DNA of 35,445 nt from a virus, in the IMG/VR virus record IMGVR_UViG_3300042485_002443, positions 1 through 35,445 of that record. One strand, 5' to 3'. Both the position numbers and the translations under genes were made by a program. The notes under the pieces were generated by a model. That model saw only the letters and a list, made by a program, of their open reading frames with translations, had not been told where the DNA came from and ran no database searches. Within the stretch, counting starts at the first letter, position 1. Every line of letters begins with the position of its first letter. This document shows positions 1-35,445 of this stretch, piece by piece.

Positions 1-127
1 GATTTATTTAAAAGTTTACATTCATTGTATAGATCAGTTAACCCCCCTTTTGATTTTGCTGACGGAGTTTGTTTTAAAAATAAGCCGTCACCTAATGACC
101 CCATAAATAAACCTTCATTCATTATTC
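1..127. repeat. Direct repeat of the window ends, left copy
   Basis: These 127 bases are identical to 35319-35445. Joining the copies gives a circle of 35,318 bp and restores an open frame across the junction. The length equals a common maximum k-mer size of de Bruijn-graph assemblers, so it is probably an assembly overlap of a circular graph rather than a biological terminal repeat. Confidence 0.95.
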
Positions 128-710
128 CGACAAATTGACTTGTATCGTCATCCTGTACCCCCTTCTCGCCTCTATAAATAAAATTAGTATTTACAAAAGT
201 TGTATTCATTACTTTATTTCTTAATAGTTTTTTATTTGTACCCCCTATTGCATCGCCTGTTTGACTTATTCCAAAAAGCCCGATCTTTTGCCTAATCATA
301 AACTCTTTCACACCTTCAAAGACGTTAAATATATCATCGAAATTTGCTATCCTTTGATACTTACCCATAAATTTAATTTCATAGCCGTTTGTATCGTCGT
401 CCTGTACTATATAAAAGTCAATTTTTAATTCTTTTGCAATATCATAAAACATATTCCTTGCTTGTCCAGCACTTCTTCGAGATTTACTCGGTCTATGTAC
501 GTAGTCGAATTTTTCCCTTGCCTCTTTCATATTAAAAATATGTAGATTAAACCCTTTTTTATTGGATTCTTCTTCATATAGATTTATATCGTCGGTTTCA
601 TCGTCGATAAAAACATGAATTTTATCTTTTTCCCAGCCTATTTTTAAAAAAAAATTAACTGTTTTTAAATTATCAGATCTATGATAAGACGGTATAAATA
701 TATCAATCAT
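1..710 (-). CDS. GT-A glycosyltransferase-like protein, N-terminal part (gene continues at 35318-35126)
   Basis: The ATG at 710 opens a frame that runs off the window start and continues at the other end to a stop at 35126. The whole protein is 300 residues on the circular map. It starts with a GT-A-like strand (MIDIFIPSYHRSD) and has two QDDDT motifs at residues 103-107 and 186-190, the first placed like the metal-binding DXD of GT-A enzymes. The C-terminal GGRLHHHI stretch and overall pattern recall the TET/JBP-associated glycosyltransferase (TAGT/GREB1-like) family of phages. Glycosylation of a modified base in phage DNA is the inferred role. The start overlaps the end of the ParB-like gene by 8 nt, implying co-translation. 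No TET/JBP oxygenase or hydroxymethylase was recognised. Family assignment is from memory of motifs, so moderate. Confidence 0.6.
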   Translation of the reverse strand, partial: MIDIFIPSYHRSDNLKTVNFFLKIGWEKDKIHVFIDDETDDINLYEEESNKKGFNLHIFNMKEAREKFDYVHRPSKSRRSAGQARNMFYDIAKELKIDFYIVQDDDTNGYEIKFMGKYQRIANFDDIFNVFEGVKEFMIRQKIGLFGISQTGDAIGGTNKKLLRNKVMNTTFVNTNFIYRGEKGVQDDDTSQFVGIMNEGLFMGSLGDGLFLKQTPSAKSKGGLTDLYNECKLLNK

Positions 711-1419
711 TCCACCCATTTATTAAATTGTGCACCCTTAACAGATCATCGTCGATAAATCCGTTGACTCCATTATCACATAAAACTAATCTTAATCGTT
801 CGATCAATTCTTTTTCTTCTTTTTCTGCATTAAAAAAATAATAATTTGCTACATTCTCAAAATCAATTTTTATAAATCTATATGAAAATAAAGTGAGTAT
901 TTTTTTTTGTTCATCTGTTAAGGTACTATCATTTATTATTTTTATTTTTTCATTGTACTTTGTTAAATCTAAACAATCAATTAAATTTATATTTGGTTTT
1001 TGTTCAGGAATATAATAAATATCTTCGAATTCAACTTTTGATAAATTTTCGGTTGCCGAATTTACAGGCAAATCTAATCCGTAATATTCTAAAACACTCG
1101 CTTCCCATTCGTTAGCTAAAATATCCCAGTCCCACTCGCCACCGCTTACATTATCTTTAATCAAAAATTCTTTTTCCTGTTCAGGTGTTAGATTTTCGGC
1201 TATTATAATCGGAACTTCTTTCAATCCAGCCTCGAGACAAGCATTATAACGCATATTGCCACCTAAAATTATCATTTCTTTGTTAACGACAATAGGTCTT
1301 AATTTAAGCATCTCGGGAAATTCTTTTATTGAATTAACCAATTTTTTAAATTTATCTTTTTTAATAAATCTCGGATTATCGGGATTTACTTTGATTTGAT
1401 TTGTTTTTACAATAACCAT
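703..1419 (-). CDS. ParB/Srx-fold (ParB N-terminal-like) protein
   Basis: The protein has 238 residues. The first 115 match the ParB/sulfiredoxin-type nuclease fold: NPDNPR at 12-17, then RPIVV and the GGNMRYNA box at 53-60 with the conserved Gly and Arg. The segment around residues 84-105 (FLIKDNVSGGEWDWD) is typical of phage ParB-like proteins linked to DNA methyltransferases. The remaining half is acidic and unrecognised. It lies directly upstream of the glycosyltransferase, with ATG overlapping stop, and close to the terminase genes. Such domains are known to co-occur with DNA-modification enzymes in phages, so a role in modification or nicking of phage DNA is likelier than plasmid-type partition. 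No partner ParA is visible. Confidence 0.8.
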   Translation of the reverse strand: MVIVKTNQIKVNPDNPRFIKKDKFKKLVNSIKEFPEMLKLRPIVVNKEMIILGGNMRYNACLEAGLKEVPIIIAENLTPEQEKEFLIKDNVSGGEWDWDILANEWEASVLEYYGLDLPVNSATENLSKVEFEDIYYIPEQKPNINLIDCLDLTKYNEKIKIINDSTLTDEQKKILTLFSYRFIKIDFENVANYYFFNAEKEEKELIERLRLVLCDNGVNGFIDDDLLRVHNLINGWND

Positions 1420-1640
1420 TGAAATAAGTATTTTAATGCGAATACAAGTGATAAAACAAAAGTAACAATTGTTACCCTTATCAGTGAGTTTTTAAGTTCA
1501 TCGAGATTTTTAAACCATATACGAATATCGAAATGATTAACTAACGGATTGATAACACAAATTACACGATCAGCAAAGTATAAACCCACATAAATCGGAA
1601 GTAAAATAAACCCTAAAATAATTCTAAAATTTTTTTTCAT
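1407..1640 (-). CDS. Small two-helix membrane protein
   Basis: This 77-residue protein has a hydrophobic segment near residues 6-24 and a second near 56-75, joined by a polar loop with basic and acidic residues. It should span the host inner membrane twice. It starts 18 nt past the hairpin at 1658-1678 and overlaps the ParB-like gene by 13 nt, so it leads the cotranscribed ParB/glycosyltransferase/terminase group. No family recognised. An immunity or superinfection-exclusion role is possible from size and topology only. Confidence 0.6.
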   Translation of the reverse strand: MKKNFRIILGFILLPIYVGLYFADRVICVINPLVNHFDIRIWFKNLDELKNSLIRVTIVTFVLSLVFALKYLFQWLL

Positions 1641-1657
1641 TTTGTTTTGTTTTAAAA

Positions 1658-1678
1658 CCCCCTTTTTTATTCAGGGGG
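1658..1678 (-). terminator. Probable intrinsic terminator after the SSB-like gene
   Basis: Five C at 1658-1662 pair with five G at 1674-1678 around an 11-nt loop. Read on the minus strand the hairpin is followed by TTTTAAAAC. It lies 12 nt past the SSB-like stop and just ahead of the next start, so it could be a partial terminator allowing read-through. Confidence 0.5.
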
Positions 1679-1689
1679 CTATATTAATA

Positions 1690-1983
1690 TTAAAAAGGAA
1701 AATCGTCGTCGTCCTCTATTTCATTTGCTTTTATTGGTTCTATCTCTTTCTTTTTTGGCACTCCAAAATTTCCGATATAGATTGTTTTTTCGTCGCTATC
1801 TTTTGGCTTTTGAACTTGCAGTTGTGCGATTTTTCCATATTGATCCGCCTCCTCGTTAAACCATAAATTGACATTGACATAAATTTTTCCATTGGTCGCC
1901 CTGCTAAACGCTGGATGTCCTTCTTTTGCTCTTGCGTTTAGTTCTGATAAACAGATACTTCCGACAAATAGTTTATTTTCCAT
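1690..1983 (-). CDS. SSB-like single-stranded DNA-binding protein
   Basis: This 97-residue protein ends in EDDDDFPF, closely resembling the acidic C-terminal tip (DDDIPF type) through which bacterial SSB recruits repair and replication proteins. The body (FVGSICLSEL at the start, a YVNVNLWFN strand near residue 34, YIGNFG near 70) has the alternating pattern expected of a small OB fold. It closes the operon with the ERF annealing protein and exonuclease, the usual place for a phage SSB. No obvious similarity to classical SSB outside the tail, so assignment rests on tail, size and context. Confidence 0.65.
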   Translation of the reverse strand: MENKLFVGSICLSELNARAKEGHPAFSRATNGKIYVNVNLWFNEEADQYGKIAQLQVQKPKDSDEKTIYIGNFGVPKKKEIEPIKANEIEDDDDFPF

Positions 1984-1998
1984 GATTATTTTTTTTTG

Positions 1999-2006
1999 TA
2001 AATATA
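1999..2006 (-). promoter_or_regulatory. Weak Bacteroidetes-type -7 box upstream of the SSB-like gene
   Basis: The minus strand reads TATATTTA here, one base off TAnnTTTG, 16 nt before the SSB-like ATG. No clear TTG lies 18-20 nt upstream. It could boost SSB expression independently of the recombination operon. Confidence 0.3.
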
Positions 2007-2020
2007 ATAATTTTGTAACT

Positions 2021-2206
2021 TTAAAAGTAAAAAGTAAATAATAAAATAAGAATAGTCGAAATGATCAAAGTGAATAAAAAACTTTTTTCATTGTATTTTC
2101 TTTGCTTGTGTTGAATCATTTGCCTGTGCTCATCAAACACTACCTTTTTTGCTTTTAATGTCTTTAAATCGCTTCTTTTTATCATTCTCCTTTCCGTTCT
2201 GTTCAT
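2021..2206 (-). CDS. Small basic protein with C-terminal membrane anchor
   Basis: The protein has 61 residues. The first 40 are strongly basic (MNRTERRMIKRSDLK, then RQMIQHKQRK), and a single hydrophobic segment fills residues 43-61, ending at the C terminus. This looks like a tail-anchored protein with a cytoplasmic basic face. It sits between the 94-residue unknown and the SSB-like gene. No family recognised. Confidence 0.5.
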   Translation of the reverse strand: MNRTERRMIKRSDLKTLKAKKVVFDEHRQMIQHKQRKYNEKSFLFTLIISTILILLFTFYF

Positions 2207-2210
2207 GATC

Positions 2211-2495
2211 TTAGATTTTATTTTCGATTTTTATTGCTTTTATGATTTCTTTGTGAGTTAAAAAAGTATTATCGTCTCCCACATATTGAATTGAGATCCT
2301 TCCAGTTTCAGAATTGATTGAGGAAAATAAACAGTATTCAATATTTTCGTAATATTCTTTCGTTGTACAAAGTGTTTTTTTAACAATTTTACCCTCGGGG
2401 GTTTTATCAATTGTCAAAGGAAAGTCAATATAATTTTCTTTTTTTGACGCTTTTTCTTCCCAGTCTTTTACGTAATCTTCGATTTCTTTTTTCAT
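2211..2495 (-). CDS. Hypothetical protein of the recombination operon
   Basis: This 94-residue protein is mostly charged, with a lysine-rich N terminus (MKKEIEDYVKDWEEKASKK) and alternating strand-like segments afterwards. It begins 1 nt beyond the stop of the HEXXH gene and ends 4 nt before the next start, so it is cotranscribed with the ERF/exonuclease genes. No domain recognised. Confidence 0.6.
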   Translation of the reverse strand: MKKEIEDYVKDWEEKASKKENYIDFPLTIDKTPEGKIVKKTLCTTKEYYENIEYCLFSSINSETGRISIQYVGDDNTFLTHKEIIKAIKIENKI

Positions 2496-2496
2496 C

Positions 2497-2880
2497 TTAA
2501 AAAATTATTTTAATTATGTCCAATGCTAAAATTTCCGCATCGCTTATTAGTTCTTCTTCTTTTTCCTTCAAATTATCTTTATATTTTTCGAATTGGTAGT
2601 GGGTCGATTCATGGAATATTAAACCAAAGTTTTCATTCATGTTTTTTGTGAGTGCCGACGAATTAATAAATAAATAATATTGATCTTTTGAATTCGGATA
2701 AAAGTTTTGCATACCATCAATATAAGTGCCACCTTGCGCAATTCTATCGATACAATCCTGCTTATTTAATCCATGCAATTGATCAACATCAAAGTAATCA
2801 AATAAAGCAACTGCCGAAGTGCCGACCAAAAGGGTTAAATCCATACGCACCAACTTTGCTATCGTAATTTTATTTTCCAT
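2497..2880 (-). CDS. Zincin-like protein with HEXXH motif
   Basis: The 127-residue protein carries H90-E91-S-T-H94 in a helix context (FGLIFHESTHYQFEKY), followed by EEELISDAE at 108-116, which supplies a Glu/Asp where gluzincins such as the ImmA/IrrE (M78-like) group have their third zinc ligand. It is therefore a probable small metallopeptidase or a zincin-fold protein. It starts immediately downstream of the exonuclease stop and belongs to the recombination operon. Substrate unknown; cleavage of a host repressor or defence factor is speculation. No signal peptide, so cytoplasmic. Confidence 0.6.
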   Translation of the reverse strand: MENKITIAKLVRMDLTLLVGTSAVALFDYFDVDQLHGLNKQDCIDRIAQGGTYIDGMQNFYPNSKDQYYLFINSSALTKNMNENFGLIFHESTHYQFEKYKDNLKEKEEELISDAEILALDIIKIIF

Positions 2881-3615
2881 TTATAAGAGTTTAAACATGA
2901 TTTTATTATAATATTCGACCGCATATTTTCTCGCAATCTTTACCTTTTCGATTATTTGTTTTTCGATCTCAGTATCACGCTCGTAAGTTATTGTAGTGAT
3001 TCTTAAACATGGATCTAACCCATCCATATTATGCAAATCAAACGATTCATGTCCTCGTAACTCGTCAGGGGTCGTCATTAAACAATATGACACCTCAGCA
3101 CTATCGCAGCCCGTTAACATCATATAACCTCGCATTTGGTATTCATAAGCGATATTGTGTGCTTCGCTTTGGAATATTGGAAAGGTATTTTTCGACCAAC
3201 TGCATTTTACATCGATTATTTTATTGCCATGAATAATATCGGGAGTGCCGCAAATGAAGTCATTTTCATAAAAATTTTTGTTTTTACTGTATTTTTCACC
3301 GTTGAAATCTGAAAGGAATTTAATCGCTTTGTCCTCCATTAAATTTCCTTTATTTACATATTTATTATCGAGAATATTTACATATCCGTAAACAAGCTGT
3401 TTAATAGTTTGTTCAATTGACGAAATTCCTGTTTGTGAAAGTGTAACAGGTGCATCACGTTTTGAGATCAATTCGTCCCTTGTTTCTGCTTGTTTTTCTG
3501 TTAATTTAATTTTAGTTAACAAATCATTTAGATTTTTTTCTTGTGTACTTGTTAAACCTATTTTACCGTTGGCAATGTCGCTCAATGAAGAACAACGAAA
3601 TTTTAAATTTTCCAT
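2881..3615 (-). CDS. PD-(D/E)XK exonuclease (YqaJ/lambda-exonuclease type)
   Basis: The 244-residue protein shows the expected chain of active-site residues: E94 in KGNLMED, D126 in GTPDII, D135-V-K137 in KIIDVKCSW, and Q160 in YEYQMRGYM, the Gln-Tyr helix typical of YqaJ/lambda-exonuclease recombinases. It would resect double-stranded DNA to give 3' overhangs for the ERF annealing protein encoded just upstream. Such paired exonuclease and annealing genes form phage recombination modules. Gene spacing is tight (10 nt from ERF, adjacent to the HEXXH gene). Confidence 0.85.
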   Translation of the reverse strand: MENLKFRCSSLSDIANGKIGLTSTQEKNLNDLLTKIKLTEKQAETRDELISKRDAPVTLSQTGISSIEQTIKQLVYGYVNILDNKYVNKGNLMEDKAIKFLSDFNGEKYSKNKNFYENDFICGTPDIIHGNKIIDVKCSWSKNTFPIFQSEAHNIAYEYQMRGYMMLTGCDSAEVSYCLMTTPDELRGHESFDLHNMDGLDPCLRITTITYERDTEIEKQIIEKVKIARKYAVEYYNKIMFKLL

Positions 3616-3625
3616 TTTTTAAAAA

Positions 3626-4225
3626 TTAAATTTGAATAGAGTCGATTAATCTTTGTTTTTGATCATCAGTAACGGAATATCTTACACCGATTAAATTCAA
3701 TATTTTTTCTTGGATATTGTCTTTTATTGCTGTTTCAATATTTACATCTGTTAAGACTGTGATTTTTGGAATAGTTACAATTGATTTTTTAGGTTCTTCT
3801 TTGCCATGGGTATTTGTAGAATCAGAATCTTTTGTATCGTCAATTAAAAACAAGGCGTTAAGGGCGTATTTTCTTGCATAAGAAGAAGAAGATCCCGTTA
3901 TTTGGCTGCCGTCCATACCTTTTTTTATTTCTTCTTCTCGGGCGAATCCGTTTACTTCTATACAATTACCTTTATAGATAAAATGTGCGAAGGATTTTAC
4001 ATAGTATCGTGATCCTATTAAAACAACTTCATCAAACATAAATAAAGAACATTCATACTTTAATAATAAAGGTTTTACAGCCTCTTGAATGTCCTCACAA
4101 TTTCGATAGTTATAATTTCCAAAACTATTTCTTTGTTTTTTAGGTGCTTTTAATTCATTTTGCACCAACGTTAATACTTCATAAACGTCTTTTTGTTCTT
4201 CTTGTTTGCTCGATTTATTTTCCAT
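3626..4225 (-). CDS. erf: ERF-family single-strand annealing protein
   Basis: This 199-residue protein matches the ERF superfamily: KQRNSFGNYNYRNCEDI near residues 30-46, a DEV strand at 65-67, and a GSSSSYARKYALNALF helix at 111-126 followed by LIDDTKDSD, the standard end of the ERF core. The C-terminal 60 residues look like a linker plus a small helical tail. It should anneal single strands produced by the neighbouring exonuclease during recombination-dependent replication or genome circularisation. The gene follows a 52-residue gene with a 14-nt gap. Confidence 0.85.
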   Translation of the reverse strand: MENKSSKQEEQKDVYEVLTLVQNELKAPKKQRNSFGNYNYRNCEDIQEAVKPLLLKYECSLFMFDEVVLIGSRYYVKSFAHFIYKGNCIEVNGFAREEEIKKGMDGSQITGSSSSYARKYALNALFLIDDTKDSDSTNTHGKEEPKKSIVTIPKITVLTDVNIETAIKDNIQEKILNLIGVRYSVTDDQKQRLIDSIQI

Positions 4226-4239
4226 TTTTTTTGTTTTTT

Positions 4240-4398
4240 TTACATTTGTTTTTGATCTAAAAGTTTATCTATAATTTTTAAGGCAACGATGATCTGTTTG
4301 TTTTTATTGCTTACATCCATATCATGAATATAACCGTATTTTTTTACTTTTACTAAGGTTTTCTCCGCCTTGTCGTCTAATATTACTAATGTTTTCAT
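4240..4398 (-). CDS. Short hypothetical protein leading the recombination operon
   Basis: A 52-residue frame starts MKTLVILDDKAEK and ends at a TAA 14 nt before the ERF start. It lies about 14 nt downstream of a TATCTTTG -7 box, so it is the first gene of the ERF operon. Charged, with a likely helical C terminus; no family recognised. Its placement between promoter and ERF and lack of competing frames support it being real. Confidence 0.55.
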   Translation of the reverse strand: MKTLVILDDKAEKTLVKVKKYGYIHDMDVSNKNKQIIVALKIIDKLLDQKQM

Positions 4399-4412
4399 AA
4401 TGTTTTTTTTTA

Positions 4413-4420
4413 CAAAGATA
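4413..4420 (-). promoter_or_regulatory. Promoter of the recombination operon (-7 box)
   Basis: The minus strand reads TATCTTTGTAA, the same -7 element as the early promoters at 6212, 6568 and 11602. The -33 ACGCTTG of those promoters is missing, so it may be weaker or need a factor. Confidence 0.55.
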
Positions 4421-4434
4421 CTATAATTTTATAA

Positions 4435-4737
4435 CTAATCTATAATATTTTTAATTTTTTTAATTTTTATTACATTTTGAGTTAATTCACTTGCAAATAG
4501 ATCGAGAATAATATCATATAACTGCGCCATCTCTTTATATTTATAAACCGAATTTTCAATAGGCAAATCTTTTGTTTCTTCAAAAAATTCTTTTTCATCA
4601 ATGCTCGAATTTTCATCAATCATTTCTTTTAATTCTGTGGACGCATCCAGCCCGTGAATTTCACTTTTTGATACTCTTTCAAGTAATACCTTCGCTTTAT
4701 ACATTAGCGCATTAAAACGCTCCTTTTTCTTATTCAT
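4435..4737 (-). CDS. Hypothetical acidic helical protein
   Basis: The protein has 100 residues, begins MNKKKERFNALMYKAK and is predicted to be mainly alpha-helical with many Glu and Lys. It ends just before the ERF-operon promoter and is the last gene of a run of overlapping small genes. Its ATG overlaps the upstream TGA (ATGA), which implies translational coupling. No family recognised. Confidence 0.6.
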   Translation of the reverse strand: MNKKKERFNALMYKAKVLLERVSKSEIHGLDASTELKEMIDENSSIDEKEFFEETKDLPIENSVYKYKEMAQLYDIILDLFASELTQNVIKIKKIKNIID

Positions 4738-4895
4738 CTTTTTATTTTTTCCGTGATTAAAATTACTGGATCAATTATATATTTTACATCTTGACCTTTT
4801 AAAAATTCTTCCGTTCTAAGTATCAAGTATGCGAGATCAATACTTGCATAAATTGACATTTTGTCGCTTTCGTATCTTGATACAAATATTATCAT
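4734..4895 (-). CDS. Short hypothetical protein, coupled at both ends
   Basis: A 53-residue frame (MIIFVSRYESDKMS...) begins with an ATGA overlap of the upstream stop and ends with an ATGA overlap of the downstream start. These two precise couplings are good evidence that it is translated even though it is very short. Function unknown. Confidence 0.6.
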   Translation of the reverse strand: MIIFVSRYESDKMSIYASIDLAYLILRTEEFLKGQDVKYIIDPVILITEKIKR

Positions 4896-5086
4896 AGTTT
4901 GTTTATTTCTTGTTTTACTTCAATCCAATATCTTAAATAAAAATCATCAACCGATTCATTTATTATTTCTATTAGTAATATCTCATCAACTGCAATTAAA
5001 GCGCATTGTTTACTTTGTTCAAACTCTATACTAAAATCTATTGTCATTTGTCTAATTAAGTAATCCGCTTTTTCTTTTGGTGTCAT
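4892..5086 (-). CDS. Small conserved-type phage protein
   Basis: The 64 residues begin MTPKEKADYLI and contain QCALIAVDEI and YWIEVKQEINKL. This MTPKEKA...CA..AVDEI...YW..VK.EI pattern is one I recognise as recurring in small uncharacterised proteins of Bacteroidetes phages and prophages. Function unknown. Two bases separate it from the upstream stop, and it is coupled to the next gene. Confidence 0.65.
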   Translation of the reverse strand: MTPKEKADYLIRQMTIDFSIEFEQSKQCALIAVDEILLIEIINESVDDFYLRYWIEVKQEINKL

Positions 5087-5088
5087 AA

Positions 5089-5331
5089 TTAAATATTTTG
5101 TTCTATTATATAATAATGCTGTAAGTCTGATAAAATTATCTTATTGCTATATGGAGAAGGAGTTATATTATAACCCCTAAAACTTCCTATCCTTGATAAT
5201 AATATTAAATAAAAAGGTATAAATAAATAAGTAGTTTCTTTGTTAAAATGAAGTTCTACGGGTGCACCATCAATTAATTTATTTAAAATAGCAAACATTG
5301 TATCTACTATTTGTTTTTCTATATCTTCCAT
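5089..5331 (-). CDS. Hypothetical protein with hydrophobic centre
   Basis: This 80-residue protein has a hydrophobic stretch around residues 34-47 (TYLFIPFYLILLSR) that could be a membrane segment or a buried strand. Its start follows the AUAGAAAUU leader, in which the UAG is the stop codon of the upstream gene. No family recognised. Confidence 0.55.
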   Translation of the reverse strand: MEDIEKQIVDTMFAILNKLIDGAPVELHFNKETTYLFIPFYLILLSRIGSFRGYNITPSPYSNKIILSDLQHYYIIEQNI

Positions 5332-5336
5332 AATTT

Positions 5337-5489
5337 CTATTTTTTAGGAATGTATATATTTCTGTCCCAACCTTTTTTTGTTTTTTCAAGTTCCATTTTG
5401 TAGCATCCAAAAAACCACATACTCCACTCGTTAAAATCCTTCGGTTTATTCGCAGGAAAAACTGTTTTTGAAATTTTTATTGTTTTCAT
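5337..5489 (-). CDS. Short hypothetical protein
   Basis: A 50-residue frame reads MKTIKISKTVFPANKPK and ends IPKK. It contains several Trp and Phe (FNEWSMWFFGCY) and is basic overall. It starts 4 nt past the stop of the upstream gene and its own stop provides part of the leader of the next gene. Function unknown. Confidence 0.5.
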   Translation of the reverse strand: MKTIKISKTVFPANKPKDFNEWSMWFFGCYKMELEKTKKGWDRNIYIPKK

Positions 5490-5493
5490 GATC

Positions 5494-5982
5494 TTAATAT
5501 TTAATTTTGATTAAACCCCACATTAAACTAAATTCTTTATTTTTTACTTCTTTTTGGTTTTCAATATTATTATTTTCTTTTGATTTTAGATTATTATATT
5601 TTAATCTTTTTTGTATTGTATTATTTATTACAGGTAATTTTTGAGTTGTAACCATCCCGACAATTCCTTTTTCATTTTTTAATTTTGCAATCTTTAATCG
5701 TTCTCTATAATTTTTTGTTTCATTAGAACATTCTTCTATAAACATTCTCGCCATTTTTACAGTTGGCTCTTTTACCTTCCACTTGTATTTACTATTCATA
5801 ACTTGACCTTGTCTCGCCATCCAGCCCATTTTAAACATAACATGGAAAGCATTACTTGATAAATTATATTTTCTCATCAAATTTTCTTGTACTACGGGCA
5901 CAAAATTATCTTTTGTTAATTCGAAAACCTCTATTAAATAATTGTGATTTCGCTCGATTCTTTCTTGTGTGATTTTTTGCAT
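5494..5982 (-). CDS. Hypothetical basic protein, possibly DNA-binding
   Basis: The protein has 162 residues. The first 75 (with ELTKDNFVPVVQENLMRKYNLSS, then MFKMGWMARQGQ...KYKW) have the helix-turn-helix-wing rhythm of a small winged-helix domain. The rest is lysine- and asparagine-rich and low in complexity. Position in the small early cluster is consistent with a regulator or host-takeover factor, but no family was recognised. Confidence 0.5.
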   Translation of the reverse strand: MQKITQERIERNHNYLIEVFELTKDNFVPVVQENLMRKYNLSSNAFHVMFKMGWMARQGQVMNSKYKWKVKEPTVKMARMFIEECSNETKNYRERLKIAKLKNEKGIVGMVTTQKLPVINNTIQKRLKYNNLKSKENNNIENQKEVKNKEFSLMWGLIKIKY

Positions 5983-6014
5983 AATTTTACTTTTTAGTTT
6001 ATTTTCCTTTTTAT

Positions 6015-6173
6015 TTATTTTATTTGTTTTGCTAATTGTTCACCGAAATTTGTTAATTCTGAATAGTTCCAACCTGACGCCTCCACTTCTTTTTTTTCTG
6101 TTTCAAAATCAAAGATTTCATTAAATAGATCACTGTTAAAAATGTCCTCGATTGTTAAATTTTCTTTTGTCAT
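6015..6173 (-). CDS. Short acidic hypothetical protein
   Basis: The 52-residue frame starts MTKENLTIEDIFNSDLF and ends LAKQIK, is acidic and probably helical. It is the first gene after the promoter at 6212-6241, with an AUAGGAAUU leader before its ATG. Small acidic early proteins are common among phage inhibitors of host enzymes; here that is only a possibility. Confidence 0.55.
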   Translation of the reverse strand: MTKENLTIEDIFNSDLFNEIFDFETEKKEVEASGWNYSELTNFGEQLAKQIK

Positions 6174-6207
6174 AATTCCTATTTTTTTATTGTTTGTTTT
6201 TATTTCT

Positions 6208-6249
6208 ATTACAAAGATATAATAATTTTATAATATAACAAGCGTTTTT
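6208..6249. repeat. 42-bp exact repeat carrying a promoter, copy 1
   Basis: Identical to 6564-6605. The repeat contains the complete minus-strand promoter (-33 ACGCTTG and -7 TATCTTTG) and little else, indicating duplication of a promoter unit about 356 bp apart. Confidence 0.9.
6212..6241 (-). promoter_or_regulatory. Early promoter, ACGCTTG / TATCTTTG
   Basis: On the minus strand TTG (6241-6239, within ACGCTTG) and TATCTTTG (6219-6212) are separated by 19 nt, fitting the Bacteroidetes -33/-7 consensus. It precedes the gene starting at 6173 and probably the run of small genes down to 4435. Confidence 0.8.
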
Positions 6250-6270
6250 TTATTTTTTTTTATTTATTTT

Positions 6271-6528
6271 TTATTTATTTTTTACCATTGCATAATTTAC
6301 AACTTTGTTAAAATTATCAAAAAACCTTCTTTCTGTTTCTTGGCTGCAATTATTATAATAAATTTCTCGACAAAAATCTTGGATCATTTCTTTACCCTCA
6401 ATAAATCCAGCTAAAAAAGTCAATCCATTTATTGAAAATTGAATATCTTTATTATACCCGTTCACATCTACAATAGTATGTGATACATTCATTTTATTAA
6501 GTTTTGAAATTAAGCTTGAAATTTTCAT
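6271..6528 (-). CDS. Hypothetical protein
   Basis: The 85-residue protein starts MKISSLISKLNKMN and has a mixed strand and helix pattern with a Phe-rich end (RRFFDNFNKVV). It is a single-gene unit between two identical promoters at 6568 and 6212. No family recognised. Confidence 0.6.
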   Translation of the reverse strand: MKISSLISKLNKMNVSHTIVDVNGYNKDIQFSINGLTFLAGFIEGKEMIQDFCREIYYNNCSQETERRFFDNFNKVVNYAMVKNK

Positions 6529-6563
6529 AATTTTTAGTTTTAAATTTGTTTGTTTGTTTTGAT

Positions 6564-6605
6564 ATTACAAAGATATAATAATTTTATAATATAACAAGCG
6601 TTTTT
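6564..6605. repeat. 42-bp exact repeat carrying a promoter, copy 2
   Basis: Identical to 6208-6249, with the TGTTTGTTTT stretch upstream (plus-strand sense) also shared. It could serve as a substrate for recombination that deletes the gene at 6271-6528. Confidence 0.9.
6568..6597 (-). promoter_or_regulatory. Early promoter, ACGCTTG / TATCTTTG
   Basis: TTG at 6597-6595 and TATCTTTG at 6575-6568, spacing 19 nt on the minus strand. Drives the gene starting at 6528. Confidence 0.8.
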
Positions 6606-6616
6606 ATAAATTATTT

Positions 6617-6793
6617 TTATTTTATTGAAATTAAATTTTTATTGATATACTCCAAAGGTGCGTACCAGCTCGTTCTAAATTTATTAGATATTTTAAAAAG
6701 TCCTTTTTCAATGTCCTTAACTTGGAAAATTAAAATTTTTCCTTCACTCATTAACTCTAAATTCATTCCTATTTTAATTTCTTCGGCTTTCAT
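6617..6793 (-). CDS. Short hypothetical protein
   Basis: A 58-residue frame begins MKAEEIKIGMNLELM and ends NLISIK. The strand-rich pattern (KILIFQVKDIEKGLFKIS) suggests a small beta-barrel such as an SH3-like fold, similar in flavour to the 55-residue protein at 11119-11286. It lies 12 nt past the stop of the 63-residue gene and is probably cotranscribed with it. Confidence 0.5.
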   Translation of the reverse strand: MKAEEIKIGMNLELMSEGKILIFQVKDIEKGLFKISNKFRTSWYAPLEYINKNLISIK

Positions 6794-6805
6794 ATTTTCT
6801 TTTTT

Positions 6806-6997
6806 TTATAAAATTATTATTGAATTTTTTAAATTTTCTACCCAATTTTTTTTGTCTAATTTATACATTAAACTTGTTAAAATTTTTGTGCTTATAATTT
6901 CATTATCCATAAATAACCTATTATTTTTTTGAATTAATTTATTCCCATCAGTTAAAAATTTATTTAATTCTGATTGATTTGCTGTTAATTTCATCAT
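6806..6997 (-). CDS. Short hypothetical protein
   Basis: The 63-residue protein starts MMKLTANQSELNKF, is Asn- and Lys-rich and probably helical. An AUAGAAAUU leader immediately precedes the first ATG (6997), supporting that start over the ATG one codon later. It is the first gene after the promoter at 7036-7043. Function unknown. Confidence 0.5.
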   Translation of the reverse strand: MMKLTANQSELNKFLTDGNKLIQKNNRLFMDNEIISTKILTSLMYKLDKKNWVENLKNSIIIL

Positions 6998-7035
6998 AAT
7001 TTCTATTTTTTAATTGTTGTTTCGTTTTGCTGTTA

Positions 7036-7043
7036 CAAATATA
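7036..7043 (-). promoter_or_regulatory. Bacteroidetes-type -7 box
   Basis: The minus strand reads TATATTTGTAAC, matching TAnnTTTG, 39 nt before the ATG at 6997 and just past the terminator at 7083-7110. No clear TTG at -33. Confidence 0.55.
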
Positions 7044-7082
7044 TTACATTTATATTATATAATCCTAATAAAAAGCAAAAAA

Positions 7083-7110
7083 AAAGTAAAGTTTTTTACG
7101 ACTTTACTTT
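7083..7110 (-). terminator. Intrinsic terminator of the replication/NinG operon
   Basis: A perfect 10-bp stem (7083-7092 with 7101-7110) closes an 8-nt loop. On the minus strand it is followed by a run of seven or more T. It lies 28 nt past the stop of the NinG-like gene. Confidence 0.85.
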
Positions 7111-7138
7111 AACTAACTGAAAATAATACGTTTATAAA

Positions 7139-7696
7139 TCAATTATTTTTTTCTTTTTCTTGGATCTTATTCTTTAATTTATAAATTTTAGTTAATTTTA
7201 TTAGTTCTTCTTTGTCCCACTTCTTCGGTGTGTAAGCAATATCGTCAAGAATTTCAATATTTTCAACTCCTATTTTATTTTGAAGTTTTGGTCGATACTT
7301 TATAAGGTTCCCATGCAGGTGCAAATTGCACTCTATACACTGCCCGTGTACATTAAGTTCGTTAAAACGAATATTTGCATGATGTCCAGCCGAAAAATAA
7401 TGTCCAGCATGAAAACCTCGAATATCTTTTAAGTGCCTGTCGCATGATATACATTCGTTTCCGAGATCACGAATTCTTATAAATCTATTAAATTCAAATT
7501 CTAATTTTTTAATTAACTGAGGAACGGTCGTAGTATTGTCGATCATTATTTTCATTTTTTCTTTTTCCTCTTTTGTTTTTTTTGGAATCTTAGACAATAC
7601 AATCGCACATTTAGTCGAACAAACCTTTTGCATCGAATTAAATGGTTTAAAAGGATCTTTACATATTGAGCAAATTTTAATCGATTTCGAATTCAT
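7139..7696 (-). CDS. ninG: NinG/Rap-like recombination endonuclease
   Basis: This 185-residue protein has the cysteine and histidine layout of lambda NinG (Rap): C9/C12 and C26/C30 form an N-terminal zinc ribbon, C82/C85 with HAGHY (96-100) and CIEC (120-123) then HLHGN form an HNH-like second half. NinG proteins cut branched recombination intermediates such as Holliday junctions and D-loops. It is the last gene of the replication operon and overlaps the preceding gene by 20 nt; a strong terminator follows. Complements the ERF/exonuclease system encoded at 2881-4225. Confidence 0.85.
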   Translation of the reverse strand: MNSKSIKICSICKDPFKPFNSMQKVCSTKCAIVLSKIPKKTKEEKEKMKIMIDNTTTVPQLIKKLEFEFNRFIRIRDLGNECISCDRHLKDIRGFHAGHYFSAGHHANIRFNELNVHGQCIECNLHLHGNLIKYRPKLQNKIGVENIEILDDIAYTPKKWDKEELIKLTKIYKLKNKIQEKEKNN

Positions 7697-7931
7697 TATT
7701 TGGAAAGTTTAAATAAATATTTAATTTATCGCCGAAATTAAAACAAAAATAAATGATTTCATAAAGTTGATCGTTCGACATTTCATTGCAGCTTATATTC
7801 GAATCTAAAATTTTTGTTTTGATCCATACATCAAAATCGTTTTTTTCTACGTTTAAATCGTTTTTAACCGCTTTATGTAGGTTCTCTAATAAATACCCCT
7901 TATAAAATTTAATTAACCTTTTATTTGCCAT
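7677..7931 (-). CDS. Small hypothetical protein of the replication module
   Basis: An 84-residue protein (MANKRLIKFYKGYLLEN...) with a basic N terminus and aromatic-rich C-terminal half. It overlaps its upstream neighbour by 19 nt and NinG by 20 nt, so all three are translationally linked. No family recognised; a recombination or replication accessory role is inferred only from the neighbours. Confidence 0.55.
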   Translation of the reverse strand: MANKRLIKFYKGYLLENLHKAVKNDLNVEKNDFDVWIKTKILDSNISCNEMSNDQLYEIIYFCFNFGDKLNIYLNFPNNEFEID

Positions 7932-8665
7932 TTTTCCAATATTGCTCGTTCAACCACTAAATTCGCTAAAATCCTTTCTTCCGAGTATGCGAAATATAAA
8001 AAAGTATTTAAGTTTTGATAATAATTATATAATTTTTTTGATTCCTTTTTTAGTTCTTCGACCTCACCTGAATTAAAATATTTTCTGAATTTCCTGTGAA
8101 TTATATTCGCTTGGAAAATCGTTCCGTTCCATTTTCCAACCTCTAAACTTTCCTTATAAGTTTTAATTGAACTTTCATAGAAATCAATCAAACTTTTTTC
8201 TCCTTCATTTTTTTCGATTTCTTCATTCTCTATTTCTTTGATCTCACAAAGTAACTTTATTTTTATCAAATAAAATTTTTTAATAGGGGCTAATAATTCA
8301 ATTTTAGTAATATTTCGCCAGTCCGTTTTTATTGGATTAAATCGCTCAAAACTATATTCGATGTCTTCGATTGTTATTTCAGGAAAGTCGGCCATGATTT
8401 GTTTTACGACTGAGGTTGTCAATGCCTCCGACATTTGGTTTGATCTAATGCCGAAATAAATATCCGCACAATCGACTATTTTTTCATAAATTTTTACTGC
8501 GAGATCAATTTGATCAGAATAGTTTTTAATTAATTCACCGTTATTTAATTGCTTACAGTCTTTTTTATTTATTTCTATTCCAGTCGAAGAAATTCTATTT
8601 ATCAAAATTTCTTCTAAATTGTTCCTTTGATTCGTTTTGTATATCTGTACGTGATTGTTTTCCAT
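7913..8665 (-). CDS. Putative replication-module protein
   Basis: The protein has 250 residues. The middle section (SEALTTSVVKQIMADFPEI, then SFERFN...TDWRNIT, LLAPIKKFYLIK) has the helical pattern I associate with uncharacterised replication or helicase-loader proteins of Bacteroidetes phages; no Walker motif is present, so it is not itself a DnaC-type ATPase. The only in-frame ATG near the N terminus creates a 71-nt overlap with the upstream gene, long for a phage; a later non-ATG start cannot be excluded. Located between a DUF6291-like gene and NinG. Confidence 0.5.
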   Translation of the reverse strand: MENNHVQIYKTNQRNNLEEILINRISSTGIEINKKDCKQLNNGELIKNYSDQIDLAVKIYEKIVDCADIYFGIRSNQMSEALTTSVVKQIMADFPEITIEDIEYSFERFNPIKTDWRNITKIELLAPIKKFYLIKIKLLCEIKEIENEEIEKNEGEKSLIDFYESSIKTYKESLEVGKWNGTIFQANIIHRKFRKYFNSGEVEELKKESKKLYNYYQNLNTFLYFAYSEERILANLVVERAILEKWQIKG

Positions 8666-9263
8666 TATTCAAGGTTTTAGAGTTGTTAAATTTAGTATTA
8701 TTTTGTAACCATGTTTTTAACCTTCTCGTTATATCATAGGTTTTTTCAAGTTCAAAACGCATTTTGGTTTCTGATTGATTTGATTCCGTCCAATATTCAA
8801 AAAAATCTTTTGCGATAATTACATCAATATTTTCTTTTTTAACTATATCAATCAATCTTTCTTTAAAATAAAATTTTCTTTCATCTAAGGTTTTTTTAAA
8901 TTTTGTTTCTTTTACCAAAAGAACATTATTATTTAGATTTTCATTTTTATTTACATTATCATTATCATTTACATTAGTTAACACTTTGCTTTCGTTTTGC
9001 TTCTCGTTTGCTTCTTCTTTGCTTGTGATTTCTTTTGCTTTTGGTTTCTTTCCGTTCTCAAATCGCCTAATATTTGCATCGAGTTGGGGTTTTATCAAAG
9101 TAAACATTGATCTCGCCACAATGTTTTTAAACTCTACATTCTCAAAATCTAATCCGTAACTAAAAATTGCATCGTAAACCTCGGCTTTAATTTCTGCATC
9201 TAATTCTTTTAAACATTCGTAGAATGATCTGTAAAAGATCATAGAATCTCTTTTATTTTCCAT
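8595..9263 (-). CDS. DUF6291-like replication protein
   Basis: The N-terminal 75 residues (FYRSFYECLKELDAEIK, AIFSYGLDF, FTLIKPQLDANIRRFENGKK) match the DUF6291 type found at the start of phage replication modules. An Asn-rich linker (NDNDNVNKNENLNNN) follows, then a helical C-terminal domain with YWTESNQ and RRLKTWLQNN, resembling the DNA-binding end of phage replication initiators. The 222-residue product is a likely initiator or helicase loader. It is the first gene after a promoter at 9365-9393 and a highly structured leader, suggesting that replication onset is controlled there. Confidence 0.65.
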   Translation of the reverse strand: MENKRDSMIFYRSFYECLKELDAEIKAEVYDAIFSYGLDFENVEFKNIVARSMFTLIKPQLDANIRRFENGKKPKAKEITSKEEANEKQNESKVLTNVNDNDNVNKNENLNNNVLLVKETKFKKTLDERKFYFKERLIDIVKKENIDVIIAKDFFEYWTESNQSETKMRFELEKTYDITRRLKTWLQNNTKFNNSKTLNNGKQSRTDIQNESKEQFRRNFDK

Positions 9264-9279
9264 ATAAATAAGTATAAAA

Positions 9280-9356
9280 AAAAGCCATTTAAAACAGGCG
9301 CTTGGACGAACCTATTATAAATGACTTTTAAAAAAATTTCTTTGAAGTGTCCAAGC
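9280..9356 (-). ncRNA. Structured 5' leader: pseudoknot/attenuator candidate
   Basis: In the minus-strand RNA, stem S1 pairs GCUUGGAC (9356-9349) with GUCCAAGC (9307-9300), 8 bp with no mismatch. Stem S2 pairs 9329-9318 with 9291-9280, 12 bp including one G-U. The stems interleave in H-type pseudoknot order, with loops of about 19, 10 and 8 nt. S2 is followed by a U tract (to 9276), so alone it would act as a terminator with a 26-nt loop. The inferred start site (about 9357) lies next to S1, and the first ATG is at 9263. Confidence 0.6.
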
Positions 9357-9364
9357 TTCTCGTA

Positions 9365-9393
9365 CAAATATAATAATAATTTTGTAATAACAA
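9365..9393 (-). promoter_or_regulatory. Promoter of the replication operon
   Basis: TTG (9393-9391) and TATATTTG (9372-9365) are 18 nt apart on the minus strand, a good Bacteroidetes match. It lies just past the stop of the gene at 9401 and directly ahead of the structured leader. Confidence 0.75.
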
Positions 9394-9400
9394 ATAAAAT

Positions 9401-9751
9401 TTATAAAAACTTTTTTAATCCAGCCGAACAGTCCAAAATTGAATTCGCTCTTTGATTAAGTGATTTTATCATAATGTTTATGTCATTTTGATCATAGCTT
9501 ACATAATAACCTTTTGAGGTACTTATAATCGGCAATATTGAATTTACACGATAATAGTTTATAATTTTTCTTAACCGCACCTCGCTAAATTTTGTCGTTA
9601 ATTTATAAACATTATTAACACCTGAAACGATTTCTTTTGCTTTTACAGGATTTTTTTTAGTTCTATTTTTGAAGTGTGGAATTAATTTAATTGCCAAATT
9701 TATTTCATATTGACTTAATTCAAAAGTTTCGTTTTCGTGTCCTATTATCAT
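9401..9751 (-). CDS. Winged-helix-like early phage protein
   Basis: The 116-residue protein has a helical N terminus (LSQYEINLAIKLIPHF), a helix pair at about 36-66 containing RLRKIINYYRVN, a beta-hairpin or wing (LPIISTSKGYYVSYD) and the end KSLNQRANSILDCSAGLKKF. This RKII-YxRVN...SKGYYV pattern recurs in uncharacterised proteins of Bacteroidetes phages. It resembles a winged helix that might bind DNA and control replication genes lying just downstream. Overlaps the upstream gene by 32 nt. Confidence 0.55.
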   Translation of the reverse strand: MIIGHENETFELSQYEINLAIKLIPHFKNRTKKNPVKAKEIVSGVNNVYKLTTKFSEVRLRKIINYYRVNSILPIISTSKGYYVSYDQNDINIMIKSLNQRANSILDCSAGLKKFL

Positions 9752-10067
9752 GATTATAAATTTTTTTTTCTGAATAACTTAATTGATCATAAGTATAATT
9801 TAATTCATTTAATGACTTTAAAATCTCGTCCTCACTTTCAAAATAAGGCTCCGTTTTGTTTCCGAGTGGATAAAAATTTTTTCTGAATCCATACATCTCG
9901 GAAATAATATCCTTTGAAATTCTTAAATAATTTGCGATTTCTTCTTCGCCCCAATTTGCTTTTATTAGAGCCCTTATTTTAGACTTGACAAGCATAGATC
10001 TATTAATCCTATTTAAACGAGTCCTTGCCGTTCCTATATGATCTTTTTTATCGTTTTTAGAGATCAT
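9720..10067 (-). CDS. Putative helix-turn-helix protein
   Basis: In this 115-residue protein, residues 28-60 (IRALIKANWGEEEIANYLRISKDIISEMYG) have the length and residue spacing of a helix-turn-helix, with the turn at the NYLRIS step. The N terminus is basic. The C-terminal half is acidic then strongly basic (DNRTRKRNF). It overlaps both neighbours (11 and 32 nt), so it is cotranslated with another HTH-like protein. A transcription regulator is the best guess. Confidence 0.5.
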   Translation of the reverse strand: MISKNDKKDHIGTARTRLNRINRSMLVKSKIRALIKANWGEEEIANYLRISKDIISEMYGFRKNFYPLGNKTEPYFESEDEILKSLNELNYTYDQLSYSEKKIYNHDNRTRKRNF

Positions 10068-10323
10068 GACCGCGAGATTTTAAATAGTATTCATATTCTT
10101 CATAATCGTCAAAACCCATTTCTTTACATTCTGCTTCGACCATTGCATCAAAAAAAGATTGATTAATATTATCACTTTCTTTTTTCTTTTTTAAATCTCT
10201 TTGTTCTTGATCTTTTTCAACTGCTAAAATAAGCATTTTAAAGGCGTTTTTTAAATGGTTTGGACTCATATAGTCCAAGTCCATTTTAACACCCTCTCGT
10301 GTCGTCCAGTATACCTTTTTCAT
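10057..10323 (-). CDS. Hypothetical protein
   Basis: The 88-residue protein starts MKKVYWTTREGVKMD, has YMSPNHLKNAFKML in the middle and an acidic tyrosine-rich end (DDYEEYEYYLKSRG). It begins with a 4-nt ATGA overlap of the upstream gene. Function unknown. Confidence 0.6.
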   Translation of the reverse strand: MKKVYWTTREGVKMDLDYMSPNHLKNAFKMLILAVEKDQEQRDLKKKKESDNINQSFFDAMVEAECKEMGFDDYEEYEYYLKSRGHDL

Positions 10324-10523
10324 AGTTGTTCGTAGATTAGTTCCTTTATTAAATCTGTTTGATGTTCTGTTAAGATATTTGAAATTTCTGTTTCTTGAAT
10401 ATATATTTCTAAATCAGAAATTAAACCCCCCTCTTCGGGTTCTGAATATGTAGCAGGTGAATACTCGTCAATATCAAATTCACACCTTAATTCTACATTC
10501 CAATAATTTACCGTAATTTGCAT
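10320..10523 (-). CDS. Hypothetical acidic protein
   Basis: I place the start at the ATG at 10523, giving 67 residues (MQITVNYWNVEL...), because an AUAGAAAUU leader abuts it; an in-frame upstream ATG at 10562 would overlap the preceding gene by 20 nt. The protein is acidic and strand-rich with a Tyr/Glu/Pro-rich centre (YSPATYSEPEEGG). This layout recalls small early phage proteins of unknown role. Confidence 0.6.
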   Translation of the reverse strand: MQITVNYWNVELRCEFDIDEYSPATYSEPEEGGLISDLEIYIQETEISNILTEHQTDLIKELIYEQL

Positions 10524-10542
10524 AATTTCTATTTTTTTAAAT

Positions 10543-10884
10543 TTATTTATTATTTTCTTCAATCAAAATTTCAATTTCATTAAAATTAAAATTTTCACAT
10601 ACATACTCGTCTAATCCAAAACAAGCTAATTCACTTATTGTCGTTGCATTCCCATCTCTGAAACCTGTAAAAAATGTCAAATGTAGTTCTTTTGCTATAT
10701 CGAAACAATCTGAATTATAAATAGTCGCTCTTTCGATTTCATTGTCTATTTCTGTTTGTAGTTCATCAATATCATTTAAAAAACCTTCTTTTATTAAATC
10801 TATAATTGTAGTTTTTAAATTTTCTAAAAATTGATATTTGTTAAATCCTTCCATTTTTTCTGTTTTTACTGTTAAATTTTCCAT
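10543..10884 (-). CDS. Hypothetical acidic protein
   Basis: The 113-residue protein begins MENLTVKTEKMEGF and is highly acidic in its C-terminal half. Predominantly helical by pattern. It is the first gene after the promoter at 10927-10955 and starts the group of overlapping genes down to 9401. No family recognised. Confidence 0.6.
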   Translation of the reverse strand: MENLTVKTEKMEGFNKYQFLENLKTTIIDLIKEGFLNDIDELQTEIDNEIERATIYNSDCFDIAKELHLTFFTGFRDGNATTISELACFGLDEYVCENFNFNEIEILIEENNK

Positions 10885-10926
10885 GATCTTTTTTTTTAAA
10901 TTTTATTTGTTTTTCTTATCTGTTAC

Positions 10927-10955
10927 AAATATATAACATATTTATTACATGACAA
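10927..10955 (-). promoter_or_regulatory. Early promoter, ACGCTTG / TATATTTG
   Basis: TTG (10955-10953, in ACGCTTG) and TATATTTG (10934-10927) are 18 nt apart on the minus strand. It precedes the gene starting at 10884. Confidence 0.8.
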
Positions 10956-10974
10956 GCGTTTTTTTATTTTTTTT

Positions 10975-11106
10975 TTATTTTTTTTTTAAATAGATGTTTA
11001 TTTCTTTTAAAATTTGGAGTTCTTCTTTTGAAATTACCATTTTAAAAAGTATTGATTTTTGAATTTTTAATATTTCAGAATCTGAATAAAGTTGTTCTAT
11101 TGGCAT
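10975..11106 (-). CDS. Very short hypothetical protein
   Basis: A 43-residue frame (MPIEQLYSDSEIL...) has an AUAGAAAUU leader next to its ATG. It is helical and lysine-rich at the end, where a poly-A tract encodes the last residues and stop. It ends close to the promoter at 10955. The leader is the main argument that it is translated. Confidence 0.4.
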   Translation of the reverse strand: MPIEQLYSDSEILKIQKSILFKMVISKEELQILKEINIYLKKK

Positions 11107-11118
11107 AATTTCTATTTA

Positions 11119-11286
11119 TTATACTATTTCTATTTTATAATCTTTATACATTAATGACGTCCAAGTATAACCTAAAGAATCTTGAAATATAAATCGAGAT
11201 TTATCTTTAGAAATTTCTACTATTTTGCCTAAATTCATTAAATTTCCGTTCTTATCGTAAATTTCTATTTTTGCACCTTTTTTCAT
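11119..11286 (-). CDS. Short hypothetical SH3-like protein
   Basis: The 55-residue frame starts MKKGAKIEIYDKNGNL and continues with KIVEISKDKSRFIFQDS and ends YKIEIV. The alternating hydrophobic pattern suggests five short strands, as in a small barrel. It lies 34 nt past the stop of the preceding gene and a hairpin (11312-11334). Function unknown. Confidence 0.5.
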   Translation of the reverse strand: MKKGAKIEIYDKNGNLMNLGKIVEISKDKSRFIFQDSLGYTWTSLMYKDYKIEIV

Positions 11287-11311
11287 TTTTTCTATTTTTT
11301 TAGTTTTAATT

Positions 11312-11334
11312 AAATGGGGTTTATAACCCCATTT
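11312..11334 (-). terminator. Perfect inverted repeat at the end of the first early gene
   Basis: A 10-bp perfect stem with 3-nt loop overlaps the stop codon of the gene ending at 11321. The following sequence on the minus strand (AATTAAAAC) lacks a T run, so it may be a weak terminator or an mRNA-stabilising hairpin. Confidence 0.4.
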
Positions 11335-11560
11335 CTATTTTTAATAATTCAAGTTTAATTTGTGCATTACTATAATTTTTTACAGCTTCGTCAAAGTTTT
11401 TAAAATTCTTTCCTAAAGTTCTTCTATAATTACAAATTTTATTTACATTGATATAGTTGTGAGTTCCTTTTGATTCAATAACATCGTATCTCGTATTTTT
11501 AATAAAAAAACTATATAAAGTGTAAGTGCTTTTTTTGTCATCTGAATAAATTGTTGTCAT
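11321..11560 (-). CDS. Hypothetical protein, first early gene
   Basis: The likely start is the ATG at 11560 (79 residues, MTTIYSDDKKSTY...), because it follows an AUAGAAAUU leader and lies downstream of the promoter at 11602-11631; an in-frame ATG at 11626 would overlap the promoter and add an implausible hydrophobic extension. The protein is basic, with YNVNK-like and NYRRTLGKNFKNFDEAVKNY segments. Function unknown. Confidence 0.6.
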   Translation of the reverse strand: MTTIYSDDKKSTYTLYSFFIKNTRYDVIESKGTHNYINVNKICNYRRTLGKNFKNFDEAVKNYSNAQIKLELLKIEMGL

Positions 11561-11601
11561 AATTTCTATTTTTTTAATTTTGTTTTGCCTTATTGACATT
11601 A

Positions 11602-11631
11602 CAAAGATATAACAACTTTGTAACATTGCAA
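11602..11631 (-). promoter_or_regulatory. Early promoter, ACGCTTG / TATCTTTG
   Basis: TTG (11631-11629, in ACGCTTG) and TATCTTTG (11609-11602) are 19 nt apart on the minus strand. It is the first promoter after the late-region terminator and opens the early region. Confidence 0.8.
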
Positions 11632-11670
11632 GCGTTTTGATGAATTATTTTTAAAAAAAAGCAAAAAAAA

Positions 11671-11694
11671 AGAACCGTAATCTCTTACGGTTCT
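11671..11694 (-). terminator. Strong intrinsic terminator of the late (lysis) operon
   Basis: A perfect 10-bp stem (11671-11680 with 11685-11694) with a 4-nt loop is followed on the minus strand by eight T. It lies about 41 nt past the endolysin stop and separates late from early transcription. Confidence 0.9.
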
Positions 11695-11735
11695 AATTTT
11701 CAGTAGTTTAGCGAATAATTATTTTTTATTTTTTT

Positions 11736-12296
11736 TTATGGTTTTAGCTTAATCGCATCGTCATTTAATCGATTTAGCCAGCCTCTTAAAAATTTTGCAT
11801 TCTTTCCAATGCCTATATTGTGATAAAATTCCCTTCTTACCTCGACAATTTTATCAAATAGTAGGTTCTTATCATGTTTATTTGATTCTAATAAAGTCAT
11901 TGATCCAATTTTACCATCAATTAATAAAGTTGATCCTAAACGATTACAGGCTTTTTGGAGTTGTTTTCCTGCGGGAATAATACCCGAACCCCAAGCGAAA
12001 TCCGCTACCAATAAACCAATGTTTAAACAATCAAATTTATTACCTTTTACCGCCTTGAAATAAAGGTTGTCGAAGATTTTAAACCAGTCAACATCGGTCA
12101 TTATATAGAAATCTGCATCGTCATGTGATCCAAAATAACTTCTCCATACCGCATAAGTGATTCCCTTATTAGTGTGATATTTATGACCGTCCTTGTATGG
12201 AGTAGGGCAAAAATGCGCTGAGGCACTATCGGAAAGGTCTTTTGATAAGCCGCCTTCCCAACGTTTCATGATCTTAATAAATTCTTCAATTGTCAT
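11736..12296 (-). CDS. Endolysin, GH108-type muramidase with peptidoglycan-binding domain
   Basis: From the ATG at 12296 the protein has 186 residues. KRWEGGLS near residues 11-18 holds the catalytic Glu (E14) of the GH108 family, and HTNKGITY at 41-48 is its second signature. The C-terminal half (VADFAWGSG at 98-106, LQKACNRLG, IDGKIGSMT) matches the peptidoglycan-binding domain usually attached to GH108 lysozymes. The start at 12296 overlaps the upstream gene by 11 nt and has GAAGAAA before it; an in-frame ATG at 12329 is also possible. No signal peptide, so export relies on the holin encoded upstream. Confidence 0.88.
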   Translation of the reverse strand: MTIEEFIKIMKRWEGGLSKDLSDSASAHFCPTPYKDGHKYHTNKGITYAVWRSYFGSHDDADFYIMTDVDWFKIFDNLYFKAVKGNKFDCLNIGLLVADFAWGSGIIPAGKQLQKACNRLGSTLLIDGKIGSMTLLESNKHDKNLLFDKIVEVRREFYHNIGIGKNAKFLRGWLNRLNDDAIKLKP

Positions 12297-12510
12297 TTTC
12301 TTCGATATTAGTTTCAATACTTTGATCAACTGTTAACTGTGATAATACGGCGATTACACCTCCCGCAGTAATAAGGTAAGGCGCAACAACAACAGTCGCA
12401 GGAATAGTCACCAATATACCGCCCAAAGTTCCTATTGTTATCCCGAATTTTTTTACCTTTTGCCAAAATTTTGGAGTTGGTGAGTTCCAACGTTTTTTTA
12501 ATTCATTCAT
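12286..12510 (-). CDS. Small membrane protein of the lysis cassette
   Basis: The 74-residue protein has a basic N terminus (MNELKKRWNSPTPKFWQKVKK) and hydrophobic segments at about 22-44 and 46-59, with an acidic C-terminal end. It lies between holin and endolysin with overlaps at both ends. Such two-helix proteins beside the holin could be a second holin or antiholin; this is inferred from position and topology. Confidence 0.6.
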   Translation of the reverse strand: MNELKKRWNSPTPKFWQKVKKFGITIGTLGGILVTIPATVVVAPYLITAGGVIAVLSQLTVDQSIETNIEENDN

Positions 12511-12913
12511 CGTTATGTCGTTTTATTTGATTAATTGATTTTATGCCCTCTAAAACTTTATTCATGAAGGAATAACCGAATAATATATTAAAATTTTCAT
12601 CAATGCTTTTTATTTCAATCCAACAAATACCGATTAAAACTAATTTAGTAAACGGAACCTGAGGTTCGACCCAAAATTGAACCGAATGACCTGCAATAAT
12701 TAGTAAAAAATAAAAAATCATTTTAGGCACGAAAGCGAACATTTTTCTGCTCGATATGTCTTTTACTGTATCTTTGCCAGCTTTCATAACGCCCGTAATT
12801 GTATCGATACTTACTAAAATAATAGTAATCATAAACGCATACATTATAGGGGCAAAGAAACCAATGCAAGCAACAGAAAAGAATTTAAAAAATGTGATCA
12901 TTTGCGATTTCAT
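12503..12913 (-). CDS. Holin (phage holin family 4-like)
   Basis: This 136-residue protein has membrane segments at about 7-38, 58-78 and 85-99. The signature DTITGVMKAGKD...SSRKMF at 37-60 and WIEIKSIDENF at 97-107 match the phi-Cp1/toxin-secretion holin family. It should form membrane lesions that release the GH108 endolysin encoded downstream. It overlaps the next gene by 8 nt. Confidence 0.85.
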   Translation of the reverse strand: MKSQMITFFKFFSVACIGFFAPIMYAFMITIILVSIDTITGVMKAGKDTVKDISSRKMFAFVPKMIFYFLLIIAGHSVQFWVEPQVPFTKLVLIGICWIEIKSIDENFNILFGYSFMNKVLEGIKSINQIKRHNDE

Positions 12914-12916
12914 GCT

Positions 12917-13048
12917 TTAAAAATTAAAAATTTGACTTGTACCGTCCGTAAATATAATGTAAAAATGTGAGCCCGACATATTTCTAAACACTTCTTTCAC
13001 GATTTTATCGCTAAGTTTTTGACCTTCAAAGAATCTACGTTTTGCCAT
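12917..13048 (-). CDS. Short basic hypothetical protein
   Basis: A 43-residue frame (MAKRRFFEGQKLSDK... ending TDGTSQIFNF) starts with a TAATG overlap of the upstream tail gene stop and ends 3 nt before the holin start. The tight coupling on both sides supports a real gene. No function recognised; perhaps a small lysis or tail accessory protein. Confidence 0.55.
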   Translation of the reverse strand: MAKRRFFEGQKLSDKIVKEVFRNMSGSHFYIIFTDGTSQIFNF

Positions 13049-13911
13049 TACATGAATTTAGTTAATTGATTTCTTATTTTATCATTTAATTTTACATTTA
13101 TTTTCGCTAAATTACTTTGATCTAAATACTCGATTTCTGCCGTTTCTGAAATTGAAACAGGTAAATTTTTATACTGCGAAATGTGGTTTGTTGGACTGTG
13201 CTCCGAAATATAAAGTTCGCTTTCCGACAAGAAATAAAGATCGATTAATTTATCAGTGTATATCGAAGTAATTGGATCACTATTTAAAACATAATTATTT
13301 ACGTTTTCTCTTTGTACATTCTCAATTACTCTATTTTGGTAAATTAAATTATCAATTGCGACATTAGGCTGCCTCTTACCGAAATAACCATAAAAACGAA
13401 GTGTATCCACTACATTAGAACCTGTAAAATTAATATTTTCTATGTAGTTAATTTGATTAAAAACCCCCTTTAATCGAACCGTCATTTTTGCATGATCCAC
13501 CGTATAAGGTTTTAAATCATATTGACCCCACACAAAAGAACCAACAACACCCGAAACAATATAATTAACCTCTATTGTATAGCATCCAGCCCCGTCAATA
13601 GCAAGTACCGAACTCCACTCCACAGTCGCATAAAATGCAAGTGAGTCGCTTGGAAATTGTGTTTTAATTGGTTGGTATGTAGCGTTATTACCGTCCGCAT
13701 TCTTCAGGATAAAGGAACAGTCGTCCGTAATCAAAGCTAATTTGATCCATGCAGAATTCGCATCGTTTTGCCAGTCATTTTCGCCCCCAGCTAAAACAAG
13801 AAATTCATCGCAGCACCCCTTTCGACCTCCAAAATCTTCCGCAGGAATGGGGCTTTTTGGCAAGCTAATAACTGGAAAAGTTTTCTTTGTTCTATTAAAA
13901 TCAATCGCCAT
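13048..13911 (-). CDS. Putative tail/fibre structural protein
   Basis: The 287-residue protein is rich in beta-strand pattern and aromatic residues, with paired cysteines (KGCCDEF at 32-38) near the N terminus. The N-terminal part (GENDWQNDANSAWIKL) resembles proteins found at the distal end of Bacteroidetes phage tail operons. It is the last tail gene before lysis genes and is probably an accessory fibre or receptor-interaction protein. No enzymatic motif seen. Confidence 0.5.
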   Translation of the reverse strand: MAIDFNRTKKTFPVISLPKSPIPAEDFGGRKGCCDEFLVLAGGENDWQNDANSAWIKLALITDDCSFILKNADGNNATYQPIKTQFPSDSLAFYATVEWSSVLAIDGAGCYTIEVNYIVSGVVGSFVWGQYDLKPYTVDHAKMTVRLKGVFNQINYIENINFTGSNVVDTLRFYGYFGKRQPNVAIDNLIYQNRVIENVQRENVNNYVLNSDPITSIYTDKLIDLYFLSESELYISEHSPTNHISQYKNLPVSISETAEIEYLDQSNLAKINVKLNDKIRNQLTKFM

Positions 13912-13923
13912 AATTTAAAATTT

Positions 13924-14559
13924 TTAGTATAGAGTACAACCGAATCGAATCGCAGTGTTCGTTCCCGTTGGGCTTGCTGGCATTGTGGTAATATTTGCGG
14001 TGTTAATAATTCCGAAAACAGCATCCGAAATGCCTACATTATAAATCGTTCGCCAGCTTATTCCATCAGCATAATACCCCACCACTAAATTTTCGCCAGC
14101 AGTTAAATTTAAAGTTTGCCCAATTTCAGCCGTAATGGCTATTTCATTCGGTCCAACAACTGCCGTTGTTGAGCCTTGACCTATTAAAGTCATAGTTCCG
14201 TTCAAAACACCTCTATAAATACCGAATCTAACCAAATCCGAGCCCTGAAAACCCCATAATTTAACCTTTGATATAGTCCCCGTGATTTCGCTTATTGTTT
14301 GATAATAGTATTGTGTTGACGCAGCGGTCGGAGCAGTATCGCAATCGGCTATATTCTGAGGAGAAAATCCACTACCGCCACCGCCGTTTGTGAAAATTTC
14401 TAAAATACTTCCACTTGCATTTTTATAACGAACAATTTTATCCGTTAAATCATAAAAATAAGTAGAGTTAGAAACCGCAGCCCAATCGGCACTCGAAGCC
14501 GTTGTTACTGTATAATTAACCCCCATTGCGGGTTTTCCCGTTACCGTTATTACTGCCAT
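13924..14559 (-). CDS. Putative fibre or carbohydrate-binding tail protein
   Basis: The 211-residue protein has a small N-terminal domain, a glycine linker (GGGGSG at 59-64), and a beta-rich C-terminal domain of about 145 residues (ISKVKLWGFQGSDLVRFGIYRG ... NLVVGYYADGISW). The latter looks like a jelly-roll used for sugar or surface binding. Ser/Thr/Gly-rich composition is typical of fibre tips. Located between a 142-residue gene and the 287-residue tail gene. Confidence 0.5.
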   Translation of the reverse strand: MAVITVTGKPAMGVNYTVTTASSADWAAVSNSTYFYDLTDKIVRYKNASGSILEIFTNGGGGSGFSPQNIADCDTAPTAASTQYYYQTISEITGTISKVKLWGFQGSDLVRFGIYRGVLNGTMTLIGQGSTTAVVGPNEIAITAEIGQTLNLTAGENLVVGYYADGISWRTIYNVGISDAVFGIINTANITTMPASPTGTNTAIRFGCTLY

Positions 14560-14561
14560 AA

Positions 14562-14990
14562 TTAAATTATATTAGTTATCATGTTTATATAATTGTCAAA
14601 TATAAGTTTTTGACTTTTGTTTAATTCAGAAAAATAAACTATATATTGATTGTTATTGTCAATAAATACATTTTCCGCATTAATTAGTATCCTTTCTTCT
14701 TCGTTTTGGATAATTATTTGAGATAAAACGTCCTTTGTTATTTTTACTTTATTTACGCACATTTGAATAAAACCATCCCAGATTTTTTTATTTTCATCTG
14801 ATAAATTACTATAAAAAACGTCCGATCTTTCGATTGTGTCAAAGTGTACAATTGCGTTTTCTTCCTCTTTTTTAATATTACTTAATTCTGTACTTACATC
14901 AAAAGTAAATTGAGAATTATCTACAAAATTCTGAACACTTCCAAGTGCCAAAAAACTGTTTATTTGAATGTTTATCGTATTTATTTCCAT
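14562..14990 (-). CDS. Hypothetical protein, fibre-associated
   Basis: The 142-residue protein starts MEINTINIQINSFL and shows a repeating pattern of acidic and Asn residues, with two similar segments (SNLSDENKKIWDGFIQM near 81-97 and SELNKSQKLIFDNYINM near 120-136) suggesting an internal duplication. It shares 1 nt with the end of the large fibre gene. It could be a fibre chaperone or small structural component; evidence is positional. Confidence 0.5.
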   Translation of the reverse strand: MEINTINIQINSFLALGSVQNFVDNSQFTFDVSTELSNIKKEEENAIVHFDTIERSDVFYSNLSDENKKIWDGFIQMCVNKVKITKDVLSQIIIQNEEERILINAENVFIDNNNQYIVYFSELNKSQKLIFDNYINMITNII

Positions 14991-17440
14991 TACATTAATA
15001 TATTACCTTGTGAATCAGTCGTATTAGTTGTTTGTTGAACTATATTTACATTTATAGGAGTAAGTGAATTAATAAATGTATTATTTACATACCTTGTTAA
15101 TTGTGAAGCTACCGCATAAATACAATTTGCGCCATTATTAGTAACGATCAATATATTATTTGCTATATATGCTTGCGCATAAGGATTTATCGCATGACCA
15201 TTAACGTTATTATAAGTACAAATAAATGTCGATCCTATACTCCGATTAAATCTTTGACCGACTACACTTGCTGAGGACTTAAAGGTACTGTTGTAAATAT
15301 TTCCAGAAGGAAAACAATCGACCGCACTTGCAGAAGTTGACTCGCCATAACAATTAGAAATTTCATCAAGGTAAAAAAATGCATATCCAGCGGTCGTATA
15401 ACCGTATGAATTTATAGCCGTTCCCCTTGTTGAACTTCCAGCCTCAAAAGCATTACCAGCAGTTGAATAAGCATAAGTCAAAACCGAGGTCGCTCCAAAA
15501 TTATAAATTGCCATATTTCTTGTCGATATAGCAGTACAGTTTGTGATCGTAACCCCTGAGACGCATGAAATTGCCCTGCCGCTTCCCGTTCCACTTACAG
15601 AAACATACGAGTTACTAATCCGTCCAGCATAGGGAAAAGTAACTCCGTTTCCTCCGCCAGTGGTGACCACATAACAATTCGTCATACTTGAAGTAAAACA
15701 CCCGTCACCGACTCCGAAAGTTTCAATAAATGAATTATTTATTTGTACTCCAGTCGCAAAATAACATCCATGACTAAACGTCCTTAGTTTAACCCCGTTG
15801 ATTTTTGGCACGGTATTACTCGTTCCCGATATACCCACACCAAAAGAAGAATAAATTTCCACTCCGTTAAAATCTAAATTATAAACCGTAGAAGCGACAT
15901 TACTAACCATAATCACACAACTATTTAATGCGCTTTGAGTTCCGCCAATTCTTTGAATTTTACCATTATAAAATCTCGTTCTTCCGAATCCTATATTTGT
16001 CAAAAAACAGTTAGCCGTTCCGCTTGAATTTAAAGTATATGTATATCCGTTAAAATTTATATCGACTCCATTTTTTAGGATAATTTCAATATTACTTGTT
16101 TCTGTAATATCAGTAAAAAAAGTAATTGTTTGACCACTTACAGCAGCCGCCATTGCGAGCGTGAGTGTCGAATAATATGTATAAACCCCAGCAGCATCCG
16201 AAATGCCTAATACATCGACAGGAACGCTTAAAACTTTGTTTTTCCATAATTGGGTCGCACTATCATATTGTAAAATGTCTCCATTTAGTAAAGATCCACT
16301 AATCGCAACGTTGTGGAGTTCCTCGAGTTCATAACCATTTTGAATTCGATAAACAATAGTTCCCAAAGTTGGACTTGTTCGAACTACTTTTCCAATATAT
16401 ACCAAATGATTTGGCGCACTTGGTTTCACATTGGTAATATATCCAGCAGTCGTAGGACTTAAATAAATAGTATCTCCGTCCACAAGGGTATCGACCGTAA
16501 AAGGATTCGTTGCCGTTGATCTTGTATCTAAGTTCCCGATAGTTCCAATAGTTACACAATTTCCGTCTGCATTGTTTAAAATATTTGATTCAATTACTCC
16601 AAAAGTCCCAGCACTTGTCGCCTCAATATCTGCCCTTGCTTTTACAAAATTTGGTCGATTTCCAGTTGATCCAAGAATATAAACAATCGTTCCTTTATAC
16701 AAAGTTGATCCCGTTGAGTTCCTTCCAACTGTTACCATTTTATCTGCACTCGCAAAAGTTGGAATATCTAATGCCGTGATAAAAGGATTTAAACCGTTTT
16801 CTCCGTCGTTTGTTAGTTCCGAGGTTAATGTAGGTACCGCAGGGACGTCTAAAGCCGTTATAAAAGGGTTAATTGTGTCCGATCCGTCGTTTGTTAACTG
16901 TGAGGTTAATGTTTTCGTTCCACGTGTTGGCGAAATAAATAATTGTCCGCTTGCATCCACAACCGTAACAATTCCAATAAAAACTTGGTCGATATTAGTT
17001 CCTACGCTCGTCAAAGATTGTGACGCAACGTCCCAAAAGATTTTTTGTCCTAATGTTAAACCAGTAGTTACAAAATTATTTAAAAATCCACTCCCTATAA
17101 AAGTTCCAGAATTTCCATTTAAAACGTCTTCATTTGCTATATAAATTTGACTCAATCCAACGTTAGAAAAACTTGACGAAAGTAATGCAATTTCTGGTAA
17201 ATCTAAACCAGTTGCACTACTTAATTCGACCGCCATTCCTTTTGAAATAAATCCGCCAGTATTATTTTTAAAAATAAATGAAGACTGAAAATCCAAATTA
17301 TCATTTAAAAAAAGAATTAATTGATCGATAGTAAGTTTTTTACTCGTGTATAAACTCCCGTCGAATTCGCTTATATCGATTAGACTTAGTACGTTCGGAC
17401 TGCCAGCGCTTGCAGGATACTGCGTTATTTTCTTTGCCAT
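14990..17440 (-). CDS. Large tail fibre with beta-helix domain
   Basis: The 816-residue protein begins MAKKITQYPASAGSP, a start typical of phage fibres in Bacteroidetes. Residues 1-175 are a beta-rich attachment region, two tandem copies of LTSxLTNDG...NPFITALDxP follow at about 178-227, and the region from about 405 to the end has short Asn/Gly/Thr-rich repeats typical of a right-handed parallel beta-helix (pectate-lyase-like). This would be a trimeric receptor-binding fibre or a polysaccharide-degrading spike. No catalytic residues can be assigned. Two bases separate it from the baseplate gene upstream. Confidence 0.7.
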   Translation of the reverse strand: MAKKITQYPASAGSPNVLSLIDISEFDGSLYTSKKLTIDQLILFLNDNLDFQSSFIFKNNTGGFISKGMAVELSSATGLDLPEIALLSSSFSNVGLSQIYIANEDVLNGNSGTFIGSGFLNNFVTTGLTLGQKIFWDVASQSLTSVGTNIDQVFIGIVTVVDASGQLFISPTRGTKTLTSQLTNDGSDTINPFITALDVPAVPTLTSELTNDGENGLNPFITALDIPTFASADKMVTVGRNSTGSTLYKGTIVYILGSTGNRPNFVKARADIEATSAGTFGVIESNILNNADGNCVTIGTIGNLDTRSTATNPFTVDTLVDGDTIYLSPTTAGYITNVKPSAPNHLVYIGKVVRTSPTLGTIVYRIQNGYELEELHNVAISGSLLNGDILQYDSATQLWKNKVLSVPVDVLGISDAAGVYTYYSTLTLAMAAAVSGQTITFFTDITETSNIEIILKNGVDINFNGYTYTLNSSGTANCFLTNIGFGRTRFYNGKIQRIGGTQSALNSCVIMVSNVASTVYNLDFNGVEIYSSFGVGISGTSNTVPKINGVKLRTFSHGCYFATGVQINNSFIETFGVGDGCFTSSMTNCYVVTTGGGNGVTFPYAGRISNSYVSVSGTGSGRAISCVSGVTITNCTAISTRNMAIYNFGATSVLTYAYSTAGNAFEAGSSTRGTAINSYGYTTAGYAFFYLDEISNCYGESTSASAVDCFPSGNIYNSTFKSSASVVGQRFNRSIGSTFICTYNNVNGHAINPYAQAYIANNILIVTNNGANCIYAVASQLTRYVNNTFINSLTPINVNIVQQTTNTTDSQGNILM
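16767..16911. repeat. Imperfect tandem repeat in the fibre gene
   Basis: Two copies with an 81-bp period encode LTSxLTNDG...NPFITALDxP. The stretch CCGTCGTTTGTTA is identical in both (plus-strand sense) and neighbouring bases are close, consistent with tandem duplication. Such units vary in number between fibres. Confidence 0.65.
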
Positions 17441-17441
17441 T

Positions 17442-19778
17442 TTATTCTGTTATTTTAGTTTCTAAATCCTCGGTTATTTTTTCAGTATTGTTTTCCATAA
17501 TCTTTTTTTCAAAAACTGGATTATTATTTACCCCTTCATCGCTAACCTTTGAAGTAAAACTATAATTATTATCGAACAAATTTAACGATTTTAAATTACA
17601 TTCGTAAATAATTGTTTCAGGGTTGGGTCGACTTTCATTTAATCTTAGGTATTCATTGCCCGTTAATGGGTTGTCGGGAATAACATCCGCATTGACCTCA
17701 GTAGAAATAACGAACCGAGGTTGTGATTCAAAAGATTCGATTGTAATTTGTCCGTAAGGGTAATCGCTCCATATTCCTTGCGTTTTAATGTGGGTTGCCT
17801 TCACTGTATATTCTCGACCCTTTATAATTGAATCAGACGAAGAAAACGTTTCCATGTCAATTAATTCAATTGTTGAAATAACCCTTTTTGCCGAATCATA
17901 TGTTAAAGGTCTTAAAAGTTTATAATAGTAATCCATTACCCCGTTGCGAACGATTCCGAGTTTTATTTTTAAAGATCCGAAGCCAGCAATACTCGTGTAA
18001 TTAATCCAATTTTGATTGTTTTTATTTGACGAAATCCAAGGTGCCGTGGCATTTAATTGAGTGATCCAATATTGCCAACGAATTAAAAAAGGATAGTATA
18101 ATCGCAAAGAAAGTGATCCAAGATCTAACGGAGATTTCAAAAATAAATAACTTTGTTTTTTAGCACTTGCAGTCGGTAAATTATTATTTACATTTTGGGT
18201 TGTATTATTCCAAAAATTTAAGTCCTGAGTAGAAATATCGTAAACCATTTTTTCAAGTGGGAATTCGTTTCCTGTATAATTTTGCACGCAAACAATACTT
18301 ATTTCAACCGATTGATTAATATCCGTTTCGAATAGTTCAAAATCTAAAATACAAGCCAAATCGTCCTCGATATTTAGATCGTTCGCGTCCATAATTACCT
18401 CGGACATATCGGAATGATTATCATTATCATCGTGGTTAATTATTCTTTCGAATTGTGGTTCGATAACAATTCCAACAGGGTACTCGAATGTTAAATTGCC
18501 CCCAAAAAGTAAACAATTTGTATTCGCTAATTTAACCCATAAGTAAAAAAGTCTATCAGTATCGCCCCGAGTTTCAATAAATTTGCCGAACCCATCAGAA
18601 ACAATATATCGAGGATTTATTTCTATTGATCCACTAAAATTTGTTTGTGTTCCCGTTGTAACTGTTAAATCTGTTAGGGTTATATTATAATATTCATTTA
18701 GTAAACAATCAGACGAATAAACTGTTCCAATATCAGAGGCGTCGATCAATCCTGTTTTAAGCAGTTTTAAGGGTGCGTTTTGGCTCGGAAAGATATTCAG
18801 GTTAAAATGATCATCGAAAGTCGAGTAACACGCTCCTATTTCAAATTTATCAATTGTTGTCGAATCAACAGTAATCGAAAAAGGTATTGAGGTAATTTTA
18901 TTAAAAGATAAAACCGATAATTGTACAGGCTGCAAAGTAATTAAAGATATATTATTATTGTATCCTTCATTAAAAAGCCCCGTATTAGCACTCGTAGAGT
19001 AATAAACATCCGAGGTTTGTGTATCACTTGCCTCAGTTTTTAAAGCAAGTTTTGAAACAAATTTTAAACACTCAGAACCCACATAACGATCGGGAAATAA
19101 AAAGCCGAAATCATTGACCCAAAAAGCGATAGTATAATTGTACCTCGTTGCCCCGCCATAGGTATCGTCGTCATTTCTACATATTAGCGGGGTTTCAATC
19201 TCAAATGATCCCGATTTTTTCCCAACTTGCACCAATGGAGTCGACGAAGCCCCGTTAGTAATTACTAAGGTATTCATCGCCTCCAAAATCAACCTTTGAC
19301 TTTCACCATCGATTAGCGAATTCATGGTCGGGGTTGTCGAAGTATTAAAATTATCAGTCCAATTTACATTTAGTTGTAATTCTTCTTTTTGCTTATTTAC
19401 CCAAAATTGCCACGTATGTCCCGCGGGAGGAGAATAATTGTTATTTGCAGGCAACCCACTAACGACCATTATTAAATCGGTAGGTATCGATAAAATAGTC
19501 AAATAATAAATTCCAGTTCCTGAATTAACCTCGTTGAATCCTTCAAAAGTAACCACATCGCCAACTCGGAAACCTTCATCGATCCAGCTGCCCGTATAGA
19601 GTTTTACTTCGCCAGTTAATTGTGAATATGTAATTTGCTGCATTAAAGACGAAGTAATACAACAACAATTCGAGAAGTTTATCTCGCATCTAACACGATC
19701 ACCTGCGTTTGCTGTATATATATTAAAAGGATTATCGTAGATGTCCTTAAAAGACGCATTACTTATTAAAGTCGGCAT
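17442..19778 (-). CDS. Putative baseplate/tail-tip protein
   Basis: The 778-residue protein is beta-rich throughout with strand, turn and Tyr/Asn patterns. It has CCC within NFSNCCCITSS at 35-45 and a C-terminal tail of charged residues (NTEKITEDLETKITE). It lies between a small coiled-coil gene and the large fibre gene, the place of distal tail or baseplate components. No enzymatic motif and no family recognised. Its start overlaps the 73-residue gene by 20 nt. Confidence 0.5.
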   Translation of the reverse strand: MPTLISNASFKDIYDNPFNIYTANAGDRVRCEINFSNCCCITSSLMQQITYSQLTGEVKLYTGSWIDEGFRVGDVVTFEGFNEVNSGTGIYYLTILSIPTDLIMVVSGLPANNNYSPPAGHTWQFWVNKQKEELQLNVNWTDNFNTSTTPTMNSLIDGESQRLILEAMNTLVITNGASSTPLVQVGKKSGSFEIETPLICRNDDDTYGGATRYNYTIAFWVNDFGFLFPDRYVGSECLKFVSKLALKTEASDTQTSDVYYSTSANTGLFNEGYNNNISLITLQPVQLSVLSFNKITSIPFSITVDSTTIDKFEIGACYSTFDDHFNLNIFPSQNAPLKLLKTGLIDASDIGTVYSSDCLLNEYYNITLTDLTVTTGTQTNFSGSIEINPRYIVSDGFGKFIETRGDTDRLFYLWVKLANTNCLLFGGNLTFEYPVGIVIEPQFERIINHDDNDNHSDMSEVIMDANDLNIEDDLACILDFELFETDINQSVEISIVCVQNYTGNEFPLEKMVYDISTQDLNFWNNTTQNVNNNLPTASAKKQSYLFLKSPLDLGSLSLRLYYPFLIRWQYWITQLNATAPWISSNKNNQNWINYTSIAGFGSLKIKLGIVRNGVMDYYYKLLRPLTYDSAKRVISTIELIDMETFSSSDSIIKGREYTVKATHIKTQGIWSDYPYGQITIESFESQPRFVISTEVNADVIPDNPLTGNEYLRLNESRPNPETIIYECNLKSLNLFDNNYSFTSKVSDEGVNNNPVFEKKIMENNTEKITEDLETKITE

Positions 19779-19980
19779 TTTGTATAAGATTTTGAAGTTT
19801 AATTAAATCACGAGCATAAATTGCTTTTTCAATTTGATCATTGAAATTCAATAATTCTTGTATTTTTGTTTTCTCTTCTATTATTTCAGTCCTTAATAAA
19901 GCCTCGCCCAAATTATTTTTTAAATCCTTTTGATTTTGAGATAATTTATTTAAAACCGCATTGAAATATTCCTCGTCCAT
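19759..19980 (-). CDS. Small coiled-coil tail protein
   Basis: The 73 residues form a heptad-like helical pattern (VLNKLSQNQKDLKNNLGEALL..., then EEKTKIQELLNF), suggesting a coiled coil. It lies between two large tail genes and overlaps the downstream one by 20 nt. It could be a chaperone or an oligomerisation subunit of the tail tip; function unknown. Confidence 0.55.
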   Translation of the reverse strand: MDEEYFNAVLNKLSQNQKDLKNNLGEALLRTEIIEEKTKIQELLNFNDQIEKAIYARDLIKLQNLIQNADFNK

Positions 19981-20001
19981 GATCTTTATTTTATTGTAAA
20001 T

Positions 20002-21687
20002 TTAGAAAATTTTTGTTAAACTTATATTGTTTTTGAAAATAACATTCGGTATTTTATAGGATACTATTGCGAATCCTTTTGCATCAAAGTATTCGATCTT
20101 TGTTATTTCACAATTAATTCCGTCAATTATTGCATAATTATTATTTAAGATTTCAATAAAATTAACTGAGTTCATCGGTATTTTTACATTCTCTTTTATA
20201 GTAAATTGATATACCGCAGGGTTATTTATTGCATGAAAGTTCGCCCATAAATTCGAAGGACTAAGAAAATCGTCCGATCCTGTACTCATTTTTTCATTAC
20301 CATCATGAATAAAGATTTTTGTTTTTGAAAAATATTGTTGCGAAAGTTGTATGTATCCAAGTTTTCCGACCGCTCCACTAAAATTGGAACTTGAAAGCCC
20401 GTCGATTAATTGGTAAAGTTTTTGAAATAATAATTCAATCCAAGTAAATTTGTATTTACTTGTCGTCATTGAATAAGGAATATTAATATCCGTTAGCCCC
20501 TTTATTAAATTTAAATCATTGTTTACTATATTAGTTCTATCGAGCGAAAGTTCTGTATTACCGAACTCAAAGCGATCGATTGTATTGATGTCCGAATAAT
20601 CTGTTTCATATTGGATTAAATATCTTTTAAATAATCTCGAAAAATCATAGGTATAAGAATTTTGTGCCTCAGATTGCAGAACTAAGGACGAATTAATATT
20701 ATAAAGAGATTGATCCAGCCAAAAGTCCCAACGCTCCAACCATACAAGCCCGTTAATAACTCGAGTTTTTGCATTAAACATTGATTCCATAGCAGAAACC
20801 AAGGTGCCGAGTGTGGGGGTACTATCATTTGCCGAAGGGAACCCATTTTGAAAACTTTGATCGAGATCATTTTCAAATAAATTATACCATTTTTTATCGG
20901 ATCTATTTTGTGGAATAGGCAAAAGAACCATATTTCTATAAATTCCTTCTATAATTGACGATTTAAAAGTATATCCTAAATGGGCGCACCCCTTTTGCAT
21001 TAATTCCAAAACAGTGCAAACGTTAAAATATCTAACTTTTGGCATAGTTAGTTCGATCATTCTTTGAACTAATTTAAAAGCCTCAAAGATCAAAACAGCA
21101 ACGAAAATAATTTGGATCGCTAAACGAATTCCTGCCTCGATTGTTTTACCTAAAACAGCAAAAGGAACGTATCCAGCAATAGCGAGAAATTCCTTTGTTG
21201 TATTCGATATTTCATTTACTTGCTGTGCGATTGTTATTGATATAGAAAACAAAGATATCGAACAGGTCAACGCCTGCCCGACCGCATCAGTTGGTAAAAT
21301 TTGATACCCGACCTTTCTTTGATCTATTGTAATTTGAGTATTAAGATAGTCAAAAGTTAGCCCCTCAGCATTATCAAAGAAATTATCGTGTGCGTTTCTT
21401 TTTTTTATTTTCACTTCGATTTCACGATCACTTACTGTAAAAGAATCAGTGAAATCAATATAACATGAAAGATTTTGAGTATCAGCGAACTGAATATCAT
21501 ACGGTAGCCCTTCAAATAATCCGACATTTTGCAAGTGATCCAAAACGATTTGTTTTCCTTCATTTGGCAATATTATCGTATCAGTGGTCAATTTATTTTG
21601 GTCAATCTTTGCAGAAAAATCGCAACTTATTCCAATATCAAAAATATTTCTTGGAGTTATTTCTGTCGAATTTATATAATGTTTCAT
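20002..21687 (-). CDS. Putative distal tail/hub protein with hydrophobic segment
   Basis: The 561-residue protein sits directly after the tape measure, where siphophages encode the distal tail and hub. The first 110 residues are beta-rich. Residues 166-208 hold a hydrophobic stretch ending in IRLAIQIIFVAVLIFEAFKLV, long enough to span a membrane. The C-terminal 330 residues are again beta-rich and include MESMFNAKTRVINGLVWLERWDFW. I recognise this layout from Bacteroidetes phage tails but not an annotated family. The segment could pack in the virion and insert into the host envelope at ejection. Confidence 0.55.
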   Translation of the reverse strand: MKHYINSTEITPRNIFDIGISCDFSAKIDQNKLTTDTIILPNEGKQIVLDHLQNVGLFEGLPYDIQFADTQNLSCYIDFTDSFTVSDREIEVKIKKRNAHDNFFDNAEGLTFDYLNTQITIDQRKVGYQILPTDAVGQALTCSISLFSISITIAQQVNEISNTTKEFLAIAGYVPFAVLGKTIEAGIRLAIQIIFVAVLIFEAFKLVQRMIELTMPKVRYFNVCTVLELMQKGCAHLGYTFKSSIIEGIYRNMVLLPIPQNRSDKKWYNLFENDLDQSFQNGFPSANDSTPTLGTLVSAMESMFNAKTRVINGLVWLERWDFWLDQSLYNINSSLVLQSEAQNSYTYDFSRLFKRYLIQYETDYSDINTIDRFEFGNTELSLDRTNIVNNDLNLIKGLTDINIPYSMTTSKYKFTWIELLFQKLYQLIDGLSSSNFSGAVGKLGYIQLSQQYFSKTKIFIHDGNEKMSTGSDDFLSPSNLWANFHAINNPAVYQFTIKENVKIPMNSVNFIEILNNNYAIIDGINCEITKIEYFDAKGFAIVSYKIPNVIFKNNISLTKIF

Positions 21688-21745
21688 ATTTCTTTCTATA
21701 TTTGTTTCAATACTTTATGTTTATTTTCCTTTAATTTCAAAGTAT

Positions 21746-21775
21746 AACCCCGTAGATTGCTCGGTCTATGGGGTT
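21746..21775 (+). terminator. Hairpin between hub and tape-measure genes, terminator in plus-strand sense
   Basis: An 11-bp stem (21746-21756 with 21765-21775) closes an 8-nt loop. In plus-strand RNA all pairs form (one G-U) and the hairpin leads into a T run, giving UUUUU. In minus-strand RNA the same position is an A-C mismatch and no T run follows. It thus looks better placed to stop antisense transcription than to end the tape-measure transcript. Confidence 0.5.
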
Positions 21776-21780
21776 TTTAA

Positions 21781-24700
21781 TTATGAAAATCTCGTAATAT
21801 TTCTAACTGTTTGTCTATTATTCTTTGTCGATTCTACTACGTGCATTACTCCACCCAAAATCTCGCCTACTTCAACGTTCATTTCAGGTTTATTTAAAAT
21901 AGTATTATTCAATTGGTCTAATTTTTCAACTAAAATATCGTTTGAATAATTATTATCTAAAATCTGAATTGTCGATCCGCCTTTTGACATTATTTTACCC
22001 CTTAATTTATCCTCGGCTAATTGTGCTATTTCTAAGGTTGTCATGTTGCCAGTCATTTTACTTAAAGTGGGGTTTAAAATCTTTTCCGATCCATCGACAC
22101 GAACTATATGACCATCACGACCGCTTAATTGAGGCATTCCAAGGCTTTCACCGACCGTTCTTTCAGTTCCCTTATAGAATGTAGGTAAAGAGTTAATAAA
22201 TGCCGTTAAAACGCTTATATCGCTAATTGTTTTAATAATTGGACTTTTTTCTTTATTTGCCACATTTGCCGTATATGAAGTGAATACCGATTCAGCTAAT
22301 TTTATCCGTTCCTGTTTCTTTATTTCTTTTGCTTTTTTCTTGTTGTTTTCAGCTGTTAATTTTTCATTTTGAGCAAGTGATTTTTCCGCAGTAATATTAC
22401 CATTTACCGCCATCTGTTCTAAAAAGTTTTTTTGTTTTGACAAGGCATCGAGTTCAATATCAATTTGAGCGATTCTTTTGTCACTTTGTTTAATAAAATA
22501 AGCCGAAGACATTTGAGCCAGTTTATTAAGATCATCGAAATATTGTTTTCTTTTTGCAAGTGCCTTATCGTCGATAGTCTCTTGATCCGTGGCAGCTTTT
22601 TCCGCAGCAGCTGTTAAATTTTCTCCGTGAGTTTTTGCAGCATCGTAAACCCCTTCACTATATTCTTTTATTTTAGTCGATTTTTCCTTCTCGATAGTTA
22701 AAATAGAATCAGAAGTATTTTCTGTTAAAATAATTTCTTTGCTCTTCATATCGGCTTTTGATATTTCGAGATCCGCATTAAGTTCTTTTTGTTTTATTAC
22801 ATAATTTGCCTCTATTTTCGCCCTTGCCTCGGGGGTTAAATCTTTTTGACCTAATAAAGCTATTTTCTCGAGGTCAAGTTCTTTTTGTTTTGCAGCCACA
22901 AGCGCAATATATTCTTTTTCTAATTGATCAATTTTAAATTTTAAATTAAATTCAGCTTGCTTTGTTTTTAGGGCTGTTTCTTCTTCGAGGAGTGTTTTAA
23001 TACCTTCAACGATAGCCCCTTTATCGTTTAATCCCGATATTTTTAATCCGAATTCCGTAGCAATTTTAACCTGTTTATCATATTCAGCTTTTGCCTCGTC
23101 CGTTTTAAGATCAATCTCTCTATTTTTGTAAATATTATCTAATTCATTTAATAAAGAAGCCTGCTCCGATAATGTTTTATTTAATTCCTTAAAGGTTGTA
23201 TCGAGTACCTTAACCGCAGCAGCTTCTTTTTTAGTCGAAGTCACTGTTTTTTCACCCCCTTCGACGATTTCCCTTGTGGTTTCTTTTTTTCCAGCGATTA
23301 TTTTTGCCTGTGAACTCAAATAATCTTTTTCATAATCATAAGCCGCATCTTTTGCTTGTGATAAAACATCCGAATAGGCATTATATTGATCGCTTAAATC
23401 TTTACCACTTGTCGCGCCAAAAAAACGAAATAAATCGCCTGCTAACTTGCCCCCTGCCGAAGTTGTATCCATGTATAGATTGTAAGCCGCTTCCGCCTTA
23501 TCAAACGCCATCTGTGCCTCCGCCACATTTTTTTGTGAAATATCATATTTTACCCTTTTTAAATCGAGTTCAGATTTTTCTCGAAGTGTGGTCATTAAAT
23601 CATTATAGGATTGATTAACCTGCTCGACAAATTTCTTCTCGTCCTTTAAATTCTCTAATGTAGTTCCATATTTATTATTTATTTCAGTAATTAAATTACT
23701 TCTTTCAACCGATCCGTTATTTGTCTTTTTGAGGGCATCAAATAAAGAAGTCGCCTCCGTGGTTTCTTTTTTTAGATTATTAGCAACCTCACTTTGAGCG
23801 CTTGAAAGTTCTTCCGCATTTTGTGTCCCTATTGCATAAATATCATTTAACTCTTTATACTTCATGATTACATTAGCAATAACATAAAGTGCGATCCCTG
23901 CTAAATTGTTCTTTATTGCAGTTCCTACCTTTTGAATTTGGGTTCCGATTCCCTTCATGACACCGCCTAAACTTTCAGCACTCCGCATTGTAGTTACAAA
24001 ACTTGACGCCATTAATCTATTTACAGCGACCTGCCCTAAGGTAATAATTTTATATTTTACCCAAATTTCAGTGAGTGTAACGACTAAATTTAAAATTGTA
24101 CTCAGATTTTTAGCCAAGAAGTCAATAGCGTCTCGCATAGAGTTAGATGCGCCCGTTCCTTCGTTTATTCCTAAAATCCAAGCCTCCCAGCTTCCTTGTA
24201 GTTCGATAAGCGATTGTGTTAGCGTTTGTGTCCTTGCCTCGGCTTGCACGTCGACGGTTCCTTTCGTTTCCATCTGCTTTGTGAGTTCCTTAATACCATC
24301 TACATTTAGCAATAAATTTTTAGCCGCAACAACGTTTTCAAGTCCGAACATCTTAACCTGTGCGGCTTCGTTATTTAATATCGGTGTGAGGGCTTGCAAC
24401 CTTTCAGCAAAAGGAACGCTCGTATCTGATAGTTTAGCCATATCAATGCCCATTTCAGCTAAATAATCTTTTGCTTTTTTGGGTAGTGCATCAGGTGCCG
24501 ATAATTTTAACATTACATTTCGAAGAGCCGTTCCAGCCTCAGCACCTTTAATTCCTTTTGAAGCCAGCATTTCGATCAAGGCTGTACTTTCTTGAATAGA
24601 TACGTTTGAAGTCCTTGCAACCGCTCCGAACTCCAAAAGGGACGCCGTTACTTGTGGAATCTCTGCCGCTCCAAAAAGGGCACCGTTTGCAAGTACATTT

Positions 24701-25758
24701 ATAAATTCACCAGCTTTTTCGGCAGGTGCATTAAATTGATTCATTGCATCCGTTAGCTTTGTAGCTGCATCGGGTAACGCCATTCCCGAAGCGTGTGAAA
24801 GTTTTATAGCGCTTTCAGTTACCATATTTAAACCTTCAGCATTCGCAAGAAGTTCAGGTTTCGCCGAGCCGATTAGTTTATAAGCCTCAATGACATTCTT
24901 TGCACCCCCCTCGACACCTTTTCCGAGTTCAATTGCTTTTTCTTTATAAAATTCCAAATCTTTACCGCTTGCACCTGTAATCGAAACAAGGTCTGCGATT
25001 GAATGATCAAAATCTAAAATAGTTTTCCCAGCAGAACGAACAACGGTTCCAATTCCGAATGCGATTCCAAGTGATCCAAGTCCGCTTCGAAGTTTATCCA
25101 AGCCGCTCGAATAATTACCTACATTACGGAAATTGTCTCCTACTGTTTTATCTAATTTTTTAAGCGCTTGGTCGCCCGTTTGTGCTTGCCTTGTGACATC
25201 CTTAAATTTCCTTTCGAGATCTGTAAATTCTTTTGTATTTTTCTTTCCATCTCTTTCCAATTCCAACAGGGTAGCGCCTAATTGTTTCGACTGATTTTTT
25301 AGATCTCTTGTATTTTTTTCAAGTCTTTTATAAGCATTAGCCTCGTCGTCAAGGCTTTTTTGTTTTCTTGCATCTATTTTCAACTGCTTTTCATCGTCGG
25401 TCGCTTTTGTTCTTGCCGATCTGAGTGCTTGATCTTTAAGTTTTAATTCTTCTTTTTCTACTCGGATCAGTTCTTGTTGCGCTTTCGCTTTCAATGCGTT
25501 AGCTTTTTCAAGTTCTTGCATCGCTTTCGCTTGTTCTTTGGTTAATGTAGTCGCAGTTTTTGTTACTTTGATAAATTCGTTTAATTCTTTTGTAGTGTCG
25601 AATTTAGCACTTTTCATCGACGATTTAATCGTTTTTGCCATTGTGACAAATTGATCATTCATTAACTTTAATTTAGTGATTGAGGCATCCGCAGAATCAA
25701 TTAAATTCTTAAAAATATCCTTTTCAACTATATCAGTTCTTTTAATTTGCTTTGCCAT
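21781..25758 (-). CDS. Tail tape measure protein
   Basis: The 1325-residue protein is the largest in the genome. Residues 75-200 are a charged coiled coil, and about 265-530 match the TP901-type tape-measure core (TGASGKDLEFYKEKA, ALPDAATKLTDAMNQF, GIKGAEAGTALRNVMLKL). Hydrophobic segments near 570-640 and a second coiled region (about 880-1180) follow, with a C-terminal GRDGHIVRVDGSEKILNP region. At roughly 1.5 angstrom per residue this predicts a tail near 200 nm. It sets tail length and passes into the host with DNA. Start overlaps the chaperone-like gene by 17 nt. Confidence 0.9.
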   Translation of the reverse strand: MAKQIKRTDIVEKDIFKNLIDSADASITKLKLMNDQFVTMAKTIKSSMKSAKFDTTKELNEFIKVTKTATTLTKEQAKAMQELEKANALKAKAQQELIRVEKEELKLKDQALRSARTKATDDEKQLKIDARKQKSLDDEANAYKRLEKNTRDLKNQSKQLGATLLELERDGKKNTKEFTDLERKFKDVTRQAQTGDQALKKLDKTVGDNFRNVGNYSSGLDKLRSGLGSLGIAFGIGTVVRSAGKTILDFDHSIADLVSITGASGKDLEFYKEKAIELGKGVEGGAKNVIEAYKLIGSAKPELLANAEGLNMVTESAIKLSHASGMALPDAATKLTDAMNQFNAPAEKAGEFINVLANGALFGAAEIPQVTASLLEFGAVARTSNVSIQESTALIEMLASKGIKGAEAGTALRNVMLKLSAPDALPKKAKDYLAEMGIDMAKLSDTSVPFAERLQALTPILNNEAAQVKMFGLENVVAAKNLLLNVDGIKELTKQMETKGTVDVQAEARTQTLTQSLIELQGSWEAWILGINEGTGASNSMRDAIDFLAKNLSTILNLVVTLTEIWVKYKIITLGQVAVNRLMASSFVTTMRSAESLGGVMKGIGTQIQKVGTAIKNNLAGIALYVIANVIMKYKELNDIYAIGTQNAEELSSAQSEVANNLKKETTEATSLFDALKKTNNGSVERSNLITEINNKYGTTLENLKDEKKFVEQVNQSYNDLMTTLREKSELDLKRVKYDISQKNVAEAQMAFDKAEAAYNLYMDTTSAGGKLAGDLFRFFGATSGKDLSDQYNAYSDVLSQAKDAAYDYEKDYLSSQAKIIAGKKETTREIVEGGEKTVTSTKKEAAAVKVLDTTFKELNKTLSEQASLLNELDNIYKNREIDLKTDEAKAEYDKQVKIATEFGLKISGLNDKGAIVEGIKTLLEEETALKTKQAEFNLKFKIDQLEKEYIALVAAKQKELDLEKIALLGQKDLTPEARAKIEANYVIKQKELNADLEISKADMKSKEIILTENTSDSILTIEKEKSTKIKEYSEGVYDAAKTHGENLTAAAEKAATDQETIDDKALAKRKQYFDDLNKLAQMSSAYFIKQSDKRIAQIDIELDALSKQKNFLEQMAVNGNITAEKSLAQNEKLTAENNKKKAKEIKKQERIKLAESVFTSYTANVANKEKSPIIKTISDISVLTAFINSLPTFYKGTERTVGESLGMPQLSGRDGHIVRVDGSEKILNPTLSKMTGNMTTLEIAQLAEDKLRGKIMSKGGSTIQILDNNYSNDILVEKLDQLNNTILNKPEMNVEVGEILGGVMHVVESTKNNRQTVRNITRFS

Positions 25759-26185
25759 ATTCCTCGAGAATTAAATAGTATTCGTTTAATGTTATTATTT
25801 TCCAGTCTAATCGATACCCGATCCACTTTGATAAGTAGATCAAAGTTTTTTCTATTGATATATCGATCGCATCTTTTTGTATTATTTCATTTAGTTTTTG
25901 TTCTTGAATTTCTATTTCAGTCAATTTGAATAATTCACCTGTGATTATATAATCGCATTCAAGAACCGCCTTTTGTTGCATTAAAGACAATAGTTTTTTA
26001 TAATGTTTACTTAACCCCCTTTTGACTATATAGTCGTCGTAAAGTTTTTCCCACGCCTCCGAAAGCTCTTCTTCATTAACTACATGATCTTTATTTTTTA
26101 AAATAAATTTTAAATCACCGTCATTAATTTTTGACCAATTATACAAGGGGATTTCTTCAATTGATTCGTAAAACATCTCTAACAT
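25742..26185 (-). CDS. Putative tail assembly chaperone
   Basis: The 147-residue helical protein (MLEMFYESIEEIPLYNW...) lies immediately before the tape measure and overlaps it, which is where tail assembly chaperones are encoded. The segment YDDYIVKRGLSKHYKKLLSLMQQKAV fits this group in Bacteroidetes phages. No second frame or slippery heptamer for a -1 frameshift product was found before the stop, so a single product is likely. Assignment is mainly positional. Confidence 0.55.
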   Translation of the reverse strand: MLEMFYESIEEIPLYNWSKINDGDLKFILKNKDHVVNEEELSEAWEKLYDDYIVKRGLSKHYKKLLSLMQQKAVLECDYIITGELFKLTEIEIQEQKLNEIIQKDAIDISIEKTLIYLSKWIGYRLDWKIITLNEYYLILEEYGKAN

Positions 26186-26624
26186 AATTTATATATTTTA
26201 CTTTTAATTCTTCCGCTAATTTATTTTTATTTTGATCAGTTAAACCGACAATTCCGTCCCCTAACCACTTAAATAAATCTGTTTCAATTCCGCTTTCTTC
26301 ATCTACTTTGATACCGTCACCGTCAACCTCAAAGGAATCATTTAAGACATCGATAAAAAGTGATTTATAAAACTCACCTGTGTCGTACAAAGTGTATGGA
26401 GTTCCTTCTTTTTTTATAGGGTTTATTATTTCAGTTAATTCAGAATAAAGCCCCATGATTTCGCCCTCGTCATTAATTCCTTTTTTTAATTGGTCGTTTT
26501 TGATCCAGTCTAAAATAGTTTTTTTTAATTTGGCGTCGAATATTTTAAACCATACTTTTGAATCCGAAATAACCTTAGTTTTTTTCAAAATATTGCCTAA
26601 ATCGTTATTTAAGAAATCAATCAT
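26157..26624 (-). CDS. Putative tail completion or neck protein
   Basis: The 155-residue protein contains TPYTLYDTGEFYKSLFIDV at 75-93 and a C-terminal ETDLFKWLGDGIVGLTDQNK stretch, a pattern resembling HK97 gp10-type and tail-completion proteins that join head to tail. It follows the tail tube gene and overlaps the chaperone-like gene by 29 nt. Function inferred from pattern and position. Confidence 0.5.
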   Translation of the reverse strand: MIDFLNNDLGNILKKTKVISDSKVWFKIFDAKLKKTILDWIKNDQLKKGINDEGEIMGLYSELTEIINPIKKEGTPYTLYDTGEFYKSLFIDVLNDSFEVDGDGIKVDEESGIETDLFKWLGDGIVGLTDQNKNKLAEELKVKYINYVRDVLRIN

Positions 26625-26657
26625 ATTTTTGAGTTTAAAAAGTAAAGGTAAAAAAAA

Positions 26658-26682
26658 AAGAGGTACAAAAGTACCCCCTTTT
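26658..26682 (-). terminator. Intrinsic terminator after the tail tube gene
   Basis: GGGGUAC and GUACCUC pair across a UUUU loop in minus-strand RNA (26671-26677 with 26660-26666, including G-U), extended by A-U pairs and followed by nine or more U. It lies 25 nt past the tube stop and would reduce downstream tail transcripts relative to tube. Confidence 0.8.
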
Positions 26683-26702
26683 AAATAATTAAAAAAAATT
26701 GA

Positions 26703-27611
26703 TTATATAGCAGTTTCTAATATACCAACGTAACCAGTTTTTTGCACCGTTAAAGTTAATGGAGTTAATAACGGAGTTGATGCGATAGCCAACGCATAAA
26801 CGTTAGAGTTAACACCAGTTCCAGCAGTTACCCCTGAAATAGCGATTGGCGCTCCTGTGGTCGCATTTACCAATGTGAAATCCGCAGCAACTAATCCGCT
26901 AACTTTAATAGGATTTAAAGCCGTTCCATAGTCAAGAACCGCAGAAACAGTTAATGAAGTAGTCGTACTTGCTGTTTTCGCCATTGAAATATCCAATAAA
27001 CCTTCGAAAGAGTTGAAATCGAAACCAGTTTCTTCGGGGGTAATTATCCACATCGTAGACTCGTCAAATAATCTGTAAAAGTCAAAACCTACCATGATCT
27101 TCGGAACCGTTGTATCGGTCGCATACATCATTTTAGCATCGAAAGATTGATTATCGACAGGAATAGGATAAAGACTATTTCCGACTTTTGATCCAACTAA
27201 ATTACCGTTGATGTCTACAATATAAACACCGAATTCAATGCAACGATTATCCTGAATTTTACCCAAAAGTTGATTTGTACCGTTCCAAAGTTCACCCGTA
27301 AAAGATCTTTTACCCTGTTTGATAAACAATTTTCTTCCGCTTGGCGCCTCTTCAAAAGTGCTATCCGCTTTCGGAAGTTCAACTTTTTCAAATATTGGTA
27401 AAGGATACCATCTAAGTGAAGAATCTGATTGATTGATCAAAGCATTGATTGACGCCAATGTAGGCGCAGTCGTTAAATCTAAAAAGTTCAAAGCACCTGC
27501 CGAACTTTCAAGCGGTACCATGATTAATTTACTCGTTACTGATTGTAAAGTAACGCAGTTCGGAGTTCCTGTATTCGAAAGTCCACTATCACATTTGCAT
27601 CCTAAAGACAT
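26703..27611 (-). CDS. Major tail (tube) protein with C-terminal Ig-like domain
   Basis: The 302-residue protein follows the capsid gene and is flanked by its own terminators, as expected for an abundant structural protein. Residues 1-205 are a beta-rich tube domain starting MSLGCKCDSGLSN. Residues 212-302 (SMAKTASTTTSLTVSAVLD ..., LTLTVQKTGYVG) look like an Ig-like or BIG2-type decoration domain, common on siphophage tail tubes. The C-terminal part begins near the TASTTT linker. Confidence 0.75.
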   Translation of the reverse strand: MSLGCKCDSGLSNTGTPNCVTLQSVTSKLIMVPLESSAGALNFLDLTTAPTLASINALINQSDSSLRWYPLPIFEKVELPKADSTFEEAPSGRKLFIKQGKRSFTGELWNGTNQLLGKIQDNRCIEFGVYIVDINGNLVGSKVGNSLYPIPVDNQSFDAKMMYATDTTVPKIMVGFDFYRLFDESTMWIITPEETGFDFNSFEGLLDISMAKTASTTTSLTVSAVLDYGTALNPIKVSGLVAADFTLVNATTGAPIAISGVTAGTGVNSNVYALAIASTPLLTPLTLTVQKTGYVGILETAI

Positions 27612-27639
27612 AATATTTATTTTTTAAAGTTAGTATAAA

Positions 27640-27665
27640 AGTGCCGAAGAAATAACCTCGGCACT
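27640..27665 (-). terminator. Intrinsic terminator after the capsid gene
   Basis: An 8-bp stem (27640-27647 AGTGCCGA with 27658-27665) and 10-nt loop are followed by TTTTAT on the minus strand. It lies 9 nt past the capsid stop and separates capsid from tail tube transcription. Confidence 0.75.
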
Positions 27666-27673
27666 GTTTTAAA

Positions 27674-28885
27674 TTAGTCAATCAAAGCAACGATTGCATC
27701 TGTAAAGTTACCAGCAACGAACGCCCCGTAGTGGTTTGTTTTTACATAGTGAGTCGCTCTTGCTTCGCATAAAACTGTAAATAAATTTTTAGTGAAATCA
27801 TCGTTTACGAATCCTACTTGAATATTCATTTCTTCTCGAACTCTAAGGTTTGATTTTGTGAAGTCACCAACTAAGAAAGTATCGACATCGATTCCAGTAT
27901 TAACGATTATTTCAATACCGTTGTATCTTTTTACACCGTTTAAATCTGTATAGATCATTGGTTGAGTGTACTCTCCGTAAACTGTTTTAGTTACATCAAA
28001 TTTCGCAACATCTGTTGGATGCATTACGATGTAATTTGGTTGAAATAAAGCCGTTTCAATTTGAGCAATTGCAACACGAAGTACATCCAATTGATTAGGA
28101 ATCGCAACTTGACCAGCAAAAGAACCAACCGCCCAAGGAACTGCGTTTTCTAAGATACCAACTAAATTGTTTCCTGTTCCGTCACCTGAAAGAATTTGCG
28201 AATCTAATTTCAAAGCAACCAGCTCCATTAATTCAGTATTGATTTCTCTTTGCATGAAAGGTAAATCCGAGATCATTTCTTTTGAAACTTTGATGTAAGC
28301 CGTAATCTTTTGTGTAACTGCTTGACGTTCAACTAAATCGAAAGAAGCTTGTGATTTTTCAACACCTTCCGCAGTCATTCCAGCACCTCCGTCAGGATTA
28401 GATTGTTCGATATATGTGATATACTTTGACAAAGTAACACCAGCATTAACGATTTGACGAAGGAAAGGCGCTCTACGAACGATTCTTGTCACTCCTTGTT
28501 CTAATTCAGTCAAAGCAATAACGCCACCTGAATAAGATCCGTCGATTGTCATTGTTGGAACCGCTTTGATATCCAAAGAAATAACACCCCCTTTTTGAGA
28601 CAATTCTTTAATTTTGTCAAGGTTTTTTTCATAAGTGTTCGAGATACTTTCCCCGATGCTTCTGAAAGTTGTCGATCCAACGATCTTTGCTTCTTTCATT
28701 CCTTCGATAGTTCCTTCCAATTTCGCTACAGCTACTTTTAAGTCGTTATTATCGTTCTTTGCTACTAATGTAGTCAATTCGCTTTTTAAAGCGTCTAATT
28801 CGGATTTATTTACCGAATCAATTGTTTTTTCTGAAATGATCGTGTTAATTTTTTCGATCACTTGTTCAGGAGTTAAATTTTCCAT
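27674..28885 (-). CDS. Major capsid protein, HK97 fold
   Basis: The 403-residue protein has an N-terminal helical coiled segment (residues 1-105, rich in Lys/Glu/Leu) acting as a delta-type scaffold, cut off by the prohead protease. The mature shell domain starts around the GGVISLDIKAVPTMT region and shows VTRIVRRAPFLRQIV, the QNSDLSFDLVERQAVTQ-like middle (SFDLVERQAVTQKIT) and the C-terminal LRVREEMNIQVGF...LCEARATHYV, all typical of HK97-family capsids. It lies a few genes below the protease, as usual. Confidence 0.9.
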   Translation of the reverse strand: MENLTPEQVIEKINTIISEKTIDSVNKSELDALKSELTTLVAKNDNNDLKVAVAKLEGTIEGMKEAKIVGSTTFRSIGESISNTYEKNLDKIKELSQKGGVISLDIKAVPTMTIDGSYSGGVIALTELEQGVTRIVRRAPFLRQIVNAGVTLSKYITYIEQSNPDGGAGMTAEGVEKSQASFDLVERQAVTQKITAYIKVSKEMISDLPFMQREINTELMELVALKLDSQILSGDGTGNNLVGILENAVPWAVGSFAGQVAIPNQLDVLRVAIAQIETALFQPNYIVMHPTDVAKFDVTKTVYGEYTQPMIYTDLNGVKRYNGIEIIVNTGIDVDTFLVGDFTKSNLRVREEMNIQVGFVNDDFTKNLFTVLCEARATHYVKTNHYGAFVAGNFTDAIVALID

Positions 28886-28947
28886 GTTTGTTTGTTTTTA
28901 AAAATTAATATTCATTTATTTATTTGTTCATTGTGTTAGGCTTTTTT

Positions 28948-28970
28948 AATGTAGTGTAAACGGCTACATT
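28948..28970 (-). other. Hairpin in the 92-nt capsid leader
   Basis: AATGTAG (28948-28954) pairs with CTACATT (28964-28970) around a 9-nt loop, in the gap between the neck-like gene stop and the capsid ATG. No T run follows on the minus strand, so it is not a standard terminator. It could be an RNA processing or stability element for capsid mRNA. Confidence 0.4.
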
Positions 28971-28977
28971 TAGAAAG

Positions 28978-29658
28978 TTAACATGTACAATTACCTTTGA
29001 ATCTTTGTAAAGTTACGGATAAAAGTAATCCCGACAAGTTTGCATCTAAAATATTTTTTTCGAACCCTTGTGGTGATTCCGTTCCGAACCTTGAAAAATA
29101 TTTAATATTTACACTTTCTATTGTTTTATATTGTCTATGTTTTTTTACTATTTTTAAAAATTGATCTTTTAATTGTATCATTGGCTGTATAACTTCTTTT
29201 TTATGATCAGCAGTATAATAGTTTTTAATATCTGTTTCATCTAAAAAAAAGATCTTACAATCGACCGTTCTTTCAAGTGCCGATTCTCGACCTTCTTCTT
29301 TTTCCTCAAATGTATCTAATAACCACACTAATGGTAATTTTCTTTTCGCTAAATTACTCGCTTTACTCCATTCTAAATTGGTCGCTATCTTTGTGCCTGT
29401 AATATTAAAAGGTGCATCAAGTACTAAACTACTTCCTACGATTGCATTATTTTCTAATGTTATATATTTATTTAATACAACGTTTGTAATTATTGCACCT
29501 ATTCCAAAACCCATGGAATTTTGACCGCTTACAGATTTTCCTTTTCGAGCCCATTTAGTATCGCAAGTATAATAATTTGAACCGCTTTTTCTTGTAACTA
29601 TAATTTCGTTTGAAATTTCGTCGACTAATTCATTAAATAATTCACTAAATTCTTTCAT
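28978..29658 (-). CDS. Putative neck/tail-terminator protein
   Basis: The 226-residue protein follows the connector-like gene and precedes the capsid gene. It contains the KLPLVWLLDTFEEKEEG segment near residues 106-122, a feature of head-tail joining proteins of Bacteroidetes phages as I remember them, and a beta-rich C-terminal part ending in CTC. It overlaps the upstream gene by 4 nt. Exact role in the neck cannot be fixed from the sequence. Confidence 0.45.
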   Translation of the reverse strand: MKEFSELFNELVDEISNEIIVTRKSGSNYYTCDTKWARKGKSVSGQNSMGFGIGAIITNVVLNKYITLENNAIVGSSLVLDAPFNITGTKIATNLEWSKASNLAKRKLPLVWLLDTFEEKEEGRESALERTVDCKIFFLDETDIKNYYTADHKKEVIQPMIQLKDQFLKIVKKHRQYKTIESVNIKYFSRFGTESPQGFEKNILDANLSGLLLSVTLQRFKGNCTC

Positions 29659-30167
29659 AACCAGTGCGCATATTGTTTTGAATTTCCTCTAAATGTAGGG
29701 TACGAACCACTATTATAAACTATGTAACTTTGAATCGCTTGATATGTCTTTACAGCATCGTTATACTTGCCGTAAATAGTAGTGATTGCACCCGTTGAAT
29801 TTTCACTTTTTTGTGCAACCGATCCAGCTAAAGTGTTCATCGTTATTGAGTCCTTCATATACTCAAAATAAATGAATCCGATTAACATCTCTTTTATTCC
29901 ATAAGAATAAAGAATTTCCCAGTATTGTACGCCGTTCTGCCAGCTGAAAGGATTATAAATAAAATACAATAAAGGATCGGTCGGAACAGGCGGCGAAGAC
30001 TGGATCGCATCCAAATAATAAGCATTAAATAAATCTACTCCTAAAAGTTCCGTAAGATATCTTAGTTCATATTTTTGTATATAAGCGTCAATATTAGCAA
30101 CGTCGTACATTCCTTGATGAATTTCAAACTTGCCGACAAAGTCCTCACTATAAACATAAAACCCCAT
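29655..30167 (-). CDS. Putative head-tail connector (DUF6712-like)
   Basis: The 170-residue protein has helix-rich segments (ANIDAYIQKYELRYLTELLG near 24-43, then YFEYMKDSITMNTLAGSVAQKSENS), a layout shared with the DUF6712-type connectors of Bacteroidetes phages. The size and position between small head genes fit an adaptor that docks below the portal ring. It overlaps the next gene by 4 nt. The identification is tentative. Confidence 0.5.
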   Translation of the reverse strand: MGFYVYSEDFVGKFEIHQGMYDVANIDAYIQKYELRYLTELLGVDLFNAYYLDAIQSSPPVPTDPLLYFIYNPFSWQNGVQYWEILYSYGIKEMLIGFIYFEYMKDSITMNTLAGSVAQKSENSTGAITTIYGKYNDAVKTYQAIQSYIVYNSGSYPTFRGNSKQYAHWL

Positions 30168-30193
30168 AATTAATATAATTAATTTTTAACTTT

Positions 30194-30514
30194 TTAGTCT
30201 TTTATCTCAGATAAAGACCCATAATTCGAACGAATAAAGTGCATTGCTAATTCTCCAGTGATCCTTCTTTTTTTCTCTTTTGAAAATTGTTTCGGAACCT
30301 CGTTATTAAATTCAAAATCATAGAATTTTTTAGGATCTAATTTCGGGCACTCCGCTTTTTTATATTTTGATTCCTTTTCTTTTTTAATGGCTTCGGCTTT
30401 TTTACGTTCTTCCATTATTTTTTTCATTTCATCGCTATGGTTTACAACCCATTCTTTACGTCCCCTCATAGGGTTTACGTTTTCTTCTACTTTTACTGTT
30501 GCCTTCTTTGCCAT
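30194..30514 (-). CDS. Hypothetical basic head-region protein
   Basis: The 106 residues are very rich in Lys and Glu (HSDEMKKIMEERKKAEAIKKE...), predicted to form a long charged helix, with a smaller folded end (ITGELAMHFIRSNYGSL). It lies between protease and connector-like genes with 5- and 26-nt gaps. It might assist capsid assembly as a scaffold-like or DNA-binding protein. No family recognised. Confidence 0.55.
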   Translation of the reverse strand: MAKKATVKVEENVNPMRGRKEWVVNHSDEMKKIMEERKKAEAIKKEKESKYKKAECPKLDPKKFYDFEFNNEVPKQFSKEKKRRITGELAMHFIRSNYGSLSEIKD

Positions 30515-30519
30515 TTTAT

Positions 30520-31302
30520 TTAATTTATTTTTGTAATTACTTCGTTCCAGTTGAACGATTTTATTTCAGGTTTTACGATTTCAATTATTTCAGGTTTTAA
30601 AATTTGAATTTCTTTTTTACCTTCCAAATTGATCAAAGCTAATTCCTGCAATTGAGCAGTTAAAAATTTATGTTTCATCTCTAATGAATAAAGCCTTTCG
30701 TCCGTTCCTTTACCGTTTATGATTGATTTCATAACGATATTCATTTCACTTGTGATCTCGTTAACAATATCATTTTTATTTTCACCTTTGCTTACTTGAA
30801 TAACAGGAGTTAACTCATTTGCACCCCAAAGAACCGCAGAACCCTCCCAAAGAGCAACCTCAGCGATCTGAAAGTAGCCGCCCCCATCAACGCTTAAATC
30901 CTCGATAAACTTTGTTTTATCGGCTATATATTTAAAACCTATTGAATGTTCACGAATGATCTCGTCTTGATAGTCCAAAAAGGCATCGTTTCCAAGTGTT
31001 GAGTTCCCTAATTTAGCAACCGCAAAAAGACCAAAATCGTCCTCTTGTAAGGTCGTAAATTTACCGATTGACATTTCCCAATTATGGTAACGAAGGAAAG
31101 CAATTTTTCTATTTGAAACAGAATCCACACCTTTTTCGATCAAAGATTTTTTAAAACATCCTTTTAATAATAAATCTTTATCAGAATCAATATTACCGAA
31201 ATGACTTAAATACATCGCTACCTCTCTCGTTTCCAAGTTAATATCTTTTATGGGTAAACTTTGATTTTTTATTTTATATGACGAATTGCGAATATTATCC
31301 AT
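30520..31302 (-). CDS. Prohead protease (HK97 type, S14/U35-like)
   Basis: The 260-residue protein has His73 in RYHNWEMS, Ser120 in EHSIGFK and Glu153 in ALWEGSAV, the three positions expected in the HK97 prohead protease family. The N-terminal VAMYLSHFGNIDSDKDLLLKG strand-loop is the family's entry motif. The C-terminal 85 residues are helical, likely a targeting tail. It should remove the capsid delta domain and itself during maturation. It starts 41 nt from the portal start, in the divergent promoter region. Confidence 0.88.
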   Translation of the reverse strand: MDNIRNSSYKIKNQSLPIKDINLETREVAMYLSHFGNIDSDKDLLLKGCFKKSLIEKGVDSVSNRKIAFLRYHNWEMSIGKFTTLQEDDFGLFAVAKLGNSTLGNDAFLDYQDEIIREHSIGFKYIADKTKFIEDLSVDGGGYFQIAEVALWEGSAVLWGANELTPVIQVSKGENKNDIVNEITSEMNIVMKSIINGKGTDERLYSLEMKHKFLTAQLQELALINLEGKKEIQILKPEIIEIVKPEIKSFNWNEVITKIN

Positions 31303-31318
31303 AATTTTTTTAAATTTG
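31286..31318 (+). promoter_or_regulatory. Candidate plus-strand promoter for the portal gene
   Basis: TTG (31286-31288) and TAAATTTG (31311-31318) are 22 nt apart on the plus strand, at the edge of the Bacteroidetes spacing. The box lies 25 nt before the portal ATG. The TTG is inside the protease gene's first codons. Confidence 0.5.
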
Positions 31319-31323
31319 TTTTA

Positions 31324-31331
31324 CAAATATA
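31324..31331 (-). promoter_or_regulatory. Candidate minus-strand promoter for the protease/capsid operon
   Basis: The minus strand reads TATATTTG, 21 nt before the protease ATG. It faces the plus-strand box at 31311-31318, and the two together form the inverted repeat ATTTGT-TTT-ACAAAT. No good TTG is seen 19 nt upstream. Confidence 0.5.
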
Positions 31332-31343
31332 AAATTTTTTATT

Positions 31344-32558
31344 ATGAACTTAAACTTTTGGGACGCTTTTTTTGGTAGGTATGAAAATACTTCAAAGAGA
31401 TATATTGATCAATTCTCGCCAAATGTAACCGCTGGGAATAGATATATCAACGAATACTTTGGTAAAAAAAGTGCCGTTTGGATTGATACAAGTAAAGCTT
31501 TCCAGCATTATATCGAAATTCCTGAATTAAGAACAGTTGTAAATAGGAAAGCAAAAATGATCAGTTCTGGTATTCCTTGTCTATATAATGACAAAGGCGA
31601 ACAGATCACCGAACATTGGGTTTTAGATTTGATTAAGAATCCTAATCCGACTCAGTGTTGGGACGAGGTTATCTATTCAATGGCTGTAAACGATGCACTT
31701 TATTCGACAGCTTTTTTATACGCTCCAAAAAGATCCTTTGGAATAGTTAATCTTTTACTCCCATTAGCATCGCATAAAATGCAGATTAATACAAGTGGAC
31801 GAACTTTAAAACAGATGGACGCAGGCGGTTTAATTGATTCTTATGTTTATAATTACTCGGACGAAGCCCCTCAAAAATTGAAATTTGAAGAGGTCATAAT
31901 GCTACAAACGACCGACGGAATGAATCTTTTAAATCCAGTTTCTATTATTGATTCACTTAAATTCCCTTTATCAAATATAAGAGCCCAATATAATAAACGA
32001 AATGTCCTTCTCGAAAACATGGGGGCGATTGGTATCCTTTCAGCTAAGAAGTCGGATATAGGGGGCGCACTACCCGTAACACCCGAAGAGAAACGAAAGA
32101 TACAACAAGACTGGTATAATCGCTCTAAAGACGAGGTATTGATCACAGAAACCGAACTTGAATGGCATCCAATGTCGTACCCTACTAAAGATTTGATGTT
32201 ATTTGAAGAACTAACAGCCGATAAATTAGCAGTTATCGACGCTTTTGGATTAAATTATTATGTTTTTTCAAATGAAAAAGGATCAACTTTTTCAAATGTG
32301 AGGGACGGTATTAGAATGGCATATACCGACACAATCATTCCTGAAACAGATAAAATTTATGATAATCTTACCGAACAACTTGGACTCGATAAAGAAGGTT
32401 TACGATTGAAAGCGCACTTTGATCACATTCCAGTTCTTCAAAAAGATATGTTGGAAAGTAGTCAAGCATTAAACTCGAGAGCCGACGCCTTGAATAAAAT
32501 TGTTTTGGCGGGGGTTGTATTAAGTGATGACGAAAAACGTGCCTTATTAGATATATGA
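31344..32558 (+). CDS. Portal protein (HK97 family), on the opposite strand
   Basis: The 404-residue protein matches the phage portal family (PF04860 type): N-terminal YIEIPELRTVVNRKAKMIS, the LDLIKNPNPTQ motif near residues 93-103, and the C-terminal region with NEKGSTFSNVRDG and the RLKAHFDHIPVLQKD crown or clip part. The portal ring is the packaging vertex and docks the terminase. It is the only gene on the plus strand, flanked by the protease start (41 nt away) and by the Gp88-like gene whose stop lies 1 nt beyond its own. It ends MLESSQALNSRADALNKIV...LLDI. Confidence 0.9.
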   Translation: MNLNFWDAFFGRYENTSKRYIDQFSPNVTAGNRYINEYFGKKSAVWIDTSKAFQHYIEIPELRTVVNRKAKMISSGIPCLYNDKGEQITEHWVLDLIKNPNPTQCWDEVIYSMAVNDALYSTAFLYAPKRSFGIVNLLLPLASHKMQINTSGRTLKQMDAGGLIDSYVYNYSDEAPQKLKFEEVIMLQTTDGMNLLNPVSIIDSLKFPLSNIRAQYNKRNVLLENMGAIGILSAKKSDIGGALPVTPEEKRKIQQDWYNRSKDEVLITETELEWHPMSYPTKDLMLFEELTADKLAVIDAFGLNYYVFSNEKGSTFSNVRDGIRMAYTDTIIPETDKIYDNLTEQLGLDKEGLRLKAHFDHIPVLQKDMLESSQALNSRADALNKIVLAGVVLSDDEKRALLDI

Positions 32559-32559
32559 T

Positions 32560-33252
32560 TTATTTTAAATAATCTGAAAAATTCTTTTCACCCATTTTTT
32601 TAATATAATGTTTTATATTATTTCTAAATAAACCGATCTTTTTATTTGGACTAATAGAGGCAAGTAAATCGTTTTCCGATATGTCGATATATCCTTCTTG
32701 GATCATTTTATCATAGTCATAAAATACATCGCTATGTCGATCGTTTTCTTTGTCTATATGTTTATCCTGTTTACCCCCAAATGAATAAATAATATTAAAA
32801 TTATTAGGTACTTCATTTTTCAAAACTTCTTTAAATAATAACACTTCTTTTGTATAAGCATAAAAATTAATGTCTTTATTTGATTCCATGATATTAAACC
32901 ACTCTCGGGCATATTTTTCACTAAAAAAATCGCCAGCATCGTGAACCCTTATATTTTTATTAAAATATTTCTTTTTAGATAGTTCTAAATTCATCATTTC
33001 AACCCACCTTTCAGAATGATTTAAAACGAGATCTAACTTATCCAAGTGCGCTTTTCTTACATTTTTAAATAAATAAGTTCCATTTTTAGCATAACAAAAG
33101 GCACCGCAAACACCTGAGTTCGGGCATACGTTGAATTTTTTACCGTCGTTTGTGATCACATTGTGAGCGGGTAAAGTCCAGCCAAAAATACCAGTTCTTT
33201 TTAAATCGCTGTTTTGAGTGAATAGGTTTATTTTATCAAAATTTAACTCCAT
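32560..33252 (-). CDS. Gp88-like cysteine-cluster protein
   Basis: I start the protein at the ATG at 33252 (230 residues, MELNFDKINLFTQN); an in-frame ATG at 33345 would overlap the lipoprotein gene by 83 nt. CPNSGVCGAFCYA gives Cys43, Cys49 and Cys53, a cluster that could bind metal or iron-sulfur. IRVHDAGDFFS at 101-111 and the FYAYTKE strand at 130-136 are in the order seen in the phage Gene-product-88 family (PF17338-like). That family has unknown biochemistry; TIM-barrel, radical-enzyme-like or base-modifying roles are guesses. It lies between terminase genes and the inverted portal. Confidence 0.65.
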   Translation of the reverse strand: MELNFDKINLFTQNSDLKRTGIFGWTLPAHNVITNDGKKFNVCPNSGVCGAFCYAKNGTYLFKNVRKAHLDKLDLVLNHSERWVEMMNLELSKKKYFNKNIRVHDAGDFFSEKYAREWFNIMESNKDINFYAYTKEVLLFKEVLKNEVPNNFNIIYSFGGKQDKHIDKENDRHSDVFYDYDKMIQEGYIDISENDLLASISPNKKIGLFRNNIKHYIKKMGEKNFSDYLK

Positions 33253-33262
33253 AGTGTTTTTT

Positions 33263-33412
33263 TTAACGTTTAAAATAATTATTTCTTTTATAGGAATGAT
33301 ATTTCTTTTTGTACTTAATTGAAGAGCCGCTTCCATTGTAGGCATCGCACCCCATGTAATTTTTTTCCGAACAGGAACTTAAAAGAAGGAATAAAATAAA
33401 TAATACTTTCAT
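33263..33412 (-). CDS. Tiny lipoprotein
   Basis: The start at 33412 gives 49 residues and an ATGA overlap with the terminase stop, preferred over an upstream in-frame ATG inside terL. The N terminus MKVLFILFLLLSSCSEK is a lipoprotein signal with lipobox LSSC, Cys14 being the predicted lipidated residue. The rest is Tyr-, Lys- and Ser-rich. It would sit in the host envelope. Phage lipoproteins of this size serve superinfection exclusion or as outer-membrane spanins; which applies is open. Confidence 0.65.
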   Translation of the reverse strand: MKVLFILFLLLSSCSEKNYMGCDAYNGSGSSIKYKKKYHSYKRNNYFKR

Positions 33413-34764
33413 ATTGTTAACTGTGTAAACATTGATTTTATAAACATTGATAAACCAGCAAGGCAATCGGGGGCGTCGTCATGTTTGTTTTTACCCTCTT
33501 TCGAAAAGTTTTTAAGATTCTCGATAAATTGCTTATAGTGGAATGATTCATCGTTTACAAAGATAAATGAATTATTTATTGTAGCGCTCTGCATTATGAT
33601 TCTCGTGATCTTATTTTGTGTATTGTGCACCTGTAAGATTTTTGATTTTGTTAAGTGTTGAATGTTACGACTAAACATTGCACCCATTGAATTCGATTCA
33701 ACCCTGCAATATGAAACTTTCCATTTATCCAATTTTTCAGCACACAAAGGAATAGTAATATCCGTATTTTCTTGACTGAATAAATAATCTAAAACAAAAA
33801 CTTCATTCTTTATTATTCCACATATCGCCATTGCCGTATAGTCCTTTCCTTGGTCGCTTACATCTATGTAGGCAATAGTACCTTCAATTTTACTTTTAAT
33901 CGCTTCAAATTCGCTTAAATCTATTATATTAAGGTTAGCAAATAAACGCCCCTCACTGTCGACAGGTTTCTGCATATATTCTGCCGACCAAATATCTGGG
34001 TTAATTCTGTTTTTAATATCCAAATATTGTTCCGTTGTCATTACATCAGCGCAAAAGGTTTTCTCTTCATGATCCAATGCCGAAACTACTATACTTTTAT
34101 CATAACGATTTTTGTCTATATTTTGACCAATAACATCGTTAACCGACCATCGAGTACCTATATCAATTTTGCTGCATTCTCGTTCTAATCTACTATCGTG
34201 TGTCGCTTCTTTCCATTGTATTATTCGATCATTTTGGGTTTCACTTAAAGCGTCTTCGACACCTCTATAAAGATCATCCGTTATTGCTAATTTAGTCGCT
34301 CCGAATCCTATAATAGTTCCGCCCACTCCAGCGCCAAAATATCCTACTTGTTTCGATTGATTTGTATTCCATCCTTGAAGATTTGCTTTATCATCGGACA
34401 AAGTAACGGAAGGAAAAATTAATTTGAATTTATCGGATCTTACTATATTCCTAACATCGTATGAAAATTTTAAATACAGGGTCGCAGTACAAGTATTCCG
34501 CATTATTGATTCATTAGGATTTCGACCTAATGTCCAAGCGCAAAACAAAGAAGTAATATACGATTTTCCAGCCCTTGGCGGCATTGAAACGTTGAGGGTT
34601 TTTATTTTGTTTTCTTCGACTTCTTGGAATGATTCCGCAATTTCTTTTAAAAATAATCTTTTTAGAAAAAAATCATGATCATAGTACAAACAAAAAAACC
34701 AAAATTCTCGTTTTGATAGTTCACGTTTTAATAGTTCCTTTGCTTGCTGTTTTCTTTCAATCAT
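33409..34764 (-). CDS. terL: Terminase large subunit
   Basis: The 451-residue protein has the ATPase Walker A MPPRAGKSY (residues 61-69), Walker B LAITDD (159-164) and a DIGTRW coupling motif at 201-206. The nuclease half carries Asp301 in YIDVSDQGKDYT, Glu356 in CRVESNS and Asp429/430 in KHDDAPDCLAG, the RNase H-like metal ligands. It drives DNA packaging into the capsid and cuts the concatemer, together with the small subunit and portal. It overlaps the TerS gene by 8 nt. Confidence 0.95.
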   Translation of the reverse strand: MIERKQQAKELLKRELSKREFWFFCLYYDHDFFLKRLFLKEIAESFQEVEENKIKTLNVSMPPRAGKSYITSLFCAWTLGRNPNESIMRNTCTATLYLKFSYDVRNIVRSDKFKLIFPSVTLSDDKANLQGWNTNQSKQVGYFGAGVGGTIIGFGATKLAITDDLYRGVEDALSETQNDRIIQWKEATHDSRLERECSKIDIGTRWSVNDVIGQNIDKNRYDKSIVVSALDHEEKTFCADVMTTEQYLDIKNRINPDIWSAEYMQKPVDSEGRLFANLNIIDLSEFEAIKSKIEGTIAYIDVSDQGKDYTAMAICGIIKNEVFVLDYLFSQENTDITIPLCAEKLDKWKVSYCRVESNSMGAMFSRNIQHLTKSKILQVHNTQNKITRIIMQSATINNSFIFVNDESFHYKQFIENLKNFSKEGKNKHDDAPDCLAGLSMFIKSMFTQLTI

Positions 34765-35104
34765 TTTCTTTCAATAAATCTTTTATTTCATCAGTTGAAA
34801 GATTTGATAAATCTATTTCTGTATTAGTTTGATCAATAACCTGAATAGGCGCACCGTACCCGCTATCCATTAACGCCCTATATGCCTGTACGTCCCCGTC
34901 ACGGGCTTTTTTTATCAATGCTAATGTAATTAAATCCTCTTGCGACATTCTCTCGGTTTCACCTGTTAACGGGTTCTTTAAATTCTGATTCACTTCGAGC
35001 CATTGTCTCGCTATTGTGCTTCGATTCTTTGATCCTTTTGGTCGCCCATTGGGGTTGGCGTTATTATTTTTGCCGAATGGTTTTAAATTTTCTAAATTTG
35101 CCAT
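34757..35104 (-). CDS. terS: Terminase small subunit
   Basis: The 115-residue protein begins with a KPFGKNNNANPNGRPKGSKN stretch, the DUF5681-type N terminus often found in terminase small subunits, and continues with a helical region (LITLALIKKARDGDVQAYRALMDS) and an acidic end. It recognises phage DNA for packaging. It precedes terL with an 8-nt overlap and lies 21 nt after the glycosyltransferase gene. Confidence 0.75.
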   Translation of the reverse strand: MANLENLKPFGKNNNANPNGRPKGSKNRSTIARQWLEVNQNLKNPLTGETERMSQEDLITLALIKKARDGDVQAYRALMDSGYGAPIQVIDQTNTEIDLSNLSTDEIKDLLKEND

Positions 35105-35125
35105 GATTCCACGATTTTTTCACGA

Positions 35126-35445
35126 TTATTTTATTTTTCTTTCATTAGTGAATTTGCCGTCCTCTTTGTAAGTATTCCATGCAATATTCGAAACATCAAT
35201 ACTTTTTATTAATTTAGGATATAGGTATCGGCTTTTAATGTGATGGTGCAACCTACCGCCATTTTTTTCTTGCTTTTCTGCATGGATTGCCGAAGGGTAT
35301 TGAATAACACAAACTAACGATTTATTTAAAAGTTTACATTCATTGTATAGATCAGTTAACCCCCCTTTTGATTTTGCTGACGGAGTTTGTTTTAAAAATA
35401 AGCCGTCACCTAATGACCCCATAAATAAACCTTCATTCATTATTC
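35126..35445 (-). CDS. GT-A glycosyltransferase-like protein, C-terminal part (gene begins at 710)
   Basis: This holds the last 107 residues of the 300-residue protein described at 1-710. The frame continues without a break through the joined ends. An ATG at 35440 is internal (Met198), not a start. The segment includes GGLTDLYNECKLLNKS, PSAIHAEKQ and GGRLHHHI, the latter rich in histidines and typical of the family's C-terminal end. The stop lies 21 nt before the TerS start, so the enzyme is likely made with the packaging genes. Confidence 0.65.
   Translation of the reverse strand, partial: IMNEGLFMGSLGDGLFLKQTPSAKSKGGLTDLYNECKLLNKSLVCVIQYPSAIHAEKQEKNGGRLHHHIKSRYLYPKLIKSIDVSNIAWNTYKEDGKFTNERKIK
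35319..35445. repeat. Direct repeat of the window ends, right copy
   Basis: Identical to bases 1-127, see that entry. All coordinates from 35319 on duplicate the beginning of the window. Confidence 0.95.

Follow-up and report, generated by a model that had tools for sequence, protein, structure and literature searches.

The replication operon of the phage studied here is headed by a structured RNA leader in which two hairpins carry complementary loops, and this leader belongs to a conserved RNA family that we regard, with near certainty, as real. Judged from its sequence and that of its relatives, the leader most likely works most like an attenuator. The analysis started from the whole of IMG/VR record IMGVR_UViG_3300042485_002443, a stretch of 35,445 bases (the window) that encodes TerL, portal, Erf, exonuclease, NinG and ParB-like genes. 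Its two 127-base ends are identical (positions 1-127 and 35319-35445) and the record is therefore probably a complete genome; the identical ends could represent a direct terminal repeat or the assembly overlap of a circular map. A portal-like gene (31344-32558; PHROG portal, E 1e-21) is on the plus strand, opposite to TerL and almost all of the remaining genes, which occupy the minus strand. Searches confined to this genome for a tyrosine integrase (PF00589) or a serine recombinase (PF00239) returned no match.

Read along the minus strand, on which all of its features lie, the leader runs in the order promoter, 5' hairpin (H1), linker, second hairpin (H2, with an inner stem), U8 tract and ATG at 9263. 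This ATG starts the first gene past the leader, a DUF6291 gene (8595..9263, minus strand; 222 aa, PF19808 E 2e-17) that opens the replication/recombination operon. The -7 promoter element TATATTTG (9365..9372; TAtaTTTG) fits TAnnTTTG, the -7 consensus of Bacteroidetes sigma factors (PMC7366714), and in Flavobacterium promoters the -7 part alone has been confirmed from RNA-seq (PMC7366714); a possible -33 element (TTTG/TTG) can be seen at ~9388-9393. The predicted transcription start, ~9360, is at the foot of H1, GAAG(CUUGGACA)CUUC (9344..9359), a hairpin present in the minimum free energy (MFE) fold with a 4-bp stem of GAAG (9359-9356) and CUUC (9347-9344). Seven nucleotides of K5, the 5' strand of the kissing helix (GCUUGGAC, 9349..9356), lie within the H1 loop. 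The linker AAAGAAAUUUUUUU (9330..9343), the best conserved unpaired stretch, with a family consensus of approximately AAAGAAAUUAUU, leads into H2, which spans 9329-9280 overall and ends 16 nt before the DUF6291 ATG. Fold and family covariation both define its outer stem S2, with 5' arm AAAAGUCAUUUA (9318..9329) and 3' arm UAAAUGGCUUUU (9280..9291), and the MFE fold contains its inner stem S3, in which AAUAGGU (9310..9316) pairs with GCCUGUU (9299-9293; 3' arm 9293..9299). The apical loop of H2 holds K3, the 3' strand of the kissing helix (GUCCAAGC, 9300..9307), and the U8 tract (9276..9283) gives H2 an end like that of an intrinsic terminator. Folding of the leader gives -23 kcal/mol, a stability matched by 1 of 200 shuffles (z = -3.7), and the kissing duplex has an energy of -12.3 kcal/mol in this phage, compared with a mean over leaders of -10.8 kcal/mol.

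A sequence-only reading of this region had described an H-type pseudoknot or attenuator formed by two interleaved stems, S1 and S2, next to an inferred start site. Both stems hold in every base: GCUUGGAC (9356-9349) with GUCCAAGC (9307-9300) gives 8/8 Watson-Crick pairs and AAAAGUCAUUUA (9329-9318) with UAAAUGGCUUUU (9291-9280) gives 12/12 pairs including one G-U. The two stems interleave, S2 runs into the U8 tract (9283-9276) ahead of the ATG at 9263, and the TAtaTTTG promoter at 9372-9365, which puts the start at ~9360, agrees with a start beside S1. The proposed topology stands only in part. Two interleaved helices are found in this phage and in its homologues, and H1 and S3 were the parts that had been missed: since H1 encloses K5, and S3 places K3 in the apical loop of H2, the structure is one of two hairpins with complementary loops. 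The loop-loop complementarity amounts to 7 nt, or to 8 when the closing base is included, which is the earlier S1. Loop pairing with a single-stranded flank, as in a bare H-type pseudoknot, is not what is seen, because both interleaving strands lie in hairpin loops, K5 being enclosed by the H1 stem.

The same layout, in different letters, lies directly before the DUF6291 homologue of Flavobacterium phage 11b (S1 CGGGCAGG/CCUGCCCG; S2 AAAAAGCUCAUCA/UGAUGGGCAUUUU; H1 GUUAUUA(UUCGGGCAGGUC)UAAUAAC), and the unpaired stretch CAAAGAAAUUUUU is common to both phages. In L088 and L089, the closest relatives of this phage, the leader precedes a different replication gene. Both also have a cytosine-methyltransferase-like gene (L088 986-2107, L089 3105-3413), absent from the window, that separates the leader from the 116-aa gene upstream. 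A descriptor demanding promoter, S1 and S2 recovered L273, L087, L055 and the phages hattifnatt9-1 and snusmum9-1, and in every leader that it found, S1 has its 5' strand inside the loop of a small hairpin of its own. The annotated helicase start of hattifnatt9-1 (L331 2990) and snusmum9-1 (L332 2990) falls within the leader hairpin, and the ATG at 3026 is likely to be the start in both. Five leaders, aligned with MAFFT without use of structure, served to build a covariance model (R1) that holds S2 pairs only; 5 pairs in this alignment show two-sided change. Run over 43 viral and phage records, R1 returned about a dozen new sites, and nearly all of these also had H1 and the kissing complementarity, both of which are absent from the model. 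The presence of these unmodelled features in R1 matches is the main independent validation of the family.

A second model (R2), built from 20 rows, was applied to 153 replication-gene loci fetched by protein similarity, some of them duplicates; it gave 67 matches in 73 loci and 47 in 80 loci, counts that include the duplicates and in which the weakest matches are false. On whole records of cultured phages, R2 matched 11b, morran9-1, Cellulophaga phi19:1 (kiss GUACGAC/GUCGUAC) and phi10:1, found three leader copies each in hattifnatt and snusmum, and matched Nekkels_1 (kiss AUUGGAA/UUCCAAU, read by eye) and FCL-2 (kiss CAUCCAC/GUGGAUG) weakly. As a control, matches in 84 bacterial loci sharing the promoter and linker letters peaked at 30.8 bits, and covariance-model matches below ~31 bits are therefore unsafe on score alone. 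Five matches of 25-29 bits (L460_185, L466_943, L452_883, L469_444 and L545_416) have neither H1 nor kiss, look like ordinary promoter-terminator pairs and were rejected. Letter-based searches yielded little: blastn of the leader region against phage records gave no match, protein scans for close DUF6291 relatives gave few, a linker-pattern scan of viral contigs returned mostly chance matches, with only L273 both new and real, and a pattern scan of genome contigs gave 84 matches, none of them real. A descriptor of H1, H2 and kiss lacking the promoter was discarded as unspecific, shuffled sequence scoring alike, which is why the promoter, the covariance models and cross-pairing controls were used instead. 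The R2 run over 296 Flavobacteriales genomes, in which only 12 candidates per genome were scored, is uninformative on prophages.

The resulting set comprises about 100 leaders of ~85-110 nt, 82 of them non-redundant. In 51 of the 82, the leader's own loops are perfectly complementary over 8 nt or more, against 4.3 expected from cross-pairing with other leaders, and an own-loop complementarity score of at least 10 is reached by 50 leaders against 1.1 from cross-pairing. H1 has at least 5 bp in 60 of 75 homologues (21.3 in a chimera control), and the inner stem of H2 has at least 2 bp in 68 of 75. Across 48 distinct rows of S2, 94% of cells are paired and two-sided change occurs at 12 of the 12 modelled pairs; the covariation score is 0.735, compared with 0.238 +/- 0.018 for shuffles and at most 0.228 for slid versions, and because the S2 alignment was fitted to the structure, the slid control weighs more than the 94% of paired cells. 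G-U pairs are common in S2 and fit RNA of this strand only. Covariation and conservation of the stems in relatives, the check proposed along with the sequence-only reading, are thus strong, both stems being kept despite different letters.

Almost all homologous leaders begin with the 8-mer TATATTTG or something close to it, and H1 mostly begins 4-6 nt past this -7 element, which makes the foot of H1 the probable transcription start. At the end of S2, at least 6 of 9 bases are T in 66 of 73 homologues, T making up 77% of these nine bases versus 33% across the leader. The ATG of an ORF of at least 35 aa follows within 53 nt of H2 in all of the leaders examined (72/72); the first ATG commonly lies 5-30 nt past H2, and 41-53 nt past it in a second leader group. 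By a crude length estimate, the linker would reach far enough for H1, kiss and full H2 to form jointly in 62 of 71 leaders, and it falls short in 9 of 71. Linker and helix do not lengthen together (r = -0.41), a correlation that speaks neither for nor against cis stacking because a longer S2 shortens the linker by definition. As candidates for a ligand-binding core of the riboswitch type, the only conserved unpaired letters are those of the linker consensus and, in 20 of 73 leaders (~8 if independent), an AGUA strand 5' and a GAA strand 3' of the inner H2 stem. The AGUA/GAA pair, which resembles a bulged-G (sarcin-ricin) motif, is carried by L431, L445, L567, L469, L606 and ~15 more. An extra small hairpin occurs in the linker between H1 and H2 of L435 and L606.

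The proteins encoded downstream belong to unrelated families, namely DUF6291, Lin1244_N, BT4734/PriCT primase, helicases, ERF, a weak ParB_N and HNH endonucleases, and PHROG matches among them include replication initiators, DnaD-like helicase loaders and primosomal proteins. The common factor is the replication module and not any one gene. In many relatives leader and replication gene are separated by an ORF of 60-90 aa. One family of ~70-aa ORFs (..ICLDKxTAxxLSKELRKQI..) lies right after the leader in L430, L432, L436, L420 and others, and one member searched against PHROGs gave no match. In the window, DUF6291 is followed by a conserved 250-aa protein without confident family assignment (7913-8665, minus strand; ~85% identity in L089). 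The kissing leader is single-copy in this genome, despite several other TAnnTTTG promoters there, and an ordinary terminator (hairpin and U8) is found at 11694-11671. A repeated early-promoter module at 6182-6263, 6538-6619, 10896-10977 and 11572-11653 (minus strand), where the kissing leader is absent, has an extended conserved AAAACGCTTG block ~20 nt before TAnnTTTG, which is perhaps the mark of a phage activator or a phage-modified promoter.

With somewhat better than even confidence, we consider the element to be a cis-acting leader RNA that attenuates transcription of the replication operon by means of its kissing loops. A stable hairpin followed by a U tract, the hallmark of an intrinsic terminator, is present (12-bp S2 and U8), and it lies between promoter and first codon, as in an attenuator. 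Transcription would start at the foot of H1, which would fold first and display the K5 loop; once the polymerase had copied the linker and the first half of H2, the emerging K3 loop could pair with K5; transcription of the rest of H2 and of the U tract would then complete an intrinsic terminator directly ahead of the first gene. The kissing helix, which links the 5' end of the RNA with the loop of the terminator-like hairpin, would set the frequency of termination, in either direction, and hence hold the replication genes at a set level or time. The sequences establish the promoter motif, H1, H2, the U tract, the complementarity of the loops with its covariation, and the position ahead of replication genes of unrelated families; from them we infer that RNA is made from the predicted start, that H2 would terminate it, and that the kiss would form within the RNA and alter read-through. 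Being the first part made, H1 can capture K3 while the 3' arm of H2 has yet to be transcribed, and because joint folding needs a near-stretched linker, the kiss could plausibly act as a switch by competing with the foot of H2. The mutually exclusive choice between pseudoknot and terminator that had originally been suggested finds no sign: the two pairings use different strands and can be drawn together, albeit with a tight linker. The second pairing is conserved, yet it is compatible with H2 on paper, and no alternative antiterminator helix was identified. A few members have a poor U tract (L088 UUUUGUCG, L433 UUUAAC), and strong termination may therefore not be universal. HNH genes directly follow some copies (L055, LMO phages, L564), which counts against an attenuator of replication genes, as these copies do not directly precede them. 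A U.A-U triplex involving the linker was considered and dropped by reasoning only, the A strand being on the wrong side.

No part of the leader changes faster than the kiss, even though a change there has to be matched on the partner strand. Among 93 kiss sequences 62 are distinct, with compensation on both sides, and in 21 recently diverged pairs (at most 12% difference over the 50 nt upstream) positions differ at 28% in the kiss, 15% in the rest of the leader and 4.4% upstream; these pairs share members and are not independent, so that p = 1e-4 is indicative only. Leaders L567 and L559 have 0/50 differences upstream and 6/14 in the kiss (GTAACGG vs GTCGTGG, partners matching) and are otherwise almost identical; the kisses of snusmum and hattifnatt (GTGGAACG vs GTGAGACG) likewise have matching partners, and where a genome has several copies, their kisses differ. 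In incompatibility and immunity RNAs the paired letters evolve faster than their surroundings, and fast-changing paired letters therefore make recognition of the leader's own kind in trans conceivable. The terminated leader might accumulate as a small self-recognizing RNA whose loops, serving as specificity tags like those of plasmid copy-control RNAs or phage P4 immunity, pair with nascent leaders of other genome copies or of co-infecting relatives, with the effect of adjusting replication to copy number or of shutting off the relative. This reading, for which the two cases just named are the best, would explain why the kiss is hypervariable yet compensated, why it outpaces both the rest of the leader and the upstream region in recent pairs, and why copies in one genome differ; we consider it possible but unlikely, since pairing in cis is expected usually to beat pairing in trans and differing kisses per genome are expected by chance at such diversity. 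Recombination of leaders, often together with the gene, also lifts their divergence above that upstream, and part of the divergence clearly appears to come from such exchange, because the gene behind the leader often differs too. Moreover, the window shows no sign of lysogeny (PF00589 and PF00239 without match), which leaves classical immunity without an obvious role. That the terminated leader pairs with nascent leaders of the same type through the hypervariable loops, ignoring other loop letters, and thereby counts or recognizes its own genomes and sets replication, is in our judgment rather unlikely; if true, it would mean incompatibility-like RNA control in phages without a sign of lysogeny, with loop letters selected to diverge.

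The position of the first ATG, commonly 5-30 nt past H2, would also suit an element of translation or mRNA stability, in which folding of the 5' end shields the message while H2, close to the start codon, tunes initiation without terminating transcription, perhaps with a phage or host protein bound as in the T4 gene 32 pseudoknot. Initiation in Flavobacteriia is described as sensitive to mRNA structure and as proceeding without Shine-Dalgarno pairing (PMC6847099), which favors such a role, as do the bulged-G-like AGUA/GAA strands flanking the inner stem in 20 of 73 leaders, a typical motif of protein or tertiary contacts. It would not need a U tract, however, and the one observed is far above leader composition; the second leader group, with its first ATG 41-53 nt away, fits it poorly as well, and we deem this role quite unlikely. 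That each RNA carries both complementary loops, on a linker that is tight and by the crude estimate too short in 9 of 71 leaders, could instead point to intermolecular assembly into dimers or rings, like phi29 pRNA or GOLLD/ROOL, but most linkers reach, the RNA is the 5' leader of an mRNA and no packaging-type gene linkage is seen, which makes assembly very improbable. Equally improbable is a non-RNA explanation, either an operator or origin at the DNA level, its inverted repeats lying next to the replication gene, or chance in AT-rich DNA. Inverted repeats near promoters can be operators, but almost any letter in loops and stems can be exchanged provided that pairing is kept, which argues against a fixed operator; G-U pairs are abundant in the RNA sense, the order from promoter through H1, linker, H2 and U tract to ATG is strict, and none of the control loci with the same promoter and linker letters exceeded 30.8 bits. 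A chance arrangement is already refuted.

The leader gives a handle on how replication is timed or limited in phages that are among the least studied for regulation. A strongly covarying RNA stands before the replication modules of many Bacteroidota phages, ahead of mutually unrelated replication proteins, and its fast-changing yet paired loops point to a specificity system and raise the question of whether an RNA tells self from relative in co-infection. Cultured carriers are available in Cellulophaga phages phi10:1 and phi19:1 and in Flavobacterium phages 11b, FCL-2 and LMO.

The leader is apparently undescribed. Searches of Rfam 15 (4227 families, gathering cut-off) gave 0 matches across 19 sources, and looser searches gave sub-threshold matches only, in agreement with the initial view of a structured leader ahead of replication genes that matches no described family; the match of phage 11b to TEG147 (26.3 bits, cut-off 56.1) was set aside as a chance hairpin match. 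Such a phage leader was not found described in the open literature, an absence that is weak evidence given the many subscription papers outside its scope. STAXI (RF01728), a tandem array of 2-3 pseudoknots with UUCG loops in Enterobacteriales, is likewise a pseudoknotted RNA near genes for DNA-handling proteins (PMC2864571), but the phage leader is single rather than in tandem array, occurs in Bacteroidota phages and has no Rfam match. The phi29 pRNA and GOLLD/ROOL share with it the association with phages and complementary loops but are far larger folds that form multimers and are not mRNA leaders (PMC12286853). Like the H-type pseudoknots of T4 gene 32, SAM-II and preQ1, it opens a message with interleaved helices; unlike them, it has both strands of the interleaving helix in hairpin loops and no evident conserved ligand pocket, its stem and loop letters being almost free. 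In the attenuators of the pT181 and pIP501 replication genes, the loop of a leader hairpin pairs with a separate antisense RNA. They resemble the phage leader in having a hairpin and U tract before a replication gene, in loop pairing, which is proposed to set read-through, and in loop letters that act as specificity tags, whereas the phage leader has both pairing partners in one RNA, and no antisense promoter was noticed there. The immunity (CI) RNA of satellite phage P4, a processed trans RNA linked to lysogeny, likewise comes from a replication-operon leader with complementary segments and involves premature termination, which for the phage leader is predicted; the latter differs in consisting of two compact kissing hairpins with no sign of processing, and an integrase was not found in the window. 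The leader is a new structural variant of leader-RNA control, with an evolutionary signature that merits attention.
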